NCBI RefSeq assembly: GCF_014203395.1
Contig: NZ_JACHIW010000002.1
Span: 1,984,001 to 2,048,000, forward strand
Reading direction: 5' to 3'
Length of the DNA: 64,000 nucleotides
Source: Saccharopolyspora phatthalungensis
GTDB lineage: Bacteria > Actinomycetota > Actinomycetes > Mycobacteriales > Pseudonocardiaceae
Shown here: positions 1-64,000 of the stretch, piece after piece
Position numbering within the stretch: the first letter of the stretch is position 1
How the letters are laid out: each line of letters opens with the position of its first letter
Program-made: the position numbers and the translations under genes
Notes under the pieces: generated by a model
The model's input: the letters and a program-made list of their open reading frames with translations, nothing else
What the model was told of the DNA's origin: nothing
Databases searched by the model: none

Positions 1-591
1 GTTGGCGTTAACGGCGTGCCGCAACAGTTGGACATACTTACGGAACACGAAAGATCAGCCGCGGGCATAACTCACTGGGAACCGTTGGTAATCCCCGGAC
101 TGTTGCAAACTCCCGACTACACCCGCGCGATCAAGGAAGCGGGCGGATTGCGACATGATGAAATTGGTGTTCGCTTGATCGTGAACGCTGGACGGCGCGA
201 CGTCATCACAACGGTGTCCAAGCCCGCCGACTATGAAGCGATTATCGGCGAATCAGCGTTGCTTGCACCAATTGCGTCCAGTGCTGCTATGGCGAGTCAG
301 CTTCGCCGCATTATCTGCGATGCAGAACGATCAAACGTCGCGGTTCGCGTCATGCCTGAAAAGATCTCATGGCACCCCGGACTCTCGGGACCATTCGTCT
401 TCTTCACATATTCTGATGCGCCACCACTTGTCTACTTTGAGCACCACAGTTCAGGGGCGTGGGTAAGCCAAGACTACGACATCGAAGAATACGATAAAGC
501 CATCCAATGGATGCGCGAAATCGCGCTCGATCCTGCAAAATCGGTTGAGCAAATCGCTAAAATAGCGGAAATATGGGAGGTCTCACATTGA
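1..591 (+). CDS. Scr1-type regulator, DUF5753 domain (5' end outside window)
   Basis: The frame is open from base 1, so this is the C-terminal ~197 residues of a protein whose N-terminal helix-turn-helix lies upstream of the window. The visible part is a typical DUF5753 domain: it has the 'E-PLVIPGLLQTPDYTRAI' signature near its start, a later 'GESAL' segment, and 'VRVMPEKISWHPGLSGPFVFF' before a 'VYFE' strand. Such proteins are cytoplasmic DNA-binding regulators of Streptomyces and Pseudonocardiaceae, usually about 280 residues long and usually paired with a DUF397 protein. That pairing is present here: the stop codon overlaps the TTG start of the DUF397 gene, which implies translational coupling. 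GC content at third positions is lower than in the catabolic genes that follow. The specific target is unknown. Confidence 0.85.
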   Translation, partial: VGVNGVPQQLDILTEHERSAAGITHWEPLVIPGLLQTPDYTRAIKEAGGLRHDEIGVRLIVNAGRRDVITTVSKPADYEAIIGESALLAPIASSAAMASQLRRIICDAERSNVAVRVMPEKISWHPGLSGPFVFFTYSDAPPLVYFEHHSSGAWVSQDYDIEEYDKAIQWMREIALDPAKSVEQIAKIAEIWEVSH

Positions 592-761
592 TCGAATATG
601 AGTGGCGAAAATCCAGTTATTCACACCAAAATGGTGCTTGCGTTGAGCTTGCCAGCACCTTAGATCGACTTCGCGATTCGAAGGATCCAGATGGGCCGAC
701 CTTGCGAGTGGACGTGCCCGCATTCATTAAGGCCGTGAAGGTGGGTCGTTTCGATCGGTGA
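588..761 (+). CDS. DUF397 small protein
   Basis: This 57-residue protein has the DUF397 hallmarks: 'WRKSSYS...NGACVELA', then 'RDSKDPDGPTLRV' and a C-terminal 'FIKAVKVGRFD'. DUF397 proteins are partners of the DUF5753 helix-turn-helix regulators and some act as antagonists in an antitoxin-like manner (family knowledge). I place the start at TTG 588, because GGGAGG (575-580) sits seven bases upstream and the TTG overlaps the upstream TGA in a TTGA arrangement. An in-frame ATG at 573 would put the ribosome-binding site inside the gene. A perfect hairpin follows the stop codon and ends this two-gene unit. Confidence 0.88.
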   Translation: MIEYEWRKSSYSHQNGACVELASTLDRLRDSKDPDGPTLRVDVPAFIKAVKVGRFDR

Positions 762-764
762 CGT

Positions 765-805
765 AGCGGTGCCCCCGGTACGTCGTACCTACCGGGGGCA
801 CCGCT
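765..805 (+). terminator. Strong hairpin terminator after the DUF397 gene
   Basis: AGCGGTGCCCCCGGTA (765-780) and TACCGGGGGCACCGCT (790-805) are perfect 16-base complements around a 9-base loop, starting four bases after the stop codon. There is no long U-tract, as is common in actinobacterial terminators. It may also stop minus-strand transcripts coming from the enoyl-CoA hydratase gene. Confidence 0.85.
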
Positions 806-852
806 GTGTCTCAGCGCTTGCGGATGCGGCGTCGGCGGCCCTGGGGGTGGTT

Positions 853-872
853 GCGATTTCGCGCGAAATCGC
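853..872. promoter_or_regulatory. 20-bp perfect palindrome GCGATTTCGCGCGAAATCGC
   Basis: A perfect palindrome lies between two convergent transcription units, 37 bases past the end of the enoyl-CoA hydratase gene. It can fold as an 8-bp stem with a GCGC loop, so it could help end minus-strand transcripts. It could also be a protein-binding site; the sequence does not decide. Confidence 0.4.
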
Positions 873-908
873 CGCGAGCCCTCGCTGGGCGGGGGTGCGA
901 ATTTTGGG

Positions 909-1712
909 TCAGGGCTTGGGGTTTTTGTTGTTTGTTGCGGGGCTTCGTGAGGGGAAGTTCGGCTCGCGTCGTTGGCTGAACGCTGCTATCCCCTCGTGGG
1001 CGTCTGCCGAGCCGAAGGCCCGTTGTCCGTACATGGCTTCGCTGTGGAATGCCTCCTCTGGCGGTAGGTTGCTCAGCCGCAGCACCGCTTCCTTGATCGT
1101 GGCGATTGCCGTGCCGCTCAGCCTTGTGAGGCGTTCGGCCCACTCCATGGCGGTGGGCAGCACTTCTTCGGCGGGCACCACGGCATTCAGCAGGCCGTAC
1201 CGAAGCGCTTCCTGGGCCGTGATGCGATCGGCGAGCAGCAGGAGTTGCATCGCCCACGCGTAAGGGATCTGGCGCGTGAGCCGGACGAGCGTTCCTCCTG
1301 CGGGCACCACGCCGACTCCCGGCTCAGGAAACTGGAATTCGGCTTGTTCACTGGCGATGCGCAGATCGGTGGAGAGCAGGATCTCGAACCCGCCCCCCAG
1401 GCACAGGCCGTTGACGGCACCGATCACCGGCTTGAAGAGATCGGTGTGCTTCTGGTGCGCGCCGTCCCAGTGCGAGATGTCGAACCGTCCCTCGGCCAGC
1501 GCCGGAATGGACTCGGTCAGGTCCGCCCCGACGCAGAAGGCACGATCGCCACTGCCGGTCAGCACGGCCGCGGCGATAGCGGCGTCGTCGCGGACTTCGG
1601 CGAACGCAGCCGCCAACTCGTCATACATCGCGAGTGTCAGCGCGTTGAGCTTATCCGGGCGATTGAACCGGATGATCGCCACCGGGCCGTCTCGTTCCAG
1701 GGTGATCCCCAT
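909..1712 (-). CDS. Enoyl-CoA hydratase/isomerase family protein
   Basis: The 267-residue protein has the crotonase fold signatures: an oxyanion-hole segment 'FCVGADL' around residue 60, 'GLCLGGGFE' with Glu110 and 'FPEPGVGVVPAGG' with Glu130. These two glutamates match the catalytic pair of true hydratases, so hydration of an enoyl-CoA is likely. It is the last gene of the minus-strand operon. Its ATG directly abuts the stop codon of the CoA-transferase gene, implying coupled translation. Because the operon also encodes a class II HMG-CoA reductase, a methylglutaconyl-CoA-type substrate is a reasonable inference, but the sequence does not prove it. The tail after about residue 250 (Arg/Asn/Pro-rich) is not part of the fold. 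Confidence 0.88.
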   Translation of the reverse strand: MGITLERDGPVAIIRFNRPDKLNALTLAMYDELAAAFAEVRDDAAIAAAVLTGSGDRAFCVGADLTESIPALAEGRFDISHWDGAHQKHTDLFKPVIGAVNGLCLGGGFEILLSTDLRIASEQAEFQFPEPGVGVVPAGGTLVRLTRQIPYAWAMQLLLLADRITAQEALRYGLLNAVVPAEEVLPTAMEWAERLTRLSGTAIATIKEAVLRLSNLPPEEAFHSEAMYGQRAFGSADAHEGIAAFSQRREPNFPSRSPATNNKNPKP

Positions 1713-2954
1713 TCACACCACCCCGGACCTGCGCAGGGCTGCGATCTTGTCGTCGGACAGGCCCACCAAGCCCCGCAGCAGGGTGTCGGTGTGCTCGCCG
1801 ACCTTGGGGGCAAGTCCCCGAGGTTGGGCCGGGGTGGCGTCGAGGTGAATTGGTTGCCCGAACATCTCAAGCCTGCCGAAGTCGGGGTACTCGACATCGA
1901 CGATCATGTCGCGCGCTTTGATGTGGGGATCGTTGACCACGTCGCCGATATCTTTGATCGCCGTAAGGGGAACCTGCTCACCGGCCAGCTCCTCCAGCTC
2001 GGCGCGCGTGCGTGATGCCATCCACCGGTTCAGCAGCGGCCGGATCCGCCGCTCGTAAACCTCGGGGTCGAACCGTTTGGTCATGGTGTCGATCTCGGGA
2101 TCATCGGCCAGCTCGGGCTCGCCGAACATGGCGCAGGTCAACCGCCAGAGCTTGTCCGTGTAGCCGCCGAAAAACACATATCCGTCTTTGCAGGGGTAGA
2201 GCTCGTAAGGCCGGACGAACGAGTGGGCGTTGCCCAACGGCTTGGCGACAGTGCCGTCGACGGTGTAGGACACGACGGCGCTCTCGGTCAGCGAGAGCAC
2301 GGAGTCCTGCTGGGCGACGTCGACGAGTTGACCTTCGCCGGTTCGTTCGGCGTGCCGGAGCGCGGCCAGCGTCCCGATCACGGCATACATGGTCGCCGCC
2401 AGGTCGCCGATGATCGTGCCGACCCGCGTCGGTGGCCGGTCCGGGTAGCCGTTCATCGACCACAGGCCGCCCGCGGCCTGGGCGCTGTTGTCGAAGGCGG
2501 GGCGCCGCCGGTACGGCCCGGTCTGCCCGAAGCCCGAGATCGCGGTGTAGACGAGCCTCGGGTTGACCTCCCGCAGGACGGTGTGCCCAAGGCCGAGCTT
2601 GTCCATCGTGCCGGGACGGAAGTTCTCGACGAGCACGTCGGCTCGCTCGGCGAGTTGCTTCAGCAGTTTCTTGCCTTCGGGGACGGCGAGATCGAGCGTG
2701 AGCCCGAGCTTGTTGCGGTTGTACTGGGCGAAGAAGGCGCTGAACCGGTCCCCGTCATCGGATTCGAGGAAAGGCGGGAAGTCCCGCGCGTAGTCGGGGT
2801 CGGTGGGGCGCTCGATCTTGATGACGGTCGCGCCGAGATCGGCCAAGATCATCGAACAGAACGGCCCCGCCACCACGCGGGTGACGTCGAGGACGACCAC
2901 CCCGGCCAGTGGCCCGCGCGGGGATGCCTCGGGGAATTGCGGCGGCGCGGTCAT
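1713..2954 (-). CDS. CaiB/BaiF (family III) CoA-transferase
   Basis: About 413 residues, matching the family length. It opens with 'LAGVVVLDVTRVVAGPF...LADLGATVIKIE', followed by 'VENFRPGTMDKLGLG' and 'PAFDNSAQAAGG'; the aspartate in the last motif corresponds to the residue that carries the acyl intermediate in formyl-CoA transferase. Family members move CoA between organic acids in the cytoplasm. I choose ATG 2954: AGGAGG (2965-2970) precedes it by ten bases and the ATG overlaps the upstream TGA (ATGA). Longer readings starting at 3017 run back into HyuB. It likely activates the acid handled by this operon or trims the product. Confidence 0.9.
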   Translation of the reverse strand: MTAPPQFPEASPRGPLAGVVVLDVTRVVAGPFCSMILADLGATVIKIERPTDPDYARDFPPFLESDDGDRFSAFFAQYNRNKLGLTLDLAVPEGKKLLKQLAERADVLVENFRPGTMDKLGLGHTVLREVNPRLVYTAISGFGQTGPYRRRPAFDNSAQAAGGLWSMNGYPDRPPTRVGTIIGDLAATMYAVIGTLAALRHAERTGEGQLVDVAQQDSVLSLTESAVVSYTVDGTVAKPLGNAHSFVRPYELYPCKDGYVFFGGYTDKLWRLTCAMFGEPELADDPEIDTMTKRFDPEVYERRIRPLLNRWMASRTRAELEELAGEQVPLTAIKDIGDVVNDPHIKARDMIVDVEYPDFGRLEMFGQPIHLDATPAQPRGLAPKVGEHTDTLLRGLVGLSDDKIAALRRSGVV

Positions 2955-5119
2955 CGGGTCTCGTCCTCCTTCTCGCGCGATGCCACTCGGATGCGGGTTT
3001 CCAGCAGGGTGCCGCATGCGGGGCTGATCAGCTCATCGATCAGCACCGCGGGCTCGGCATCCCGCGGACGGACCCGCACACCGAGTTCGGCCAGGCGCTG
3101 CGCGGCCACACTGGTGCGGGTGAGCACGTCAGCCCGCCAACCCGCGCCGCTGCTCAGCCGAGCACCGCTGGCAGGGCAGTACCAGCCTTCGCTGTCGCGC
3201 CGTGGGGCCGAACTGTCGGGGCTCGCATTCGGCGCGATCCGCTGGGCGGGCGGGTGGCCATCGAGGCGCTCGGCGCGCAGCGCGGCGCGCAGCCTTTCCG
3301 TCGCGGTGGTGTCGACTTCGCCTCCGACGAGCACCACTCCATACACTTGTGCGGCAACGGTTTCGGTGACGTATCCGTCGGACACATCCCGCGCGACCAG
3401 CTCCGGATCGCGCAACAGTGGGTCGCCGTAGCCGCCGCCACCGGCCACCCACTGCACGAACACATCGCCGGAGCCGATCGCGACGTCCTGCTGGTTGATC
3501 TCCAGCAGGTCTTTTGCGCCGGCGGTCAGCGTGGCGTCCGTCGGGACGATCCCTTCGGTCAACAGGTCGTTGATGTTGGTGGCGCGCCACACCGAGTGTC
3601 CGCTGCCGCCACCGGGAAAGCCGCCACCGAAGCCATCGGCGACCACCTGCGCGTTGGGCGCGAACACCGTCTGGGTCACCTCCGGGGCGCCGTGCAACCT
3701 CCAGGCGAACTCGTGCCCCAGCCCGCCGCGGTAGGCGCCGTGGCCGGCGCTGGCGGTGTTGAGCCGCTTCCACAGGTACAGCACCGGGTAGAGCATTTCG
3801 TTCATCTCGACATCCGGCAGCGCATTGTTGACCTGCGTCATCATCCCGCCGCAGTCAAGCCCATCGGTCACCGGCTGCGCGCCGGTGCCCATCCCGCCGC
3901 CGTCCATGTTGAACAGCACGAAATACTCGCCATCGTCACGCGTGCCGGCGGAGATGCCCCCGGTCCAGGAGTCCGCCCACACGCCTTGGGTACGGGCGCG
4001 GATCAGCTCGCTGCCGCTGGCGCGGGCGGCCTCGTTGAGCAGCTTGGTGACCAGTCGGCTGACCCGGGCGCCGGTCGTGAGGTGACCGTTGCTGATCGGT
4101 GCCGGCGGCACGGGATTGACCAAGGAACCGCGTTCGGCCACCACGTCGCACGCGGTCATCACGCCCTCGTTGAACGGGACGTCCCAAGCCAGGATCGGCA
4201 CCAGCGCGCTGGCCACACTGCCCACCAGGGTCCCGTAGCTGAGGTTGATGAAGCCGTCGGTCTGCGGGCTGGACCCGGTGAAGTCCAACGTGATCTGGTC
4301 ACCGGACTTGGTCATCGTGCAATGCACCCGGTAGAGCTCGTTGACGTGCCCGTTGTGCTCGGTCCACTCGTCGTCTTCGTAGACACCATCGGCGAGCAAG
4401 GCGATCCGCTCGCGCACCACGCGCTCCGCGATCTCGAAATTGACACGCGTGTAGTCGCGGAACTCCGTAAGACCGAATTCCTCGACAGTGCCGCAAAGCC
4501 TGCGGATTCCCGTGTTGTTACTGGCGACCAAGCTGCGCACATCGTTCCAGAACAGCGTCGGGACCCGAACGTTGTTCAGCAGCACGCGACGTACCCACTC
4601 GACGGGCTGGCCCCGCTCGAAGACCTTCACCCCCGGCGGCAGCCGCAGTGCCTCGCTGAAGCAATCGTAGGCGCCCGGGGCGAAGCCTCCCGGGGTCATG
4701 CCGCCGACGTCCACCAGGTGCGCCTGCGACTGCGCCCAGCCGATGAGTTCGTCCCCGTAGAAGATCGGCGAGATGACGTTGGTGTCCGGCGGGTGCGCCG
4801 AGCCGGCGGTGTGCGGATCGTTGCAGATGAACGCGTCGCCGGGATAAAGCGGCTCGCCCTTGATCTCCGCGACGAGGTTCTGCACCGCCACGCTGCCCGA
4901 TCCGATGTGGAACTGGACGAAATCCGAGTAGGAGTAGATCTTGCCTTCTGGGTCGAACAGGGCGGTGTTGAAGTCGCCGGACTCGGTGATCACCGGTGAT
5001 CCGGAGGACCGGATCATCGCGCTGCCCATCTCCTCGACGATCGAGTCCAGGCGCATCCGAAGCACTTCGAGGGTGACCGGATCGTATCCGGCCGGGACAT
5101 AGGTGGAGTTCATGGTCAT
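2951..5119 (-). CDS. hyuB: Hydantoinase B / oxoprolinase-type subunit (HyuB family)
   Basis: 722 residues. The N-terminal ~520 residues are a HyuB/acetone carboxylase-like domain, with 'DPVTLEVLRMRLDSIVEEMG' near residue 15 and 'GDAFICNDPHTAGSAHPPD', 'GWAQSQAHLVDVGG' and 'GLGHEFAWRL' further on. HyuB partners with HyuA in ATP-dependent opening of cyclic amides, and related pairs carboxylate ketones (acetone, acetophenone), so the exact reaction cannot be read from sequence. The C-terminal ~150 residues carry short features of the carboxylase-type C-terminus and are less conserved. AGGGAG lies seven bases before ATG 5119; a second ATG follows at 5113. The stop overlaps the CoA-transferase start. 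Confidence 0.88.
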   Translation of the reverse strand: MTMNSTYVPAGYDPVTLEVLRMRLDSIVEEMGSAMIRSSGSPVITESGDFNTALFDPEGKIYSYSDFVQFHIGSGSVAVQNLVAEIKGEPLYPGDAFICNDPHTAGSAHPPDTNVISPIFYGDELIGWAQSQAHLVDVGGMTPGGFAPGAYDCFSEALRLPPGVKVFERGQPVEWVRRVLLNNVRVPTLFWNDVRSLVASNNTGIRRLCGTVEEFGLTEFRDYTRVNFEIAERVVRERIALLADGVYEDDEWTEHNGHVNELYRVHCTMTKSGDQITLDFTGSSPQTDGFINLSYGTLVGSVASALVPILAWDVPFNEGVMTACDVVAERGSLVNPVPPAPISNGHLTTGARVSRLVTKLLNEAARASGSELIRARTQGVWADSWTGGISAGTRDDGEYFVLFNMDGGGMGTGAQPVTDGLDCGGMMTQVNNALPDVEMNEMLYPVLYLWKRLNTASAGHGAYRGGLGHEFAWRLHGAPEVTQTVFAPNAQVVADGFGGGFPGGGSGHSVWRATNINDLLTEGIVPTDATLTAGAKDLLEINQQDVAIGSGDVFVQWVAGGGGYGDPLLRDPELVARDVSDGYVTETVAAQVYGVVLVGGEVDTTATERLRAALRAERLDGHPPAQRIAPNASPDSSAPRRDSEGWYCPASGARLSSGAGWRADVLTRTSVAAQRLAELGVRVRPRDAEPAVLIDELISPACGTLLETRIRVASREKEDETR

Positions 5120-5171
5120 GGCCGTCTCCCTGGGGCGATAAGGCGGGCTCGCGGGCGGGTATCGCGTCGGC

Positions 5172-7226
5172 TCACGCGGCGGTCAGGCGGATCGAGAAGT
5201 GGCCTCCGCCGACCAGTTCCACGACTGCCCCGGCCGGCACGTACACGGTGGTGTCGGGCTCTTCCAGCAGGCAGGGGCCGTGGGCTTGGCCCAGGGCGCT
5301 GAATCCGCGGTGCACATCGACACGACGGCGCCCTCCGGTGGCGGGATCTACGCATTCGCGTGTGCTGGCGAGGTGTTGTTCGCCGCCGCCCCCGTTGTCG
5401 ATGATCCGTTGCGCCTCGGTGCGCCCGATCGCTTTGACGCGGGAGTTGACCAACAGGACCTCGGCTTCGGTCCAGGCCGTGCCGGTGCCGAACTCCGCTT
5501 CGTAGTCCTCGATGAAGCGCTGTCGCAGCAGGTCCTTGTCCTGTTCGCCGAAGCTCTTGTTCGGCAATCGCGTGGTGACCTCGAAGATCTGGCCCATGAA
5601 CTTCATATCCGCCTCGCGGTACAACTCGCGCCGGTCTTCGGGAATGCCCTCGGACTCGAACCACTCCTGGGCGCGCGCCTGCAGGGCGGAGAACTCCTTT
5701 TCCAAGTCCGCGGCCGGTTCCGCGAACGTCCAGGGCGTGGTTTGCACCGCGGATAACACGGAGTCGGCGTGCATGAGTCCGTAGGCGGAGAACACCGCGG
5801 CATTGCGCGGGATGATCACTTCGCCGACACCGATCTCCGCGGCGATCGCCGCCGCGAAGAGCCCGCAGGCGCCGCCGAAACCGATCAGGGTGAACTCCCG
5901 GGGGTCGTGACCCCGGTTCACGGTGATCTTGCGGACGGCGTTGGCCATCTGCGACACGGCGAGGCGATACACCCCGTGGGCGGCGACGTCGATGGACAGC
6001 CCCAGGGGTTCGGCGAGGTGCCGGCGCACCGCGTCCCGGGCCTGGTCCTCGTAGAGGGTCACGGTGCCGCCCAGGTAGTAGTCCGGGTTGAGCAGACCCA
6101 TCACGAGCGCCGCGTCGGTGACGGCCGGCCGGTCACCGCCCTTGCCGTAGCAGGCCGGACCCGGTACCGAGCCGGCGCTGTGCGGCCCCACCCGCATCAC
6201 ACCGCGACCGTCGACCCAGGCCAGACTGCCGCCGCCCGCGCCGATCGTCTCGATGTCGACCGCGGTCAGGCTGGTCGGGAGCCCGCCGATCTCGGCCCTG
6301 GGCAACACGCGGAACTCGTCGTCGATGATCGCGGCCGCGTCCAGGCTCGTGCCGCCCATGTCCGCGGTGAGCACCCGGTGCCGCCCCAGGTGCTGGCCGA
6401 CCAGTCGGGCGCCGGTCACGCCGCCCACCGGGCCGGAGTTGAACATGGCGATCGGCGCCTTGCTGGTCTCCTGCGCGGACAGGAAGCCGCCGTGTACCTG
6501 CATGATCTGCACGCGAGTCCGCAGCCCCCGCTTGGCCAGCTCGGCGGCGAGCTCGTCGAAATGCCGCGCCACGATCGGCTTGACGGCCGCATCCAGCGTG
6601 GTGGTCACCATCCGCTCGTATTCGCGATACACCGGGGTGAGCGAACTGGACAACGTGTACGGCAGGTCCGGGTAGTGGGTTTCGAGGTACTTGCCGATTT
6701 CCTGCTCGTGCTGGGGATTGCGGAACGACCAGAGCAGGCACACCGCGACCGCTTCCGCCCCCGCCGCCACGACTCGCTCGATGGCCGCGGCCAAGTCGTC
6801 CTCGCCCAGCGGAACAAGGATGTTGCCGTGGGCATCGATGCGTTCGGGAACCTCGACAATGCGGTTGCGGTCAACGATCTCGGGCGGTGGGGTCATCTTG
6901 TGCGGGTCGCGCTCGTCGTCGCGTGCCGAGCGGGCGATGCGCAGCGTGTCGCGGAATCCCCGCGTGGTCAGCAAGCCGACGGCCGAGTACTTCTGCTCGT
7001 CGACGGCATTGGTCACGATCGTGTTCCCGAGCACGAAACGCTCGATCCGCGGGTAGAAATCGTGGTTGGCCACGCCGAGCCGGTCTTCCAGGACGGCGAG
7101 AGCATTGAGGATGCCCGTAGTGACGTCTGGAGTGGAAAAAGCCTTGCCACGGACGGCGCGTCCGTCGTGAACGGCGACCGCGTCGGTGAACGTTCCCCCC
7201 ACATCGATGCCCACGTGCAGTGTCAT
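5172..7226 (-). CDS. hyuA: Hydantoinase A / oxoprolinase-type subunit (HyuA family)
   Basis: 684 residues, with the actin-like ATP-binding motif 'GIDVGGTFTDAVAV' at residues 6-19, then 'GNTIVTNA' and 'LLTTRGFRDTL', a second phosphate-binding segment 'TADMGGTSLDAAAI' in the middle and 'GFGGACGLFA' near residue 450. This is the ATPase half of a HyuAB enzyme, cytoplasmic and normally complexed with HyuB, which follows 52 bases downstream. HMG-CoA reductase lies 40 bases upstream, so all five genes form one transcript. Possible reactions are ATP-dependent ring opening of a lactam or lactone, or ATP-dependent carboxylation. Confidence 0.9.
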   Translation of the reverse strand: MTLHVGIDVGGTFTDAVAVHDGRAVRGKAFSTPDVTTGILNALAVLEDRLGVANHDFYPRIERFVLGNTIVTNAVDEQKYSAVGLLTTRGFRDTLRIARSARDDERDPHKMTPPPEIVDRNRIVEVPERIDAHGNILVPLGEDDLAAAIERVVAAGAEAVAVCLLWSFRNPQHEQEIGKYLETHYPDLPYTLSSSLTPVYREYERMVTTTLDAAVKPIVARHFDELAAELAKRGLRTRVQIMQVHGGFLSAQETSKAPIAMFNSGPVGGVTGARLVGQHLGRHRVLTADMGGTSLDAAAIIDDEFRVLPRAEIGGLPTSLTAVDIETIGAGGGSLAWVDGRGVMRVGPHSAGSVPGPACYGKGGDRPAVTDAALVMGLLNPDYYLGGTVTLYEDQARDAVRRHLAEPLGLSIDVAAHGVYRLAVSQMANAVRKITVNRGHDPREFTLIGFGGACGLFAAAIAAEIGVGEVIIPRNAAVFSAYGLMHADSVLSAVQTTPWTFAEPAADLEKEFSALQARAQEWFESEGIPEDRRELYREADMKFMGQIFEVTTRLPNKSFGEQDKDLLRQRFIEDYEAEFGTGTAWTEAEVLLVNSRVKAIGRTEAQRIIDNGGGGEQHLASTRECVDPATGGRRRVDVHRGFSALGQAHGPCLLEEPDTTVYVPAGAVVELVGGGHFSIRLTAA

Positions 7227-7266
7227 GGTTGCTGCGTCTCCTTTGACGTTTGGTGGTCTGAGGCTC

Positions 7267-8535
7267 TCAGCCGTTCTGTGACCGAAGTTCGGCGAGTACC
7301 TGCTCGGCGCGGTCGGCCCGGACGGCCCGGTCGGCGATCAAGCGGCGCACCACCTTTGGGATCTCCGCAGCGGTGGCGCCGGCCGCGACCGCGATGTTGC
7401 GGGCATGCAGTGACATGTGGCCGCGCTGGATTCCTTCGGTAGCCAGCGCGCGTAAGGCGGCGAGGTTTTGCGCCAGGCCCACGGCGGTAATGATCTCGGC
7501 CAGTTCGGATGCGGTGGCCACGCCGAGCAAGCGCACGGCGGTTCCGGCTGCTGGATGGACCTTGGTCGCCCCACCGACCAGACCCACCGGCATCGGAACT
7601 TCGAGCGTGCCGACGAGATCACCGTCGGCGTTGACCTCGAAATGCGACAGGGCCGTGTACCGGCCACCGGCTCCGACGGCGTGCGAGTGTGCGCCCGCTT
7701 CGACCGCCCGGGTGTCGTTACCCGTTGCGAGCACAACGGCGGTGATCCCGTTCATGATCCCCTTGTTGTGCGTTGCCGCACGATACGGATCGGCTTCGGC
7801 CAGCGCGGCCGCGTGCACGATGTTGCCAACGAGTTCGGCGCCGCCCAAGGCGTCGGCCTCGAACACCGCCCGCGCGCGGGCCAGTCTCATGTCGGCTTTG
7901 TTGGTCAGGATCCGTAACAGCACACGGCCGCCAGCGATCTCCCCGATCCGGTCCGCCAGCGCCTCCGCCATGGTGTTCACCGCGTTGGCCCCCATCGCGT
8001 CGCGCACGTCGACCATCAGGTGAACGACGACGTAACGGCCGGGAGACGCATCGACCACGCGCACCTTCAGGTCACGCACGCCGCCCCCGAAGGAGACGAG
8101 CATGGGGTCCTGATCATTGGCCAGGCGGATCAGCTCCTCGCCGGCCTCTAGCAGCCGCAACCGCGCGCCGTCGGGGTCTGCCACATCCAGCACCTGGACC
8201 TGCGCTTGCATGATCGGCTCGGAGCTGCTGGTGTGGAAGCCGCCCCGTTCGCGCGCGATCCGTGCGGCGTTGCTGGCCGCCGCGACCACCGAGGGCTCCT
8301 CCGTGGCCATCGGGACCAATACGTCCGCGCCATTGACCCGGAAGTTGGTGGCAACCCCCATCGGCACCCCCAGCAGCCCGACGACGTTTTCGATCATGTG
8401 GTCGGCCTGCTCGACGGTCAGCCCGCCCGACGCCAGGACATCGAGGCATTCGAGAGGGACGCCGGTGCTCTTGGCGACCAAGGCGCGCCGATCGGCCGGA
8501 GATTCATCCCGGAAACCCGGAATCCTGCTTGTCAC
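7267..8535 (-). CDS. Hydroxymethylglutaryl-CoA reductase, class II (degradative type)
   Basis: 422 residues. All catalytic signatures of class II HMG-CoA reductase are visible: 'PMATEEPSVVAAASN' (Glu79/80), 'DAMGANAVNT' (~179-188), 'HNKGIMNG' with Lys258, 'TGND' with Asp274 and 'SLHARNIA' with His377. Class II enzymes, known from Pseudomonas mevalonii, usually oxidise mevalonate to HMG-CoA with NAD, although some work in the biosynthetic direction. I choose GTG 8535, because GGGAGG (8541-8546) lies five bases before it; an in-frame ATG at 8550 would place that site inside the gene. As the first gene of the operon it suggests mevalonate or HMG-CoA as a central intermediate. No HMG-CoA lyase is in the window. 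Confidence 0.92.
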   Translation of the reverse strand: MTSRIPGFRDESPADRRALVAKSTGVPLECLDVLASGGLTVEQADHMIENVVGLLGVPMGVATNFRVNGADVLVPMATEEPSVVAAASNAARIARERGGFHTSSSEPIMQAQVQVLDVADPDGARLRLLEAGEELIRLANDQDPMLVSFGGGVRDLKVRVVDASPGRYVVVHLMVDVRDAMGANAVNTMAEALADRIGEIAGGRVLLRILTNKADMRLARARAVFEADALGGAELVGNIVHAAALAEADPYRAATHNKGIMNGITAVVLATGNDTRAVEAGAHSHAVGAGGRYTALSHFEVNADGDLVGTLEVPMPVGLVGGATKVHPAAGTAVRLLGVATASELAEIITAVGLAQNLAALRALATEGIQRGHMSLHARNIAVAAGATAAEIPKVVRRLIADRAVRADRAEQVLAELRSQNG

Positions 8536-8612
8536 AGATACCTCCCACATTGGGCCGGGCGGCCTTGCCCGGCTGTGCCGTCGCGGCGGCGGCCGGGGCA
8601 GCGACCCGCGCT

Positions 8613-8624
8613 ACCGACGTCGGT
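8613..8624. promoter_or_regulatory. Palindrome ACCGACGTCGGT upstream of the HMG-CoA reductase operon
   Basis: A perfect 12-base palindrome lies in the 218-base gap between the PucR-type regulator gene and the operon start, about 80 bases before the GTG. Its position suits an operator or activator site; the binding protein is unknown. Confidence 0.35.
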
Positions 8625-8753
8625 TAGCTGCAACGGTAGGGAGACAGTGATTCCAACAACATGGCCGAACCACACATACTTGTCGACTCGGGAACGTGTT
8701 TTCGTGCCGGATCAGCATCCATCGATCAACCCCGGCCCCGCGCGTCGTCCCGT

Positions 8754-10703
8754 TCATCCCGCCGCCGTGTCCCGCGCCAGGGCGTGCAGGCGCGCGGCTA
8801 CCGAAATGCGGAACAGCGGTTCCGGCTCACGCCAGTTCGCGTCCAACAGCGCACTGATTCGTTCGAGCCGTTGCGTGACCGTGTTGATGTGGACATGGAG
8901 AACACGTGCGGTGCGGGTCGGGCTGGCGTAGGAGTCGGCGAAGACGCGCAACGTCTCGAACAGTTGTGTGCCACGCTCCTGATCCCACCGCAGCACCGGC
9001 CCGATGGTTGCGGCGATGAAGCCGGACAGTTCCTTTCCGCCTGGGCCGAACATCGCCATGTACGGCTCGTATGCCTGCGCGTCCACGGTCCCCTCAACCG
9101 TGTTCAGGTTGCTCAAAAGCTGAACGCACCGGCGCGCGGATTCAAAGCACTGCCCCAGCTCCGCCGCCGAGCGGGCGGGCGGGCCGGCCACGACCAAGAC
9201 CGGTTCTCGCTGCGCCCGGCGCACCGCTTGCCACACCTCGCGTGCGGCGGTCATGGGGTCCGGGGAGGGCGCGAGGACCGTCAGCATGCCGTCCCGTTCC
9301 CCGACCAGACCGCCCGCGACCGCTCTGCGTAATGCCTCGAAGGCGGGTCCTCGCCTGTCCGGGGAGACGGCCACGATGACCACCGAACGCAGCTCTTCCA
9401 GCCGCACCTCGCGCGCCCGCGCCCTCAGCAGCAGTTCTTGCCACCGGGATGCATCGCCGCGCAGGATGTCCGAGACGAGTTCCCCTCGGACCCGGTCCTC
9501 CGCCGCCGCGACCGCCTCCTGCTTGACCGCCACGAGGGCGGTGATCTGCGCGGCGCGTTCGATCGTGCGTTGTTCGACTTCTCGGAGTTCGAGGTCGCCG
9601 TATCCGACGAGGACCGCACCCAGAAGCGTCTCGGACGCCACGACGGCCACCGCGACTTCCGGGCTTGGCGAGCTACCGTCGACGAAGACGCACCGCCCTG
9701 ACTGCCGACTCGCCTCGATTGCGTCCCGCACTTCGGGCAGCAGGGCGCCGTCCGGCGCGGAATACCGCACCCCGCCCGCAACGGGTTCCTGCGTCACGGG
9801 CACGAGTTCCCGGTCGAGGATCACCACGGGGCGGTCCAGCGCCTTGCTCAGCGTCTCGGCCACCCCGTTGGCATGGCCACCTTGCAACACGACGGCCGTG
9901 AGGTCTTCGTGGACGGCGCTGGCACGTTCCATCGCGGTGACATTGCTGGCCAGTACGGAATTCGCCCGCTCGGCTTCCTGCGCCGCGACGCGCGCCTGTT
10001 CCAGCAACCGCGTGGTCTGCAAAACCACGGCGGCGTGATCGGCGAATGCGCTCAACAGCGCGATCTCTTCCGGAACGAATTCGTGCTTGCTGCGGTTCGC
10101 GGCGAACAACACTCCCAGGACTCGCTCGCCCGCCACCAGCGGCACGCCGAGCAGGGAAACCAACCCCTCCGCGGCCACCGCCGCATCGATCCCCGGCTCG
10201 TGGGGAATCGAATCGGTGGCCTGGTAAACCGACGCCCACTGCGGGCATCGCGTGCGCACCACCTTGCTGGCCAAGCCCATTCCAGGGGGCACCCGCAAGG
10301 CCCGAAACGACGGCGCAACGGTCCCCAACGTCGAGCGAACGTGCAACTCGTCGCTGCCCTCATGGAACTCGGACAGATACGTGATGTCCGTGCCCATCAG
10401 ATCATGCGCACGTTCGACGAGGCGATGCAGCAACGCGTCGGTGTCACGCAGCTCAGCAAGCTCGCGTGCGCTGGAGAACAGCGCCGAGAGCTCCTGGCCG
10501 CGACGGCGCCACCGGGCCAGCACGGCACGCAGGTTGCGGACACGGTTCGTCAAGGCCGCTGCTTGCTCAGCCGGCAACTGGGCACCCAGCTTCTCAAGCG
10601 CGTCGGCGGCAGCATCCCCGGAATCCGCTGCCGCAGCGTCCAGCAACTCCACGACCTGCGGCACCGGGAGGACCGGGTCCCGGTCGTCAGCATTCCCAAC
10701 CAC
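8754..10703 (-). CDS. GAF-domain PucR/CdaR-type transcriptional regulator
   Basis: About 650 residues. After an Asp/Ala-rich N-terminus there is a GAF domain (roughly residues 100-240: 'ALLHRLVERAHDLMGTDITYLS...LRVPPGMGLASKVV...LLGVPLVAGERVLGVLFAAN'), a coiled region, a central CdaR-like domain, and a C-terminal PucR helix-turn-helix, 'TARVLHVHINTVTQRLERI'. Such proteins are cytoplasmic, ligand-sensing regulators of catabolic operons. The gene lies directly upstream of and on the same strand as the HMG-CoA reductase operon, which it probably controls. The start is uncertain: I use GTG 10703, preceded at a somewhat long distance by GAGGGG. The frame stays open to 11021, but that stretch is Arg/Pro/Cys-rich and does not look coding. 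Confidence 0.85.
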   Translation of the reverse strand: MVGNADDRDPVLPVPQVVELLDAAAADSGDAAADALEKLGAQLPAEQAAALTNRVRNLRAVLARWRRRGQELSALFSSARELAELRDTDALLHRLVERAHDLMGTDITYLSEFHEGSDELHVRSTLGTVAPSFRALRVPPGMGLASKVVRTRCPQWASVYQATDSIPHEPGIDAAVAAEGLVSLLGVPLVAGERVLGVLFAANRSKHEFVPEEIALLSAFADHAAVVLQTTRLLEQARVAAQEAERANSVLASNVTAMERASAVHEDLTAVVLQGGHANGVAETLSKALDRPVVILDRELVPVTQEPVAGGVRYSAPDGALLPEVRDAIEASRQSGRCVFVDGSSPSPEVAVAVVASETLLGAVLVGYGDLELREVEQRTIERAAQITALVAVKQEAVAAAEDRVRGELVSDILRGDASRWQELLLRARAREVRLEELRSVVIVAVSPDRRGPAFEALRRAVAGGLVGERDGMLTVLAPSPDPMTAAREVWQAVRRAQREPVLVVAGPPARSAAELGQCFESARRCVQLLSNLNTVEGTVDAQAYEPYMAMFGPGGKELSGFIAATIGPVLRWDQERGTQLFETLRVFADSYASPTRTARVLHVHINTVTQRLERISALLDANWREPEPLFRISVAARLHALARDTAAG

Positions 10704-11184
10704 GCCCGACAGGATGCCCCTCAGGCGACGGTTGGTGAAGAAGCAACCCGATAGCCAACGGTGCTCGCGATCTTGACCGGGACTGGAACCTCGCCTTTGG
10801 ACTGGACACACGCTCGTACGCCAGTTCGATCGAGGGGTCCGCGCGGCAAGGTGGGCGATTTTCCCAGAGCAACCTGGACAGTGCGGTGGATTGCGCGCCC
10901 GAGGTGATCTATACCGCAACCAAGGTTCCCGGACGAGGCACTCGCGTCCCAAGCGGACACCGGGTGTTGCCTGTCCGATCAGTATGGATGGACGCGTCCG
11001 ATTCCCTTGCCGTCGCGGCAAAAAGTCACCGGATCGCCGTCGACCGTGGATGTCCCGTTAGGAAGCTCACCTAACTCGACCAGACGACGTAGGGCCTCCG
11101 GCCGACATCCGTAATGGTTGCTCAGTCTCGACGTGTGCCGAACACCGCCATCTGGGTGACGCTATTCAGGTGAGGCCCAACCGG
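10704..11184. other. Gene-free interval upstream of the PucR-type regulator
   Basis: No convincing gene on either strand. It holds the presumed promoter of the minus-strand regulator and leads into the duplicated module ahead of the encapsulin operon. A frame open on the minus strand to 11021 has non-coding-like composition. Confidence 0.5.
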
Positions 11185-11345
11185 AATGGGTGATCACCCA
11201 TTTATCCGTATTGACAGGGGTAACGCGCCCCTAGAGTCGAGCGCCGGTCCGGGCGAACACACCATGATCCGATCAAGAAAAATCACGAGTACTGATATCA
11301 GGTCTCTTATGCAGTAACAACTTCATTCATGTCGAAGAGTGACCG
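11185..11345 (+). repeat. Upstream module of the encapsulin operon, copy 1
   Basis: This module begins with the 18-bp perfect palindrome AATGGGTGATCACCCATT (11185-11202), followed by TTGACA (11211) and TAGAGT (11232), then a tail ending in 'gcagtaacaacttcattcatgtcgaagagtgacc'-like sequence. The order of elements and many bases recur about 235 bases downstream in copy 2, so this is an old imperfect tandem duplication. Confidence 0.7.
11211..11237 (+). promoter_or_regulatory. Promoter-like pair TTGACA-15-TAGAGT (copy 1)
   Basis: A perfect TTGACA is followed after 15 bases by TAGAGT. The spacing is shorter than the usual 17 for the housekeeping sigma factor, but the same 15-base spacing is kept in copy 2. 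The palindrome just upstream could be an operator. Confidence 0.45.
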
Positions 11346-11404
11346 TGGGTCCGCCGTTGAACGCATATCTCGCCAATGGTCACCGTCTTGGACGCCGCCA
11401 CTCC

Positions 11405-11600
11405 GGGTGATGTTCACCCCCAGGTGGCAGCACCCTTTTATCTGTATTGGCGGGGAGAACGGGCTCCTAGACTCGGGCACCGATCCGGTTCATATCCCAC
11501 GAATGGGCGGGCAAACAGTCATGATCCCGCAGGACAGCTCACCCTTGCTGAGCCCGCAGCACACGGCAGCAACTTCAGTATTCACGAAAAGAGACCAGAA
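11405..11600 (+). repeat. Upstream module of the encapsulin operon, copy 2
   Basis: It shares with copy 1 the GGGTGA...TCACCC inverted repeat (11405-11410 and 11414-11419, three-base gap), a 'TTTATCtGTATTG' block, a 'CCTAGAcTCGgGcaCCGaTCCGG' block and a 'CAACTTCA...GAGACC' tail. An insertion between inverted repeat and promoter makes it slightly longer. It lies about 330 bases upstream of the encapsulin start. Confidence 0.7.
11447..11473 (+). promoter_or_regulatory. Promoter-like pair TTGGCG-15-TAGACT (copy 2)
   Basis: It is the counterpart of the copy 1 promoter with the same 15-base spacing and similar flanks, which supports a functional element rather than chance. Its -35-like box is weaker (TTGGCG). 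The transcript would run into the encapsulin operon. Confidence 0.4.
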
Positions 11601-11934
11601 ACTTCGTCATCGATTGCGCCCATGCCGACGGCGGCACCTTGATATTGGGTATCAGGCGTATTAGCACAAAGACGCCTATCGGCCACGCCGAAGCCTTCGC
11701 CACCCCGCGCCAACCCTAGGGCTTTTCCGGTTCCGTGTGCGCGGAGTCATCGCCCGAAGTGATCGGGTACTTCCGTGTCAGTACCGTCTTGTCCTTGGCC
11801 GATGCGAGGCCGAAGGCCCGCGAGCGGACGGGGAATAGCACAGTTCGGGAATCCCGGATGGTTTATTCGGCTGCCGGCGGAAGCCCGGAAACTCATCGAC
11901 CACAAGCGAGTTCACTAATTGGGAGGTTCGTGAC
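11601..11934 (+). other. Leader region before the encapsulin gene
   Basis: About 330 bases without a supported gene. It may be a long 5' untranslated leader of the terpene operon. GGGAGG near its end is the ribosome-binding site of the encapsulin gene. No clear riboswitch fold was recognised. Confidence 0.45.
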
Positions 11935-13332
11935 GTGTCGTCACCCGCTGCCGAACCGTTTTTGTCCCTGCAAACCCAAGCGGCGCGTCTGCTCGCGACC
12001 ACGACAAAGACGCCGCCGCAGATGCAGTCCATCAGTTCCCGGAACCTGCTCAAGCAGCTTCCGTGGGTCACCCTCACCAGCGGCACATACCGGGTGAACC
12101 GGCGTCTTCAGATCAAGGTCGGGCGAGGACGCGTGTCCTTCATCCAGGAAGGCACTGACGTCCGAATCATCCCGCAGACGCTCACCGAGCTGTCCGCGCT
12201 CCGGGGCTACACCGATACCAGCGTCTTGGAACGCCTCGCGGGCTTGTTCACGGTCCGTCAGGTCACGCCAGGAGAGATCCTGGCGGAAGAAGGCAGCCCG
12301 ATCCGGGAAGCGTTCCTCGTCGCCCACGGCCGGATCGAACGCCTCGCGACCGGCGAGTACGGCACCGTCGATCACCACGGGGTGATCACCGATGGGGACC
12401 AGGTCGGCGATGAGGCCCTCGGATCCGATAACCCCACGTGGTCGGCGACGCTGCGGTGCTCCACGGCCGGGACGATCATGGTCCTGAACTGGGATACCCT
12501 GCTCGAATTCCTCGACCGCGAAGAGGGCCTGCGCACCCACTTTGCGGAATTCGCGCGGCGTCGGGCGCTGCCGCAGAACCGCAAGGGCGAGGCCGAAATC
12601 GCCCTCTCCGCGGGCCACGAAGGCGAAGCCCAGATTCCCGGATCCTTCGTCGACTACGAGCTCTCTCCGCGCGAATACGAGCTATCGGTGACACAGACGA
12701 TTTTGCGCATCCACACCCGCGTCGCCGACCTCTACAACGACCCGATGAACCAGGTCGAGCAACAACTCCGTCTCACGATCGAGGAGATCCGCGAGACCCA
12801 GGAGCACGAGCTAGTTCACAACCCGGATTTCGGGTTGCTGCACAACACCTCTTACGACCAGCGGATCTCTACCCGCACCGGGCCACCGACGCCCGACGAC
12901 ATGGATGATCTGCTCTCGATGCGGCGATCGACAGATGCGTTCTTCGCGCATCCGAAGGCGATCGCGTCGTTCCTGCGGGAATGCAACCGGCGCGGTCTGG
13001 CGGTGGACGGGACCTCGCTGGAAGACGGTTCGAAGGCCCTCGCCTGGCGTGGCATTCCGATCTTCCCACTAGGCAAGATCGGGATCACCGAGCACAACAC
13101 CACATCGATCATCGCCATGCGCCGCGGCGATGACCGGCAGGGCGTCGTGGGCCTGCGGCCGGCCGAACTGCCGGATCAGGTGCAGCCCGGTTTGAACGTG
13201 CGCTTCATGGGCATCACCGACCAAGCCATCCTGCGCTACCTGGTGACCTCTTACTACAGCGTCGCTCCCCTGGTTCCGGATGCGGTCGGGTTGTTGGAGC
13301 ACGTGGCGATCGGCAAAGAGGAATCCGCATGA
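11935..13332 (+). CDS. Family 2B encapsulin shell protein with cyclic-nucleotide-binding domain
   Basis: 465 residues. The protein matches the shell proteins found with 2-methylisoborneol synthases (EshA-like in Streptomyces): an N-terminal arm, shell-fold segments, an inserted cyclic-nucleotide-binding domain at about residues 99-210 ('LAGLFTVRQVTPGEILAEEGSPIREAFLVAHGRIERL'), then the rest of the HK97-like fold ('DYELSPREYELSVTQTILRIHTRVADLYNDPMNQ', 'VRFMGITDQAILRYLVTSYYSVAPLVPDA'). Family 2B encapsulins assemble into cytoplasmic nanocompartments that enclose terpene synthases (family knowledge). The start is GTG 11935, with GGGAGG eight bases upstream. The stop overlaps the synthase start (ATGA), so shell and cargo are translationally coupled. 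The nucleotide-binding domain could regulate assembly or access. Confidence 0.93.
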   Translation: MSSPAAEPFLSLQTQAARLLATTTKTPPQMQSISSRNLLKQLPWVTLTSGTYRVNRRLQIKVGRGRVSFIQEGTDVRIIPQTLTELSALRGYTDTSVLERLAGLFTVRQVTPGEILAEEGSPIREAFLVAHGRIERLATGEYGTVDHHGVITDGDQVGDEALGSDNPTWSATLRCSTAGTIMVLNWDTLLEFLDREEGLRTHFAEFARRRALPQNRKGEAEIALSAGHEGEAQIPGSFVDYELSPREYELSVTQTILRIHTRVADLYNDPMNQVEQQLRLTIEEIRETQEHELVHNPDFGLLHNTSYDQRISTRTGPPTPDDMDDLLSMRRSTDAFFAHPKAIASFLRECNRRGLAVDGTSLEDGSKALAWRGIPIFPLGKIGITEHNTTSIIAMRRGDDRQGVVGLRPAELPDQVQPGLNVRFMGITDQAILRYLVTSYYSVAPLVPDAVGLLEHVAIGKEESA

Positions 13333-14393
13333 TCGAGCTCATCGGGCACGACACCCCCGTACCCGTCCAGCAACCACACACCGGCAGTGTCTGGGGCACA
13401 AGCGCGTGCAATCCGCCAGGAGGGCAGCGGAAAACGACAGTTCTGTACTGTCCGCCGCCGCCGCCCGAGCGTGCCGACATCGCGGCGGAGATCAACCGCC
13501 GTGTCGTCGCGTGGATGACGGAGATCGGCCTGGGCAGCGAAGAGAACATCGCCGGTGTCTACAAGCACGACCCGGGTCGTGGCATCACGTTGTGCCACCC
13601 CGGTAGTCAGGACATCGAGCGCATGACGGCCGCGGCGAAGATGATCGTGGCCGAGACGGCGGTGGATGACTACTTCTGCGAAACCAACACCTACCGCGAC
13701 GCCAACGATCAGACGATCGGGCCGAACCTGTCACTGGCGCAATCCGCGATCGACGCACCGTGCCTGACTCCCGCCTACCAAGCGGTGTGGGACAAGCGCC
13801 GCGACAACGACCCGGTGCTGCGCGCCCAGCACGAGGCGTTCAACGATCTCAAGCAGGTCAGCAGCCCGGCGCAGGCCCAGCGCATCCGGCACGACATCGC
13901 CCAGCTCTACCTGGGCTACAACGCCGAAAACGGGTGGCGCCTGATCAATCGGCTTCCCCCCGTCTGGCAATACCTCGCCAACCGGCAGATGAACTCGTTT
14001 CGCCCCTGCATCAACCTCGTCGACGTACTCGATGGCTACGAAATCCCGGCGGAGCTCTACGCCCACCCGCTGGTGCAGGACTGCACCGCGCGGGCAGCAA
14101 TTATCGGCACCCTCTACAACGACCTGGCCGGCTGCGAGCGGGAGATCCGCGAACACGGCCTGCCGTTCAACCTCCCGGCCGTGATCGCCGCCGAGGAGCA
14201 CATCCCGCTCGATGCGGCGTTCATCAAAGCGTGCGAGGTCCACAACGAGCTGATCCAAGCGTTCGAAGCGGACACCGAACACGCCGCGGCCGCACTCCCG
14301 GACCCGACGGTTGCCCGCTACCTGACCGGACTGTGGTCATGGCTCGCGGGTAGCCGCCACTGGCACTTCACCACCGCACGGCAAATCCACTGA
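13329..14393 (+). CDS. 2-methylisoborneol synthase (terpene cyclase)
   Basis: 354 residues. It cyclises 2-methylgeranyl diphosphate to 2-methylisoborneol, the musty odorant. The acidic metal-binding motif DDYFCE is at residues 113-118 and the second metal motif N264-D-L-A-G268-C-E-R-E272 fits the NSE triad pattern. The first ~45 residues are Pro/Gly-rich and lack predicted fold ('PVQQPHTGSVWG', 'NPPGG'); in this family such N-termini serve as encapsulin targeting segments. It overlaps the encapsulin gene by four bases (ATGA), and the methyltransferase that makes its substrate follows 13 bases downstream. It is shorter at the N-terminus than several Streptomyces homologues. Confidence 0.95.
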   Translation: MIELIGHDTPVPVQQPHTGSVWGTSACNPPGGQRKTTVLYCPPPPPERADIAAEINRRVVAWMTEIGLGSEENIAGVYKHDPGRGITLCHPGSQDIERMTAAAKMIVAETAVDDYFCETNTYRDANDQTIGPNLSLAQSAIDAPCLTPAYQAVWDKRRDNDPVLRAQHEAFNDLKQVSSPAQAQRIRHDIAQLYLGYNAENGWRLINRLPPVWQYLANRQMNSFRPCINLVDVLDGYEIPAELYAHPLVQDCTARAAIIGTLYNDLAGCEREIREHGLPFNLPAVIAAEEHIPLDAAFIKACEVHNELIQAFEADTEHAAAALPDPTVARYLTGLWSWLAGSRHWHFTTARQIH

Positions 14394-14406
14394 AGGGAGC
14401 AGGACA

Positions 14407-15264
14407 ATGACCCAGTCAACCTATCCGACCGAATCCGTGAGCAGCGTGTATCAGGGCAGCGTCGCGGACTACTGGAACCACGAGGCCAACCCCGTCAACC
14501 TCGAACTCGGCGAAGTCGACGGCTATTTCCACCACCACTACGGCATCGGCGACCCCGACTGGTCCGTCACCGAAGGCGACCCCGAAACCGCCCACGAACG
14601 CACCACCAAGGAACTCCACCGCCTGGAAACCCGGCAAGCCGAATTCCTGCTTGGTCATCTGGGGAAAATCGATCCCGGACAGCGGATCATGGATGCCGGA
14701 TGCGGACGCGGCGGCTCCAGCTTCATGGCCCACGAGCGGTTCGGCTGCACGGTGGACGGCATCTCGATCTCACGCAAACAGGTCGACTTCGCCAATGAGC
14801 AGGCCCGCCAACGCGAAGTCACCGGCAAGGTCACGTTTCACCAGACCAACATGCTCGACACCGGGTTCGAAACCGGGAGCATGCAAGCGATCTGGAACAA
14901 CGAATCCACCATGTACACCAACCTGCACGACCTGTTCGCCGAACATGCCCGCCTACTCTCGCGCGGGGGACGGTACGTGACGATCACCGGCTGCTACAAC
15001 GACGTCTACGGCCTGCCCTCCCGCGCGGTGTCCACGATCAACGCGCACTACATTTGCGACATCCATCCCCGTTCCGGCTACTTCCGCGCGATGGCCGCGA
15101 ACCGGCTGGTGCCCTGCGCCGTGGTGGACCTGACCAATGCGACCCTGCCCTACTGGCGCCTGCGGGCCAAATCCCCCCTCGCGACGGGGATCGAGGAGGC
15201 GTTCATCGAGGCATACACCTCCGGCAGTTTCCAGTACCTGCTCATCGCCGCGGACCGCGTGTAG
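14407..15264 (+). CDS. gppmt: Geranyl diphosphate 2-C-methyltransferase
   Basis: 285 residues. It adds a methyl group from S-adenosylmethionine to C2 of geranyl diphosphate, producing the substrate of the adjacent synthase. The SAM motif 'MDAGCGRGGSS' begins at Asp96, and the family-typical 'YFHHHYGIGDPDWSV' precedes it. 'WNNESTMYTNLHDLFAEHARLLSRGGRYVTITGCYND' and 'PYWRLRAKSPLATGIEEAFIEAYTSGSFQYLLI' also match this family rather than a generic methyltransferase. GAAGGGAGC lies just upstream of ATG 14407. It is the last gene of the operon and is followed by two hairpins. Confidence 0.95.
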   Translation: MTQSTYPTESVSSVYQGSVADYWNHEANPVNLELGEVDGYFHHHYGIGDPDWSVTEGDPETAHERTTKELHRLETRQAEFLLGHLGKIDPGQRIMDAGCGRGGSSFMAHERFGCTVDGISISRKQVDFANEQARQREVTGKVTFHQTNMLDTGFETGSMQAIWNNESTMYTNLHDLFAEHARLLSRGGRYVTITGCYNDVYGLPSRAVSTINAHYICDIHPRSGYFRAMAANRLVPCAVVDLTNATLPYWRLRAKSPLATGIEEAFIEAYTSGSFQYLLIAADRV

Positions 15265-15299
15265 CCGAGCCGCCTCTCAAGCCGCCCCGACTCGGCTAC
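15261..15299 (+). terminator. Hairpin after the methyltransferase gene
   Basis: GTAGCCGAG (15261-15269) pairs with CTCGGCTAC (15291-15299) across a 21-base loop; the left arm includes the stop codon. It is probably an ancillary terminator ahead of the stronger hairpin at 15366. Confidence 0.45.
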
Positions 15300-15365
15300 G
15301 CCGACGGTCCTAACCTGCCGCGTTCCGGCACAAACGGCTACAACGCCCAGCACTGATCCCACCCT

Positions 15366-15400
15366 AAGCGGGCAGGACGGCACCCCCGTCCTGCCCGCTT
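15366..15400 (+). terminator. Strong terminator of the 2-methylisoborneol operon
   Basis: AAGCGGGCAGGACGG (15366-15380) and CCGTCCTGCCCGCTT (15386-15400) form a perfect 15-bp stem with a CACCC loop, between the terpene operon and the response regulator. Confidence 0.9.
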
Positions 15401-15457
15401 CCGCGTTGGGTTGCGCACCGGGGCGAACGCGGACGCGCGGTGGATATCCTTGCGGCC

Positions 15458-16171
15458 ATGTTCCGAGTGCTGGTGGTGGAGGACGACCACACGATCGGCC
15501 AAGCTCTGGAGTCGAGCCTGCGGTCGCACGGCTACGAGGTGTCCTGGCTGTGCACCGGTCGGGACGCGGTGGAGCAGGCCGGCCGCCGGGAGTTCGACCT
15601 CGTGCTGCTGGATCTCGGCCTGCCGGACCTGGACGGCGTGGAGGTGTGCCGTCTGCTGCGCGAGGCGCAGGCGCAATGCGTGCTGGTGATCTTGACCGCC
15701 CGCCACGACGAGATGGACGTGGTGGTGGGCCTGGAAGCGGGCGCCGACGACTATCTGACCAAGCCCGTCCGTCTCGGTGAGCTGCTGGCCCGCATCCGGG
15801 CCCATCTCCGGCGGGGCCCGGCATCCGGCTACCAAACCGTCGTCACGGTGGGCCGCCTGCGCATCGACACGGCAGCGAGGCGCGCGAGCCTCGACGGCCG
15901 CGAAGTGTCGCTCCGGGCAAAGGAGTTCGATCTGCTGGCCCGGTTGGCCGCGGAACCAGGCGTGGCCCTGAGCCGGGACACGCTGATGACCGAGGTGTGG
16001 GACGAGCACTGGTACGGGTCCAGCAAGACCCTCGACGTGCACATCGCCGCGCTGCGCCGAAAGCTCACCGCCGCCGCGACCTCACCCGAGCAGGTGCCGA
16101 GGATCGCGACGCTCCGCGGGCACGGGTACCGGCTGGAGACCACTGCGAACACCTCCGGCGCGAATCAGTAG
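15458..16171 (+). CDS. OmpR-family response regulator
   Basis: About 237 residues: an N-terminal receiver domain with acidic pocket 'VVEDDH', phosphoacceptor Asp52 ('LLDLGLPD'), a conserved Thr ('ILTAR') and Lys ('YLTKPVRL'), then a C-terminal winged helix ('SLRAKEFDLLARLA...RDTLMTEVWDEHWYGSSKTLDVHIAALRRKL'). It would bind DNA once phosphorylated by the sensor kinase downstream. I use ATG 15458, which gives the usual 'MFRVLVVEDD' start; an in-frame GTG lies at 15440. No ribosome-binding site is evident for either, so the gene may be leaderless. The kinase follows after 127 bases. Confidence 0.93.
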   Translation: MFRVLVVEDDHTIGQALESSLRSHGYEVSWLCTGRDAVEQAGRREFDLVLLDLGLPDLDGVEVCRLLREAQAQCVLVILTARHDEMDVVVGLEAGADDYLTKPVRLGELLARIRAHLRRGPASGYQTVVTVGRLRIDTAARRASLDGREVSLRAKEFDLLARLAAEPGVALSRDTLMTEVWDEHWYGSSKTLDVHIAALRRKLTAAATSPEQVPRIATLRGHGYRLETTANTSGANQ

Positions 16172-16298
16172 GAGCGCGGCAGACGAAGTACGCGGCAGTC
16201 GGGCACTGGTCCAGACACCTGGGGGCCCAGAAGTCCGTGTGCGACGGTGTAGGCAGCCGGGAAAGGTTCGAACCGGGCGGGGCAAGGAGGGCGCGACC

Positions 16299-17597
16299 GT
16301 GCGCAGGCGCATCGTGACACTCACGGTGATGGCCGCCGTGCTGGCGACCGGCCTATTCGGTCTGCCGCTCGCCGTAGCCGTCGCGCGCTACTACCTCAAC
16401 GACGAGCGCGCGGAACTGGAACGCACCGCCGACGCCGCTGCGCTGTCCGCCGCCGACGAGCTGATCCGCGACCAGCGGCCACTCCGGCTGCCCCAGACCA
16501 ATCCGGAGACGCGACTCAGCCTGTATTCGCCGACCGGACGGCTGGAGGTCGGCGACGGCCCCGGGGTCGCCGATGAGGTGGTCACCGCCGCCAGTCGGGG
16601 TGAAGTGATCACCGGCTCGGCGGGCGATGACCTGGTCGTGGCGGTCCCGGTCGCCAACGGCGGCACCGTGGCGGGCGTGGTCCGCGCGGCCACCCCGCAT
16701 CGCGAGGTCTATTTGCGTACCGCCCTGACCTGGATCGTCATGGCTGGTTTGGCGGTGCTGGCGGTGACTGCGGCCTGGTTGATGGCGCACGGCATGGCCC
16801 GGCGACTAACCCGGCCCCTCGACGAACTTTCCCGCGCCGCCCAGCAGCTCGGCGAGGGAGACTTCACCGTGCGTACCAACCGTGCCGGAATCCCCGAGAT
16901 CGACTCCGTGGCTTCGGCGATGGAGAGCACCGCACACCGGCTGGGCGAAATCCTCGCCCGCGAACGCGCGTTCTCCGCGAACGCCTCGCACCAGCTCCGG
17001 ACCCCGCTGACGGGGTTGCGGCTGCAACTGGAGGCCGCGCTCGACTCGGGCGAAGCCGACCCCCGGCCGGCGATCCGGGCGAGCGTCGACGCCGCGGACC
17101 GGCTGGAACGCACGATCGACGATCTGCTTCTCCTGGCACGCACCAGCGGGTCGGCGGCCACGCCCGCAGACCTGGACGAACTGCTCACCGAGGTGCGGGA
17201 GGGCTGGCACGGTCTGCTGGCGGCGAAGGGCAGGACATTACGGGTGTCGACGGCCGGGGGCGCGAGGCCGAACGCATCCGCCGCAGCCATCCGGCAGGTA
17301 CTCGCGGTCCTGCTGGACAACGCCACGATGCACGGCGAGGGCACCGTGACGGTTCGCGCACGGGACGCCGGGGATGCTCTGGCCATAGATGTTTCCGACG
17401 AGGGGCCCGGTATCGACCCCGGCAGGGACCCGTTCACCCAGCGACGGGAAGGAGGCGGGCACGGGATCGGACTGGCGCTGGCACGTGGCCTCGCCGAGGC
17501 CGAAGGGGGACGGCTGTGGCTGAGGAAGCCGGTTCCGCCGACCTTCACCCTGCTGCTCCCGATCGCCGAGCTTTCCGCCGACTCGACCGTCCCCTAG
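16299..17597 (+). CDS. Sensor histidine kinase (HAMP, HisKA, HATPase)
   Basis: 432 residues. It has an N-terminal membrane helix (~5-30), an extracellular sensor region of about 120 residues, a second helix ('WIVMAGLAVLAVTAAWLMAH'), HAMP ('RRLTRPLDELSRAAQQLGEGDF'), a dimerisation/phosphoacceptor domain with His231 ('SANASHQLRTPLTGL') and an ATPase domain with N, G1 and G2 boxes ('LLDNATMHGEG', 'VSDEGPGI', 'GGHGIGLALARGL'). GTG 16299 is chosen because AAGGAGG (16284-16290) sits eight bases upstream. It pairs with the response regulator before it. The signal sensed is unknown. Confidence 0.93.
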   Translation: MRRRIVTLTVMAAVLATGLFGLPLAVAVARYYLNDERAELERTADAAALSAADELIRDQRPLRLPQTNPETRLSLYSPTGRLEVGDGPGVADEVVTAASRGEVITGSAGDDLVVAVPVANGGTVAGVVRAATPHREVYLRTALTWIVMAGLAVLAVTAAWLMAHGMARRLTRPLDELSRAAQQLGEGDFTVRTNRAGIPEIDSVASAMESTAHRLGEILARERAFSANASHQLRTPLTGLRLQLEAALDSGEADPRPAIRASVDAADRLERTIDDLLLLARTSGSAATPADLDELLTEVREGWHGLLAAKGRTLRVSTAGGARPNASAAAIRQVLAVLLDNATMHGEGTVTVRARDAGDALAIDVSDEGPGIDPGRDPFTQRREGGGHGIGLALARGLAEAEGGRLWLRKPVPPTFTLLLPIAELSADSTVP

Positions 17598-17679
17598 CGA
17601 GGGCTTCAAAAGTGGTTTGCGCGCAGGGAGTCCGAACGTTGACCGTGGCCCACGACTCGACGCCACCTCTGAGTGCCTT

Positions 17680-17699
17680 CGAAGCGACGGGGCGCTTCG
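17680..17699. terminator. Small hairpin between convergent genes
   Basis: CGAAGCG (17680-17686) pairs with CGCTTCG (17693-17699) around a 6-base loop, located between the kinase stop and the end of the minus-strand DUF397 gene. It may work in both directions. Confidence 0.45.
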
Positions 17700-17711
17700 C
17701 TGTGCAGAGGG

Positions 17712-17900
17712 TCAGGCTCCTAACTTGTCGCACTTCACCGCGGTGAGAAACTCCGACCAGCGCTCGTTGGTGAAAGTGAGCAGGCCACCGTCGCGGTCCT
17801 TGGTATCGCGCACGCCAGTCATGTTGGGGGCGGTGCCAACCTCGACGCACTGTTCGGGGTTGTGCAGGCTCTTGGTCGACTTGCGCCAGTTGGTGAACAC
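17712..17900 (-). CDS. DUF397 small protein
   Basis: 62 residues: 'FTNWRKSTKSLHNPEQCVEVGTAP', then 'VRDTKDRDGGLLTFTNERWSEFLTAVK', which is the full DUF397 pattern. GTG 17900 is chosen because AAGGAC lies seven bases before it and overlaps the stop region of the upstream regulator, two bases away. It is the partner of the DUF5753 regulator, like the pair at the start of the window. Confidence 0.88.
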   Translation of the reverse strand: MFTNWRKSTKSLHNPEQCVEVGTAPNMTGVRDTKDRDGGLLTFTNERWSEFLTAVKCDKLGA

Positions 17901-17902
17901 GG

Positions 17903-18766
17903 TCAGTCCTTCGTCGTCGGTGAATCGGGTAGCCGGGCGATTTCGGTGGAGATCTGCACGAGCAGACGCCGCGCGTCGTCGCCTTCGACCGCGGTCTGCC
18001 ACAGGCTGTCGGCGAGCTGGTTGTAGAGGGCGACGTCGTCAGGGTCGTCGGTGTTGATCTCGGTGTTGACGGTCTCGACGAACACGGTGTCGCCAATGAT
18101 CCAAAACCCGCTTGCCGGGATGTGCGGCAACCGGGTGTTGAGCGCAATGATGCCGAACCGGACGGTCGCCAACCCGCACAGCGCGATCAAGCGGTCGATC
18201 TGCGCCACCATCGTCTGCGGCGGGCAGGCGAAGTACCGCAGCGCAGACTCAGCGATGAGCAGTTCGACGTGCTTGGCCGAGTCGTAGAGCGCGTGCTGTC
18301 GTTCCAGGCGTACCTGCACGGCGGCATCGGTGTCGTTCGGCACCTGCTGCAGGGCGGCAGCCGAGCCGAGCACGTGGCGGGCGTAGTCGGCGGTCTGGAC
18401 AAGACCGGGCACGACGACGAGTTCGAACGCGCGAATCGTGCTTGCTTCGGCCTCGATACCGCGGCTGTGCTCTTGCCGTCGCCGGTGCCCGGTCCGCAGC
18501 TGCCGTTTCCAGCTGGACGACTCCAGCCTGATCGTCCGCAACTCGTCGCGGAGCTCGGTCGCCGCCGGTTCTGGAACCTTGGCGAGCCGCACCCAGGTCA
18601 GCAGATCGGCGTCGGTCGCGAGCTGCTTGCCATTCTCGATCTTGGAGATCTTTGACGGCTGCCAACCGGCGGCGCTGGCGAACTCCCTGCCGGAGTAGCC
18701 GGCATTCTCGCGGAGTTCGCGAAGTCGATCGCCGAATTCGAGCTTGTGCCGTTCGGGTGTGCTCAC
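17903..18766 (-). CDS. Scr1-type helix-turn-helix regulator (XRE + DUF5753)
   Basis: 287 residues. An XRE helix-turn-helix occupies residues 9-65 ('FGDRLRELRENAGYSGREFASAAGWQPSKISKIENGKQ'). A DUF5753 domain follows, with 'AFELVVVPGLVQTADYARHVL', 'LLIAESALRYF' and 'VFVETVNTEINTDDPDDV'. It is a cytoplasmic DNA-binding regulator, full length for the family, starting at GTG 18766. It is cotranscribed with the DUF6879 gene upstream and the DUF397 gene downstream, a recurrent three-part actinomycete cassette whose physiological role is largely unknown. Confidence 0.92.
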   Translation of the reverse strand: MSTPERHKLEFGDRLRELRENAGYSGREFASAAGWQPSKISKIENGKQLATDADLLTWVRLAKVPEPAATELRDELRTIRLESSSWKRQLRTGHRRRQEHSRGIEAEASTIRAFELVVVPGLVQTADYARHVLGSAAALQQVPNDTDAAVQVRLERQHALYDSAKHVELLIAESALRYFACPPQTMVAQIDRLIALCGLATVRFGIIALNTRLPHIPASGFWIIGDTVFVETVNTEINTDDPDDVALYNQLADSLWQTAVEGDDARRLLVQISTEIARLPDSPTTKD

Positions 18767-18783
18767 AGGTTCATCTCATCGGG

Positions 18784-19557
18784 TCAGGGTGTCAGGACCG
18801 TTTCACAGGGTGCCGCATGACCCCAGGCGATCTCGCGCCACCTCCTGTGCTTTGCAACGGTGTCGGCGTCGTCGACGAGTTCAGCGGCGATCATGCCGTG
18901 GCTGTCGAAGTGCATGATCGCGACCAACTCGTCGTCGAACAACCAGAAGTCGTGATCGGGCAGGTTGTGCTCGACGGCGGCGGTGGTCGACATGACGCGG
19001 ATGACTTCGCCCGCCGCAGCGTTGCCCGGTGCCGCGAACATCTCAAACCGCAGGTAGTCGGTCAGCGGCTCGGTGAGCACCCGAACCCGTTCGAAATGCC
19101 GCCCCGCTCCGGTTGCCTGCCGGACGTTGGCCAGCCATTCCGTGGTGAACGACATGTCGGGCGTTTCGCCTGCGAGGAACTGCCGAAACGCCTCGGCCTC
19201 GTGCGGCTCCCGGTACTCGGCCTGGCATTCCCAGCGCCAGGCCGAGCGTGTGAAAGTCTTGAACAAGCGCCCGAAGTCCTCGCCGCGCACCAGTCGGGTC
19301 ATCACGTGTCCAGGCGCGAACGACAGCAGCCCGGCGGGGATCTCAACGGCGGTTTCCGTCTCGGGCATCCCTCGGTCGTGGAGTGTCGCGAGGGCTTCCG
19401 GATCGTCGATCTTGTAGCCCTGCACGAGGTAGGTGCCCCGGTCGGTGGCGTACAGGTTTGGGCACGAGCCGCTGATGCTGGTAGTTCCCAAGAACGTGAG
19501 CTTCGTAGCCCCTCCAGGTCGTCGAAATATCGAGCATCCTGCAAGCAATATGAGCAA
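18784..19557 (-). CDS. DUF6879 protein fused to its usual small partner
   Basis: Up to 257 residues in one frame. Residues ~20-75 ('FLGTTSISGSCPNLYATDRGTYLVQGYKIDDP...AVEIPAGLL') resemble the short separate protein that usually precedes DUF6879 genes. From ~85 on it is DUF6879 ('FGRLFKTFTRSAWRWECQAEYREPHEAEAFRQFLAG', 'LRFEMFAAP', 'DFWLFDDELVAIMHFDSHG'). No stop separates the parts, so this looks like a natural fusion. The start is unclear: TTG 19557 gives a Cys/Leu-rich lead, while GGAGGGG at about 19512-19518 is followed by no standard start until TTG 19491, 17 bases on. It precedes the DUF5753 regulator by 17 bases. Function unknown. Confidence 0.8.
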   Translation of the reverse strand: MLILLAGCSIFRRPGGATKLTFLGTTSISGSCPNLYATDRGTYLVQGYKIDDPEALATLHDRGMPETETAVEIPAGLLSFAPGHVMTRLVRGEDFGRLFKTFTRSAWRWECQAEYREPHEAEAFRQFLAGETPDMSFTTEWLANVRQATGAGRHFERVRVLTEPLTDYLRFEMFAAPGNAAAGEVIRVMSTTAAVEHNLPDHDFWLFDDELVAIMHFDSHGMIAAELVDDADTVAKHRRWREIAWGHAAPCETVLTP

Positions 19558-19693
19558 CAGTCAACGCCATTCGAGTGCCGATCGGCGCTACACCTCCATG
19601 AGGTGCAGCAGTACTACCCCAGACGAGGGTTATTGCTTCAAAATTTCTCGAATTGCTTGATTAGTTGCTCTATTAGTCGTCACAGTCATTGCC

Positions 19694-19948
19694 ATGACCA
19701 GCAGTGGCGCGACATACCGTCCCCATCCGTTCGGCTGGGTGCCTTCCGGTGGCCTGCGGCACGCCAGCACCGACACCAGACCTCACGAGGGCTACCCCAA
19801 CGGATTCGTGGTGGGCACCCTGTGCGGTCACCAGCTGGCAGCGGAAAACACCGATCTGGCGTGGTCTTGGGAGACGTGCCGGACTTGCGACGACAAGGCT
19901 CACGAACTCGCCAAGCCCCCGACACCACCCGCCGCGAGTGCGAGGTGA
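19694..19948 (+). CDS. Small actinobacterial zinc-finger-like protein
   Basis: 84 residues. It begins 'HPFGWVPSGGLRHAS' and contains Cys/His residues arranged as 'TLCGHQL...WETCRTCDDKAHELA', a pattern of short zinc-binding proteins common beside DUF397/DUF6879 genes in Pseudonocardiaceae. It is probably cytoplasmic; its role is not known. It is divergent from the DUF6879 gene, so the ~135-base gap must hold both promoters. The stop overlaps the GTG of the next small gene (GTGA). Confidence 0.7.
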   Translation: MTSSGATYRPHPFGWVPSGGLRHASTDTRPHEGYPNGFVVGTLCGHQLAAENTDLAWSWETCRTCDDKAHELAKPPTPPAASAR

Positions 19949-20181
19949 ACGCGACGGAAGCCGACCGGGCAGTCAAACTCGCCGCGCTGATGACCAGGGC
20001 GGCTGCCGCGCTAAACAGCCTGGCCACTTCCGTCCTCATTGGACGAGCGATCGATGACGATCTGCTGGACACCGAACGTCTGCGGAAGCCAGCGGTGGCC
20101 GGCTCCGCGAACGCGCTCAGTCGGACCGCAACTGTAATCAAAGCCCCACCGCGCGGGGCACGACTCGGCTCGACTCGATGA
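19945..20181 (+). CDS. Small hypothetical protein, 78 residues
   Basis: A GTG start overlaps the stop of the zinc-finger-like gene by four bases (GTGA). The product is Ala/Leu-rich and probably helical in its first half ('EADRAVKLAALMTRAAAALNSLATSVLIGRAIDDDLLDTERLRK'), with a basic tail. I do not recognise a family. The coupling with the gene before it and its strand suggest a real gene in the same short operon, just before the graspetide locus. Confidence 0.5.
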   Translation: MNATEADRAVKLAALMTRAAAALNSLATSVLIGRAIDDDLLDTERLRKPAVAGSANALSRTATVIKAPPRGARLGSTR

Positions 20182-20287
20182 ACGTGGTGGGGTCGATGCG
20201 CGGCAACGGCGCCGCAACCGGCCCCACCACACCGGGGAACCTGCACCGATGATCGCCAAGGAATGACGCAAGAGAAGGGACGACAGC

Positions 20288-20524
20288 ATGAATACACCTA
20301 TCACCGCGTTCGGCCTCGACGTCGCAGCCCGCAAGCCGATTCCGGTCAGCGAGGTCGACCTGTCCCGGCTGGTCTTCGACCCGCAGCGGCAGATCATGCT
20401 CACCCCGGGCGAGGACGGCGTGAACACACCGTGGTGCAAGCACTCGGACGGGCAGACCACGACCAACTCGAACACCGATGGGCATGGCGGTACCGAGACC
20501 GACACGGATTGGACCGAGGACTGA
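20288..20524 (+). CDS. tgmA: Graspetide precursor peptide (ATP-grasp-modified RiPP, TgmA/imiditide type)
   Basis: 78 residues. The N-terminal leader has the family pattern 'PITAFGLDVAARKPIPVSEVDLSRLVFDPQRQIMLTPG...TPWCKH' and the C-terminal core is rich in Thr, Asn, Asp, Glu and Gly ('GQTTTNSNTDGHGGTETDTD'). In this class an ATP-grasp ligase makes side-chain ester links between Thr and Asp/Glu, and a PIMT-like methyltransferase can convert an Asp-Gly step to aspartimide (fuscimiditide-type, established knowledge). A Thr-rich arm, a central Asp-Gly and an acidic arm are all present here. GAAGGG lies eight bases upstream of ATG 20288. The ligase starts five bases after the stop. Confidence 0.88.
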   Translation: MNTPITAFGLDVAARKPIPVSEVDLSRLVFDPQRQIMLTPGEDGVNTPWCKHSDGQTTTNSNTDGHGGTETDTDWTED

Positions 20525-20528
20525 CCCC

Positions 20529-21152
20529 GTGGCGGTTCTGGTGCTGACGCAGCGTTTCGACGCCACCGCGGACGTGGTGATCGACGAGCTCAACCGGCGC
20601 GGCGTGCCGCTGGTGCGCGCCGACCTCGGTGACCTCATCGTTTCCGCCGAACTCGACGGCGCCCGCTGGAGCGGGGTTTTCGCCACCCGGCACCACACGG
20701 TGAAGCTCGACGACGTGACGGGCATCTACTACCGGCGGCCCACCAATCCGACCGCGCCGGAAGGCGTGAGCGGGGATGCCGCCAAGTGGATCCAAACCGA
20801 ACAGCGGTGGGGGCTGCGAGGTCTTCTCGCAGCCCTTCCCCGCACCACGTGGGTGAACTGGCCCCCGGCGGTGCATGCCGCCGAGCACAAGCCCTACCAA
20901 CTCGCCCAGGCGGCCGACGCGGGTCTACCCGTCCCGGACATGTTGATCACCAACAACCCGGAGAAGGCCGCGGAATTCGCCGAGCGCGCGAAACCGGTGC
21001 TCTACAAGGCATTCCGGGGAAGCCCAACTAACCCACGACGGCTACCTGCGCGACCCGGCATGGATCGTCGCGTTCACCGACACTCCCCGCGGACTGTTTG
21101 TCCCGTACTACTTCGAAGCGGGCACCGACCGGCCCGGGTGGCGGCTCGTTGA
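20529..21152 (+). pseudogene. tgmB: Truncated ATP-grasp graspetide ligase (TgmB type)
   Basis: The first ~163 codons match the N-terminal half of ATP-grasp peptide maturases: 'MAVLVLTQRFDATADVVIDELNRRGVPLVRADLGDL', 'GIYYRRPT', 'WVNWPPAVHAAEHKPYQLAQAADAGLPVPDMLITNN' and 'KPVLYKAFRG'. At about 21017 the homology ends inside the ATP-binding lobe. The frame then reads Arg/Pro-rich sequence that is antiframe to a methyltransferase and stops at 21152. Normal family members are about 320 residues and carry their metal- and ATP-binding acidic residues in the missing half, so activity is not expected. GTG 20529 is the start. Confidence 0.85.
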
Positions 21153-22155
21153 GCGCACCGACGAGTGGCGCGACGGCGTGTATCGCAACACCGCGCACGT
21201 CACCCAGATCGACAACAACCCAGATGGGGTGCTGGCCGCTCGGCGCGGCGAAACCGTCACCGGGCAGCCCACCTCGTCCAGCTCCGCGCCGTCGTTGATG
21301 GCGCTCATGCTCGAAGCCCTCGACGTGCACGACGGACACCGGGTGCTGGAGATCGGCACCGGCAGTGGCTACAACGTCGCCCTGCTCTGCCACCGGTTGG
21401 GCAGCGAGAACGTCACTAGCGTCGACGTTGACCCTGTGCTGGTGGACTGCGCCCGCGACCGGCTCGCGAAACTCGACTACGCCCCGCGCCTGGCCGCAGT
21501 GGACGGCCGCGACGGCTGCCCGGAGCAGGCACCGTTCGATCGGATTATCGCGACCGTAGGCGTGCACCGCGTCCCGGCCACGTGGATCGAGCAATCCCGC
21601 CCCGGCGCGGTCATTCTCGTCCCGCTCATGGTCGGCGGGCTGCTCGCGCGGCTCAACGTCGATGACCAGGGCCGCGCCGAGGGCAGATTTCTACCGGACG
21701 CGGGCATGTTCATGCCCACCCGCGACCAACAGCAGCCCACCGCCACGATTCCCCACCGCGACGCAGCTGCCACCGAGCCCGAACCCACAACCATCGCCGC
21801 CGAGGTCGCCACGAGTCGGGAATTCGAGTTCTTTGCCGCCCTGCACACCGGCCCGTACAGCAGGACCGGGTTCACCCCCGCCGACGGGCCAACGCCGGAA
21901 ACGTGGCTCACCCGCGCCGACGGATCATGGATCTGCCACACCACCCCGGATCCCGGCCGGCAAATCGTTCGCCAAGGCGGCCCCGCCCGACTGTGGGAAA
22001 CCATCGAGCACGCCCACGAACGCTGGCAAGTGCTCGGCAGCCCCGCACGACAACGGTTCGGCCTCACCGTCGACAGCGGGAAACACCGCATGTGGCTCGA
22101 CGAACCATCGAACGTCATCATTGATGTGTCAGGCTTGGCTGAACGGCCACGATAA
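21019..22155 (+). pseudogene. 5'-truncated PIMT-like methyltransferase of the graspetide locus
   Basis: The frame reads 'GEAQLTHDGYLRDPAWIVAFTDTPRGLFVPYYFEAG' straight from the truncated ligase, then a complete SAM-binding domain ('HRVLEIGTGSGYNVALLCHRLG', 'DRIIATVGVHRVPATWIEQSRPGAVILVPL') and a long C-terminal domain. It matches the protein-L-isoaspartate-methyltransferase-like enzymes of ATP-grasp peptide loci. The start codon and the first residues have been lost. Translation from GTG 21178 is possible but would skip the conserved 'FVP' helix. A terminator follows. It would have methylated the Asp of the core peptide to trigger aspartimide formation (inference from fuscimiditide-type systems). 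Confidence 0.8.
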
Positions 22156-22174
22156 GGCTCGAAACGGCGAACGT

Positions 22175-22202
22175 GCCCCGCACCCGGTTAAGGGTGCGGG
22201 GC
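22175..22202 (+). terminator. Terminator after the graspetide locus
   Basis: GCCCCGCACCC (22175-22185) and GGGTGCGGGGC (22192-22202) form a perfect 11-bp stem with a 6-base loop, 19 bases after the methyltransferase stop and ahead of the convergent PAP2 gene. Confidence 0.85.
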
Positions 22203-22264
22203 GCATTGCTACTCGGTCGCGCACCACCGTTCCCACCGCCTCGTTATAAAACAGACCCTAGCCC

Positions 22265-22849
22265 TCAGCGGCGCTGGGCCCAGACCACGCCGCGCAGCTT
22301 GCTGCTTCGTAGTCGCTCGACACTGGCCGTCAGGGGACGACGAACCACCAACCATGCGCCGCCGACGGCACCGCCGACGACGAGGCCCGCGATCACGTCG
22401 TGCGGGTAGTGCGCGCCGACATAGACGCGAGAAATCGCCATCAGCAGCGCACCGACCACCGCGAGGTAACCCCAACTCCGCCGGACGATCAGCGTGGCCA
22501 CCGCGAAAGCGGCGAAGATGACCGTGTGGTTGCTGGGAAACGCGTAATCGGTGACGCCATCGCACGGCAGCACGGTGACCACATCGGGCAATGCCCGGCA
22601 CGGACGTTGTTCGGCCACCACGTTCTTCAGCGCACTGTCGAGCACGTACGCCAGGACCACCGCAACGCCCACCCAGAGCACCTTCGCCGCGGCGGCGGAG
22701 TCGGCGCGGCGTGCCCACCACAACATCCACAAAACCGCCACGATCAGGGCTACCACCCCGTAGGTCGTGAACACGCTCACGGGCGTCCAAAGCCACGGCG
22801 TCCGCGCCGCGAACTCGGTCATCGCCACATAAACGCCGCTGTCCGGCAT
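22265..22849 (-). CDS. PAP2-family membrane phosphatase
   Basis: 194 residues with about five membrane helices. The three phosphatase motifs are present: 'KNVVAEQRPCR' (K-x6-RP), 'PSNH' (PSGH variant) and 'SRVYVGAHYPHDV' (SR-x5-H-x3-D). It probably hydrolyses a lipid phosphate or pyrophosphate, such as undecaprenyl diphosphate or phosphatidic acid, at the outer face of the membrane. ATG 22849 is chosen because AAGGAGG precedes it by eight bases; the long open frame upstream is a shadow of the DedA gene. The DedA stop lies 14 bases upstream, so the two membrane proteins form one operon, probably in lipid carrier recycling. Confidence 0.9.
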   Translation of the reverse strand: MPDSGVYVAMTEFAARTPWLWTPVSVFTTYGVVALIVAVLWMLWWARRADSAAAAKVLWVGVAVVLAYVLDSALKNVVAEQRPCRALPDVVTVLPCDGVTDYAFPSNHTVIFAAFAVATLIVRRSWGYLAVVGALLMAISRVYVGAHYPHDVIAGLVVGGAVGGAWLVVRRPLTASVERLRSSKLRGVVWAQRR

Positions 22850-22863
22850 GACGGCCACCTCCT

Positions 22864-23496
22864 TCACGACGCTTCCGAAGCCCGCCGGGACCGGTAGATC
22901 TCCCACGCCACCGGAACCAGGGACAGGACGACGATCACGGCGACCACGGGCAGCAGGTAACTGTCGATGTTCGGTACCGAAGTGCCCAGGAGGTACCCGG
23001 CGAGCATCACCCCGACCGTCCACAGCAGACCACCGACGACCTGCCACACCGCGAACACTCGGGACGGCACCCCGGAGATCCCTGCCATCGGGTTCAGCAC
23101 GGTCCGCACGATCGGGACGAACCGGGCCAGCACGATGGCCTTGCCATGCCCGTAGCGGTCCAGCATGCGCGCCGCGCGATTTACGCCCTCGTGCAAGCGC
23201 CGGTTCCGGACGCGCCGGAGTATCGCGGCGCCGCCACGCTTGCCGATCAGGTAACCGACCTGCGCGCCCGCCAACGCCCCTGCGACTGCCGTGATCATCA
23301 ACGGCAGCAGGGACGAACCCCCTTGCGCCACACTGGTGGCCGCAAGAACGCCAGCGGTGAATAGCAGTGAATCTCCCGGGAGGAAGAAGCCGATCAGTAG
23401 TCCCGTCTCGGCGAATAACACCAGGAACACCCCGATGGCCCCGAGACCGGTCACCAACGACCGCGAGTCCAGTACATTCACCGCCAGCACGTGCAT
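22864..23496 (-). CDS. DedA-family membrane protein
   Basis: 210 residues, with the DedA pattern 'FAETGLLIGFFLPGDSLLFTAGVLA', 'GAQVGYLIGKRGG', 'YGHGKAIVLARFVPIVRTVLNPMAGISGVPSRVFAVWQVVGGLLWT' and several hydrophobic helices. DedA proteins are membrane transporters; some flip the lipid carrier undecaprenyl phosphate (UptA) or other phospholipids, which fits a PAP2 partner that would generate the monophosphate. ATG 23496 has GGGGGAG five bases upstream. The frame continues to 23769, but that stretch is non-coding-like. Confidence 0.92.
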   Translation of the reverse strand: MHVLAVNVLDSRSLVTGLGAIGVFLVLFAETGLLIGFFLPGDSLLFTAGVLAATSVAQGGSSLLPLMITAVAGALAGAQVGYLIGKRGGAAILRRVRNRRLHEGVNRAARMLDRYGHGKAIVLARFVPIVRTVLNPMAGISGVPSRVFAVWQVVGGLLWTVGVMLAGYLLGTSVPNIDSYLLPVVAVIVVLSLVPVAWEIYRSRRASEAS

Positions 23497-23707
23497 CCAG
23501 CTCCCCCGTCTTTCGCATCCGGCAACAGGATCGCGACCAACGCTAGGAGACGTACGGCAAGCGCACGGTGCACGGAAGGTTAACCGAGAGTTTGCTTTGC
23601 GCGCGGATCCCGGTGAGTTCAATGGAAATCGCCACGTTCCCGGGTTTGCCGTCCGCTCACCTCTGTCCGACCGGCAGCAAACCTGCCGTTCGCTAGTGTT
23701 CGCCACG

Positions 23708-24949
23708 ATGACTTCACAACATGCCCTCGGGCCGAATCGCCAAATGCTCAACAAAGTCCCGGAAGTCACCCTCTACTTCTGGATCATCAAAGTGCTCTGC
23801 ACGACGGTCGGTGAGTCGGCCGCCGACTTCCTGAACGTTGACCTGAACCTCGGCCTGACCGGTGTGTCGATCATCACCGCCGTCCTGCTCGTCGGCTGCC
23901 TGATCTTCCAGTTCCGCGCGAACCGGTACCTAGCGAGCAGGTACTGGCTGGCCGTGGCGATCGTAAGCGTCTTCGGCACATTGGTGACCGACAACCTCAC
24001 GGACAACATCGGCCTGCCGCTTGAGGCAAGCACGCTGATCTTCGGCGTTCTGCTCGGGCTCACCTTCCTCATGTGGTTTCGGAGCGAGCGGACGCTCTCC
24101 ATCCATTCCATCTTCACCAGGCGGCGAGAGGCGTTCTACTGGCTCGCCATTCTCTTCACCTTCGCGCTCGGTACCGCGACCGGTGATCTCATGGCCGAGG
24201 TGCTCGGCCTCGGCTACCTGGTGACCGGAATCATCGTGGCGTCGCTGATCGCCATCACCACGGTCGCGTGGCGAGCCGGACTCCACTCGGTTCTCGCCTT
24301 CTGGTTCTGCTACACCCTGACCCGGCCGCTTGGCGCGTCGATCGGTGACTACCTCTCGCAACCGGCGAGCCAGGGCGGGCTGGGGCTGGGTGCCACGGTG
24401 ACGAGCCTGATCTTCGTGGTCGGCATTCTCGCCATCGTCACCTATCTATCGGTGACGAAAGCCGATGTCATCCCGAACGCCTCAGCCGTTGACACCGCGA
24501 CGGCGCCCGAGCGGGGAGGCTTGTGGCAGACGGTCGTCGTCGTCGCGCTCGTCCTCATCGCCGGCGGAGCGGGATACGCCTTGCGCACTTCCGCACTACA
24601 ACAAGACACGCCGAATCAGGCTTCTGCCGTGCAACCACCGACCCCAGGCGCAAGCCTGAGCGAGCAGGCAAAGCCCTCGCCCCTCGGCGACCTCTCGAAG
24701 TTCCGGGCAATCACCCAAGACACGCTGAACCTCTTGAACACCGGCAACCAGTCCGGTGCCACGGCCCGCGTCGATGACCTCGAAATCGAGTGGGACAACG
24801 CCGAAGCGCGGCTAAAGCCGAAGGACAAGACCGCCTGGACCGAGATCGACGGCAAGATCGACACGGTGCTGCGCCAGCTCAGGGCAACGAATCCGAACTC
24901 GAACAACGAACAGAGCGCGCTCACGGCATTGCTCGCCGCGCTCGGTTGA
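23708..24949 (+). CDS. COG4705-type polytopic membrane protein with extracellular C-terminal domain
   Basis: 413 residues. The first ~250 form the repeated four-helix units of the COG4705 family ('NKVPEVTLYFWIIKVLCTTVGESAADFLN...', 'FALGTATGDLMAEVLGLGYLVTGIIVASLIAITTVAW', 'YTLTRPLGASIGDYLSQP'). After a further helix ('VVVVALVLIAGGAGYAL') comes an extracytoplasmic domain of ~140 residues with helical, charged sequence ('ALTALLAALG' at the end). The repeats keep Gly-Asp pairs inside membrane segments, suggestive of ion or metal passage, but the family function is unknown. ATG 23708 is used; ATG 23744 is an alternative giving the family's usual start. It is divergent from the DedA gene. Confidence 0.8.
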   Translation: MTSQHALGPNRQMLNKVPEVTLYFWIIKVLCTTVGESAADFLNVDLNLGLTGVSIITAVLLVGCLIFQFRANRYLASRYWLAVAIVSVFGTLVTDNLTDNIGLPLEASTLIFGVLLGLTFLMWFRSERTLSIHSIFTRRREAFYWLAILFTFALGTATGDLMAEVLGLGYLVTGIIVASLIAITTVAWRAGLHSVLAFWFCYTLTRPLGASIGDYLSQPASQGGLGLGATVTSLIFVVGILAIVTYLSVTKADVIPNASAVDTATAPERGGLWQTVVVVALVLIAGGAGYALRTSALQQDTPNQASAVQPPTPGASLSEQAKPSPLGDLSKFRAITQDTLNLLNTGNQSGATARVDDLEIEWDNAEARLKPKDKTAWTEIDGKIDTVLRQLRATNPNSNNEQSALTALLAALG

Positions 24950-25087
24950 CTCGTCGTGACGCGGTAGCCGCCCGTCTGCCGTAGGCCACATACTTCTGTG
25001 CCAAGGTCTTGCCGGCTCGGGGGTTTCCGTGTCAGCCGGCCCGGCCACGGCTGTGGGGAAAGGAGTTCCGCGCTCATTCGACGAGGT

Positions 25088-28000
25088 TCACCATTGCTGC
25101 AGTACCAGGCTGATGACGGTGGCGGCGGTCGCGGTGCCTGCCGCGATCATCCAGCCGTGCGGCAGCAATGGACTGGCCCCGAAAAAGCGGCTCAGGCCCG
25201 GAGTCTGGACGGCGGCGGCCAGTGCCACGAGCGAGCCGAGCGCGCACGCCATGACCAGCGGGGTCCGTCCGCGAACTACCAGTGTCTGGCCAAGCTGCGC
25301 GGCGACCAACGTCACGAGTGCGACGGTGTTGGCTTGACGTAGGGTTCCGGTCGCCCGTCCCAAGAACCAGGCGCCGATGGCGGCCCCGGCGGTCACCGTC
25401 GCGCGCCGGTAGATGTCGCGGGTCAACGCCGCGCCCAGGGACGCTTCGGGCCCTTCGGCCAGCAGCATCTCCGCGGTGATCGTCGGCGGTGGCCGCACCG
25501 CGATCGCCATCGCCGGGAGGACGTCGGTGAGCAGGTTGACCAGCAGCAGCTGGCGGGCGTTCAAACTGCCTCCGGCGCTGATCAGCCCGGTCACGACGGT
25601 GAAGCCGATCTCGCCGAGATTGCCGCCGAGCAAGATGGCCAGCGAGTCGCGGACCGACGCCCACATGGCGCGGCCCTCCACGATGGCATCGACGATGGTC
25701 TCGATGCGATCGTCGGTGACGACGAGGTCGGCGGCCTCGCGGGCCGCCGGGGTCGCGCGCTCCCCCAGCGCTATGCCGATGTCGGCCAGCCGGATCGCCG
25801 GGGCGTCGTTGGCGCCGTCCCCGGTCACCGCGACCACGCGATCGTTGCGCTGCAATGCTTCCACGATGCGCGCTTTCTGCGACGGGCTCAACCGCGCGAA
25901 CACCGCGACGTCGGTCACCTCCGCCGCCAACTGATCGTCGTCGAGGGAATCCAGCTCGGTACCGGTCATGACGCGGCGTTCGTTGAGCGCGTTGAGTTCG
26001 GCGGCGATCGCCTCGGCGGTGCTGGGGTGATCACCGGTGACCATCACGATCTCGACGCCCGCCTGCTGCAGCTGTGCCACGGCGGCGGCCGCGGTGGGAC
26101 GCACCGGGTCGGCCAGCGCGACGAACCCGATCAGCCGCAGATTCCGAATCCGGGATTCGTCGAGATCACTTCGGTCCGAGGCGGCCCGCTCGGCGACCGC
26201 CAGCACCCGGTAACCCTGCCGGGCAAGACCTTCCACAACGTGCTCGACGCCTCGGCGGGCGGTGTCGTCCAGCGCAATGTCACCGTCCTGCCTTCGCCAC
26301 CAGATGCACTGGGCCAGCACGATTTCCGGAGCCCCCTTCACACTCAGCAGGTTGCCGTCGTGCCAATTACCGAGCACCGCGTGGTAACCCCGGGAGGGTT
26401 CGAACGGCATCTCGTCGATCGGCGTCCAACCCTCCTTGCCCTCATCCGGGCGCACTTGGGCGCCTCGTGCGCCGTCGACGACCGCGCGATCGGTGGGATG
26501 CGGGAGCAGTTCCCCGTTCTCCACCAACGGACTCGCGCGCAAAGCGCCCGCAAGCACCCGACGTTCCATTGTGGATATTTCTTCGAGCCACCGGCTCGTC
26601 GCACCGTCCGACACCTGCCGCAGCGCGATACGCCCCTCCGTGAGGGTGCCGGTCTTGTCGAAGCACAAGACCTGCGCCCGGCCCAGCGTCTCGATCGTCG
26701 CGGAATTGCGTACCAGCGCACCGCGTCTCGACAACCGCCGGGCCGCCGCAAGCTCGGCGACGGTTGCCACGAAAGGCAATCCCTCGGGAACGGCCGCCAC
26801 AGCCAAGCTCACTGCCCGCCCCAGCGATGTCCCGAACACACGCCCGCGCAGTATGTCCGTGACGAGCAGTACCCCGCCCGCTCCCAGGCAGATCGGCACT
26901 GTCACCTTGGCCAGTGTCTGAAGGCGAGCCGCGACACCATCGCCACGGCGGCGCGTTTCGGGTCCCGCCACGCTTCCCGCCTCGGTGTTCGCGCCGGTCG
27001 CGACCACGACACCCACGGCCCGCCCGGCGGCGACCGCGGTGCCTCGGTAGATCATGCAGGTCCGGTCCGCCACCGGCACCGCGGGAGTCGCCCCCACCGC
27101 TTTGGTGACCAACAGCGACTCGCCGGTCAGGCTCGACTCATCGACCTCAAGCCCTTCGGCTTCCAGAAGCCGGCAGTCGGCGGGCACCGAATCGCCGGCC
27201 ACCAACTCGACCACATCGCCCGGGACGAGCTTCTCGGCGGGCAACGAGGTCAGTTTTTGCTTGCGGCGCACCGGAATCCGAAGAACGCTGGCCGCAAGCA
27301 GCCTGTTCAACGCGCGATCGGCGGTGACCCGTTGCACACCGCCGATCAACGCGTTCAACCCCAAAACCCCCAGGATGATAGTCGCGTCCGTGACGGCACC
27401 GATACTCGCCGAGATCACGGCTCCACCGGCCAGCGCAGGCGTCAGCGGGCTCGCCAGCTCATCCAGCGATGCCCGCAGCACACCCATCCGGCGCAGCTCC
27501 GGCTCGTCTGCCCGATCCCGGGACCGCCGTTGCGCCGCGTCATCGGTCAGGCCCTCCGGTGAACTGTCGAGCAACTCCACGACCGTGCCGGGGGCCATCG
27601 CGTGCCAAGGAGTACGCGGCGCGGCGCGCGGAACCGGACGCCATGCGGCTTGCATCCCCCACCAGGTCCCAGCGCCGAGAGCGATCGCCGCACACGCGGC
27701 CACCGGAACTCCCGCACGGATCTGGCTCCCCATGGACGGTCCGAGCGCGGCCAGCGCCGCGCCGCCCACCGAGCCGATCACCGCCAGCTGTGCGCTGCGC
27801 GTGCTGACCAGACGCGCGGTCGGGACTGTGCTCAACAACGCGCAAGGCTCCCCCAGCGTGGGACCCGAGATCAGGTGTGCGCCCCACGGGACCTCACCGT
27901 CGCGCGTAACTCCGAGCCCGACATCCGCGGCCGCCAACGCGGCCCGCGCACGCGCCGACACCACAGCGACCACACGGCCCTGCCGTTGCATCTCCCGGAC

Positions 28001-29416
28001 AGCCGACGCGAGCCGCGCACCATCGGGCACCACGCGGTCGACGTCGAGTCGCGCCGCCAACCCGCTGCCGTCTCCGGCGAGGACCACCGAGCCGACTTCG
28101 CGGGCTGCGGCGGTCAGCTTGTCGGCAAGGGGATCCAGTTCCTCGGCCGCGAGCACCCACGCGACGGTGCGCGAGTCGTGGCGCAGCGCGAACACATCGG
28201 TACCCCGGCCGGCCAAGTCACGCACCTCAGGGGCCAGCCATGACCGATCGACCGCCGACAACGACCAACCCGCGCGCCGCGCGCCGTCCCCGTTGGTCAC
28301 GCCGACAAGTTCGTGGGCGCGTTCCCACAGCTCGACGGGCTCGTGAGTAACGCCCGCGGGGATCACGTCGTGCACGAGCCGAGCACCGGTCCGCAGGACC
28401 CCCGCGTCGATCACCACCGTGTCGACCCGGTCCAACCGGCGCAGTGCAACGGGGTCGAACACGAGCGTCGTCCGTTCCGACAGGCCGTACCCGAGCTGAG
28501 CCGCGAACGCCCCGCGCCCCAGCTGTGCCGCTCGCGGCACGCTGGCAACCAACATCGCTTGCGCACGCTCAAAGCTTCGGGTCAGCCCGAACATTCCTGC
28601 CAACGCCGCGGGCCCGGCCAGCGCCGAAGTGTTCACCGTGCGCTCGATGGGGCCCTCGGGCAACGGCGCTGGACGCGGCCGGACCTGCAACGGCGTACTG
28701 CGGTGACTGGCGGGAGCCGCGCCGGCCTCCCAGCGGGCCCAACTCCGCCGCGCGGCCTGCGTCTCCTGCAACAGACAGAACCGATACGCCGATTCCGCCA
28801 GCAAGCTCGCCCGGCGCTGCGCAAGCGTGTTCGCCACCGCACTGCTCATCCCGAACATCAGATCGGTGGCCGTCTTACCGAGTCGCGCTTCCAGCGGAGC
28901 CCGAATCCTGGCCGCCGATTCCCCGGTCGACACCAGTGCCGGCACCGACGGCGGGACCGCGGGCAGTGGCAGCAGTTCGGCTCCCATCGTGATCGCGGCA
29001 CCGGCCAGGTTCGCCCCCAGCATCGCCACCTCGGCGAATACCTTGACCGGATTGTCCGGGTGGCCGGGGCTGACCGCGGCGAAACTCGCCGCGTCCAGGC
29101 CCGCCTCCGCTTCCGCATCCGCCACGGCGTCGACCAGCTCGGCGACCTCGACCCGGTCCGGATCGTGCCCGATGACCATCCGCCCCAGGGTGGCGTTGAT
29201 CTCGACCCAGGCGACACCCGGGACCTTCTCCACCCGCCGGATGATCTCCGCCGCGGCGTCCTCGGTTCCCGGCTCGTGCACGCCGCGCACGTCGATGTGC
29301 GCACACCCCTGCGACTCCCAAGCCCGCCGACCGCGGTCCAAGTGCGCGATGCTCCTCGCGGCGGCCGCGACCGGCGCCACGATCTGTGCGGCCAAGGTAC
29401 CCAAGGTGCGCAGCAT
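25088..29416 (-). CDS. Giant CtpI-like P-type ATPase
   Basis: 1,442 residues, resembling mycobacterial CtpI. An N-terminal heavy-metal-associated-like domain with no CxxC ('CAHIDVRGVHEPG...VEINATLGRMVIGHD') is followed by a ~500-residue extension that includes a degenerate haloacid dehalogenase-like region ('VIDAGVLRTGARLVHDVIP'). From about residue 600 a complete P-type ATPase core follows: 'SLTGESL', membrane motif 'AVPEGLP', phosphorylation site 'CFDKTGTLTEGRI' (Asp near residue 920), 'VTGDHPSTAEAIA', 'VTGDGANDAPAIRLADIGIALG' (near 1200) and C-terminal helices. The membrane motif PEGLP, rather than CPC, points to a non-copper cation. GAGG lies seven bases upstream of ATG 29416. The exported ion is unknown. 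Confidence 0.9.
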   Translation of the reverse strand: MLRTLGTLAAQIVAPVAAAARSIAHLDRGRRAWESQGCAHIDVRGVHEPGTEDAAAEIIRRVEKVPGVAWVEINATLGRMVIGHDPDRVEVAELVDAVADAEAEAGLDAASFAAVSPGHPDNPVKVFAEVAMLGANLAGAAITMGAELLPLPAVPPSVPALVSTGESAARIRAPLEARLGKTATDLMFGMSSAVANTLAQRRASLLAESAYRFCLLQETQAARRSWARWEAGAAPASHRSTPLQVRPRPAPLPEGPIERTVNTSALAGPAALAGMFGLTRSFERAQAMLVASVPRAAQLGRGAFAAQLGYGLSERTTLVFDPVALRRLDRVDTVVIDAGVLRTGARLVHDVIPAGVTHEPVELWERAHELVGVTNGDGARRAGWSLSAVDRSWLAPEVRDLAGRGTDVFALRHDSRTVAWVLAAEELDPLADKLTAAAREVGSVVLAGDGSGLAARLDVDRVVPDGARLASAVREMQRQGRVVAVVSARARAALAAADVGLGVTRDGEVPWGAHLISGPTLGEPCALLSTVPTARLVSTRSAQLAVIGSVGGAALAALGPSMGSQIRAGVPVAACAAIALGAGTWWGMQAAWRPVPRAAPRTPWHAMAPGTVVELLDSSPEGLTDDAAQRRSRDRADEPELRRMGVLRASLDELASPLTPALAGGAVISASIGAVTDATIILGVLGLNALIGGVQRVTADRALNRLLAASVLRIPVRRKQKLTSLPAEKLVPGDVVELVAGDSVPADCRLLEAEGLEVDESSLTGESLLVTKAVGATPAVPVADRTCMIYRGTAVAAGRAVGVVVATGANTEAGSVAGPETRRRGDGVAARLQTLAKVTVPICLGAGGVLLVTDILRGRVFGTSLGRAVSLAVAAVPEGLPFVATVAELAAARRLSRRGALVRNSATIETLGRAQVLCFDKTGTLTEGRIALRQVSDGATSRWLEEISTMERRVLAGALRASPLVENGELLPHPTDRAVVDGARGAQVRPDEGKEGWTPIDEMPFEPSRGYHAVLGNWHDGNLLSVKGAPEIVLAQCIWWRRQDGDIALDDTARRGVEHVVEGLARQGYRVLAVAERAASDRSDLDESRIRNLRLIGFVALADPVRPTAAAAVAQLQQAGVEIVMVTGDHPSTAEAIAAELNALNERRVMTGTELDSLDDDQLAAEVTDVAVFARLSPSQKARIVEALQRNDRVVAVTGDGANDAPAIRLADIGIALGERATPAAREAADLVVTDDRIETIVDAIVEGRAMWASVRDSLAILLGGNLGEIGFTVVTGLISAGGSLNARQLLLVNLLTDVLPAMAIAVRPPPTITAEMLLAEGPEASLGAALTRDIYRRATVTAGAAIGAWFLGRATGTLRQANTVALVTLVAAQLGQTLVVRGRTPLVMACALGSLVALAAAVQTPGLSRFFGASPLLPHGWMIAAGTATAATVISLVLQQW

Positions 29417-29425
29417 CGAACGGCC

Positions 29426-29578
29426 TCAGTCGTTCGCCGCTGGGCAGGCCAATTCCCGTGGCCGGAGCGAACCGGTCACGTCCTCCCGACTACCGGGCAC
29501 GCCGACCTCCGCAACACCCGAACGCCGCCACGGCTGAGCGCCTGCGCCGGACGCCGCGTTCTCCATCGCTCTAGCCAC
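29426..29578 (-). CDS. Possible 50-residue leader gene of the P-type ATPase
   Basis: A GTG at 29578 preceded by GGGAGG (six-base spacing) opens a 50-residue frame that ends nine bases before the ATPase start. The peptide is Gly/Arg-rich ('GAQPWRRSGVAEVGVPGSREDVTGSLRPRELACP') with no recognised family. The well-placed ribosome-binding site and spacing suggest a translated small gene; its composition does not strongly support one. Confidence 0.35.
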   Translation of the reverse strand: MARAMENAASGAGAQPWRRSGVAEVGVPGSREDVTGSLRPRELACPAAND

Positions 29579-29898
29579 GACTCGCCTCCCAGACGCACAA
29601 GCACCCTGGTAAACCACGAGCGTAAGACATGTGAACGTCAAGCGAACTTCGAAAGCACGCCCCATCCTGCCCATCAGGCAACGCCAGGCACACCGCCTTC
29701 CGCAGGCACCCGAATCGACCGCTGCCTCACCCAAACGAGCTACCGAGCGTCAACATCACGCTGGCTGCACCATGGGAATTCGGCCTGAACATCGACACGT
29801 CCTTACGACGTGCGGTCGGCTGCGTTTCCCGTTGCGGGTCATGGAACTGCCGTAGTCACGGTCTGCGCTGGGACGCTGTCGTCACTACCGTCAGCCGG
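29579..29898. other. Divergent promoter region, ATPase versus MntP-like gene
   Basis: About 320 bases with no supported gene. On the minus strand TTGACG (29636-29641) could be the -35 box of the ATPase transcript. I looked for a yybP-ykoY-type manganese riboswitch ahead of the MntP-like gene and did not recognise one. Confidence 0.4.
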
Positions 29899-30468
29899 GT
29901 GCTGTCGCTGGCCGGTCTCGTCGTTGTCGCCTTATCGCCGGGTCTGGGCAACTTCGCGACTTCGATCGCCCTTGGCCTATTGGGCGTTGATGTACGACTG
30001 CGGCTGAAGGTCGCGTGTGTGTTCGGATCCTTCGAGACCGCGATGCCACTGCTGGGTCTCGCGCTGGGGCAACAGGCCGCACTGCGCTTCGGCGGTGTCA
30101 CGACCGCTGCCGGCGCAGTCCTGCTGGGCCTCACCGGCTGCTACACCGTCGTATCGGCGCTACGTTCCCGATCCAATCCCGGAAAGACCGAGGTCAACAC
30201 TTGGCGGCTGCCTCAGCTTTGTGTCATCGGAGCCGCGCTCAGCATCGACAACCTGGTCATCGGCTTCGCCCTGGGCACTTACCACACGGCTATCGTGCTG
30301 GCTGCCGTGATCATCGGAACCGCAAGCGTGGCCATGTCGCTACTCGGCCTGGAGCTCGGTGCGCATCTCGGCTCGCGCTTCGGCGAACGTCTCTGCAAGC
30401 ACAGCGAACTATCCGCCGGAGTCGTCCTCGTGGCAGTCAGCGTAGGGATGGGCCTAGGGATGATCTGA
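29899..30468 (+). CDS. MntP-like putative manganese exporter
   Basis: 189 residues with six predicted membrane helices in two related halves: 'LAGLVVVALSPGLGNFATSIALGLLG' and 'LPQLCVIGAALSIDNLVIGFALGTY'. The MntP family is built on such inverted halves, with acidic residues in 'D(N)-x2-(S/I)-G' segments; here the second half keeps Asp ('SIDNLVIG') while the first has Asn ('LGNFATSI') at the matching place. The start is GTG 29899 without a clear ribosome-binding site. It is divergent from the P-type ATPase, suggesting shared metal homeostasis. Substrate manganese is inferred from the family only. Confidence 0.75.
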   Translation: MLSLAGLVVVALSPGLGNFATSIALGLLGVDVRLRLKVACVFGSFETAMPLLGLALGQQAALRFGGVTTAAGAVLLGLTGCYTVVSALRSRSNPGKTEVNTWRLPQLCVIGAALSIDNLVIGFALGTYHTAIVLAAVIIGTASVAMSLLGLELGAHLGSRFGERLCKHSELSAGVVLVAVSVGMGLGMI

Positions 30469-30543
30469 GCGCCGCTGTGTTTGCCTACTCTTGCCAGCGT
30501 GGATCGGAGTACTTCCACGACGCATTCGGGACGTGTGATCGGA

Positions 30544-30825
30544 TTACGTCGAGGCCGTGCCGGAACGCTGTGCGAGCGCGACACCCGCACCGATCGCCGC
30601 CGCCACCGGCCATTCGATCACCGACAACGCGGCCAGCGCCCCAAGACCGCCGTAGAAAAGCATCATCTGGCGCGACGGGAGGTACCCCCGAACGGTCTCC
30701 GCCACGCCGGCAAGATCATCGCGAGTGGGGACGTAGTGGTCGGGTCGGTGAAACTCCGCCGTGACACCGGGGAGATTCACCGTCGTCCCCTCAACACTCG
30801 CCGGCTTCCGCTGCTTTGTAGCCAT
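30544..30825 (-). CDS. Small membrane protein of unknown function
   Basis: 93 residues. The N-terminal ~60 are soluble ('VNLPGVTAEFHRPDHYVPTRDDLAGVAETVRGYLPSRQ'), the C-terminal part has a hairpin of hydrophobic segments ('MMLFYGGLGALAALSVIEWPVAAAIGAGVAL'). ATG 30825 has GGGGAGGGG directly upstream. I do not recognise a family. It is convergent with the MntP-like gene and lies close to the metal-transport genes, which may be coincidental. Confidence 0.65.
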   Translation of the reverse strand: MATKQRKPASVEGTTVNLPGVTAEFHRPDHYVPTRDDLAGVAETVRGYLPSRQMMLFYGGLGALAALSVIEWPVAAAIGAGVALAQRSGTAST

Positions 30826-31763
30826 CGCCCCTCCCCAGCACAGATCTGATGCCACATGGCCAGCCGTCAAGCCGCCGAAACCAGACCAGCTGAACAGGAC
30901 GATTTTACCCCGCAGCACGGTGAAAGCGCACCGCGCCGATACGCTTGGGGATCGTGCTCAGAACCTGATCATATGGCGGGAACTGCCCGACGAGGTGGCT
31001 AACGTGTCCCATGTGACGCATGGGGTTCTGGACCGATGCCCGAGACGTGTTGGTGGACCGGTCACCGGTACCGGGCCGACTGGGTCTGAACAGTGTCGTA
31101 GTGGATGGCTCGCGCTATGGCGTCTTCGGGATGCTTCTGTGGAAATCAGTGGAGGCTCACGAGAAACCGGCCCGCGCCGAGACGCGGATCAGCCAGCGCC
31201 GTTCTCGGCCGCCTGGGTTCGCGCCCCCAGTTCCCGCAACGCGACTTCCGAGACATCACCACTGCACTAAGCCTCGCACAGTCCCAGAACGTCGCCGTCC
31301 CTCTGTCCGAAACCCGCGTGACAGTCTGCCAAAACGCCCTCAACACACCGTGATTAGCGGGCGCCGACAACCAGGATCAGTCCGGAAATCGCGCACTACC
31401 TCACGCAGACCACCGAAGCCTCACTACTGCGCTGAACCGGATCTGCCAAGGTCCACATCGGTCACCGATTCAAGCGCCATCTCTGCGGGATCGCGAAATC
31501 ACGCCGCGATATGGCCGACTTTAGGCATCACAAATCGGAAACGAGGGCCGCCGCCCCGCTCCACGGTCATACCGCCGACTCGATCACGTGCTTAAAGCTG
31601 CTGACCCCGACTTGATCTGAGGCTGTCGCATCGGGTTCGTACGGTCTCGGCCCCCACTTGGGGATTAGGCCACTCGGTTACACACGGTGTACGCCTGGCT
31701 GCGCGTGCAATAAAGTGGATTAGCAATCCGAACGGTCGATCGAAAGCGTCGAAGGAGAATGTC
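30826..31763. other. Long gene-poor interval
   Basis: About 940 bases with no reading frame that I can support. A frame at 31020 begins plausibly ('GFWTDARDVLVDRSPVPGRLGLNSVVVDGSRYGVFGMLLW') but turns into Arg/Pro-rich sequence, so it may be a gene relic. Composition is less GC-rich at its right end, where the promoter of the peptide gene should lie. Confidence 0.45.
31679..31691 (+). promoter_or_regulatory. Inverted repeat TACAC-ACG-GTGTA upstream of the peptide gene
   Basis: A perfect 5-base inverted repeat with a 3-base spacer lies about 75 bases before the 59-residue peptide gene. It could be an operator. An AT-richer stretch (GCAATAAAGT, about 31707-31716) after it may include the -10 box. 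Confidence 0.35.
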
Positions 31764-31943
31764 ATGTCCGCTCCAGCGAAAACTCAAACCGGCGGTGTCT
31801 CGGCAGTGCCAGCCGAGCCAATGACGATCGACGCTCTTGCTGGTGTGGTGTCCCGGACATTGCAGCAGGACGGCATGGACCGGATGACGAACAAACAGGT
31901 TGAGGAGATCCTCTCCGTCCCGGCGCTAACCGGGCACATCTGA
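31764..31943 (+). CDS. 59-residue peptide gene preceding the PP-loop ATPase
   Basis: A canonical GAAGGAGA ribosome-binding site sits five to six bases before ATG 31764, and the gene ends 33 bases before the PP-loop ATPase start. The peptide has a small-residue, Ala/Pro/Thr-rich N-terminus ('SAPAKTQTGGVSAVPAEP'), a mid-section likely helical ('TIDALAGVVSRTLQQDGMDRM'), and ends '...EILSVPALTGHI'. No Cys is present. I recognise no family. Its size and position suggest a substrate or carrier for the downstream enzymes, for example a modified peptide precursor, but that is inference; a small regulatory subunit is the alternative. Confidence 0.65.
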   Translation: MSAPAKTQTGGVSAVPAEPMTIDALAGVVSRTLQQDGMDRMTNKQVEEILSVPALTGHI

Positions 31944-31976
31944 GGCGACCGGCCGCGACTCCGCACGGAGGATCTT

Positions 31977-33200
31977 GTGATTACCTGGGGGCGCGTCAAC
32001 CTGCTGTTCTCTGCTGGTTCGAGGCCGATCAAGGCGGCCGACGAACTGTCGCTGGACGAATTGCTATTGGCGAACCGACTGCCTCCCTCGCTCTTCCAAG
32101 CGTACGAGGTACCTGGCGACGGCAGCCTCCGGCCGGTCCCGATTACCACTACCCTTAGCGCGGTGCCCAACGAGCACAAGGTGATCTTGCAGTGCATCCG
32201 CAACACCGACGTAGACAGCCTGCGGGCCAACACTTTCGAAACGCACGAACGTGACCCGCTACCGGTCGCCGCGATGTTCGATTTCCAGTATGGCAAGGCC
32301 GACGCCGCCAACCGCGTGCACCTGGTCGATGATCACACGCTTCGTCAGGTCGTCTCCGCAAAGGTCGCGGCATTCCTTTCCCAGCACGACATCGCCCCGC
32401 CGATCGTCGCCGGGGTCTCCGGTGGCGGCGACAGCAACACCCTCGTGCAGGGCATCCGCCAGCATCTGGAGCCCGGTTCTCGCCATGCCGAACAGGTCGT
32501 GTGCTTCACACTGGTCATGGACCCGATCTGGCCCGAGTCAGCGGCCGAGCGGGCAGGCGAGCTCTGCGCCGAAGCCGGCTTTCAGCACCGGGTGATGTAC
32601 GCCGAGGACATCGCGGAACTGCTTGGCATGAACGGATCGCCGGTCGAACTATGGCACGAGTTCGCCGCCCAGCACGGCCCAGATACCTCGCACTTCTTTG
32701 GAACGTTTCTGATCAACCTGGTCGGGCGACGGATCTGCGACCAGATCAACAGCCAACACCTCCTGCTCGGCTACAACCGCGAAGACGTCCTGGCCGAACT
32801 TCTGTTCTGCCTGATCAACGGGCGTCGGCCGATGGCCTTCCCGCTGCGCCGCATGAACGCGGTCAACTGTGTGCTGCCGGTATGGGATGTCCCCAAGGCG
32901 ATTCTCGACGCCTGCTACCCGCAATACAGCGAGAGCAATTACGCCGAACGCGTGGACACCACTACTGCCCAGCGATCCTCGATCTACTTCATCGCGCACT
33001 GCGTGGACGCTCTCGTGCCCCAGCTCTCCATCTCGCTAATGCAGGGCATCGCGCGATTGATGGACGACCTCGATGGCTGGCAAACACTGTTCCCGATCGC
33101 CGGCACGCCCCTGCTGCGCACCGGCCAGGGTGAAGACCTGTCCGAAGCCGAGGTGCTGGCGATGTTGCGCCGGTTCTTTCCCTCCTGGCAACTGACCTGA
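31977..33200 (+). CDS. PP-loop ATP pyrophosphatase-type enzyme
   Basis: 407 residues. An N-terminal ~135-residue domain ('VNLLFSAGSRPIKAADELSLDELLLANRLPPSLFQAYEVPGDG...VILQCIRNTDVDSL') is followed by an ATP pyrophosphatase domain with PP-loop S148-G-G-G-D-S-N, 'ITDQI'-like helices ('GRRICDQINSQHLLLGYNREDVLAELLFCLINGR') and 'FPLRRMNAVNCVLPVWDVPK'. Enzymes of this superfamily adenylate a carbonyl or carboxyl group: tRNA lysidine synthetase, thiouridylases, asparagine synthetase and lasso cyclases. 'LLGYNREDVLAE' is closest in style to the TilS/TtcA tRNA-modifying branch ('GHHADD'). The N-terminal domain is unlike TilS. GGAG lies six bases before GTG 31977. Acting on the small peptide or on tRNA are both possible. 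Confidence 0.8.
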   Translation: MITWGRVNLLFSAGSRPIKAADELSLDELLLANRLPPSLFQAYEVPGDGSLRPVPITTTLSAVPNEHKVILQCIRNTDVDSLRANTFETHERDPLPVAAMFDFQYGKADAANRVHLVDDHTLRQVVSAKVAAFLSQHDIAPPIVAGVSGGGDSNTLVQGIRQHLEPGSRHAEQVVCFTLVMDPIWPESAAERAGELCAEAGFQHRVMYAEDIAELLGMNGSPVELWHEFAAQHGPDTSHFFGTFLINLVGRRICDQINSQHLLLGYNREDVLAELLFCLINGRRPMAFPLRRMNAVNCVLPVWDVPKAILDACYPQYSESNYAERVDTTTAQRSSIYFIAHCVDALVPQLSISLMQGIARLMDDLDGWQTLFPIAGTPLLRTGQGEDLSEAEVLAMLRRFFPSWQLT

Positions 33201-33261
33201 TCGTGGAGCGACCCCGACCCGTCACAATGAGCATCTAACCCGCTACCAGGAGGATGTATTC

Positions 33262-34563
33262 ATGCCGCAGGTCGTCGAGCCGCCATCGGGTACCAGGGAC
33301 TTTCTGGCTGACGAGGTCCGCCGCCGCAGGGCGGCGTTCGACACGATCAGCGCGGTGTTCGAGCATTACGGCTTCGACCCGGTGCAGACCCCGGCGTTCG
33401 AACGCCTGGAGGTCTTCGCGGGCAAGCTCGGCGACGAGGCAGCCAAGCTGATCTTCAAGATCCTCAAGCGCGGCGTGCACGAGGCAAGCGGCGAAGCCGA
33501 CCTGGCACTGCGCTACGACCACACCGTCCCGCTGGCCCGGGTCGTGGGCACCTACGGCAGCCGCTTGCCCTCCCCGTTCAAGCGGTATGCCATCGGCAAC
33601 GTCTGGCGGGCCGACCGCGCGGCCAAGGGACGCTTCCGCGAATTCGCCCAATGCGACATCGACACCGTGGGCTCCTCATCCCGTCTGGCCGATGCCGAGA
33701 TCCTGTGGGCGATCAACGAAGCACTCCAGGCACTGGGCATCGGCGACTTCCGGTTCCTGGTCAACAGCCGCCAGGCGCTGCATGGGTTGCTGGAGGCATA
33801 CGGCATCGCACCCCAACTCGGTCTTGATGTGCTCTGCAGTCTGGACAAGCTCGACAAAACCACCCCGGAGGCGGTGACCGCCGAACTCACCGACCGCGGC
33901 CTGAGCAGCGACACCGCCGAGAGCCTGGTCACCGACGTGACCTCACCCGACACCGATCGCGTACGCAAACAGCTCGACACCACCGAAAGCGGCAGGCGGG
34001 GACTCTCCGAAGTGGACCGGCTGCTGAGCCTGACCACCGGCCTGCCCGAGGGACGCGTGGTCTTCACCCCCCGGATGGTCCGGGGCCTGGACTACTACAC
34101 CGGCCCGATCTTCGAAGTCCTCGCCGAGGGTTACCCCGGATCGATCGCCTCCGGCGGACGCTACGACGGACTGGTCGCCAAGCTCGGCGGCCCCGACCTG
34201 CCCGCCTGCGGCGGCTCCATCGGCATCGAACGCATCCTCGCGACCCAGCAAACCAAGGCCACCACAACACGCGGACTGGATGTCGCCCTGACCGTCCTGG
34301 GAGCCGAAGACGACATCATGCGACTGGCAGCCCACATCCGCGAACACGGCCTGCGGACCGGCATCTACCTCGGCAGCTCCACCAAACTGGCCAAACAACT
34401 GAAATGGGCCCACGATCAGCACGCCCGCCACGTGCTGATCTACGGCCCCGACGAGCAGGCAACCGGCGAGGTCACCGTGCGCGACATGGACACCGGCGAG
34501 CAGACCCGCCTACCCCTCGCCGACACCGCGGCCTATCTTCGGGACAGGCACGCGACCAGATAG
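33262..34563 (+). CDS. hisS: Histidyl-tRNA synthetase
   Basis: 433 residues, near full length for class II HisRS. Motif 1 region 'PPSGTRDFLADEVRRRRAAFDTISAVFEHYGFDPVQTPAFE', motif 2 'FKRYAIGNVWRADRAAKGRFREFAQCDID', the histidine-binding signature 'GLDYYTGPIFEV', and motif 3 'GGSIGIERI' are all present, plus an anticodon-binding domain ('TVLGAEDDIMRLAAHIREHGLRTGIYLGSSTKLAKQLKWA'). AGGAGG precedes ATG 33262 by eight bases. Located 61 bases after the PP-loop gene in an accessory region, it may be a second, specialised or self-resistance copy, though I cannot see the rest of the genome. A terminator follows. Confidence 0.93.
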   Translation: MPQVVEPPSGTRDFLADEVRRRRAAFDTISAVFEHYGFDPVQTPAFERLEVFAGKLGDEAAKLIFKILKRGVHEASGEADLALRYDHTVPLARVVGTYGSRLPSPFKRYAIGNVWRADRAAKGRFREFAQCDIDTVGSSSRLADAEILWAINEALQALGIGDFRFLVNSRQALHGLLEAYGIAPQLGLDVLCSLDKLDKTTPEAVTAELTDRGLSSDTAESLVTDVTSPDTDRVRKQLDTTESGRRGLSEVDRLLSLTTGLPEGRVVFTPRMVRGLDYYTGPIFEVLAEGYPGSIASGGRYDGLVAKLGGPDLPACGGSIGIERILATQQTKATTTRGLDVALTVLGAEDDIMRLAAHIREHGLRTGIYLGSSTKLAKQLKWAHDQHARHVLIYGPDEQATGEVTVRDMDTGEQTRLPLADTAAYLRDRHATR

Positions 34564-34569
34564 CACCCC

Positions 34570-34602
34570 GCCCTCGGGTCCGATTCAATCGATCCCGAGG
34601 GC
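34570..34602 (+). terminator. Terminator after hisS
   Basis: GCCCTCGGG (34570-34578) pairs with CCCGAGGGC (34594-34602); the pairing extends into the loop with two mismatches. It follows the hisS stop by six bases and closes the peptide/PP-loop/hisS unit. Confidence 0.8.
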
Positions 34603-34754
34603 AGCAAACGTCCCCAAGGTCTGGGGCGAAGGCTGCGCGTCATTGTTCTTTCTTGACGTATCTGCGCCGGGCCCCTAGTTCGTGCCCACCGGTCCGTATG
34701 GCATTGAGTTTCGTGCGATGGGCGGCGCAGGCGCTGGGGGGCCTGCGCCGCGGG

Positions 34755-35075
34755 TCAGCCTTGGTAGCCGGCTGGTCTGAAGCGGAAGACCTGGGCCCTG
34801 CCTTCTTTGCCCTGCCCCATCATCGCGACAATCCTCGGCTGGGACGCCATGCTGAGCGCCGCGCCGTCCACATCGGACTTTGTCCGGACGGTACCGTCGA
34901 CGTAGGCGCGCGCTCCAGCGAGACGTCGTGGACGAACAATGTGGCGTGGAACGTGTCGGAGCGCAGCCTCGACGCTGGGGCTGTTCACGATGTTCTCCGC
35001 GCGAAGCTGGTCGATCAGGTCGGAGCGCAGTTGCTCGGCTAACGGTGCTGGGCGGCTGTCGCTGACGGTGGTCAT
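34755..35075 (-). pseudogene. N-terminal remnant of a PIMT-like methyltransferase
   Basis: 106 residues. 'LAEQLRSDLIDQLRAENIVNSPSVEAALRHVPRHI...AYVDGTVRTKSDVDGAALSMASQPRIVAMM' matches the N-terminal region of PIMT-like methyltransferases of peptide-maturation loci (the 'FxLD system' type and similar). The expected 'LEQLD...VLEIGTGTGYNAALL' SAM-binding domain is absent: after 'AMM' the frame reads 'GQGKEGRAQVFRFRPAGYQG' and stops. So only the substrate-side helices remain, and no methyl transfer is expected. It is convergent with the hisS unit, about 190 bases away, and could have belonged to the same peptide system. Confidence 0.65.
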
Positions 35076-35167
35076 CTGGTGGTTGCTTGGCGGGGTCCGG
35101 ACGGGTGACGGGGTGCGCGGCGCACAACCGGGAGGACTGGCCGTGCGCCGCGCGATGTCGTGGATGC

Positions 35168-35722
35168 TCAGTGTTCGCGGCCGAGCAGGATGTGCGGGTA
35201 GCCGCGGTTGATCGGCTCGCCGAGTTCGATGTTCAGGGAGGCGATGAACTGCTCTAGTTGCTCGGTGGCGTCGTCGACGTTGGCGGCGTCGGCCTTGAAC
35301 TCGAACTCGACGAAGTCACCGGCGTCGACGACGTGGTCGAATACGACCTCGATGTCGGGGAGCTTGTATTCCTCACGGGTCTTGTCGACGGTGACCAGTG
35401 GCCGGAAGTCGAGCGCTTCCAGCAGCCTGCGGATTGCCTCGACATCGTCGATCTTGGTCTCGTACTCGTCGGCGTGGGTTTTGATCAGGGCGTCGACGGG
35501 GTGCCAACGTTTGAAATTGATCGAGGAGCCGCGGTCCTCGGTGCGGATGCGCAGCCACTCGGAGATCGCTTCGGGGGCGAGGAAGTCGCGGTGCGGGGCG
35601 TTGTAGTAGGCGTCAACCTGGCGGGTCGGCTCGCTGGGCTTGGCACCGAGCTGTTCGAGCTTGGCCTTGAGCGCGGCAGGGTCGGGCAGCGCGAACTTCT
35701 TCTCAATCTCGATGTACTGCAC
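35168..35722 (-). CDS. CYTH-domain protein (class IV adenylate cyclase/thiamine triphosphatase-like)
   Basis: 184 residues. The ExExK signature is near the N-terminus ('YIEIEKKFAL'), followed by Arg/Lys/Glu-lined strands ('SEWLRIRTEDRGSSINFKRWHP', 'DEYETKIDDVEAIRRLLEALDFRPLVTVDKTREEYKLPDIEVVFDHVVDAGDFVEFEFKA'), as in CYTH enzymes that bind triphosphates within a tunnel. Known members are CyaB-type adenylate cyclases and inorganic or thiamine triphosphatases; the substrate here is unknown. GTG 35722, with AAGGAC upstream, overlaps the end of the aldo/keto reductase gene by 20 bases, so the two are cotranslated. It is the last gene of the minus-strand radical SAM operon. Confidence 0.88.
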   Translation of the reverse strand: MQYIEIEKKFALPDPAALKAKLEQLGAKPSEPTRQVDAYYNAPHRDFLAPEAISEWLRIRTEDRGSSINFKRWHPVDALIKTHADEYETKIDDVEAIRRLLEALDFRPLVTVDKTREEYKLPDIEVVFDHVVDAGDFVEFEFKADAANVDDATEQLEQFIASLNIELGEPINRGYPHILLGREH

Positions 35723-36785
35723 GAGCAGGCGTCCTTTCGTCGGTGTTGCCGTCGGTGCGGGGGTGGAAAAGCTCGATGATCTGGTCGATCTCATCCTGGC
35801 CGAGCGGGTTGCCCAGGCAGGTGAGGGTGGTGGTGATCTGGTTGGCGTCACGGAAACCGGCCAGCACGGCCGCGTCAGGGGCGTGCTGCAGGACGTAGCG
35901 CAGCGCGATCCGGGCGAGTTCGGTCGGATCGGTGCCGAACCAGTCACGCAGGGCCGCGAGCATACGGTCCAGCGCGGCCAGAACTGTGGGCTGGAACCGG
36001 GGGTCGCGACAGCGGTGATCGGCCGGGCTGAACACCGGTGGTGGGCTGGCGGGGTCACGCAGCAGCAGCCCCTGGCCGAGGGCCTGTTTGATCAGCACGC
36101 CGACAAGGTGGCGGCGGGCGAAGGCGAAGATGTCGGTCTCCCGTGAGGTGTAGAGGGGGCTGAGCAGGTTGTACCGCACGGTCACGACATTCGGCCGGAT
36201 CTGGTCGAACAGGTGCGACCATCGGGTGGTCGTGGCCGCCCGCGCATCGTCGCCGGTGGCCCATTGCTCGGCGAAGGCGTGCGGACCGCGCGTCCCGATG
36301 GCGCGGATCAGGCCCTGCTCGCGCAGCTCGCCCATCACCTCGACCGCGCCGGCCAGGTACTGATCGTTCTCGCCGAAGTCGCTGCTGTGCAAGAAGTAGA
36401 TGTCGAGGTGGTCGGTGCCGAGGTTGTCCAGGGTGGTGGCGAACTGGCGGCGCATCTGGTCAGGGGCGTAGGGGTGGCGCGCGGTGCCGGCGAAGTAGCC
36501 GACCTTGCTGGAGATCACCAGGCCGGTGCGGCCGGTCTCGCGCAGCAGGCGGCCGAGCAGCCGTTCGGACTGGACGCATCCGTAGACGTCGGCGGTGTCA
36601 AACAGAGTGACACCGAGCTCGCGGGCGCGGACGAGCCCGTCATACGCCTGCTCCGGGTCGACGTGGTCCCAGCCGATCGGAACGCCTCGGTTGGTGGCCG
36701 GGCCGCCGACGGTCCAACAGCCCGCACCGAGCAGGGACACTTCGGCGTCCAGGCCGCGCAGGAAGCGGCGCTGCATACCGGGCAT
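35703..36785 (-). CDS. Aldo/keto reductase
   Basis: 360 residues. The catalytic tetrad is recognisable: Asp and Tyr in 'LFDTADVYGCVQSERLLG', Lys in 'LVISSKVGYF', His in 'LDIYFLHSSDF'. 'GLIRAIGTRGPHAFAEQ' and 'ALGQGLLLRD' follow, as in the NADPH-dependent AKR superfamily. An extended C-terminal helical part ('LARIALRYVLQHAPDAAVLAGFRDANQITTTLTCLGNPLGQDEIDQII') is normal for AKR12/13-like enzymes. ATG 36785 has AAGAAGG eight bases upstream. It is the middle gene of the operon with the radical SAM enzyme (26-base gap) and the CYTH protein (overlap), so it probably reduces the same metabolite that the radical SAM enzyme makes. Confidence 0.9.
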   Translation of the reverse strand: MPGMQRRFLRGLDAEVSLLGAGCWTVGGPATNRGVPIGWDHVDPEQAYDGLVRARELGVTLFDTADVYGCVQSERLLGRLLRETGRTGLVISSKVGYFAGTARHPYAPDQMRRQFATTLDNLGTDHLDIYFLHSSDFGENDQYLAGAVEVMGELREQGLIRAIGTRGPHAFAEQWATGDDARAATTTRWSHLFDQIRPNVVTVRYNLLSPLYTSRETDIFAFARRHLVGVLIKQALGQGLLLRDPASPPPVFSPADHRCRDPRFQPTVLAALDRMLAALRDWFGTDPTELARIALRYVLQHAPDAAVLAGFRDANQITTTLTCLGNPLGQDEIDQIIELFHPRTDGNTDERTPARAVHRD

Positions 36786-36811
36786 CTGCGCATCCTTCTT
36801 TGGCGATGTGG

Positions 36812-38965
36812 TCAGGTTCCGCAGGGGTCGGTGGCGTTGATCAACCGCCAGGTCGTGGAGTCCGCCCACCGGTCATGTTCGCGCTGCAGTAGATCCCGGT
36901 GCCTGCCGGGCAGGCTGTCGCTCACCCGTGCCAGGGCGGTGTCGAGCTCGGCGCGCAGCTCGGCGAGGAGCCGCTCGGCCAGCGCCGCGCACCGGTTGTT
37001 CAGCTCGTCGGCCCGGTCCGGGAGGGTGTCGGTGTGGGTTGCGGCGTCGATCATGGCGCCGAGCAGCCGGTAGCCGACGGCCTTGATGGTGCGGCGCGCC
37101 TCGCGGACCAGGGCGTATGGTCGGCTGTCGAGGACCTTCTCCAGGCTTTTGAGGGTGTAGTCCAGGGCGAAGTTGCGGTCGATCCACAGCTGCGCCCAGT
37201 GCGAGGCCACGCCGATGCGCCAGTCGGCGAACCGGGCCTGGACCCGGCCCAACGCCGGGTCGACATCCCCGGTGAGGCCAGCGGCTTCGGCCTTGCGGGT
37301 GTAGGCGGCGCCGATCAAGCATTCCATCGACACGAGCATGTAGCTGATGCCGGTGTAGAACGGGCGGCCGGTGGTGCGCTCGGCCACCCAGTCCTCGTCC
37401 CGGACCCCGTCGACGATCTCCTCCACGCCCAGATCGCGCTGCGGGCGCAGCAGCAGATCGGTGCGGCCCTGGAAGGCGTAGGTCTGCTGGAGCTCGTCGA
37501 GGGTCATGAGCTGGTCGAAGGTGATGTAGGTGAACCGGGGCGGCACCCCGAGCGCGGTGAGGGTGCGGATGGCCAGCGCGTTCTGGGTGCCGGTGGTCTC
37601 CTTGTTGAACCGCTCCAGGATCGAGGTCACGCCGGATTCGACGCCGAACAGGCAACGCCGCAGCCCGCGCTCGACCAGGCCGCGCCACAGGTGGCCGCGT
37701 TCGATGTGCCAGGCCCGGTCGTGGTCCAGCCGCACGGCCTGGTCGACCCGGCAGGAGGTCTCCCACTGGAATCCGGCCTCGTGGAGGGTGTCGGCGACCG
37801 CGAGGGTGCGCGATACCGCGGCCGGGCCGCGGCCGATGAACTCCTCGTCCACCAGGTACAGGGTCCGGCTGACGTGCGGGTGCTGGTCGGCGATCGCGCC
37901 GATCTCGGTCAGAATCCACGGGAGAGCTTCCGGTGCCGTGCCTGCCCACTGTCCTTTGTGGTCACGGGGGCAGAACGAGCAGTAGTTGGTGCAGCCCCGG
38001 CTCGTTTCCAGTTGGGCGACTCCGTTGTGGACGAAGGTGCGGTCCAGCAGGTCCAGCTCGGGCCACATGTCGGTTTGCAGCCGGTTCGCCACGACGGCGC
38101 TGCGCCGCCGTGGCCCGATGGACAGCGTGCCCTCGCCGCGGGCTGCACCGGCGTAGCCCGCGCCGCGGATGTGCTGCACCGCGATGTCGTCGTGCCAGTG
38201 CGAGAGCACGTCGGCGATGGTGGGCTCCCCCGCACCGCGGCCGATGATCAGGTTCGGGTAGCGCTCCAGCAGGATGCGCTCGTTGCGGACGGTGAGGCTG
38301 CCGCCCGCCACCACCAGAGGCGGTCGCTCCGCACTGGTGATCTCGTCCAGCAGGCGGGTCATCAGGTCGTGCTGGCCGAAGGTCGCCGAGATCCCCACGA
38401 TGTCGGTCTCGCCGGTTCCGATGCGGGCGAGGATGTCCTCCAGGGATACGCCGAGCTGCATGTCCATCAGCTCGACGTGGCCAAGCAGCGTGGCGCGGGC
38501 TGCCCGTGCGAGATCGGAGATAGCCAACGGAAAGCGCGGCAGCGGGAAGTTCTCCGGGTGGTACAGCGAGGCCAGCAGCAGCCGTGGCCGCAGCAGCCGA
38601 TGTCGACCTTCTAGGGTGATCTCCGCAGCCGAGAGCCAGCTGTCCGGGTCGCTGATCGTGATGTAGTCGCCCACCCAGGTCGGCCATTCGCGGGTACGGT
38701 GCGGCTGCCCGGAAAGGTCGGCAACGGTCCAGCCGCCGGCCAAGCCGCCGCCAAACTCGTGTTCGATCAGCACCAGCCGCCGATCCAGGGTTCCGGTCAC
38801 TACCACCATTCGCCCGTTCACACAGTCGCGGAGCGCGGCCTGGACGCGGTCCGATTGCGCCAGCGGCGCTGACCACAGGGGGCTGTCGACCGCGGGCATG
38901 GTGTCGGTGACGTGCGCGACGGCGTGGACGAGCCGATCACGTGGGGACAGGCGCAGATCGCGCAT
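36812..38965 (-). CDS. B12-binding-domain radical SAM enzyme
   Basis: 717 residues. The N-terminal ~300 include a Rossmann-like domain typical of cobalamin-binding radical SAM proteins ('DIVGISATFGQHDLMTRLLDEI', 'PPLVVAGGSLTVRNERILLERYPNLIIGRGAGEPTIADVL'). The radical SAM cluster motif is C325-T-N-Y-C329-S-F-C332, after 'QLETSRG'. 'LYLVDEEFIGRG', 'FQWETSCRVDQ' and 'LFGVESGVTSILERFNKETTG' then form the TIM barrel. The ~200-residue C-terminus is helical. No B12 'DxHxxG' motif is evident, so cobalamin dependence is uncertain. GGAGG precedes ATG 38965. It heads the operon with the aldo/keto reductase and CYTH genes. The substrate is unknown. Confidence 0.88.
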   Translation of the reverse strand: MRDLRLSPRDRLVHAVAHVTDTMPAVDSPLWSAPLAQSDRVQAALRDCVNGRMVVVTGTLDRRLVLIEHEFGGGLAGGWTVADLSGQPHRTREWPTWVGDYITISDPDSWLSAAEITLEGRHRLLRPRLLLASLYHPENFPLPRFPLAISDLARAARATLLGHVELMDMQLGVSLEDILARIGTGETDIVGISATFGQHDLMTRLLDEITSAERPPLVVAGGSLTVRNERILLERYPNLIIGRGAGEPTIADVLSHWHDDIAVQHIRGAGYAGAARGEGTLSIGPRRRSAVVANRLQTDMWPELDLLDRTFVHNGVAQLETSRGCTNYCSFCPRDHKGQWAGTAPEALPWILTEIGAIADQHPHVSRTLYLVDEEFIGRGPAAVSRTLAVADTLHEAGFQWETSCRVDQAVRLDHDRAWHIERGHLWRGLVERGLRRCLFGVESGVTSILERFNKETTGTQNALAIRTLTALGVPPRFTYITFDQLMTLDELQQTYAFQGRTDLLLRPQRDLGVEEIVDGVRDEDWVAERTTGRPFYTGISYMLVSMECLIGAAYTRKAEAAGLTGDVDPALGRVQARFADWRIGVASHWAQLWIDRNFALDYTLKSLEKVLDSRPYALVREARRTIKAVGYRLLGAMIDAATHTDTLPDRADELNNRCAALAERLLAELRAELDTALARVSDSLPGRHRDLLQREHDRWADSTTWRLINATDPCGT

Positions 38966-39043
38966 CGGATCCTCCGCTGATGTTGTTGCTGGGGACGGGC
39001 TAAGAGCTGATCAACTCCTGGGCGAGGCCGCCCTGCACCGGTC

Positions 39044-39361
39044 TCATGTCGGGCTGCGGGTAGTGCGCGCGAGTTCGTGGCGGGAGCTGCCGGGGTGGTG
39101 AGGCGCGTCGACGTGGGACGCGTGGAACAGGCCCGGACATGGCCAGCACTGAGCAGCTGCATTCCGATCAGGCTCACCCCACCAGGCACTGCTTCTGGCC
39201 GCCCGCTCCGGCGTTCGGAAGCGCAGGCTGGAGCATGCCGTGCCGACCGGTCGGGGCACGATCGGCACGGCAGGGGCTTGGACTCGTTCCGACATGGCCA
39301 GCGTGCGTGGCGCGCGCGGATGGTCCGGTCGCGCTTCTTGCGCGTCCGTGATCACGGTCAT
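39044..39361 (-). CDS. Possible small gene upstream of the radical SAM operon
   Basis: A 105-residue frame with GGGAG five bases before ATG 39361 ends 78 bases before the radical SAM gene. The product is Arg/Pro/Ala-rich ('PIVPRPVGTACSSLRFRTPERAARSSAWWGEPDRNAAAQCWPC') and has no recognised family. Third-position GC is high in the first half and falls in the second, so coding status is doubtful. It may be the 5' leader region of the operon. Confidence 0.3.
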   Translation of the reverse strand: MTVITDAQEARPDHPRAPRTLAMSERVQAPAVPIVPRPVGTACSSLRFRTPERAARSSAWWGEPDRNAAAQCWPCPGLFHASHVDAPHHPGSSRHELARTTRSPT

Positions 39362-39515
39362 GGCCGCTCCCGTTCGCTGGCGGGCTGGAACGATCTCTCC
39401 GCGTCACAGCCGGGATCACGCGGAGTGGTCATTTCCGCACGTTAGGTGCGACCGATGTGGCGAACCGGGAGGAATTCTCTGGGGCCGTTGCCGTCGGAGC
39501 TGGGAGGTTAACCCC

Positions 39516-40751
39516 GTGCGAGGGATGACCGACGACATGACGATCGGTGAGCGCGTGGCGTTCTACCGGCAGCGGCGCGGTCTGACCCAGACCGTGCTGG
39601 CCGGACTGGTCGGCCGCAGCGAGGACTGGTTGCGCAAGGTCGAGCACGAGGTGCTCCCACTGGACCGGCTGTCCGTGCTGCGCAGATTGGCGTTCGCCTT
39701 GGACATCTCCCTCGGGGACCTGATCGGCGAGCCGGTGCTGATGGCCTGGGCCGACGAGTCCGGTCGCCGCACCGTGCCCGCGCTGCGGGTGGCGCTGATG
39801 GACCACCGCCAGTTCCTCTCCGGCCCGCAGCCAGGCGAACCGCCCCGTTTGGACGCGCTGGCGGCCGAGATCGCCGCGCAGTGGGGCGACTACCAGAACT
39901 CCCGCTACGCCCGCCTGACCCAGCGCCTCCCGCTGCTGATCACCGACGCTCAGGCCGCCTGCCAGCACCATGGGCGGGGCAGTGACGACGGGCTGCGCGC
40001 GCATGCGCTGGCCGCCAGCGCCCACCAGCTGGCCACCGCGTTCCTGACCAAGCTCGGCGAGGCTGACCTGGCGGCGATCTCGGCCAGCCGCGGCCTGGCC
40101 GCCGCCCACACCAGCGGCGACGACCTCATGATCGGGTCGCTGTACCGGTCGGTGGCGCATGCCCTGCTGTCGATCGGCGAGTTCGAGCAGGCGGTCGCGC
40201 TCGCCCGCGCCGCCGCCGACCATCTCGAACCTGGCCTCGGCGACGCGACTCCGGAGTACCTATCGGTGTACGGGATGCTGCACCTGGTCGGCGCGGTCGC
40301 CTCGTCCCGCCGCGAGGATCGCGCCGACACCACCACTTTCCTCACCGAAGCCGACAAGGCCGCGACCCGGCTCGGCCACGACGCCAACCACATGTGGACC
40401 GCATTCGGCCCCACCAACGTCAACGTCCACCGCGTCACCGCCGCGATGGAACTGGGCGACGTCCAGGTCGCCGTCGACCTCGGCCCCCGCATCGACACCC
40501 ATGCTCTGCCTGTCGAGCGCCGGGTCCGCCACGCCATCGAGACCGCCCGCGCCTACGTCCGGTGGAACCGTGCCAACGACGCCCTCACGCTACTGCTCGA
40601 CGCCGAGCAGTACGCCCCCGAACAGGTCCGCTACCACCGACTCTCCCGCATCCTCGTGCGGGAGATGATCAGACTCCCGCGGCCCGCGGGCCACGCCATC
40701 GAGCTCGCCTACCGCATGGGCGTGCACGGCACCGACCCGCGCCGACCGTAA
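39516..40751 (+). CDS. XRE-family regulator with TPR-like C-terminal domain
   Basis: 411 residues. A helix-turn-helix occupies residues ~8-60 ('IGERVAFYRQRRGLTQTVLAGLVGRSEDWLRKVEHE...LDRLSVLRRLAFALDISLGDL'). The remaining ~340 residues are Ala-rich tandem helices of TPR type ('LRAHALAASAHQLATAFLTKLGEADLAAISASRGLAAAH', 'VRHAIETARAYVRWNRANDALTLLLDAEQYAPEQV'). Such regulators sense peptides or metabolites in actinomycete gene clusters. GTG 39516 is chosen: GGAGG (39503-39507) lies eight bases upstream; ATG 39525 is an alternative. It is divergent from the radical SAM operon, which it may control, and followed by the YdcF gene. Confidence 0.88.
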   Translation: MRGMTDDMTIGERVAFYRQRRGLTQTVLAGLVGRSEDWLRKVEHEVLPLDRLSVLRRLAFALDISLGDLIGEPVLMAWADESGRRTVPALRVALMDHRQFLSGPQPGEPPRLDALAAEIAAQWGDYQNSRYARLTQRLPLLITDAQAACQHHGRGSDDGLRAHALAASAHQLATAFLTKLGEADLAAISASRGLAAAHTSGDDLMIGSLYRSVAHALLSIGEFEQAVALARAAADHLEPGLGDATPEYLSVYGMLHLVGAVASSRREDRADTTTFLTEADKAATRLGHDANHMWTAFGPTNVNVHRVTAAMELGDVQVAVDLGPRIDTHALPVERRVRHAIETARAYVRWNRANDALTLLLDAEQYAPEQVRYHRLSRILVREMIRLPRPAGHAIELAYRMGVHGTDPRRP

Positions 40752-40762
40752 AGTGCCTCGGC

Positions 40763-41419
40763 ATGGAAACCAGCGAGCTTGCCCAGGACCTGCGCGCCGA
40801 CGTCGAGACCCTGTGGGCCTACCACGACATGGGCCACCGGCCGCGCCGCTGCGACGTCGGCATTGGCCTCGGCTCCCACGACCTTGGCGTCGCGATCCAC
40901 GCCGCCGAGCTGTACCAGCAGGGCATGTTTCCGCACATCGCGTTCACCGGCGCGAACGCACCGACCACGATCGAGCGGTTCCCCCGCGGCGAGGCCGTCC
41001 ACTACCGCGAACACGCCATCAGCCTCGGCGTGCCCGCCGAGGCGATCCTGATCGAGACCGAGGCGACCAACACCAGCCAGAACCTCACCAACAGCCGTCA
41101 GGTCCTCGCCGACGCGGGTATCCAGCCCGCGTCGGTCATGCTGATCTCCCGGCCCTACCAACAGCGACGTGCCTACGCGACCTGCCGCAAGGTCTGGCCC
41201 GAGGTCGACGTCGTGTGCTCCGCCCGGCCGTTGTCGCTCGACGAGTACATCGCCAGCATCGGCGACGTCAACCGCGTGATCAACATGCTGGTTGGCGACA
41301 CCCAGCGGATCACCGAGTACGCCCGCCGCGGCTTCGCCATCGAGCAAGACGTGCCCGAGCACGTCCATGCCGCCTACCAGCGCCTGGTCGACGCGGGCTT
41401 CACCAGCCGCCTGATCTAG
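40763..41419 (+). CDS. YdcF/ElyC/SanA-family (DUF218) protein
   Basis: 218 residues without a signal peptide or membrane helix. The DUF218 pattern is clear: 'CDVGIGLGSHDLGVAIHAAELYQQGMFPHIAFTGANAPT', 'ERFPRGEAVHYREHAISLGVPAEAILIETEATNTSQNLTNSRQVL', and 'ASVMLISRPYQQRRAYATCRKVWPEVDVVCSA'. YdcF binds S-adenosylmethionine in E. coli, and ElyC/SanA are linked to envelope functions; the role of the cytoplasmic type is unclear. It starts 12 bases after the XRE regulator, so the two are probably cotranscribed and part of the same divergent locus as the radical SAM operon. Confidence 0.88.
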   Translation: METSELAQDLRADVETLWAYHDMGHRPRRCDVGIGLGSHDLGVAIHAAELYQQGMFPHIAFTGANAPTTIERFPRGEAVHYREHAISLGVPAEAILIETEATNTSQNLTNSRQVLADAGIQPASVMLISRPYQQRRAYATCRKVWPEVDVVCSARPLSLDEYIASIGDVNRVINMLVGDTQRITEYARRGFAIEQDVPEHVHAAYQRLVDAGFTSRLI

Positions 41420-41440
41420 TCACCGGTGACGAGGCGTCGC

Positions 41441-41495
41441 GGTGTACAAGGCGACCGCTTGCCCACTACCGAAGGCGGTCAGCCGTGCGACTCCT
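41441..41495 (-). pseudogene. Relic of an MHS-type MFS transporter C-terminus
   Basis: Read on the minus strand this stretch gives 'GVARLTAFGSGQAVALYT', nearly the 'GVALLTAFGSGQAVAYT' segment of the broken MFS transporter at 44.5-45.8 kb. Base-level similarity covers about 55 bases with small indels. It is far too short to be a gene and marks an old duplication or rearrangement. Confidence 0.6.
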
Positions 41496-41555
41496 GCCGA
41501 ACTTCCTTCCGGCTTTCCTGATCTCTGTTTCGAGGTGTTCGGCTTCGTTGACGCC

Positions 41556-42155
41556 TCAGGGTCGTCCAACAGCGCTCGCAAACGAGCCCCACCACTCTCC
41601 AGGGGAGACCTCCATCGCAGCTGAGGCGAGCGCCTTACCGGTAATCGTAGTCATCGCTTCCGCGCTGGAGCGCACCCACTCATCGAGCTGGGTGTAGCCC
41701 TCGCGCTGGTACTCACGTGCTTGAAGCAGACATTCCAGCTTGTCGGCGTCGCGGCTGCACTGAGCCTCAAGCGTGGCGTCGCCCGTCTTTGCCGACTCGT
41801 GTTCATCTATGGCGGCAATGATCCGATCCCGGAGGTTTTCGGGTAGCCCCGAAGTCTGCTCCGAGATGAGCTCGTGGGCAGAGGCAGTGGTCACGTACTT
41901 CTTGCCAACGCTCGGGATGTCACCGATTCGGGTCTCGGGCAGGTCGTGGAAGAGCCCAAGCGTGGCTGCCCGTTCCGCGTTCGCGCCCTCGCAAGCGGCG
42001 ATGACGTAGGCGAGCACGCCGACGCGGTAGGAGTGCTCAGCCACGCTTTCCCCGTTGCGCACACCTCCCAGGAGCCAGCCGGTTCGGGGCGTGTGCTTCA
42101 GGTGGCCAGTTTCGTACGCGAACGCGATGATCTCGGCGAAACGCTGGTCAGGCAT
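41556..42155 (-). CDS. HD-domain phosphohydrolase (YfbR-like)
   Basis: 199 residues. Metal-binding residues of the HD fold are present: 'ESVAEHSYRVGVLAYVI' (His), 'LGLFHDLPETRIGDI' (His-Asp), and 'SRDADKLECLLQAREY' (Asp). 'AKTGDATLEAQCSRDADKLE' fits the HD_3 group, which includes the 5'-deoxynucleotidase YfbR. It probably dephosphorylates a nucleotide or related metabolite in the cytoplasm. ATG 42155 overlaps the end of the upstream gene by eight bases, with GGAG nearby, so the two genes are translated together. Confidence 0.88.
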   Translation of the reverse strand: MPDQRFAEIIAFAYETGHLKHTPRTGWLLGGVRNGESVAEHSYRVGVLAYVIAACEGANAERAATLGLFHDLPETRIGDIPSVGKKYVTTASAHELISEQTSGLPENLRDRIIAAIDEHESAKTGDATLEAQCSRDADKLECLLQAREYQREGYTQLDEWVRSSAEAMTTITGKALASAAMEVSPGEWWGSFASAVGRP

Positions 42156-42882
42156 GGGGGCTCCTCAGTGCGTAGGAGAGCTGGTCAAGTTTACGAAGGG
42201 AACTGCGGGCGAACTCGTTCGAGGCAGTGGCCCGATCGACTGTGTCGAGCACGCGACGACGGAGATCTGGCCGGTCCAGCCCACGCCGGAAGGGAATTAG
42301 TGCGTTCAACGCGTGAGCGCAGAGGTCGCGGTATGGAGCGTGCTCCAGTCCGTCTAGGAGTGAGCCGAGAAGCAGCTCGCCGGACCAGGGCTGACCATTA
42401 GTCAGCATGGCGGCATCGCTGATCCACCGCTCCGGGATCTCGCCGACCCAGTAAGCCCAATACGCAAGGTTTGCCTTCACCGCGTCCTCGGTTCCAAGGC
42501 CCTGCTCTATGAACCGCGACAGCGGCTCCAAGTCGCCTGCAGCCGCGGCGCTGATGGCGCGCGATCTCGTGACTGCCCACTCAGGCGACCACTCGCGGAT
42601 GTCTCGCGCTGCGCGCACGTCGGCTGCACGCATCTGTGAAACCCAGTCCGCCGACTTGGCATGCTCTGCGACAAGGTACTGAGCTTGCCGGCGGAGCATG
42701 GCGCCTTCAACGCCGCGTTTAGCCCGGTCGGCGACCGAGCGCAGGACCGCAGCGAGCTGATCTCGCTCGCCCTGGGCGACCTCCAACCGTGCCTTCGTAT
42801 CGGCAAGCTGGCGCGGCGCAGGGTCGTTCTGGCGCGCCGCCGGGACGCCACGTCGGCGCTCGGCGGCCCGCCGCAGGTCCAT
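42148..42882 (-). CDS. Regulator-like protein lacking a helix-turn-helix
   Basis: Up to 244 residues. The C-terminal ~150 ('SAAAAGDLEPLSRFIEQGLGTEDAVKANLAYWAYWVGEIPERWISDAAML...GLEHAPYRDLCAHALNALIPFRRGL') match the C-terminal domain of a group of streptomycete XRE regulators that sit next to HD-domain genes. The N-terminal DNA-binding part is missing, and the frame upstream of 42882 is closed, so the gene may be 5'-truncated. A coiled-coil-like stretch ('ADTKARLEVAQGERDQLAAVLRSVADRAKRG') precedes the domain. No strong ribosome-binding site marks a start, so the true start is uncertain. It is coupled to the HD gene. Confidence 0.6.
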   Translation of the reverse strand: MDLRRAAERRRGVPAARQNDPAPRQLADTKARLEVAQGERDQLAAVLRSVADRAKRGVEGAMLRRQAQYLVAEHAKSADWVSQMRAADVRAARDIREWSPEWAVTRSRAISAAAAGDLEPLSRFIEQGLGTEDAVKANLAYWAYWVGEIPERWISDAAMLTNGQPWSGELLLGSLLDGLEHAPYRDLCAHALNALIPFRRGLDRPDLRRRVLDTVDRATASNEFARSSLRKLDQLSYALRSPHA

Positions 42883-42891
42883 GCCTACCGT

Positions 42892-43410
42892 GTGCCCGAC
42901 GAGACTTCCTCGGCCACGACCCGGACCGTGGATGCCAGCGGGGATGCGCCCGGCGAAGTAAACCGAGTCTCAGGCAGCGGTGATCCGGTCGTGTGGGTCG
43001 CCGTGTGTGGCGACCGGATCACTCGGGATGACACGGAAATCGTCGGCCGGTTCACGGGTGCTCCGTGCATGACGTGCTTCATGAGCGCCGTACTCGCCAG
43101 CGACGTGCCGTCGAAGAGCCGCGCGGAGGCCGAAGGTATGCCTCCGGCACCGCAGTCGCTCGCGAAACCGGCGGCGCAGGACCTCGGGGTCACGGCGGCG
43201 CGACGATCGATCCGGTTCGCGCCTTCGTGGCGGGAGTGCGTCGTTCACCTCGCGTATTCCGATGCGACGCAAGCAGATTACGAGGGCAGAAAGGTCGTGC
43301 TCGGGTTCTGTGGCCAGATCGGTTGGGGACCCGACGAGCACCCGCCGGAAGGGTGGGAGTCGTGCGAGGAATGCCACGCGATCGCGAACACGAAGAAAGG
43401 GGAATCCTAG
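42892..43410 (+). CDS. Hypothetical protein with paired cysteine motifs
   Basis: About 172 residues from GTG 42892 (start tentative; no clear ribosome-binding site). It contains 'WVAVCGDRITRDDTEIVGRFTGAPCMTCFMSAV' and ends with 'VVLGFCGQIGWGPDEHPPEGWESCEECHAIANTKKG', so there are two CxxC pairs (Cys-Met-Thr-Cys and Cys-Glu-Glu-Cys), each preceded by a single Cys, as in zinc-binding folds duplicated in tandem. Similar short cysteine-paired proteins are frequent beside actinomycete regulator cassettes. I do not recognise a named family. It is divergent from the HD/regulator pair. Confidence 0.6.
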   Translation: MPDETSSATTRTVDASGDAPGEVNRVSGSGDPVVWVAVCGDRITRDDTEIVGRFTGAPCMTCFMSAVLASDVPSKSRAEAEGMPPAPQSLAKPAAQDLGVTAARRSIRFAPSWRECVVHLAYSDATQADYEGRKVVLGFCGQIGWGPDEHPPEGWESCEECHAIANTKKGES

Positions 43411-43412
43411 GC

Positions 43413-43628
43413 ATGGCAGGCAGACACCGCCGCACCGGAATCATCGCCGCCGGAGTCTTGTGGACGGGCGAGATCTTTCCAAACAACCCGGCGACTGGTT
43501 CACGCCCGCCGTCGAGCCCGGCGCCCCGGCACGGCACAAGCGGGATGCCGGTCGCGCCGCCGCAAGCAGCGGCGGTGACCGAGACGCCGCTCACGACAGT
43601 CCCACACGTCACTCGGTGCACAGGTTGA
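43413..43628 (+). CDS. Small hypothetical protein, 71 residues
   Basis: ATG 43413 follows the preceding stop by two bases, with AAAGGGGA upstream. The product starts 'MAGRHRRTGIIAAGVLWTGEIF', possibly a short hydrophobic segment after a basic N-terminus, and continues Pro/Ala-rich. No family recognised. The tight spacing argues for translation, but composition alone would not. Confidence 0.4.
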   Translation: MAGRHRRTGIIAAGVLWTGEIFPNNPATGSRPPSSPAPRHGTSGMPVAPPQAAAVTETPLTTVPHVTRCTG

Positions 43629-43751
43629 TCACGCGACTCAGCGGTTATTCGACCATGTTGCCGAAACTGGCGTCCTCGCGGCCGAGGAGGCCGCACTGGC
43701 GAGCTGCCGCGCGCGGGAAGACGATGGCTACAGCACCCACGGAGGTAAGCA

Positions 43752-44465
43752 ATGCGTCAAACCAATCTCACCACGGAGTCCTCCGAGTACCACGAAGCTC
43801 GCGAAGATTTGCGTCAGGCCGAGATCGACCTAATGCGGCATCGCGAACGGGTTGCCGAACTGCGACGTGAGCTACCGTCCGGGCCCCTCCTTGAGGACTA
43901 CACCTTCGAGGAGGGGCCCGCGGATCTCGATGCCGGTGACACTCCGACGCGGACGGTACGGCTGAGCGAACTGTTCACCGAGCCCGGCCGGGACCTCGTC
44001 ATCTACCACTTCATGTACGGGAAACAACAAACCCAACCGTGCCCGATGTGCACCATGTGGATCGACGGGTTCAACGGAGTCGCCCCGCACCTCGCGCAGA
44101 ACATCGACTTCGCCATCGTCGCCGCGGCCGACCTACCCACCCTGCGGCAACACGCCAGGAACCGGCGGTGGACGAACCTGCGGCTGCTCAGCGCGGCTTC
44201 GAACGCCTTCAAATACGACCTCGCCAGCGAGGACGCCGAAGGTAACCAGGATTCGACGGTGTCGGTCTTCCGGCGCGACGACAGCGGCTCGGTGCGCCAC
44301 GTCTACACGACGCACCCGCGGATGGCCGACGACATCGGCGAACGCGGTATCGACCTGCTCAGCCCGGTCTGGCACGTCCTCGACCTGACCCCGATGGGCC
44401 GGAACGACTGGTACCCGTCACTCAGCTACCGGGGCGTGAGTAGCGGCGTCGGCCCTGGGCGGTGA
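43752..44465 (+). CDS. DUF899 (thioredoxin-like) family protein
   Basis: 237 residues. It has the DUF899 layout: an N-terminal helix 'EYHEAREDLRQAEIDLMRHRERVAELRRELP', 'YTFEEGPADLDAG...VRLSELFTEPGRDLVIYHFMYG', then a CPMC redox-like motif with 'CTMWIDGFNGVAPHLAQNIDFAIVAAADLPTLRQHARNRRW', and the end 'SPVWHVLDLTPMGRNDWYPSLSY'. The family adopts a thioredoxin fold; its reaction is unknown. GGAGG lies six bases before ATG 43752. It is followed by the degenerate MFS gene on the other strand. Confidence 0.9.
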   Translation: MRQTNLTTESSEYHEAREDLRQAEIDLMRHRERVAELRRELPSGPLLEDYTFEEGPADLDAGDTPTRTVRLSELFTEPGRDLVIYHFMYGKQQTQPCPMCTMWIDGFNGVAPHLAQNIDFAIVAAADLPTLRQHARNRRWTNLRLLSAASNAFKYDLASEDAEGNQDSTVSVFRRDDSGSVRHVYTTHPRMADDIGERGIDLLSPVWHVLDLTPMGRNDWYPSLSYRGVSSGVGPGR

Positions 44466-44489
44466 AGTACCGCTAGAGACCTTGCGGTG

Positions 44490-45771
44490 TCACCGGCTGC
44501 TCGGATTCGGCGGGGCGGCAAGTGGTGTCGTCGTGGTCTCGTCGGGTCCGTTGGCGAGCGAGTTGCGGGAGGTTTCGTCGACCACCACGATGGTGATCGT
44601 GGCCGCAATCGCGGTGTACGCGACGGCTTGCCCGCTGCCGAAAGCGGTGAGCAGTGCGACGCCAATCAGCGGGGCGACGCTGCCGCCGACGACCCCGGCG
44701 AGCTGGTAGCCGATGGAGGAGCCGCTGTAGCGGACCGAGGTGGGAAAGAGCTCGGAGATGTAGGCGCCCATCGGCCCGAACATGGCCGCCTGGAACAGCA
44801 GGCCGACGGTCACCGCGGTGATGGCCAGGATCTCGGAACCGGTGTCGAGCAGCGGGAAGAAGGCGAAGCCCCAGACCGCCACGCCGATCGCGCCCGCAAG
44901 GTAGATCGGCCTGCGCCCGACCCGGTCCGACAGCGCGCCGAAGTACGGGATCGCCACCAGTTGCACGACCGACGCGACCATGACGCCGTTGAGCACCAAG
45001 GACTTGCTCAGGCCGAGCCGCTGGGTCACATACGTGATGGAGAAGAGAGCAAAGGTGTAGTAAGAGACGTCTGAGCCGATGCGAATCCCGATCTGATCAG
45101 CAGTGGACGACGGTGGTGCCGGAAGACCTCCCGCAGCGGCCGACGCTTGTCCTCCTGGCTCTCGGCCTGCTCGAACATCGGTGATTCGCTGACCGTCTTG
45201 CGGATTCAGATGCTTACCAGGATCAGCACGGCGCTGAACAAGAAGGGCAGGCGCCAACCCCAGGCGTTGAAGGCATCCTCGGGAAGCAGACCGCTGCTGA
45301 CCGCGAGGGGCACCCACGGCGAGCAGGTTGCCTGCCGGCACGCCGATCTCGGGCCAGCTGGTGAAGAAGCCTCGGCGGCCGGCGCCGCCCGCTGCCTCGC
45401 CGTGCTCCGCGACCATCGCGACTGCCCCTCCCCACCCGCCGCCCAGACCGAGCCCCTGGCAGAACCGCAGCAGCACCAGCAGGACCGGAGCCAGGGTGCC
45501 GAACGTCTGATAGCCGGGCAGGACGCCCATCAGGAAGGTCGAATTCCCATGAGCAGCACGGTGGCGACCAATGTGGACTTGCGTCCGTACCGGTCGCCGA
45601 GATGTCCGAATAGGATTCCGCCGAGCGGGCGGGCGACGAAGGCGACGACGTAGGTCGCGAACGCGAGCAGCGTGCCAGTCAGGGGATCGGTGTTCGGGAA
45701 GAAGACTTTGTTGAACACCAAGGCGGCGGACCCGTAAAGGAAAAAGTCGTACCACTCGATCGACGTGCCGA
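44490..45771 (-). pseudogene. MHS-family MFS transporter with four lesions
   Basis: Joining three frames reconstructs a metabolite:H+ symporter-type protein: 'LVGTSIEWYDFFLYGSAALVFNKVFFP', 'GRPLGGILFGHLGDRYGRK', 'LRFCQGLGLGGGWGGAVAM', 'DAFNAWGWRLPFLFSAVLILVSI', and 'IGIRIGSDVSYYTFALFSITYVTQRLG' to the end. Disabling changes read from the sequence: a 1-base deletion near 45541, a 1-base insertion near 45313, a TGA codon at 45206-45208 where Trp is expected, and a 1-base deletion near 45090. The N-terminal start is also missing. Several independent lesions indicate a true pseudogene rather than a sequencing error. An intact paralogue lies at 49431-50789. Confidence 0.85.
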
Positions 45772-46990
45772 CTAAGCTACGCCGCGCGCTACCAAGGCTC
45801 GGGTCGATGTCGATACCGGCAGTCCACTATGGATCTCGCTGGCGATGAGCAGAACGTCGGTGACCCAGGCGGCGTCCGCCTCGGCGACCACGACGGGAAG
45901 CGGATCGTAGTTGTGGGCGCTGTGCTGGCGCTCCAAAGCGATGGCGTCGGTCATCGGCCAGCCCACCACGGTCAACTGGTGCGGCAGGTCGTGCAGGAGT
46001 TCGTGCCCACCGGTGGTCACCAGCACCAGGTCCTCGATCTTGATCGCGCCGGTGTCGGCCGAGTAGGCGGGTGTCTCCAAGGCCAGCACCATGCCGGGCA
46101 CGAGCAGTCGTTCCTCGGTGGCCGAGAGGTACGGCGGCTCTTCGTGGAAGGTGTCGATGCCCACGGAGTGGCCGTAGTGACCACGATTGAACCGCGGGTA
46201 GCCGTGATTGCGAATGTGTTGCTGTGCGGCGGTGAAGATCTCGTGCACCGGCACGCCCGGCCGAACCGCGTCGCGGGCCAGTTCCTTCATGCGCTTCGGC
46301 CAGCACGTCGTAAAGCTTGCGCGCCGCGGGGCGGGCCGTGCGGTAGGCGAAGGTCCGGCCGCCGTCGCCGCGATATCCGCCGACCGTGACTCCGCAGTCG
46401 AATTTGATCAGATCGCCGTCGGTGAGACCGTGCCCCTGTTCGGAATCGACTCCGATCTTGGTTCCGGATCCGACTGCGGGCAGCACCCACTGGTCCGTGT
46501 AATCCGCGTAACGCGGCGAGGACATCGCCTTGTCGAGCACGCCTTGCACATACCGGTGCCGCATGTCCAAAGCGGTCATCCCGGGTACATACCCGGATAC
46601 GGCGTGCAACGTACCCGCTTCGGAGAGTTCGGTTGCCCGGCGGAGCCGTTCCACTTCGAAGTCGTACTTGACGCTTCGAAGCTCGTACAGGTCATCGGTC
46701 ATATCCGCCCAGGACAGGTCCGGTGCGAACGACGCGACCCTGCTGACGGTGTCGTGCAGCACGTACCGCAGGTCGGTGCCGATGCGGCCATCGAGAAGGC
46801 CGCGATCGCCAAGAATCGAGCGCAGCAACGTGTCCTGCTCCTGGCGGTCGTACTGGGAGGGCCGCGGGGCGTGCGCGCCGCGCTGGGCCGACTCGCGCAG
46901 ATCTTCGGCGTCGCGCAGCTCCACCCACACCCGGTAGGAGCGCACATCGGCGAATCCGGACACCTGGAACACCAGGTCGGGTTCGCCCTG
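45772..46990 (-). pseudogene. M24-family (Xaa-Pro) peptidase with a frameshift
   Basis: Two frames together give a pita-bread-fold peptidase: 'ELRSVKYDFEVERLRRATELSEAG', 'VLPAVGSGTKIGVDSEQGHGLTDGDLIKFDCGVTVGGYRGDGGRTF' up to 'VLAEAHE', then 'KELARDAVRPGVPVHEIF', 'RGHYGHSVGIDTFHEEPPYLS', 'VLALETPAYSADTGAIKIEDLVLVT'. Metal ligands Asp, Asp, His, Glu, Glu are mostly visible. One extra base at about 46291 breaks the frame: removal would restore 'AEAMKELARDAV'. The N-terminus is cut near 46990, where a LysR remnant on the other strand begins, and the C-terminus runs into the MFS pseudogene. Confidence 0.8.
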
Positions 46991-47387
46991 TTCGAACGGA
47001 ACCGGCGCAAGGTGGCGCTGACCAAGGCCGGCCGCACCCTGCTCGCCGAAACCCGCCGGGCCATCGCGCAGCCGGACCGGGTTCGGCTGACGGCGGAACG
47101 AATCCGCTCCGGCGAGGCCGGGCACGTGCGGATCGCCTTCGTCGGCTCCCGCGTTGTACGGAGTGCTACCCGCGGTAGTCCGCCGGTTACGCGAACAAGC
47201 ACCGCAGGTGCGGCTTTCGGTCCACGAGATGGAATCCAATGACCAGCTGCGCGCGCTCGACGAAGACGTCATCGATCTGGGATTCGTCCGTCCCCCGCTA
47301 CGCCGCCGCGACCTCGCGGTCCAAGATCTCTGGCAGGCTCTCTCGCCAAAAGGTCAAGTTCGCGGCGGCGTTCGGGCGCTGTGTTAG
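46975..47387 (+). pseudogene. LysR-type regulator remnant
   Basis: 'LFERNRRKVALTKAGRTLLAETRRAIAQ...GHVRIAFVGS' is followed, after a one-base insertion in the CCC run at 47148-47150, by 'ALYGVLPAVVRRLREQAPQVRLSVHEMESNDQLRALDEDVIDLGFVRPPL'. These are the end of the DNA-binding domain and the start of the effector domain of a LysR regulator. The first helix-turn-helix residues and the last ~170 residues are missing. It may once have controlled the adjacent M24/MFS pair, or the intact operon downstream. Confidence 0.8.
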
Positions 47388-47454
47388 CGTGTGCCCTCAG
47401 GTCTGCCGCCTGGTGCGTCAACGTAGACATCGCACTACTTGGAGGGCCGCCGCC

Positions 47455-48684
47455 GTGACGACGCCGCAACCCCGGTTAGAAGATTTCGGCGAGATCGGCC
47501 ACTACGTGACCGACGCGATCCGAGCCGCCAACCCCGACTACGCGGATCTTGACGAAGCCGTGCTCGCCGACGTGGTGCAGACCAACGTGGCCAACGCGCG
47601 GATCTACGTGCACGCCGTAGTCCATCAGCGGCGTCCCAGCAGCGGGGACCTGGCATCGCTCGCCGACGCCGCGCGCCGACGGGTGCACCAGGGCATCGCG
47701 CTGGATGCCATGCTTCGGGCCTACCGGATCGGTGCACGCGCGATGTGGGAGAAGCTCAGCGAGAGCCGCCCCGACCTGGACCACCGAGTCCTCACCGACT
47801 GGACGCTGCGCTACATCGACTGGGTAAGCAGCGAAGCGGCGGAAGCGTATCTGGCCGAACGCGACAGCATGTTGAACTCTCACCTCGAAACGACGAAGCT
47901 ACTGCTCGCCCGGGTCGTCGAAGGCGATTTCGCGACATCCGACGAGCGAGACGCGGCATTGCGCGCGCTGGGTATCGACCCCGCGATCCCCCACGTCGCC
48001 GCCGTCGTCGGGCCGACCGGCCGCGCGGAGTCCACACTCGACGGCCCGCTGCTCGAAATCGTGCAGGAGATCCGGCGCCTGATCCCCACCGCCACGGCGG
48101 GGCTGCTACGGCGCGGCGCGGTGATCCTCGTGCCGACTGCCGCGACCGGCGGCCTGGAGGCCCTGCTCTGCGGCGCGGTCGGCCGCTCCTTCGGCGACAC
48201 CCGCGTCATCAGCGCGGGCGTTGGCCGGCCCACGCCATCGGCGGCCGGCCTCGCTGACGCGGTGCGGGAGGCGGAGCGGGCCCGTGCCCTCGGTGAAATC
48301 CTTTTCCCCCGCCAGCGGGTGCACTCCTACGAGTCGCTCGTTTTCTACGATCTGTTCCGGCAAGGCGAACCGGTCGACACGTTCATCGAAACCGTGCTCG
48401 GGGAGCACCTGGGCGCCGACCGCACGGGGCGGGTCGACCTGGTCCGCACGCTCTACGTCTATTTCACCCTCGGCATGAACCGGAAAGCCGCGGCGAACCG
48501 CCTCGGCATCCATCCGAACACGCTCGACTACCGGCTCCAGCAAGCGACGCGGGCCTCCGGCGTTTCGCTGACCTCGCCCGAGGAGTCGTTCCGCTTCCAG
48601 CTCGCCGTCCGCCTCCTCCCGATCTGCACGCAGACCAGCTGGCTCGGCGACAAGTCAGGTATCGCTGGGATCCTCGCGGACTGA
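47455..48684 (+). CDS. PucR/CdaR-type transcriptional regulator
   Basis: 409 residues. An N-terminal helical domain ('IGHYVTDAIRAANPDYADLDEAVLADVVQTNVANARIYV...MLRAYRIGARAMWEKLSE') is followed by a GGDEF-like CdaR central domain and a PucR helix-turn-helix at the C-terminus ('LVRTLYVYFTLGMNRKAAANRLGIHPNTLDYRLQQA'). GTG 47455 is chosen with GGAGG nine bases upstream; the frame further upstream overlaps the LysR relic. It is the closest regulator to the flavin-monooxygenase operon that begins 196 bases downstream on the same strand, and probably controls it in response to a metabolite. Confidence 0.9.
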   Translation: MTTPQPRLEDFGEIGHYVTDAIRAANPDYADLDEAVLADVVQTNVANARIYVHAVVHQRRPSSGDLASLADAARRRVHQGIALDAMLRAYRIGARAMWEKLSESRPDLDHRVLTDWTLRYIDWVSSEAAEAYLAERDSMLNSHLETTKLLLARVVEGDFATSDERDAALRALGIDPAIPHVAAVVGPTGRAESTLDGPLLEIVQEIRRLIPTATAGLLRRGAVILVPTAATGGLEALLCGAVGRSFGDTRVISAGVGRPTPSAAGLADAVREAERARALGEILFPRQRVHSYESLVFYDLFRQGEPVDTFIETVLGEHLGADRTGRVDLVRTLYVYFTLGMNRKAAANRLGIHPNTLDYRLQQATRASGVSLTSPEESFRFQLAVRLLPICTQTSWLGDKSGIAGILAD

Positions 48685-48707
48685 GGCCAGGTTCCGCCGC
48701 TCCCGCA

Positions 48708-48723
48708 GCCTGAGTACTCAGGC
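48708..48723. promoter_or_regulatory. Palindrome GCCTGAGTACTCAGGC upstream of the flavin-monooxygenase operon
   Basis: A perfect 16-base palindrome in the 196-base gap between the PucR-type regulator and the flavin reductase gene. It is in the expected place for the regulator's binding site, and could also form a hairpin that ends the regulator transcript. Confidence 0.45.
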
Positions 48724-48880
48724 CCGCACTTGCCACGTCGTCACAAGACAAGCCCGCCGCCATCGTGAATGTCCCCGAAGACGCTCGCCGGGAAGGCTGC
48801 GATCCTGGTTAACACGCTTTCACGGGCGCGAACGACGCCCGGAACGCAGTCAGTCACTCGCCTACCGCGAGGAGATAGCA

Positions 48881-49393
48881 ATGTTGCTGGACCGGCAGAA
48901 CACCCACTCCGGGGTCGACGCCGCCACGCTGCGGGCCGTAGCCGGAACCTTCGCCACCGGCATCACCATCATCACTTGCACCACCGAACACCGTCCCCAA
49001 GGCTGCGCCGCGAACGCGGTGCTCAGCGTCAGCCTCGACCCACCGCTGATGCTCGTCTCGCTGGCCGAGTCGTCCCGGACAAGGGCAGCGATCGAAAGCT
49101 CGGGCACCTTCGCCATCAACGTCCTTCCGGACAACCCCGAGGGCACGGCGCTGTGCGCCGAATTCGCCAGCCGTTCCGACGACAAGTTCGCGCAGGCCGC
49201 GCACCATCCCGGCACGTTGGGCGCTCCGGTGCTGCGGGACGCGTTGGGCTGGTTCGAATGCGCTGTCCACTCCGCCTTCCCCGCCGGTGATCACACGCTG
49301 TTCGTCGGCCGCGTGATCGCGGCAGGTCACGCCGAGGGCGAGCCGCTTGTGTTTTTCCGAGGCGAGAAGCGCCGCCTCACCCGTAAGCGCTGA
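48881..49393 (+). CDS. Flavin reductase (FMN-binding split-barrel) family protein
   Basis: 170 residues. The fold signatures are 'LRAVAGTFATGITIITC', 'GCAANAVLSVSLDPPLMLVSLAESSRTRAAIESSGTFAINVLP', and 'LGWFECAVHSAFPAGDHTLFVGRVIAAG', as in the HpaC/DszD-type reductases that supply FMNH2 or FADH2 to a partner monooxygenase. GAGGAGA lies before ATG 48881. It is the first gene of an operon whose third gene is a flavin-dependent monooxygenase, so it most likely provides the reduced flavin. A transporter follows 37 bases downstream. Confidence 0.9.
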   Translation: MLLDRQNTHSGVDAATLRAVAGTFATGITIITCTTEHRPQGCAANAVLSVSLDPPLMLVSLAESSRTRAAIESSGTFAINVLPDNPEGTALCAEFASRSDDKFAQAAHHPGTLGAPVLRDALGWFECAVHSAFPAGDHTLFVGRVIAAGHAEGEPLVFFRGEKRRLTRKR

Positions 49394-49430
49394 AGTTAGG
49401 CGTGCACGTTCCGAAACAAGGAGGTCTCGG

Positions 49431-50789
49431 ATGCACGACGACGACACCCGCTCCCCCACCGACGGCCCACGGCACTCCGATGTGTCCCAGGCGCGTAAGG
49501 CCGCGTTCGCATCGACGGTCGGCAGCGCCATCGAGTGGTACGACTTCTACGTTTACGGCTTGTCCGCCGCGCTGATCTTCAACAAGTTGTTCTTCCCCGG
49601 CAACAACCCCTACTCCGGGACGCTGCTCGCGCTGTCGACCTTTTTCGCCGGGTTCGCCGTGCGGCCGATCGGCGCGCTGATCTTCGGACACTTCGGCGAC
49701 CGACTGGGCAGGCGCAAAGTGCTGATCGCGACCATGACTCTCATGGGCGCCGGCACGTTCTTCGTGGGGCTCACGCCCACGCACGCCGTGATCGGCATCT
49801 GGGGCGCGGTCATCCTCGTGGTTCTGCGGGTAGTCCAGGGCATCGGTGTTGGCGGCGACTGGGGTGGTTCCGTGCTGCTGGCCACGGAATGGAAGTCGGC
49901 CAAGGGCAAACGCGGATTCATGGGCAGCCTCCCGCAATTCGGCAGTCCACTGGGGCTGATCATCGCCACCATCGTCACCGAAGGAAGCAGCAGGTTTCTC
50001 TCCAACGACGCATTCGAGTCCTGGGGTTGGCGCCTGCCGTTCCTGGCCAGCCTCGTCCTCACCGCGATAGGGCTATACCTGCGGTTGCGGGTGGTGGAAA
50101 CGGCTTCGTTCGAACAGGCGAAGAACAGCGGCGCCCTGCGGAAGGCACCGCTGGCTCATCTCCTTCGCTACCACTGGCGGACTGTGCTGGGCACGACGCT
50201 GATGCGAGCCGGGCAGCACGCGAGTTTCTATCTGTTCACCACGTTCGTGCTCAGCTTCGGGGTCACGAGCCTGCACCAGCCGCGTTCGACAATGCTTCTT
50301 TCGGTGATGCTGGCCGCCGCGATCTCGCTCGGAACCACGTTGTTCTGGGGCTCCGTTTCGGACCGAATCGGCCGTAAGCGCATGCTGCAGATCGGGCTCG
50401 TGGTGATGTTCTGTTTCGCGATCCCCTACTACGGCCTGCTCACGACCGGCAGTCTCCCGCTCATCGTCATCGCCATCGTCCTCTCGCTGGTGGTGCACGA
50501 CATGCAATACGGCCCGCAGAGTTCCTTCATCGCGGAAAGTTTCCCCCCGGACGTGCGCTACAGCGGTTCCTCGCTCGGGTACCAGCTTTCGTCGGTGACG
50601 GCCGGCGGCCCCGCCGCGCTGGTCGCGACCGCCTTCATGGCCACCTTCAACTCCACCGTCCCCATTGCGATCTACCTCATGGTGATGTGCGCTGTCGCGT
50701 TCGTCGCGCTGCTGCTGCTGCCCAGCGTCGATGACCCCGGCAAGGTGGGCGCCGAATCCAAATCCGCCGCTGTTCCCGCGAAGAAATAG
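49431..50789 (+). CDS. MHS-family MFS transporter
   Basis: 452 residues with 12 predicted membrane helices. Typical metabolite:H+ symporter motifs: 'STVGSAIEWYDFYVYGLSAALIFNKLFFP', 'GHFGDRLGRRKVL', 'VLRVVQGIGVGGDWGGSVLLATEW', 'WGWRLPFLASLVLTAIGLYLRLRVVET', 'WGSVSDRIGRKRML'. Substrates of the group are organic acids, betaines and aromatic acids. ATG 49431 has AAGGAGG six bases upstream. Given the operon it probably imports the compound attacked by the flavin monooxygenase and CoA-transferase. It is the intact relative of the broken transporter at 44.5-45.8 kb. Confidence 0.92.
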   Translation: MHDDDTRSPTDGPRHSDVSQARKAAFASTVGSAIEWYDFYVYGLSAALIFNKLFFPGNNPYSGTLLALSTFFAGFAVRPIGALIFGHFGDRLGRRKVLIATMTLMGAGTFFVGLTPTHAVIGIWGAVILVVLRVVQGIGVGGDWGGSVLLATEWKSAKGKRGFMGSLPQFGSPLGLIIATIVTEGSSRFLSNDAFESWGWRLPFLASLVLTAIGLYLRLRVVETASFEQAKNSGALRKAPLAHLLRYHWRTVLGTTLMRAGQHASFYLFTTFVLSFGVTSLHQPRSTMLLSVMLAAAISLGTTLFWGSVSDRIGRKRMLQIGLVVMFCFAIPYYGLLTTGSLPLIVIAIVLSLVVHDMQYGPQSSFIAESFPPDVRYSGSSLGYQLSSVTAGGPAALVATAFMATFNSTVPIAIYLMVMCAVAFVALLLLPSVDDPGKVGAESKSAAVPAKK

Positions 50790-50817
50790 GCGGCCCCACG
50801 CGTAGGAAGGGATCGAA

Positions 50818-51963
50818 ATGTCGGAAACTCTCGCACCGGACCAGGTGTCTCCGCTCGAAAAAGCCTTGCAGAACAAGCTGATTCTCGGGCTTTTCCTTCC
50901 GCTGCAAGAGGGGGCGTGGAGCCCGTCTTCGGCACCACGGGGGACTTCGTGGACCTACGACTACAACGCGCGGTGCGCCCTAGAGGCCGAGAAATACGGC
51001 TTTGACCTCGCGTTCGGTCTCGGCCAATGGCTCGGCAAGGGCGGCTACGGCGGAGAAACGAACTTCCGGGAGCACGAGCTCGACCCGCTGATCAGCTCGG
51101 CCGCCCTGGCGGCGCAAACCGAAAAGCTGCTGCTGATCAGCACCGTCCACGTGCTCTACGGGTGGCATCCGGTGCATCTGGCGAAATACGGCGCTTGCAT
51201 CGATCACATCAGCGGCGGCCGGTGGGGGCTCAACGTCGTCACCGGCTACAAGCCCAGCGAATACCGGATGTTCGGGCTGGAGCCGATCGAGCACGATCTG
51301 CGCTACTCGATGGCCGCCGAATTCACCGAGATGATGCAGGTCTTGTGGGCGAGCGAGGAAAACGTGACCATGCACGGAAAGCATTGGTCGATGCGCGACG
51401 CCCACGTCCTGCCCAAGCCGGTGCGCGGCCGACCGGTGCTCGTCAACGCCGCGTCTTCGCCGGCCGGACTGGAGTACGCGGCCGCCTATTCCGACCTGAT
51501 CTTCATCACCAGCCCCGGTGGCGCCGATCCCCACCAGGCGGTCGAGACGCTTCCGGCGCACAACAAGAAGATCAAGGACCTGGCCCGCGCACGCGGCCGC
51601 GAGGTCCGCACCGTCATCAATCCGCACGTGATCTGCCGGGAGAGCGAGAAGGAGGCTTGGGCCGCCTACCACCGCATCCTGGACAACGAAGACACCGTTG
51701 CCGCCGACAACTTCGTCGCCGGCTTTACCGGCGGAGACAACAAGTCTTGGCGGGGCCACAGCCGGGAGCAGTGGGTAGTGGGCGGCAACGTCCACCTCGT
51801 CGGCACCCCCGAGCAGATCGTCGAGTGGTTCGCGAAGCTGCACGATGCCGGCTGCGACGGCATGCAGGTCAACTTCTTCGACTACTTGCCCGACCTGCAA
51901 CTCTTCGGCGAGCAGGTGGTGCCGCTGATGCACGAGGCCGGACTGCGGAAGGGGAACCGCTGA
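50818..51963 (+). CDS. LLM-class flavin-dependent monooxygenase
   Basis: 381 residues with a luciferase-like TIM barrel: 'KLILGLFLPLQEGAWSPS', 'YNARCALEAEKYGFDLAFGLGQWLG', 'ELDPLISSAALAAQTEKLLLISTVHVLYGWHPVHLAKYGACIDHISGGRWGLNVVTGYKPSEYRMFG', and 'VLVNAASSPAGLEYAAAYSDLIFIT'. It is closest to the RutA/SfnG/DszA branch, which oxygenates using reduced FMN from a separate reductase, here the first gene of the operon. Its substrate could be a pyrimidine, sulfone or an imported organic acid; the sequence does not decide. The TGA overlaps the ATG of the CoA-transferase gene by one base. Confidence 0.9.
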   Translation: MSETLAPDQVSPLEKALQNKLILGLFLPLQEGAWSPSSAPRGTSWTYDYNARCALEAEKYGFDLAFGLGQWLGKGGYGGETNFREHELDPLISSAALAAQTEKLLLISTVHVLYGWHPVHLAKYGACIDHISGGRWGLNVVTGYKPSEYRMFGLEPIEHDLRYSMAAEFTEMMQVLWASEENVTMHGKHWSMRDAHVLPKPVRGRPVLVNAASSPAGLEYAAAYSDLIFITSPGGADPHQAVETLPAHNKKIKDLARARGREVRTVINPHVICRESEKEAWAAYHRILDNEDTVAADNFVAGFTGGDNKSWRGHSREQWVVGGNVHLVGTPEQIVEWFAKLHDAGCDGMQVNFFDYLPDLQLFGEQVVPLMHEAGLRKGNR

Positions 51964-53144
51964 TGGGTATGCGCGCCGACAGCTCGACCAGCGGCGCACC
52001 GCTGACCGGCCTGCGCGTCCTGGAATTCGGGCAGATCGCCGCCGGGCCGTTCGCCGGCTCGCTTCTCGCCGACCTCGGCGCCGACGTCGTCAAGGTCGAG
52101 CGCACGGGCGAGGGCGACGGCATGCGCCAGTGGCCGCCGCTGCTGGACGGGGTCGGCGAAGACCGCTACAGCGGTAACTTCGCCTCGGTCAACCGCGGCA
52201 AGCGCAGCATCGCCGTCGACCTGAAATCCCGCGAGGACAAGGAGATAGTGCTCGACCTCATCCGCAACGCGGACGTGCTGATCGAGAACTTCCGCCCGGG
52301 AACACTCGAACGGTTGGGCTTCGGCTATAGCGCGGTCAGCGAGCTCAATCCTCGCCTGGTCTATTGCTCGATCTCCGGTTACGGCCAGGTTGGACCCTAT
52401 GCGACGCGAGGTGCCTTCGATGTGACCGTCCAGGCGGTCAGCGGGCTGATGAGCGTCACCGGAGACGAAGACCGTGAACCGGTCAAGTGCGGAGTCCCGG
52501 TAGGCGATTTCGTCGCCGGTCTTTATGCGGCCTACACGGTGACGGCCGCCGTGTACCGGGCGAAACACACCGGCCGGGGCGGTCGGATCGACTGCTCGAT
52601 GCTGGGGACACTGCTGGGCATTTCCGCCCTCCAGACCAGCGAGTACTTCGGCACCGGGCGGGACCCGAAGCGTCTCGGCTCCGCGCACCCGCGCAACGCC
52701 CCGTATCGCGCCTTCCGGGCGGCGGACAAGAGCTTCGTGGTCGCCGCGGGCAACAACGAGCTCTGGCGTCGTTTCTGCGAAGTCGTCGGCCAATCGCACC
52801 TGACGGCCGATCCGCGCTTCCGAAGCCAAGAACTGCGTGCCCGAAACCAGCATGAACTCGCGGACTTACTCGGCCCCATTTTCGCCATGAAGGACGCGGG
52901 CGCGTGGCTGGCCGCGTTCGAGGCGGCCGGTGTGCCCTGCGCGCCGATCAACACCTTTTCCGAGATCCTCGCCGATCCGCACGTCGAGGCGATGGGTCTG
53001 GTGCGCCCGCTGAACCTGCCCAACGGCGCGACCACCCAAACGATCGCCTTCCCGGTTTCGATCAGCGGTCATGAAGTCGAAGTACGAACCTCGCCGCTCC
53101 TGGGCGAGCACAACGACGAGGTGCGAAAGGAGTGGCTGGCATGA
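51963..53144 (+). CDS. CaiB/BaiF (family III) CoA-transferase
   Basis: 393 residues: 'LTGLRVLEFGQIAAGPFAGSLLADLGADVVKVER', 'DVLIENFRPGTLERLGFGY', 'GAFDVTVQAVSGLMSVTG' with the catalytic-type Asp, and 'VPVGDFVAGLYAAYTVTAAVY'. It would activate or exchange an organic acid as its CoA thioester after the monooxygenase step, or transfer CoA between product and substrate. GGAAGGGG precedes ATG 51963. The start overlaps the monooxygenase stop, and the end overlaps the RibB-like gene in an ATGA, so three genes are translationally coupled. It differs in sequence from the CoA-transferase at 1.7-3.0 kb. Confidence 0.92.
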   Translation: MGMRADSSTSGAPLTGLRVLEFGQIAAGPFAGSLLADLGADVVKVERTGEGDGMRQWPPLLDGVGEDRYSGNFASVNRGKRSIAVDLKSREDKEIVLDLIRNADVLIENFRPGTLERLGFGYSAVSELNPRLVYCSISGYGQVGPYATRGAFDVTVQAVSGLMSVTGDEDREPVKCGVPVGDFVAGLYAAYTVTAAVYRAKHTGRGGRIDCSMLGTLLGISALQTSEYFGTGRDPKRLGSAHPRNAPYRAFRAADKSFVVAAGNNELWRRFCEVVGQSHLTADPRFRSQELRARNQHELADLLGPIFAMKDAGAWLAAFEAAGVPCAPINTFSEILADPHVEAMGLVRPLNLPNGATTQTIAFPVSISGHEVEVRTSPLLGEHNDEVRKEWLA

Positions 53145-53722
53145 GCGATGGTGTGACGGTCCTGGTCGACGCGACTGCCGACCTGGGTGTGCTCGTACTG
53201 CCGGCCGCCGCCTGCACGACACACAACGTCGCCTTCCTCATCGAGCACACCTCGGGGTTCATTTGCGCTGCGGCCCCCGCAGCGGTCTACGAACGGCTGC
53301 GGGTGCCGTCCCTGGCACCACCGGGACAGCCGCCCGCAGCCGATGACTACGGCGTCTCATTCGATGCCGCGACGGGCATCACTACGGGAATCTCCGCCGC
53401 TGATCGCGCTCGGGTGCTCCGCCTGCTCGCAAGCCCCGCCACCCGCCCTGATGACCTTGCCCGGCCTGGACATGTCGTCTCCGTACGCGCCAGGGAAGGT
53501 GGGGTCTTGGCCCGCGCGGCAATTCCCGAGGCGGCATGCGAGCTGGTGCGACGTACCGGGGCCACACCCGTCGCCGCGTATGCACACGTGGTCAGCCGCT
53601 GCGACCCGACAACACTCGCGTCCGCGTCGGAACTAGCCGACTTCGCCGCCGAACACGCCCTTCCCCTCACCGACGTCGCCACCATCAAATCCGGTGCGAT
53701 TTCCATGGAAATCGCGTCGTGA
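53141..53722 (+). CDS. RibB-like (3,4-dihydroxy-2-butanone-4-phosphate synthase fold) protein with altered active site
   Basis: 193 residues, full length for RibB. The fold is clear: 'VTVLVDATADLGVLVLPAAAC', 'NVAFLIEHTSGFICAAAPAAVYERL', 'DYGVSFDAATGITTGISAADRARVLRLL', 'DLARPGHVVSVRAREGGVLARA', 'FAAEHALPLTDVATIKSG'. However, the acidic 'REAEGD'-type loop of active RibB is replaced by 'DATADLGV', and the 'GHTEA' motif with the catalytic His reads 'AIPEA'. Ribulose-5-phosphate chemistry is therefore unlikely, and a changed or lost activity is expected. AGGAG precedes ATG 53141, which overlaps the CoA-transferase stop. Placement next to flavin enzymes suggests a link to flavin use or to the operon's own substrate. 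Confidence 0.82.
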   Translation: MSDGVTVLVDATADLGVLVLPAAACTTHNVAFLIEHTSGFICAAAPAAVYERLRVPSLAPPGQPPAADDYGVSFDAATGITTGISAADRARVLRLLASPATRPDDLARPGHVVSVRAREGGVLARAAIPEAACELVRRTGATPVAAYAHVVSRCDPTTLASASELADFAAEHALPLTDVATIKSGAISMEIAS

Positions 53723-53808
53723 TAGGTCGTCCAGGTGACACACGCCCGTCGCGCCAAGCGCCCGGATGCGCCCGTGTCGGGTCGGTTAGGTGGAGGGCGG
53801 TTCCGCTC

Positions 53809-53913
53809 TCACATCGCCGCGCCGCAGTTGACGCAGCGCCATTCGCCCTTGTCATTCCGCTGGTAGTTGTGACCTTGTGCGCTAGCCGGACAGTCGCTCG
53901 CCGGACTCCCCAT
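53809..53913 (-). CDS. 34-residue zinc-ribbon-like protein
   Basis: A tiny frame from ATG 53913, with GAGG seven bases upstream, overlapping the end of the preceding gene by 32 bases. It ends 'GHNYQRNDKGEWRCVNCGAAM'. The 'CP...H-N...C-V-N-C-G' arrangement is that of a minimal zinc ribbon. Likely the last gene of a small minus-strand unit; function unknown. Confidence 0.5.
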   Translation of the reverse strand: MGSPASDCPASAQGHNYQRNDKGEWRCVNCGAAM

Positions 53914-54187
53914 TCTCGTGCCTCGCTTCCGCTCGAATGGTTGTGCCGTTGCCGCTGATCTGAACGGTTTCACCGTGGGAAGCCACGATCTTGATTGCGG
54001 TACGCCGACCACCGGTCAGGGTTGGATCAGAAAGCAGTGACCGATCAAGGCCGTTCTTGATGGCCTGGGTCCGCATCCAAGTCAACACGTCAGCGGGGCT
54101 GTGGAGCACAGCGACCGGATCACCGTTGACGGTACAGTGCCACGCGGTCCCCAGCTCCGCCCAACGATCGCTCAGTGTCCGACTCAT
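53882..54187 (-). CDS. Small hypothetical protein, 101 residues
   Basis: ATG 54187 is preceded by AAGGAG (six-base spacing). The product 'SRTLSDRWAELGTAWHCTVNGDPVAVLHSPADVLTWMRTQAIKNGLD...GGRRTAIKIVASHGETVQISGNGTTIRAEA' looks like a small mixed alpha/beta domain. No family recognised. It sits between two other small minus-strand genes in the approach to the toxin locus. Confidence 0.6.
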   Translation of the reverse strand: MSRTLSDRWAELGTAWHCTVNGDPVAVLHSPADVLTWMRTQAIKNGLDRSLLSDPTLTGGRRTAIKIVASHGETVQISGNGTTIRAEARHENGESGERLSG

Positions 54188-54263
54188 CGCCTTCTCCTTG
54201 GTGATCGAGTGGCTTCCTACCGTAGTCGAACGGATCACCTCCGTTCATCCCCGATCCGGGTTG

Positions 54264-54425
54264 CTAACCACCCCGGTTCCGGACGGCGACCGGGCGGCGT
54301 TCGGCGCCGTTGTCGTGGGTGAGGTCCACGATCACCCGATCATCGGCCTGTTGGGAGGTCAGCGCCGCCCGCACGTCAGTCGCGTCGAGCGGCGTCGAGT
54401 CGTCGAGTTCCATCGTGAACGTCAT
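54264..54425 (-). CDS. Small hypothetical protein, 53 residues
   Basis: ATG 54425 is preceded by GGGGGAAGG. The product 'TFTMELDDSTPLDATDVRAALTSQQADDRVIVDLTHDNGAERRPVAVRNRGG' is acidic and mixed alpha/beta. No family recognised. It precedes the 101-residue gene by about 75 bases on the same strand. Confidence 0.5.
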   Translation of the reverse strand: MTFTMELDDSTPLDATDVRAALTSQQADDRVIVDLTHDNGAERRPVAVRNRGG

Positions 54426-54579
54426 CGCTTCGCCTTCCCCCGGAATGTGCGCCGGTAGGGGCGCCCCTTGCGGTCGGTGCACGGACTCCGAATGGGGGTT
54501 CGTATCTAGATCGGGTCCGTGTACGCCGTGAATGGTTCTAGCCTGGCGAGCCAATTAGGGGATGAAACTGGGGGTTTGC

Positions 54580-54915
54580 ATGGCCGATGACATTGTCAGT
54601 GGCCAGGGCTATCGGGTGGATTTGGACGCCTTGATGGACGCTGGTCTGGGAGTTGCCGAGATCGTTGATGAGGTGAGGACGGGCAAGATCGAGCGCGCCG
54701 ACGGCCCGCCGGAGGTCTATGGCCATTCCGGTTTGGCGACCGAGATAGCCGATTTCTGTGATCGGGCGGCGCAGGCTGCGGGGTATCTGACCGAGGACGG
54801 GATGCTGCTGGCACGGCTTCTGATTGACTCTGCTGGCGAGTACGCGACCGCGGATGAGAACGGTGTAGCGCATCTGGGGGATGTGGCGGTTGAGGAAGCA
54901 TCGCAAAGGGAGTAG
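54580..54915 (+). CDS. Type VII secretion-associated small protein (EspC/DUF2580-like)
   Basis: 111 residues, mostly helical: 'YRVDLDALMDAGLGVAEIVDEVRTGKIERADGPPEVYGHSGLATEIADFCDRAAQAAGYLTEDGMLLARLLIDSAGEYATADENGVAHLGDV'. The pattern of two helices with a central Gly/Pro break, a Glu/Asp-rich surface, and an 'L..SA..Y...D' ending resembles EspC/DUF2580-type partners of ESX toxins. ATG 54580 is preferred (GGGGG five bases upstream); ATG 54562 lies in frame upstream. The toxin gene starts three bases after the stop, which supports a chaperone or targeting role for the toxin. Confidence 0.75.
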   Translation: MADDIVSGQGYRVDLDALMDAGLGVAEIVDEVRTGKIERADGPPEVYGHSGLATEIADFCDRAAQAAGYLTEDGMLLARLLIDSAGEYATADENGVAHLGDVAVEEASQRE

Positions 54916-54918
54916 CGC

Positions 54919-56145
54919 ATGTCCGAGTTGGGTCAGACCAGGGACCCGCATGCACTGGTGCCGGGGGATTCGGGTGCGGTCGCAGGAACCGTCGAGCAGC
55001 TGCGCCGTTATGGCCAGGTCTTGGTCGAGGCTGGCGACGGTTTGCGTCGGATCGACGATGGCGGCTGGGTTGGCAAGGCCGCAGATGCCTTCCACGACTT
55101 TTTCGATGGTTATCCCGTGGAGTGGATTCGCACCGGCGATGCCTTCACCGCCGCCGCCGAAGCGCTGGATGTGCATCGGGAGGTGCTGGAGTGGGCACAG
55201 AAGAAGGCCGCCGAGGCGATCCGTGTGTGGGAGGAGGCTCAGGCCGCCACGGCGAAAGCCGCAGCCGAGTACGAGCGGAAGGCAACGGGCCGGGCGACGT
55301 CGGGCGGCTCCCCGTTGGAGCCGTTTGTTGATCCGGGCGCCGAGGGGCGGGAGCATGCGGAGTCGATGCTGCGTTTGGCCCGCGAGCAGTTGTACTCCGC
55401 GGGTGAGGATGCGCGGGTGAAGGTCGTTGATGCGAAGGCTGACTTGGTGGAGGCACGGAGTTGGCTGGGGCAGTTGTGGCATGGCGTGACCGACTTTGGT
55501 GAGGGCGTCATCGATGAGTTCGCCGAGTTCGGGGACGTAGCGTGGAAGCTCGACCCTGCGCGGCTGTGGGCCGAACCCGGGGAAGTTCTCGATGATTTTC
55601 AGAATCTTCCTGCGGCTGTGGAGCAAGCGGCTGCGAACGCGTCCGAGGACGATCTGATCGATCTTCGCAATCCCGCTCGGGTGGCTGAAAAGTCGGCACT
55701 GCGGACGGCGGGATGGGTGACTTTGCCGTACCAACTGGTTTACGAGTTTCAGAAGATGCGCAAGGTGAAACCTCGGCATCACGTGGTGATCAGCCGTGAG
55801 CGCTACCCTAAGACCGCGGAACACGCTGAAGAAGCGCAGAACGGAAAAACCTGGCGTGGCGATCGGCTGGTACCCGGCAAACGCCACCAGCACCCAAGCG
55901 AGGTCACGATCGACCGGGAGAACGCCGAAAGCCGGCGACGTCAAGCGGTCAAGGTCGTCCCTGCCATTCCTCGTGCGCAAGGGATTGATCGCGACGAGTA
56001 CCCACCAGCGGTATTTGAGGAAGGCGGTGCTGGTTCCAGTGTGAAATACATCCCGGCTTCCGACAATCAGGGGGCGGGATCGTCGATGCGACATCAGATG
56101 ACAGAGCTGAGCAACGGGACCGAAGTGACGATCAATGTGAGGTGA
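54919..56145 (+). CDS. Type VII-type polymorphic toxin with NucA/NucB-like DNase domain
   Basis: 408 residues. The N-terminal ~100 form a WXG100-like helical hairpin ('LVEAGDGLRRIDDGGWVGKAADAFHDFF' with a WVG turn), followed by an Ala/Glu-rich coiled coil and a helical linker. From about residue 290, 'HHVVISRERYPKTAEHAEEAQ...GKRHQHPSEVTIDRENAESRRRQAVKVV' precedes the NucA/NucB signature 'DRDEYPPAVFEEGGAGSSVKYIPASDNQGAGSSMRHQM'. Asp, Glu and Asn residues of the metal-dependent active site are present. The protein would be exported by an ESX system and cut DNA. GGGAG lies before ATG 54919. Candidate immunity genes follow directly. Confidence 0.85.
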   Translation: MSELGQTRDPHALVPGDSGAVAGTVEQLRRYGQVLVEAGDGLRRIDDGGWVGKAADAFHDFFDGYPVEWIRTGDAFTAAAEALDVHREVLEWAQKKAAEAIRVWEEAQAATAKAAAEYERKATGRATSGGSPLEPFVDPGAEGREHAESMLRLAREQLYSAGEDARVKVVDAKADLVEARSWLGQLWHGVTDFGEGVIDEFAEFGDVAWKLDPARLWAEPGEVLDDFQNLPAAVEQAAANASEDDLIDLRNPARVAEKSALRTAGWVTLPYQLVYEFQKMRKVKPRHHVVISRERYPKTAEHAEEAQNGKTWRGDRLVPGKRHQHPSEVTIDRENAESRRRQAVKVVPAIPRAQGIDRDEYPPAVFEEGGAGSSVKYIPASDNQGAGSSMRHQMTELSNGTEVTINVR

Positions 56146-56154
56146 GAAGAACAC

Positions 56155-56934
56155 GTGGACGAGCACACTAAGACAGTGCTTGCCAGTCTGGAACACCGCG
56201 CGCAGCAGCGCGACGATCTAGAGGCCGCGTGGCAGGCCGCGACTGGTGCACTGGAAATTTTGCTGTGGTGTGATGAGTTCTCCCGTGCCGCAGCTCTGAC
56301 TGAACAGCTTCTTCGCGACCTCGGGCAGGAAGGCACCGATCTCGATCTCCAGCTGATGCCGTTCACTACGGTTTTCCTAGCGGCAGAGGCCTATGCCGGG
56401 GAACCGGCTCTGCCCCGTTTGCAAGCGGCCAAGGCTTCCTTGCCGTCCCACACCGAACTAGGAGCTCACTTCGGGCAAGTGACTGATGAAATACGTGCGT
56501 CCTCTGTGCTGGAGCTTTTGTCGTGGCCCCGGCCCTGGAATGAGAGTGGACGTCCACCCGGCCGCCAGGACCGTAAATTGCTCGAACGAGATTGGACCAC
56601 GCTTACGGGCCTTGACCGCGATGCGCTGTGGGACGTTGCCCAGCGAAGCAACGACTTCGGGCTGGCCGAGCGCATCGCCGAAACGCTGCAGGCAGCACCA
56701 ACAAGGTGGCCCTGCGTGGTCTGGTTCGCGAAGTGGCTGGTCCATGACAATCAGGTCGACCGTGCCGCAGAAGTCCTTCGCGCAGGACCGCAAACCTACT
56801 TTTCCTATGCCTGGTGGTCGTTGCTGCCGACGGAGCCACCGACCGATCCCGACCTGCGTCGGGCATTGACGGACGAAGTCCGTGCTGTCTACCTAACCGG
56901 GATCAGGGACCCCTTCCGCGAGCCGGCGCTATGA
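56155..56934 (+). CDS. Candidate immunity protein of the NucA/NucB-like toxin
   Basis: 259 residues, all-helical in appearance ('VLASLEHRAQQRDDLEAAWQAATGALEILLWCDEFSRAAALTEQLLRDLGQEG', 'DALWDVAQRSNDFGLAERIAETLQAAPTRWPCVVWFAKWLVHDNQVDRAAEVL'), like a TPR/HEAT-type repeat protein. No known family recognised. It begins 9 bases after the toxin stop (GTG 56155), and its TGA overlaps the ATG of the SUKH-like gene. Position and coupling make it the prime immunity candidate; the sequence itself does not show this. Confidence 0.7.
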   Translation: MDEHTKTVLASLEHRAQQRDDLEAAWQAATGALEILLWCDEFSRAAALTEQLLRDLGQEGTDLDLQLMPFTTVFLAAEAYAGEPALPRLQAAKASLPSHTELGAHFGQVTDEIRASSVLELLSWPRPWNESGRPPGRQDRKLLERDWTTLTGLDRDALWDVAQRSNDFGLAERIAETLQAAPTRWPCVVWFAKWLVHDNQVDRAAEVLRAGPQTYFSYAWWSLLPTEPPTDPDLRRALTDEVRAVYLTGIRDPFREPAL

Positions 56935-57569
56935 CGGGGCGGGCGCTCGGACGACTTCTCGAAACGGCTCGGGGCCCGCTGGGTCCTCCGGTTCGGGTCG
57001 ATCTGGGCACCGAGATCGGACCGTTGCGAGAACTGGGGCAAATCTTGGCCGTCTGCAACGGGTTTTACCTGTTCAACGCGGGTCTCCAGGTCTTCCGTGC
57101 CGGCGACGAGGGGCTGGGGCCCGAACTGGCCAGATGGAACCATCCCGATACCTGGAAGGAAACTTACGGCAAGCAGGCGGAAGGGGTTTTCTGTTTCGCC
57201 CAGGACCTCTTCGGGGTGCAGTTCGCCATCATCGACAACAAGCAGGTCGTAGCCTTCGACCCCGAAACCGCACAGCGAACACCTCTGGGGGAGTCAATGG
57301 AGGAGTGGGCACAGTGGTTGCTCGACGACCCGCAGGTGCGCACCGCGGGACCTCTGGCCACCGCCTGGCAGGACATTCACGGCGCCCTCGACCACTCGAA
57401 CCGACTCCTGCCGGTGCAACTATTCGTCCTCGGCGGGCCCTATGAGCTTGCCAACCTGCGCTCGGTCGATGCCGCCGAAGCCATGCGCATTCGCGGGCCG
57501 CTCGCCCGCCAGCTCCGCCTCGCCTCCGATGGCACCATCATCGACTTCCACATCGGGGGCAATCGTTAG
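56931..57569 (+). CDS. SMI1/KNR4 (SUKH)-like putative immunity protein
   Basis: 212 residues. 'LGPPVRVDLGTEIGPLRELGQILAVCNGFYLFNAGLQVFRAGDEG' has the small helix-strand pattern of SUKH domains, with 'ELARWNHPDTWKETYG', 'GVFCFAQDLFGVQFAIIDNKQVVAFDPETAQRTPLGESMEEWAQWLLD' and 'VLGGPYELANLRSVDAAEAMRIRGPLARQLRLASDG' following, all typical of actinomycete SUKH-like immunity proteins. SUKH proteins are the most frequent immunity family in polymorphic toxin systems. ATG 56931 overlaps the previous stop in an ATGA. It may protect against this or another toxin. Confidence 0.82.
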   Translation: MTGRALGRLLETARGPLGPPVRVDLGTEIGPLRELGQILAVCNGFYLFNAGLQVFRAGDEGLGPELARWNHPDTWKETYGKQAEGVFCFAQDLFGVQFAIIDNKQVVAFDPETAQRTPLGESMEEWAQWLLDDPQVRTAGPLATAWQDIHGALDHSNRLLPVQLFVLGGPYELANLRSVDAAEAMRIRGPLARQLRLASDGTIIDFHIGGNR

Positions 57570-57742
57570 CCAGCGTTGAGGGCGATCCCGGTGAGCACCG
57601 CTGCCCACACAACCGTTTCGGTAAGCAAGCCCACGTCGGAAAGGCTAGCGAGACGACGAACGGGCCTGCACGACACAGGCGGGGAGCGCACCCATATTCG
57701 CAAGATCACGTCGCGACGCCAATGGCGGGTATCGGGCGCGGA

Positions 57743-60700
57743 TCATTCGGATGCGTCCGCTTTGGCTTCCCATTTCGGGCCTTCGGGGTCTTCCGGCGAG
57801 GTCTCATCTTCCGTCGACGTGTCGGTTGGTGCCTCGGGCACGTCGATCCAGATGTCGATCCGGGTGGGTCCGGTGGCGGGCAGGAACTGCGGGGTGGCGA
57901 GCAGTCCCACATCGCTGGGGGTGAAGCGGAAGCGCTCGGGGATGTGCCACTGGGCGATGCGGAGCTTGTCCTTGAGTTCGCCTGCGAGGTAGGAGAAGTC
58001 TCGTTTCGCCGGTGATTCCATCTTTCCGTCCGCGTCGAGATCACCCTGGACGACGTAGCGGACGCGGGGCTCGTAACCCTGCCGTTTGGCTTCGAGGACC
58101 TTACTCACCAGCGGGTAGAGGGCGTAGCGCGCACGCATCCTGGTTGGCGCGTCGTCGCTGATGGTGATGCTGGCGTCGGCGGGGCCGGCGGCGCATTCAG
58201 GTTCGGTGCGGGCGCGCGCGAGTTCTAGCTCGTAGGTCTGCTTGGCCTGCCACCAGGCCCGCTGCGCGGCCTGCTCCTGGGCAACCGCCGCGCGCCAGAC
58301 CTGTTCCGCTTCCTGCTTCTGCGCGGCTGCCGCACGGCGCTCCTGTGCGGCTTGGGTGGCCTGGGTGAGGGTGGCGCGGGCGGCGCGTTCCTGGTCGAGC
58401 GCGGTGGTCCACTCGGTGTCGCGCTCGGCGAAGTCCTTCGTGGCGGTCACCAGCGCCGCGGGCAGCTCGGTGCCGCGGTCGTTGCGGCGGATGACGTAAC
58501 CGGCGTCGAAGGCGGCGTCGACGACGGCCTTCTGCTTGCCGATGCTGAACTTGCCCGGGCTGGCGATGATGCGGAACTCCGCCTGGTGCATCCAGGTGCT
58601 GGTGACACCCTCGCGCGCGGTATCGGTGGTCGTGGCGCGAAGGGCTTTGCCGCCGCTCTCGTTTCCGGTGCCCTGCTCGATCTCGGATTCGCGCGCGCCC
58701 TGAGCGAACAGCGCAATGTTCCATCCACCGGCGGTGCCGAACTCGTTGCGCCCGGCCTGGTAGGTCTCCGAACCGGGCGGCTGGCCGACACCTTCGGAGA
58801 CCACCGGCGCGGTGAAAACGGCATGCCCGCTACCCGAACCGAATTCCTCATGCTCGGTGCGCGGGTGTGCCGTCGACCCGTCGATAGTGATGCGCCCGCT
58901 GGCCGAGGTGAGCGAGCCCGGGTCGGGAAGCCGCAGGTGCACCGCCACATCCAGCCCCAGCCCGGGCGGCAGATCGACCAGCAACGCCCGCGCGTTCGGA
59001 TCGGCCAGCCTGCCCAGCAACGCCTCCAACCGGTGCGGGGAGAACCACGCCCGCAACGCCCGCCGCGCTTCCGCGCTCACCGTGCCGCCGGCCGCCGTGA
59101 TGGCGCGCTCAGACGCGGTGACCAGATCCTCAACCCTGCCGGAGAACTCGACCGCCCGGAAATTCCCGGGATCCGGCAGTGTTTCCGTGTCCTCGGACCG
59201 CCAGTACCGCACCTTTTCGTCCGCCGCCTCCGACACCGGGCGGTCGGTGATCGTGGCCGTGCGAGGTCGCTCGGCGACATCGGCCGGCAGCGTGTCTTCC
59301 ACCGCCGTGCGCACCCCGATACTGCGCGCGTCGGGGGCCGCCGCGATCCGCTGCCCATGCCGCTCGATACGCACGTCGAACAACACCTCGGCACGATGAG
59401 CGGCCAATGCACCCGACACCTGCTCCGAGTTCGTGTGGTTCTCCGACGAAGCACGCGTCCGGGTACGGACCTGCTTCAACCACTCCGCGATATGCACGAG
59501 ACCAACACCCGTGTGGCTGTAAGAAGAACCATGGCGCGGCGCCGACTCACCGTCCGAGGGCGCCGTGGGCTTTGGACCGAGCACATAGAGCGTGGGGATC
59601 AGCACGCTGAAGGCTTCCATGAAGACCCGGCTGGCCTGACGCATCGTGCTGGCCACCACGGACGCCGAACTCGCCGTGGCCACCTCGCCATGCGTGACCC
59701 CCTCGGCCACCGGCTCCCCCAGCAGCTCCGCCCCCACGTGAAGCTCGTAGGTATGGCCGCTGAGCCTGTCCTCCAGCCGCAGCGGCGTGCTGACCCCGCC
59801 ATTGCCGGCGTCGCCGAGTTTGGCCTGCACCGAGGACAGGAAACGCTCCGCCTCACGGTAATTCTCATGCGCGGTTTCCCCCGCCGAAAGCGGCAGCAAC
59901 CGGTCGGCCTGCTCGGCGCCCAGCCGCTGCGAAAGCTGTTGGTGCAGCATGGGAATCCGGTCGGTCAGATCCACCGTCTCGGTCACCCCACCGCGCCAGG
60001 ACGGCACCCCCAGCTTATGCCCGGCCGGGACCGGCACCACGTCCCCGTCCTGGCTGGGCGATGTGCGCGCGGCCTCCGACGACGATTCCCCGTTCTGCGG
60101 CGACGTGTGCTCGTCGGATTTCTCCGCCTCGCGGGCACGCTGGGCGTCGACCTCGGCCTGTTTGGTCCTGATCTCTTGTAGCTGCTCGTCGGTGACCAGG
60201 ACCGTTCCGGCCCGAGGCAGCGTGAACCGCTCCGCCGAGCGAGTGGCGGGTTTCGACCCGAACATCCCGAACCGGTCGAGGTTGCCCACCGTGCGGACCT
60301 CGGCGGCGACCGTGGCCTCCACGTCCACCTCCACCAGATGCAACTGGCGCGGCGCACCCGTGACCGACCGCGTCTGGCTGCTACTGACCGTGTGGCCCTG
60401 CTTGCGCGAGGAACTACCCGCCCACACCGTCAGTTCCTCCAGGGCCAACCCACCCAATTTGATGGTGTGCTCACCCTGGTGCGTGGCGAAGTCGCTGGTG
60501 AGGATCATCGCCGGTTCGATGGCGTTGCCGAAGGTCACGGTGCTGGAGGTGCCGCTGTAGGTGCTGGCACCCCCGGTCGCCGACCGGGTCGGCTGCTGCC
60601 ACACCTTGACCGGGTTCCCATCGGCACCGAGCACCGGCTCCGGATCACGCAGCATCAACGAGTACTCCACCGCGCCATGCTGGTCCCGGCGACGCCGCGG

Positions 60701-63700
60701 CGAGAACAACCCATCCAACCGGAACTTGCGGCTCAGACTCCGCGGATTACCCCGCAGCGCACCCAACGACATACCCCGCTCCACCATGCGGCCGTTATCG
60801 CCCAACTCCCAACTGGAATGCCCCGAAAGCGCCTTAAGCTGGGCGAACGCCGAATCCCGCAGATGCTTCAACCCATGCAACGACACCACCGGCACCCCAT
60901 CCAGCGCCCGCGACAACCCCGCCCGCAACGACCCATCGGTCGCCGGAACCTGCGAGCGCCCAACCGGCTCCACCGCCGAATTCTTCAGCAGCTCCAACTC
61001 GGTCTTGAGCTGATCGGCCTGCCACGCGGGCAACTCCACCACCACATCGGTCTCCACCACACCGGGCCGGCGACCCTCGGCCTCGGCCGTGGCATCCACG
61101 ATCGGCAGATCCCGCACCGCCGGGGTATGCACCCCCGGCTTGCCGACAGTCACCCCCTTGACCAAGGTGTTCCACTCCTGCCAATGCGACCCCGACGCGG
61201 TATAGCGCACTCGGAAGGCCAGCCGCTTATGCGGCTCCTGCCCCACCGCACCCCCATCGGTCAACTCGGTGCTGCGAGCCCCACCGAAGGACACCTCGGT
61301 GTTCTCACCCGTGGCCGAGGACTTGGTCCGGGTGAACCCAAGCTTGTGATAACTGGTGCACAGCGACGTCTTGCCCGCCAGCACCGAATACACCCGGGCC
61401 ACGAACCCTGTCCCGGCCGTCCAGGTCACCGCCCGGCTGTGCTGCACACTGTCGGACTCGGTGCTGGTCTGCGTAGCCGCCACCGACGCGGCCGGCCCCA
61501 GATCCTCGACCTCCAACACCTGCGCGGCCACCTTCAGCGAGGCGTGATAATCATGCCCCCGCCCATGCTCGACCAACTCCACCATCGTGGCCTGATCAGT
61601 GAACATCTCCTCGGCCACCCGCGGCGAAGACAACCGGTCATCCGAAGTCGCCGCGTCGATCCGCTCGCCCCGCGCCAACTGCCGCCCCGCGCTACCCGAG
61701 ATGCCGCCGGCCAGCTTCGGATCACCGAAATCGGTCACCAGCGCGGCATCCCGCCACGCCCACCGATGATGCCCCGGAATCGTCCGCGCCGAATCCCGCA
61801 AAATCCGCGCCAGCTTCGCCCCCGCACCACTGGAGGCCAACGCCGCCCCCGTGATCCCGGCAGCCCGATCCGAATGCGGCTGGCTATCGCCATCGACCAG
61901 ACCAGCCCTGCCCGCCAACTCCGCCGGCGTCCAATGAGCGGCATCGATGGCCTCGGGGAACGTGATCGGCGACCGGCCGGGCGCCCGGACCTGCAGATCG
62001 TAAACGGTGCGGTACCGCACCACCGTGGCGTTGCCCGCCGCGGCCTCGTGGTGCCCCGAGGCGTGGGTGAACTGCTGGTCATGGCTACTCCCGCCGCCGC
62101 CGGCGACATATGGGCCGGCGGCGACGGTCAGCATGCCCACATCCACACCCGGGCCCGCCGACACCGAGCCACTGACGTGCCGGGACGCACCGAAATGACT
62201 CGTCACCGTCGTGCCCTCCGTACCGGCGGACACCACCGACGCACCCTCGATCGTCTCCAGATACGCCACTTCCCGCGCCACCGCGCGCATCTGCACGCGG
62301 CGGATACGGGTCGGCAGCAACCGGGTCAGCGGAGTACCCAACGGCAACAACGCCTCCGAGGACACCCAACCCCGGCCCGCCGCCGCCTCCTGCGGGCTCA
62401 CCGCCATCCTCGGCACATGGTGCTCAATGCCCCGCTGGCTCAGGAAACTCCGCAGACCGGCGCGCGCATGGCCGCCCAGCGAACCGAACTGCGCGATCAC
62501 CTGGTCATAGATGCTCGGCAACCGGCCCGGCCTCATCTTCATCCGGACGGGCTTGCCCTGGTAGTGACCGCGCACCGTCTCGCGGACACGCGCCCCCTCC
62601 AGCACCGACGAAGGCAACTCCGACGGCACCGGCACCGCACGACCATGCTTCACCGGCCGCAACCCGGTGGGCACACTCAACTCGACGCCGACCGGGCCGG
62701 CGCCGGGATGATCATGCCCACCCACAATGGCAGTGCGACCGACGGCGTCTCCGTTATTGTCCACTAGGGACATGTGGAACGTCACCCGCACCTGCACCAC
62801 GGTCGCACCGGCGTACTCGCTATCACCGCCGGGAGCCGGCTTCGCCGGCAACGCGATATTCACCGACTCCCGCAGCGTCTCGGCACGATCCGTGCCCCGG
62901 CTCACCGCCGTCCCCGTCGGCACATCCACCATCCCCAAACCGAAAAGACCCGGCACCGCAGGGACGAAAAACACCTGCTGGTAATGCGGTTTGAAGCTCG
63001 AAGCAGTCCCCTCCCCCGACGCGAAGTCACGACCCGCGGCAGCCGAGGGCGCACCACCCTGCCCCCGCACGACAGCCCGCCCCACCCAGTCGAACTCCGC
63101 CCGCACCCGGATCACCGCATGCCCCACCCGGAACTCCCGGCCGTCCCCCAGCAAAGAACCGACCTCGTTGCGCACCGCATGCTCCACCGCGTCCATGCCC
63201 TCGCCCGCCGGCACCAGGTCCTTGGCCGCCGCCACCACACGGTCCGCGCCCACCGTCGCGCTGACTTGCCGCGCCGGACCCAACGACGCACCCCGCCGCA
63301 AATATCCCGGCAACCGCAACCGAGGCCGAGCAACGTCGCGGGGTTCACCGCCGCCAGCCTTGCCCCCAACCGCTCCGGCCAACGCATCGCCACGACCGTC
63401 GCCGACGTCGCGGTCGGGAATATCCGATGGCTCCGACCACCGCTCCGGCTCGGACCGTCCGGCCGGCTCAGACCACGCGGCCGACTCCTCGGACTGGGCC
63501 GAGTCGGACGAGTCGGCCTGATTTTCCGTGCCGCCAGGCCAGAACAGGCGGCGTTGTGTGCCGCCCCCGCCAGTGGGCGTGCGCGCATCCTCCGCCGAAC
63601 CGTCCTCCGGAGTCTGTTCCAACCTGGATGGTGCGGTCTTGCGCCGAGCACCAGGGCTTGACCGGTCGTCATTACGCGAGCTAGCCAACCGGTACAACCG

Positions 63701-64000
63701 CGCCAGCAAATCACGTCGCTCGCGCTCCATCGCATCATCAGCTTCGAAACTGGCCGCCTCCCGCACCGGGTCCACGACCGACAACTCATCACTGGGTCGC
63801 GGAAGGAACCCACCACCACCGCCACCCGCGTCGGCACCCGCACTCACGTTCGCGCTCGCAGCCCCCAACGCCCGCAAGTGTTGCCGCATTGCCTCCGCAG
63901 CCGCCCGATCACCCGGAGCACGCAACACCTGATGCGCCATCACCAACCGCACCGGCTCCGGTGCCGGACCACCCAACGCCGCATCGGCAGCAGCGAACAA
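57743..64000 (-). CDS. Giant repeat protein, C-terminal 2,085 residues (5' end outside window)
   Basis: The frame is open to the window edge, so the protein is longer than 2,085 residues. It contains long beta-rich segments with recurring themes ('LPAGTAVSRGTDRAETLRES', 'VVVELPAWQADQLKTELELLKN', 'TVWAGSSSRKQGHTVSSSQTRSV', 'EVDVEATVAAEVRTVG'), disordered Ser/Glu-rich linkers, and near the end an Ala/Gln/Glu coiled coil ('QERAARATLTQATQAAQERRAAAAQKQEAEQVWRAAVAQEQAAQRAWWQAKQTYELELARARTEPE') before a final ~110-residue domain ('ITISDDAPTRMRARYALYPLVSKVLEAKRQGYEPRVRYVVQG'). This is the style of giant ESX-linked surface or toxin proteins of actinomycetes. No enzyme motif was recognised. It is convergent with the toxin locus. 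Confidence 0.75.
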   Translation of the reverse strand: MFAAADAALGGPAPEPVRLVMAHQVLRAPGDRAAAEAMRQHLRALGAASANVSAGADAGGGGGGFLPRPSDELSVVDPVREAASFEADDAMERERRDLLARLYRLASSRNDDRSSPGARRKTAPSRLEQTPEDGSAEDARTPTGGGGTQRRLFWPGGTENQADSSDSAQSEESAAWSEPAGRSEPERWSEPSDIPDRDVGDGRGDALAGAVGGKAGGGEPRDVARPRLRLPGYLRRGASLGPARQVSATVGADRVVAAAKDLVPAGEGMDAVEHAVRNEVGSLLGDGREFRVGHAVIRVRAEFDWVGRAVVRGQGGAPSAAAGRDFASGEGTASSFKPHYQQVFFVPAVPGLFGLGMVDVPTGTAVSRGTDRAETLRESVNIALPAKPAPGGDSEYAGATVVQVRVTFHMSLVDNNGDAVGRTAIVGGHDHPGAGPVGVELSVPTGLRPVKHGRAVPVPSELPSSVLEGARVRETVRGHYQGKPVRMKMRPGRLPSIYDQVIAQFGSLGGHARAGLRSFLSQRGIEHHVPRMAVSPQEAAAGRGWVSSEALLPLGTPLTRLLPTRIRRVQMRAVAREVAYLETIEGASVVSAGTEGTTVTSHFGASRHVSGSVSAGPGVDVGMLTVAAGPYVAGGGGSSHDQQFTHASGHHEAAAGNATVVRYRTVYDLQVRAPGRSPITFPEAIDAAHWTPAELAGRAGLVDGDSQPHSDRAAGITGAALASSGAGAKLARILRDSARTIPGHHRWAWRDAALVTDFGDPKLAGGISGSAGRQLARGERIDAATSDDRLSSPRVAEEMFTDQATMVELVEHGRGHDYHASLKVAAQVLEVEDLGPAASVAATQTSTESDSVQHSRAVTWTAGTGFVARVYSVLAGKTSLCTSYHKLGFTRTKSSATGENTEVSFGGARSTELTDGGAVGQEPHKRLAFRVRYTASGSHWQEWNTLVKGVTVGKPGVHTPAVRDLPIVDATAEAEGRRPGVVETDVVVELPAWQADQLKTELELLKNSAVEPVGRSQVPATDGSLRAGLSRALDGVPVVSLHGLKHLRDSAFAQLKALSGHSSWELGDNGRMVERGMSLGALRGNPRSLSRKFRLDGLFSPRRRRDQHGAVEYSLMLRDPEPVLGADGNPVKVWQQPTRSATGGASTYSGTSSTVTFGNAIEPAMILTSDFATHQGEHTIKLGGLALEELTVWAGSSSRKQGHTVSSSQTRSVTGAPRQLHLVEVDVEATVAAEVRTVGNLDRFGMFGSKPATRSAERFTLPRAGTVLVTDEQLQEIRTKQAEVDAQRAREAEKSDEHTSPQNGESSSEAARTSPSQDGDVVPVPAGHKLGVPSWRGGVTETVDLTDRIPMLHQQLSQRLGAEQADRLLPLSAGETAHENYREAERFLSSVQAKLGDAGNGGVSTPLRLEDRLSGHTYELHVGAELLGEPVAEGVTHGEVATASSASVVASTMRQASRVFMEAFSVLIPTLYVLGPKPTAPSDGESAPRHGSSYSHTGVGLVHIAEWLKQVRTRTRASSENHTNSEQVSGALAAHRAEVLFDVRIERHGQRIAAAPDARSIGVRTAVEDTLPADVAERPRTATITDRPVSEAADEKVRYWRSEDTETLPDPGNFRAVEFSGRVEDLVTASERAITAAGGTVSAEARRALRAWFSPHRLEALLGRLADPNARALLVDLPPGLGLDVAVHLRLPDPGSLTSASGRITIDGSTAHPRTEHEEFGSGSGHAVFTAPVVSEGVGQPPGSETYQAGRNEFGTAGGWNIALFAQGARESEIEQGTGNESGGKALRATTTDTAREGVTSTWMHQAEFRIIASPGKFSIGKQKAVVDAAFDAGYVIRRNDRGTELPAALVTATKDFAERDTEWTTALDQERAARATLTQATQAAQERRAAAAQKQEAEQVWRAAVAQEQAAQRAWWQAKQTYELELARARTEPECAAGPADASITISDDAPTRMRARYALYPLVSKVLEAKRQGYEPRVRYVVQGDLDADGKMESPAKRDFSYLAGELKDKLRIAQWHIPERFRFTPSDVGLLATPQFLPATGPTRIDIWIDVPEAPTDTSTEDETSPEDPEGPKWEAKADASE

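Follow-up and report, generated by a model that had tools for sequence, protein, structure and literature searches.

Why are a short peptide, a PP-loop protein and a second histidyl-tRNA synthetase encoded side by side in positions 31764–34563 of the window, the stretch of 64,000 nucleotides from Saccharopolyspora phatthalungensis analysed here? A first reading made from the letters alone (the sequence-only reading) had proposed a peptide- or tRNA-modifying system in which the HisRS would either donate His-tRNA or provide resistance. In the interpretation favoured here, to which we give about one chance in two, the cassette is a minimal RiPP-like pathway with target-based immunity; we infer its reaction, its adenylate-like product, its target and the immunity from the gene content and from the comparisons below. 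No description of such a system was found in the libraries and literature searched.

Organization of the Cassette

The three genes lie on the forward strand, each behind a ribosome-binding site visible in the sequence. The first, preceded by AAGGAGA (31752–31758), starts with ATG and encodes a precursor-like peptide of 59 residues (31764–31943), supported by the open reading frame list and by homologues. The PP-loop gene (31977–33200, 407 aa) has a GTG start located 33 nucleotides after the peptide stop codon and the ribosome-binding site GGAGGA (31967–31972). The third gene (33262–34563, 433 aa), behind AGGAGG (33248–33253), encodes the second histidyl-tRNA synthetase, hereafter HisRS2. This is the arrangement described in the sequence-only reading, which had in addition placed an inverted repeat upstream and a terminator downstream. 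No inverted repeat with arms of at least 7 within 60 bases was present in the segment 31550–31765, and that element was abandoned. A hairpin does close the cassette (34570–34602, strand not assigned), with 16-nt arms at 34570–34585 and 34587–34602 that are 88% complementary; there is no run of T after it, and the terminator claim stood for the hairpin only. Further along the window, the open reading frame 39240–40751, assigned by clustering to the APH-type kinases, matched only a helix-turn-helix model and the assignment was rejected.

Conservation of the Peptide

The peptide (MSAPAKT...GMDRMTNKQVEEILSVPALTGHI) starts with MSAPAK and ends with -Gly-His-Ile, and its C-terminal half is the conserved one. 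Its frame is kept upstream of the PP-loop gene from the actinomycetes to bacteria of the candidate phyla (CPR). Among the 18 genomes with a close PP-loop gene and an adjoining HisRS of the HisRS2 type, the window's own included, 17 have the peptide frame immediately before the PP-loop gene, which indicates that the peptide–enzyme pairing is not due to chance. The sole exception, L009, has the enzyme and HisRS2 and no detectable peptide; L146 and L147, where these two genes survive only as decayed remnants, were left out of the count. The peptide was similarly found upstream of the PP-loop gene in the four CPR loci of the same branch (L020–L023) and in all six loci of the Gln type defined below, about 0.6–1.1 kb away and not adjoining in two of these (L027 and L056). 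The sequence-only reading would have fallen if the frame were not conserved beside the PP-loop gene elsewhere, and it survived on this point. RiPP systems have an encoded precursor and, in its conserved neighbourhood, the enzyme that modifies it, and the peptide and the putative modifying enzyme show this arrangement.

The conservation is of the coding type. In 13 of the 17 peptides, comparison of the last 28 codons gave a dN lower than dS in 69 of the 72 computable pairs (78 in total), and the differences at codon positions 1, 2 and 3 numbered 562, 370 and 936, respectively. Over the whole peptide, the dN/dS values were 0.12/0.18 and 0.04/0.02 for the two close pairs to which this calculation is confined, and these were uninformative, in contrast to the clear signal of the tail. 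The C-terminal motif was described from 63 distinct 16-residue ends, unfiltered, supplied by the 120 database peptides listed and by 26 peptides of the loci (the P0126 end overruns the motif). Glu-13 was found in 62, Ala-3 and Leu-5 in 61 each, and Ala-6 in 59 of these 63 ends, a conservation which is partly built in, since a profile was used to find the database peptides. Position -2 took few residues, with Q in 31 ends, H in 21, F in five, N in five and T in one. The protein pairs P0231/P0245, P0079/P0257, P0080/P0259, P0106/P0252 and P0111/P0246 were taken as presumably linked by their shared source; the pairings P0091/P0353 and P0002/P0292 were dropped as coming from different sources.

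The distribution of the enzyme is patchy, with three matched genomes out of 100, one being the window's own and another holding only a scrap, and four relatives are plasmid-borne. Together with the compactness of the cassette, these features would suit a module of the toxin-antitoxin or anti-phage kind: once modified, the peptide would hit translation within the producing lineage, and the extra synthetase would be the antidote. We consider this highly improbable, as none of the three window proteins matched the known defence systems of PADLOC and, among the identified shared clusters, the synthetase is the only partner common to the whole group. A phage origin was rejected as well: neither the window peptide nor the enzyme, the two sequences submitted, had a match in PHROGs, and 68 pattern matches in viral contigs yielded no confirmed relative.

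The PP-Loop Enzyme

The PP-loop motif SGGGDS (residues 148–153, positions 32418–32435) is invariant in 35 aligned relatives, and the window enzyme carries the SGGGDSN noticed earlier at residues 148–154. The score with the TilS model TIGR02432 was 13.8 bits for a cut-off of 93.6 and the closest fold was that of TtuA/NcsA, which places the protein outside TilS, as the sequence-only reading required. In the predicted structure, the enzyme is a ubiquitin-like (beta-grasp) domain (residues 1–86, 31977–32234), with TtuB among its matches along with other ubiquitin-like folds, joined to a PP-loop domain of the TtuA/NcsA type (residues about 90–406, 32244–33194). The two partners of the TtuA-TtuB pair would be fused here in a single chain. 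The free Gly-Gly end of the sulfur carriers TtuB and ThiS is missing from the ubiquitin-like domain, the chain running on into the PP-loop domain. The family also differs from the tRNA 2-thiolases in that NcsA Cys142 and Cys145, the pair holding with a third Cys the [4Fe-4S] cluster, align with H and G of the enzyme family profile, in a weak profile match (E 0.006). The retention of the PP-loop residues and the absence of the cysteine pair fit adenylation better than thiolation.

This bears on the possibility that the enzyme modifies a tRNA like its TtuA, NcsA and TilS relatives, the synthetase charging that tRNA and the peptide being a small regulator or subunit. The kinship of the fold is the starting point of this proposal, which we regard as distinctly unlikely: the cysteine pair is not conserved, relatives adjoin genes of the kinds seen in secondary-metabolite clusters (dioxygenase, P450, carbamoyltransferase and amidase), and the correspondence between peptide and synthetase described below would be left unexplained. 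Genes of peptide-tailoring kinds (ATP-grasp, ThiF, APH-type kinase, TauD, P450) are found near relatives, which speaks for the RiPP-like pathway. In locus L019 the enzyme frame itself is split.

QueC-family modifiers such as QatC and those of type IV CBASS offer a precedent: in them, a PP-loop enzyme has left nucleoside chemistry and modifies a protein end (PMC13279940). They act on an N-terminal Gly motif, whereas the cassette peptide, with its MSAPAK start, is conserved at the C-terminus, and the window enzyme had no match to the QueC Pfam family PF06508. A distant relative, P0113, matched a QueC-like PHROG at 8e-6 and QueC-like models weakly.

The Second Synthetases

HisRS2 scored 347 bits with the hisS equivalog TIGR00442 (cut-off 286.75) and has kept motif 2, RGLDYYTG, motif 3 and the HGTP_anticodon domain, and thus has the class II motifs and anticodon domain of a histidyl-tRNA synthetase. 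It is not the sole hisS: the window genome, 99.4% complete, encodes another, divergent HisRS (C1:382346–383548), about 26% identical to HisRS2, and at least two hisS genes exceeded the cut-off in 13 of the 14 HisRS-type genomes searched. The simplest explanation, a housekeeping TilS and hisS accompanied by a spurious small reading frame, could invoke the PP-loop motif and the HisRS family match; with a TilS score far under the cut-off, a second HisRS in the genome and a coding-type conservation of the peptide, we consider it refuted and leave it practically no weight. The sequence-only reading therefore withstood each observation that could have overturned it (on the peptide, on hisS and on TilS), and an undescribed peptide-modifying system is the best reading.

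In the three Phe-type CPR loci the extra synthetase is PheRS2, which consists of one chain and includes an FDX-ACB domain, as in mitochondrial PheRS, and is 30–32% identical to the other PheRS of the same genomes. Two strong PheRS-alpha-type genes were seen in the genomes of L020–L022 and one in that of L023. Neither synthetase is specific to the cassette, since HisRS2-like genes also occur away from it and, of the 120 PheRS2 matches listed out of 1936, most are single-chain PheRS genes. The motif-2 Asp of HisRS2 is no special mark of resistance, as it is also found in the solved HisRS 6nhi. L146 and L147, once considered as remnants with the immunity kept, say nothing either way on immunity because the enzyme and the HisRS are both decayed, and that description was dropped.

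Correspondence between the Peptide and the Synthetase

The residue at position -2 of the peptide, encoded in the window by the His58 codon (31935–31937, forward strand), matches the type of the neighbouring synthetase. With His at -2, an extra HisRS2 was found beside the enzyme gene in 17 out of 17 loci, the L018 copy being frameshifted. With Phe, an extra single-chain PheRS2 lay beside the peptide/enzyme pair in the three CPR loci concerned. With Gln, neither HisRS nor PheRS was found alongside in any of six loci, and the single CPR locus with Thr showed no synthetase among the neighbours scanned. No GlnRS exceeded the cut-off in the 13 handles searched, corresponding to 12 distinct genomes of which five are of the Gln type. 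Gln-type producers without GlnRS would need no immunity copy; the argument is weak because all 13 handles, of every type, were without GlnRS. Each of the H and F groups amounts to essentially a single clade, so that about two independent events underlie the match. The pairing points to a possible family, hitherto undescribed, of peptides that would inhibit tRNA charging and be produced along with their own immunity.

The same neighbourhood can be read in another way, with HisRS2 or PheRS2 as a biosynthetic partner supplying the charged tRNA or the adenylate and the PP-loop enzyme coupling or exchanging the residue at the peptide C-terminus. In the HisRS group the synthetase and enzyme genes adjoin in the same direction, and HisRS2 has retained its catalytic motifs and anticodon domain, two points in favour of such a role. 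It is nevertheless unlikely, as the -2 residue is already encoded by the peptide and none need be added, the Gln and Thr types run without adjoining HisRS or PheRS, and PheRS2 of L020 is on the opposite strand. PEARL systems (peptide aminoacyl-tRNA ligases) use a ligase of the LanB-like dehydratase family; no Pfam match to such a family was found in the three window proteins. Because the type of the synthetase follows the residue at -2, resistance is favoured over the donation of His-tRNA. Of the two roles and two substrates first envisaged, resistance and peptide modification are retained, tRNA modification being less favoured.

Proposed Model and Comparison with Known Systems

In the RiPP-like model with target-based immunity, the 59-residue peptide would be the precursor, bound by the enzyme via its conserved C-terminal half. 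With ATP, the enzyme would adenylate the C-terminal end of the peptide in the region of residues -2 and -1. Proteolysis would then free the payload, which would imitate in stable form the aminoacyl-adenylate of residue -2 (histidine in the window). This payload may block the ordinary HisRS, both in competitors and in the producer itself, which the foreign-type HisRS2 would keep alive. One residue still follows position -2, and this counts against the model, as that last residue would have to be lost or used. Also counting against it are L018, with a frameshifted HisRS2 beside an intact enzyme and peptide, L009 without a detectable peptide and the Thr locus without a synthetase found. Among the identified shared clusters, no further gene was common to the whole HisRS group, and no dedicated exporter or peptidase was found there.

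The model resembles microcin C7, in which the C-terminus of a short ribosomal peptide is handled by an ATP-using enzyme and the payload mimics an aminoacyl-adenylate (PMC12250964, PMC7916415). The likeness to that system (MccA peptide, MccB adenylyltransferase of the ThiF type, AspRS target) lies in the peptide tail and the proposed ATP-using enzyme, to which the cassette adds a synthetase whose identity matches the tail residue. The differences are several. The cassette enzyme is a PP-loop protein and not of the ThiF/MccB type, ThiF genes being present near the CPR loci L020 and L023; the precursors measure about 46–66 residues against seven for MccA; the window peptide, with its 59 residues and -Gly-His-Ile end, has no C-terminal Asn; the immunity would be a spare target instead of MccE/MccF; and the key residue varies between cassette lineages.

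Second-copy synthetases serve in antibiotic self-resistance, IleRS2 with mupirocin and SerRS with albomycin. The cassette likewise has a foreign-type extra synthetase beside a putative biosynthetic enzyme. It differs in that the target would be HisRS or PheRS, as predicted by a residue of a gene-encoded peptide.

A Possible Recodable Class

More tentatively, and with somewhat less than an even chance, the loci may form a recodable class in which one enzyme family makes adenylate mimics and the residue at -2 picks the synthetase hit (His, Phe, Gln, Asn, perhaps Thr), the producer being guarded by a foreign copy or by being without that synthetase. The enzyme would be a TtuB-TtuA-like fusion of natural origin that has exchanged tRNA for peptide substrates. 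Actinomycetes and tiny CPR bacteria would then make natural HisRS and PheRS inhibitors, and translation inhibitors directed at HisRS, PheRS, GlnRS and AsnRS would become accessible as a family. The target of an unseen natural product could be read from one precursor codon and checked against the neighbouring gene, a tRNA-thiolation scaffold would have been reused as a peptide-modifying enzyme, and CPR bacteria would possess a short pathway of chemical warfare. Should the proposal of immunity prove wrong, there would still be a family of peptides, with its enzyme, that spans several phyla and is nameless in the libraries searched.

An independent His-type CPR locus was sought in 383 genomes, of which two matched, one being the known locus and the other weak (7e-5); further searches matched one genome each out of two, 105 and 246, the known locus every time. 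The protein database does contain CPR peptides with tails of the His type (P0208, P0233, P0238 and P0239).

Architecture and conservation of the cassette

The three genes of the cassette lie on the forward strand: the peptide gene (31764–31943), the PP-loop enzyme gene (31977–33200) and the HisRS2 gene (33262–34563). The good ribosome-binding site that the sequence-only reading had noted for the peptide gene was found again, and the other two genes have one as well. The window peptide showed no match in NCBIfam, PHROGs or PADLOC and only one chance-level row in Pfam. With tblastn, it was found 5' of the PP-loop gene at 12 distant loci (E 8e-11 to 3e-6). Weak matches (E 1e-4 to 0.7) came from loci of the Gln type and from all but one of the four CPR loci. 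When the upstream frames were read, each of the four CPR loci of the window enzyme's branch, and six loci of the Gln type (L024, L026, L027, L028, L056 and L070), proved to have a small ORF sharing this tail; in L027 and L056, it was located approximately 0.6–1.1 kb 5' of the enzyme gene, depending on the enzyme start chosen.

Seventeen HisRS-type loci, one per genome, carried the peptide (the window, L007, L008, L010–L019, L121, L122, L148 and L149). The count omits L025, a short contig beginning within the enzyme gene, the decayed L146 and L147, and repeat views of one genome, such as L123 (the same as L008) and L005 (the same as L056). At L009, where the enzyme and HisRS2 were present, the peptide was looked for and not found. 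When the final 28 codons were compared between 13 of the peptides, dN was lower than dS in 69 of the 72 computable pairs (78 pairs in total). By these comparisons, the window peptide is real. The proposed association of the peptide frame with the PP-loop gene was seen elsewhere, in HisRS-type, CPR and Gln-type loci, and the peptide–enzyme–synthetase cassette is well established.

The decayed copies, L146 510–1404 and L147 5384–6384 (genomes G989 and G785), retained only the last 60–70 residues of the enzyme, plus HisRS2 fragments.

The peptide tail and position -2

A search of the peptide alignment against 5.8 billion proteins gave 163 matches. Among the 120 listed, residue -2, counted from the C-terminal end, was Q in 91, H in 15 (one of which, P0126, continues beyond the motif), N in 9, F in 4 and T in 1. 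Across 63 distinct tail ends, unfiltered, Glu-13 (62), Ala-3 (61), Leu-5 (61) and Ala-6 (59) hardly varied, and position -2 was Q (31), H (21), F (5), N (5) or T (1). In the actinobacterial His group, -2 was invariant and -1 was I, F, Y or L. In the CPR tails, -2 was F, H or T.

The synthetases are additional copies

The window's genome (8.54 Mb, 99.4% complete) possesses another, divergent HisRS outside the cassette, which settles the question of whether the cassette HisRS was the sole hisS. At least two hisS genes scored over the cut-off in 13 of the 14 HisRS-type genomes searched, the exception being the genome of L018, where the locus HisRS2 has a frameshift and does not reach it. The second HisRS of the L009 MAG likewise resembles HisRS2 (77%); it is a stand-alone gene, with neighbours resembling asd and aspartokinase by eye. 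The genomes of L020–L022 each contained two strong PheRS-alpha-type genes, and that of L023 one, weaker partial matches being omitted. Both HisRS2 and PheRS2 are therefore additional copies. Like mitochondrial PheRS, PheRS2 consists of one chain and carries an FDX-ACB domain at its C-terminus. Because single-chain PheRS genes are widespread in CPR (they make up the majority of the 120 rows listed among 1936 PheRS2 matches), it is their adjacency, not their mere presence, that counts as evidence.

HisRS2 scored above the cut-off for hisS and retains motifs 2 and 3 as well as the RGLDYYTG motif. Two near-fixed differences from the compared hisS were observed: Ala in place of Pro at position 16, and, at position 118 in motif 2, Asp in 15 of 15 HisRS2 and Glu in 14 of 15 other hisS, the remaining one (L155) also being HisRS2-like. 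Asp likewise occupies the motif-2 position in 6nhi, the closest HisRS of solved structure, so Asp118 may mark the enzyme type and not a change towards resistance.

A stand-alone HisRS2-like gene was located at L167 610–2301 (+), adjoined by genes resembling asd and aspartokinase; a zinc-finger stretch, RNHCP domain-like by eye, precedes the frame.

Residue -2 corresponds to the synthetase type

The tblastn searches of HisRS2 and the CPR PheRS2 against all loci were combined with the peptide table. HisRS2 adjoined the enzyme gene in 17/17 His-type loci, and PheRS2 was found beside the peptide/enzyme pair in the three Phe-type loci (L020, L021 and L022). Neither was present in the six Gln-type loci or in the single Thr-type locus, L023, where no synthetase was seen among the neighbouring genes scanned. 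Shared sources and contigs of identical length, compared by eye, suggest that a Phe-type peptide (P0231) and a PheRS (P0245) are co-located on one 28,004-base contig, and likewise four enzyme/PheRS pairs. A tree of 36 enzymes, which carries a long-branch warning from the program, grouped the His/HisRS rows in a single, well-supported actinobacterial set; Phe rows clustered with Thr rows within CPR, and the Gln rows were separate. Given this grouping, the correspondence is backed by approximately two separate lineages, not 20 independent loci.

The residue match would be explained most economically by a synthetase-targeting peptide, the modified product mimicking the aminoacyl-adenylate of residue -2, with immunity conferred by the target copy; we give this reading about even odds. 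A Gln-adenylate mimic would be harmless to a producer lacking GlnRS, which would explain why Gln-type loci contain no synthetase gene. GlnRS over the cut-off was found in none of the 13 handles searched (12 distinct genomes, five of them distinct Gln-type genomes). This is only consistent with the model and no test of it, every type being without GlnRS.

Relation to known systems

The cassette misses a defining feature of each of microcin C, TtuA/NcsA, TilS, QueC and PEARL, and we therefore set it apart as a new category. The separation of the PP-loop protein from TilS, suggested by the sequence-only reading, is thereby upheld. If the product were an ordinary RiPP, placement within a known kind would be fairer. 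The system was not found among the titles and abstract openings listed on PP-loop/RiPP, synthetase self-resistance (in connection with RiPP or HisRS), microcin C mining and TtuA with precursor peptides, preprints and most subscription papers being outside this scope; as far as searched, the cassette is undescribed, and it is possible that an earlier report was missed.

Accessory genes and distant relatives

In five loci of Nocardiopsis (L010, L011, L013, L016 and L017), HisRS2 is followed by an APH-type phosphotransferase gene; in the CPR locus L023, such a gene comes after the enzyme gene. ATP-grasp genes were located near L018 and L022, and ThiF genes near L020 and L023. The window cassette contains no APH-type, ATP-grasp or ThiF gene. 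The Gln-type clusters (L005/L056, L024, L026, L027 and L028) are larger versions in which a TauD-like dioxygenase, cytochrome P450 or carbamoyltransferase, varying by locus, lies 3' of the PP-loop gene. The genes 5' of two CPR peptides (L020 6056–7621 and L023 4831–6351) belong to one shared cluster, and the L020 product weakly matches PaaK-type acid-CoA ligases (52 bits vs 646).

A more distant branch of the enzyme family, at approximately 25–31% identity (L029–L032, L036–L040, L042–L044, L050, L051, L053 and L055), was present in actinomycetes (Streptomyces among them), Proteobacteria and Myxococcota. Many of these loci have a conserved small peptide with an end like ...ASKHGLEvICGaSCeTGAQ. 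Their neighbours, which vary by locus, include M28 peptidase, NAD_binding_9 flavoprotein, PF01663 phosphodiesterase, amidase, luciferase-like monooxygenase, aminotransferase, and enolase- and NDK-like genes. Judging from this gene content, they are larger unnamed biosynthetic clusters, possibly with phosphonate-like chemistry. A third peptide type, ending in ...LLRFRTCATDPITSW or ...LIRFRTCCADPRASK, lies beside a distant PP-loop relative in L069 (Geobacillus plasmid pGS18, 6589–8047), with methyltransferase, phosphorylase and MFS genes also near, and in L135 (7096–8364).

Just 3' of the window cassette, a 106-residue ORF (34755–35075, -) matches the FxLD-system methyltransferase TIGR04364 over its first 74 positions only (59 bits vs a 320 cut-off) and is a fragment of another RiPP-type methyltransferase. 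The window also encodes a 717-residue B12-binding protein (36812–38965, -) that weakly matches B12-dependent radical SAM families, RiPP C-methyltransferases among them.
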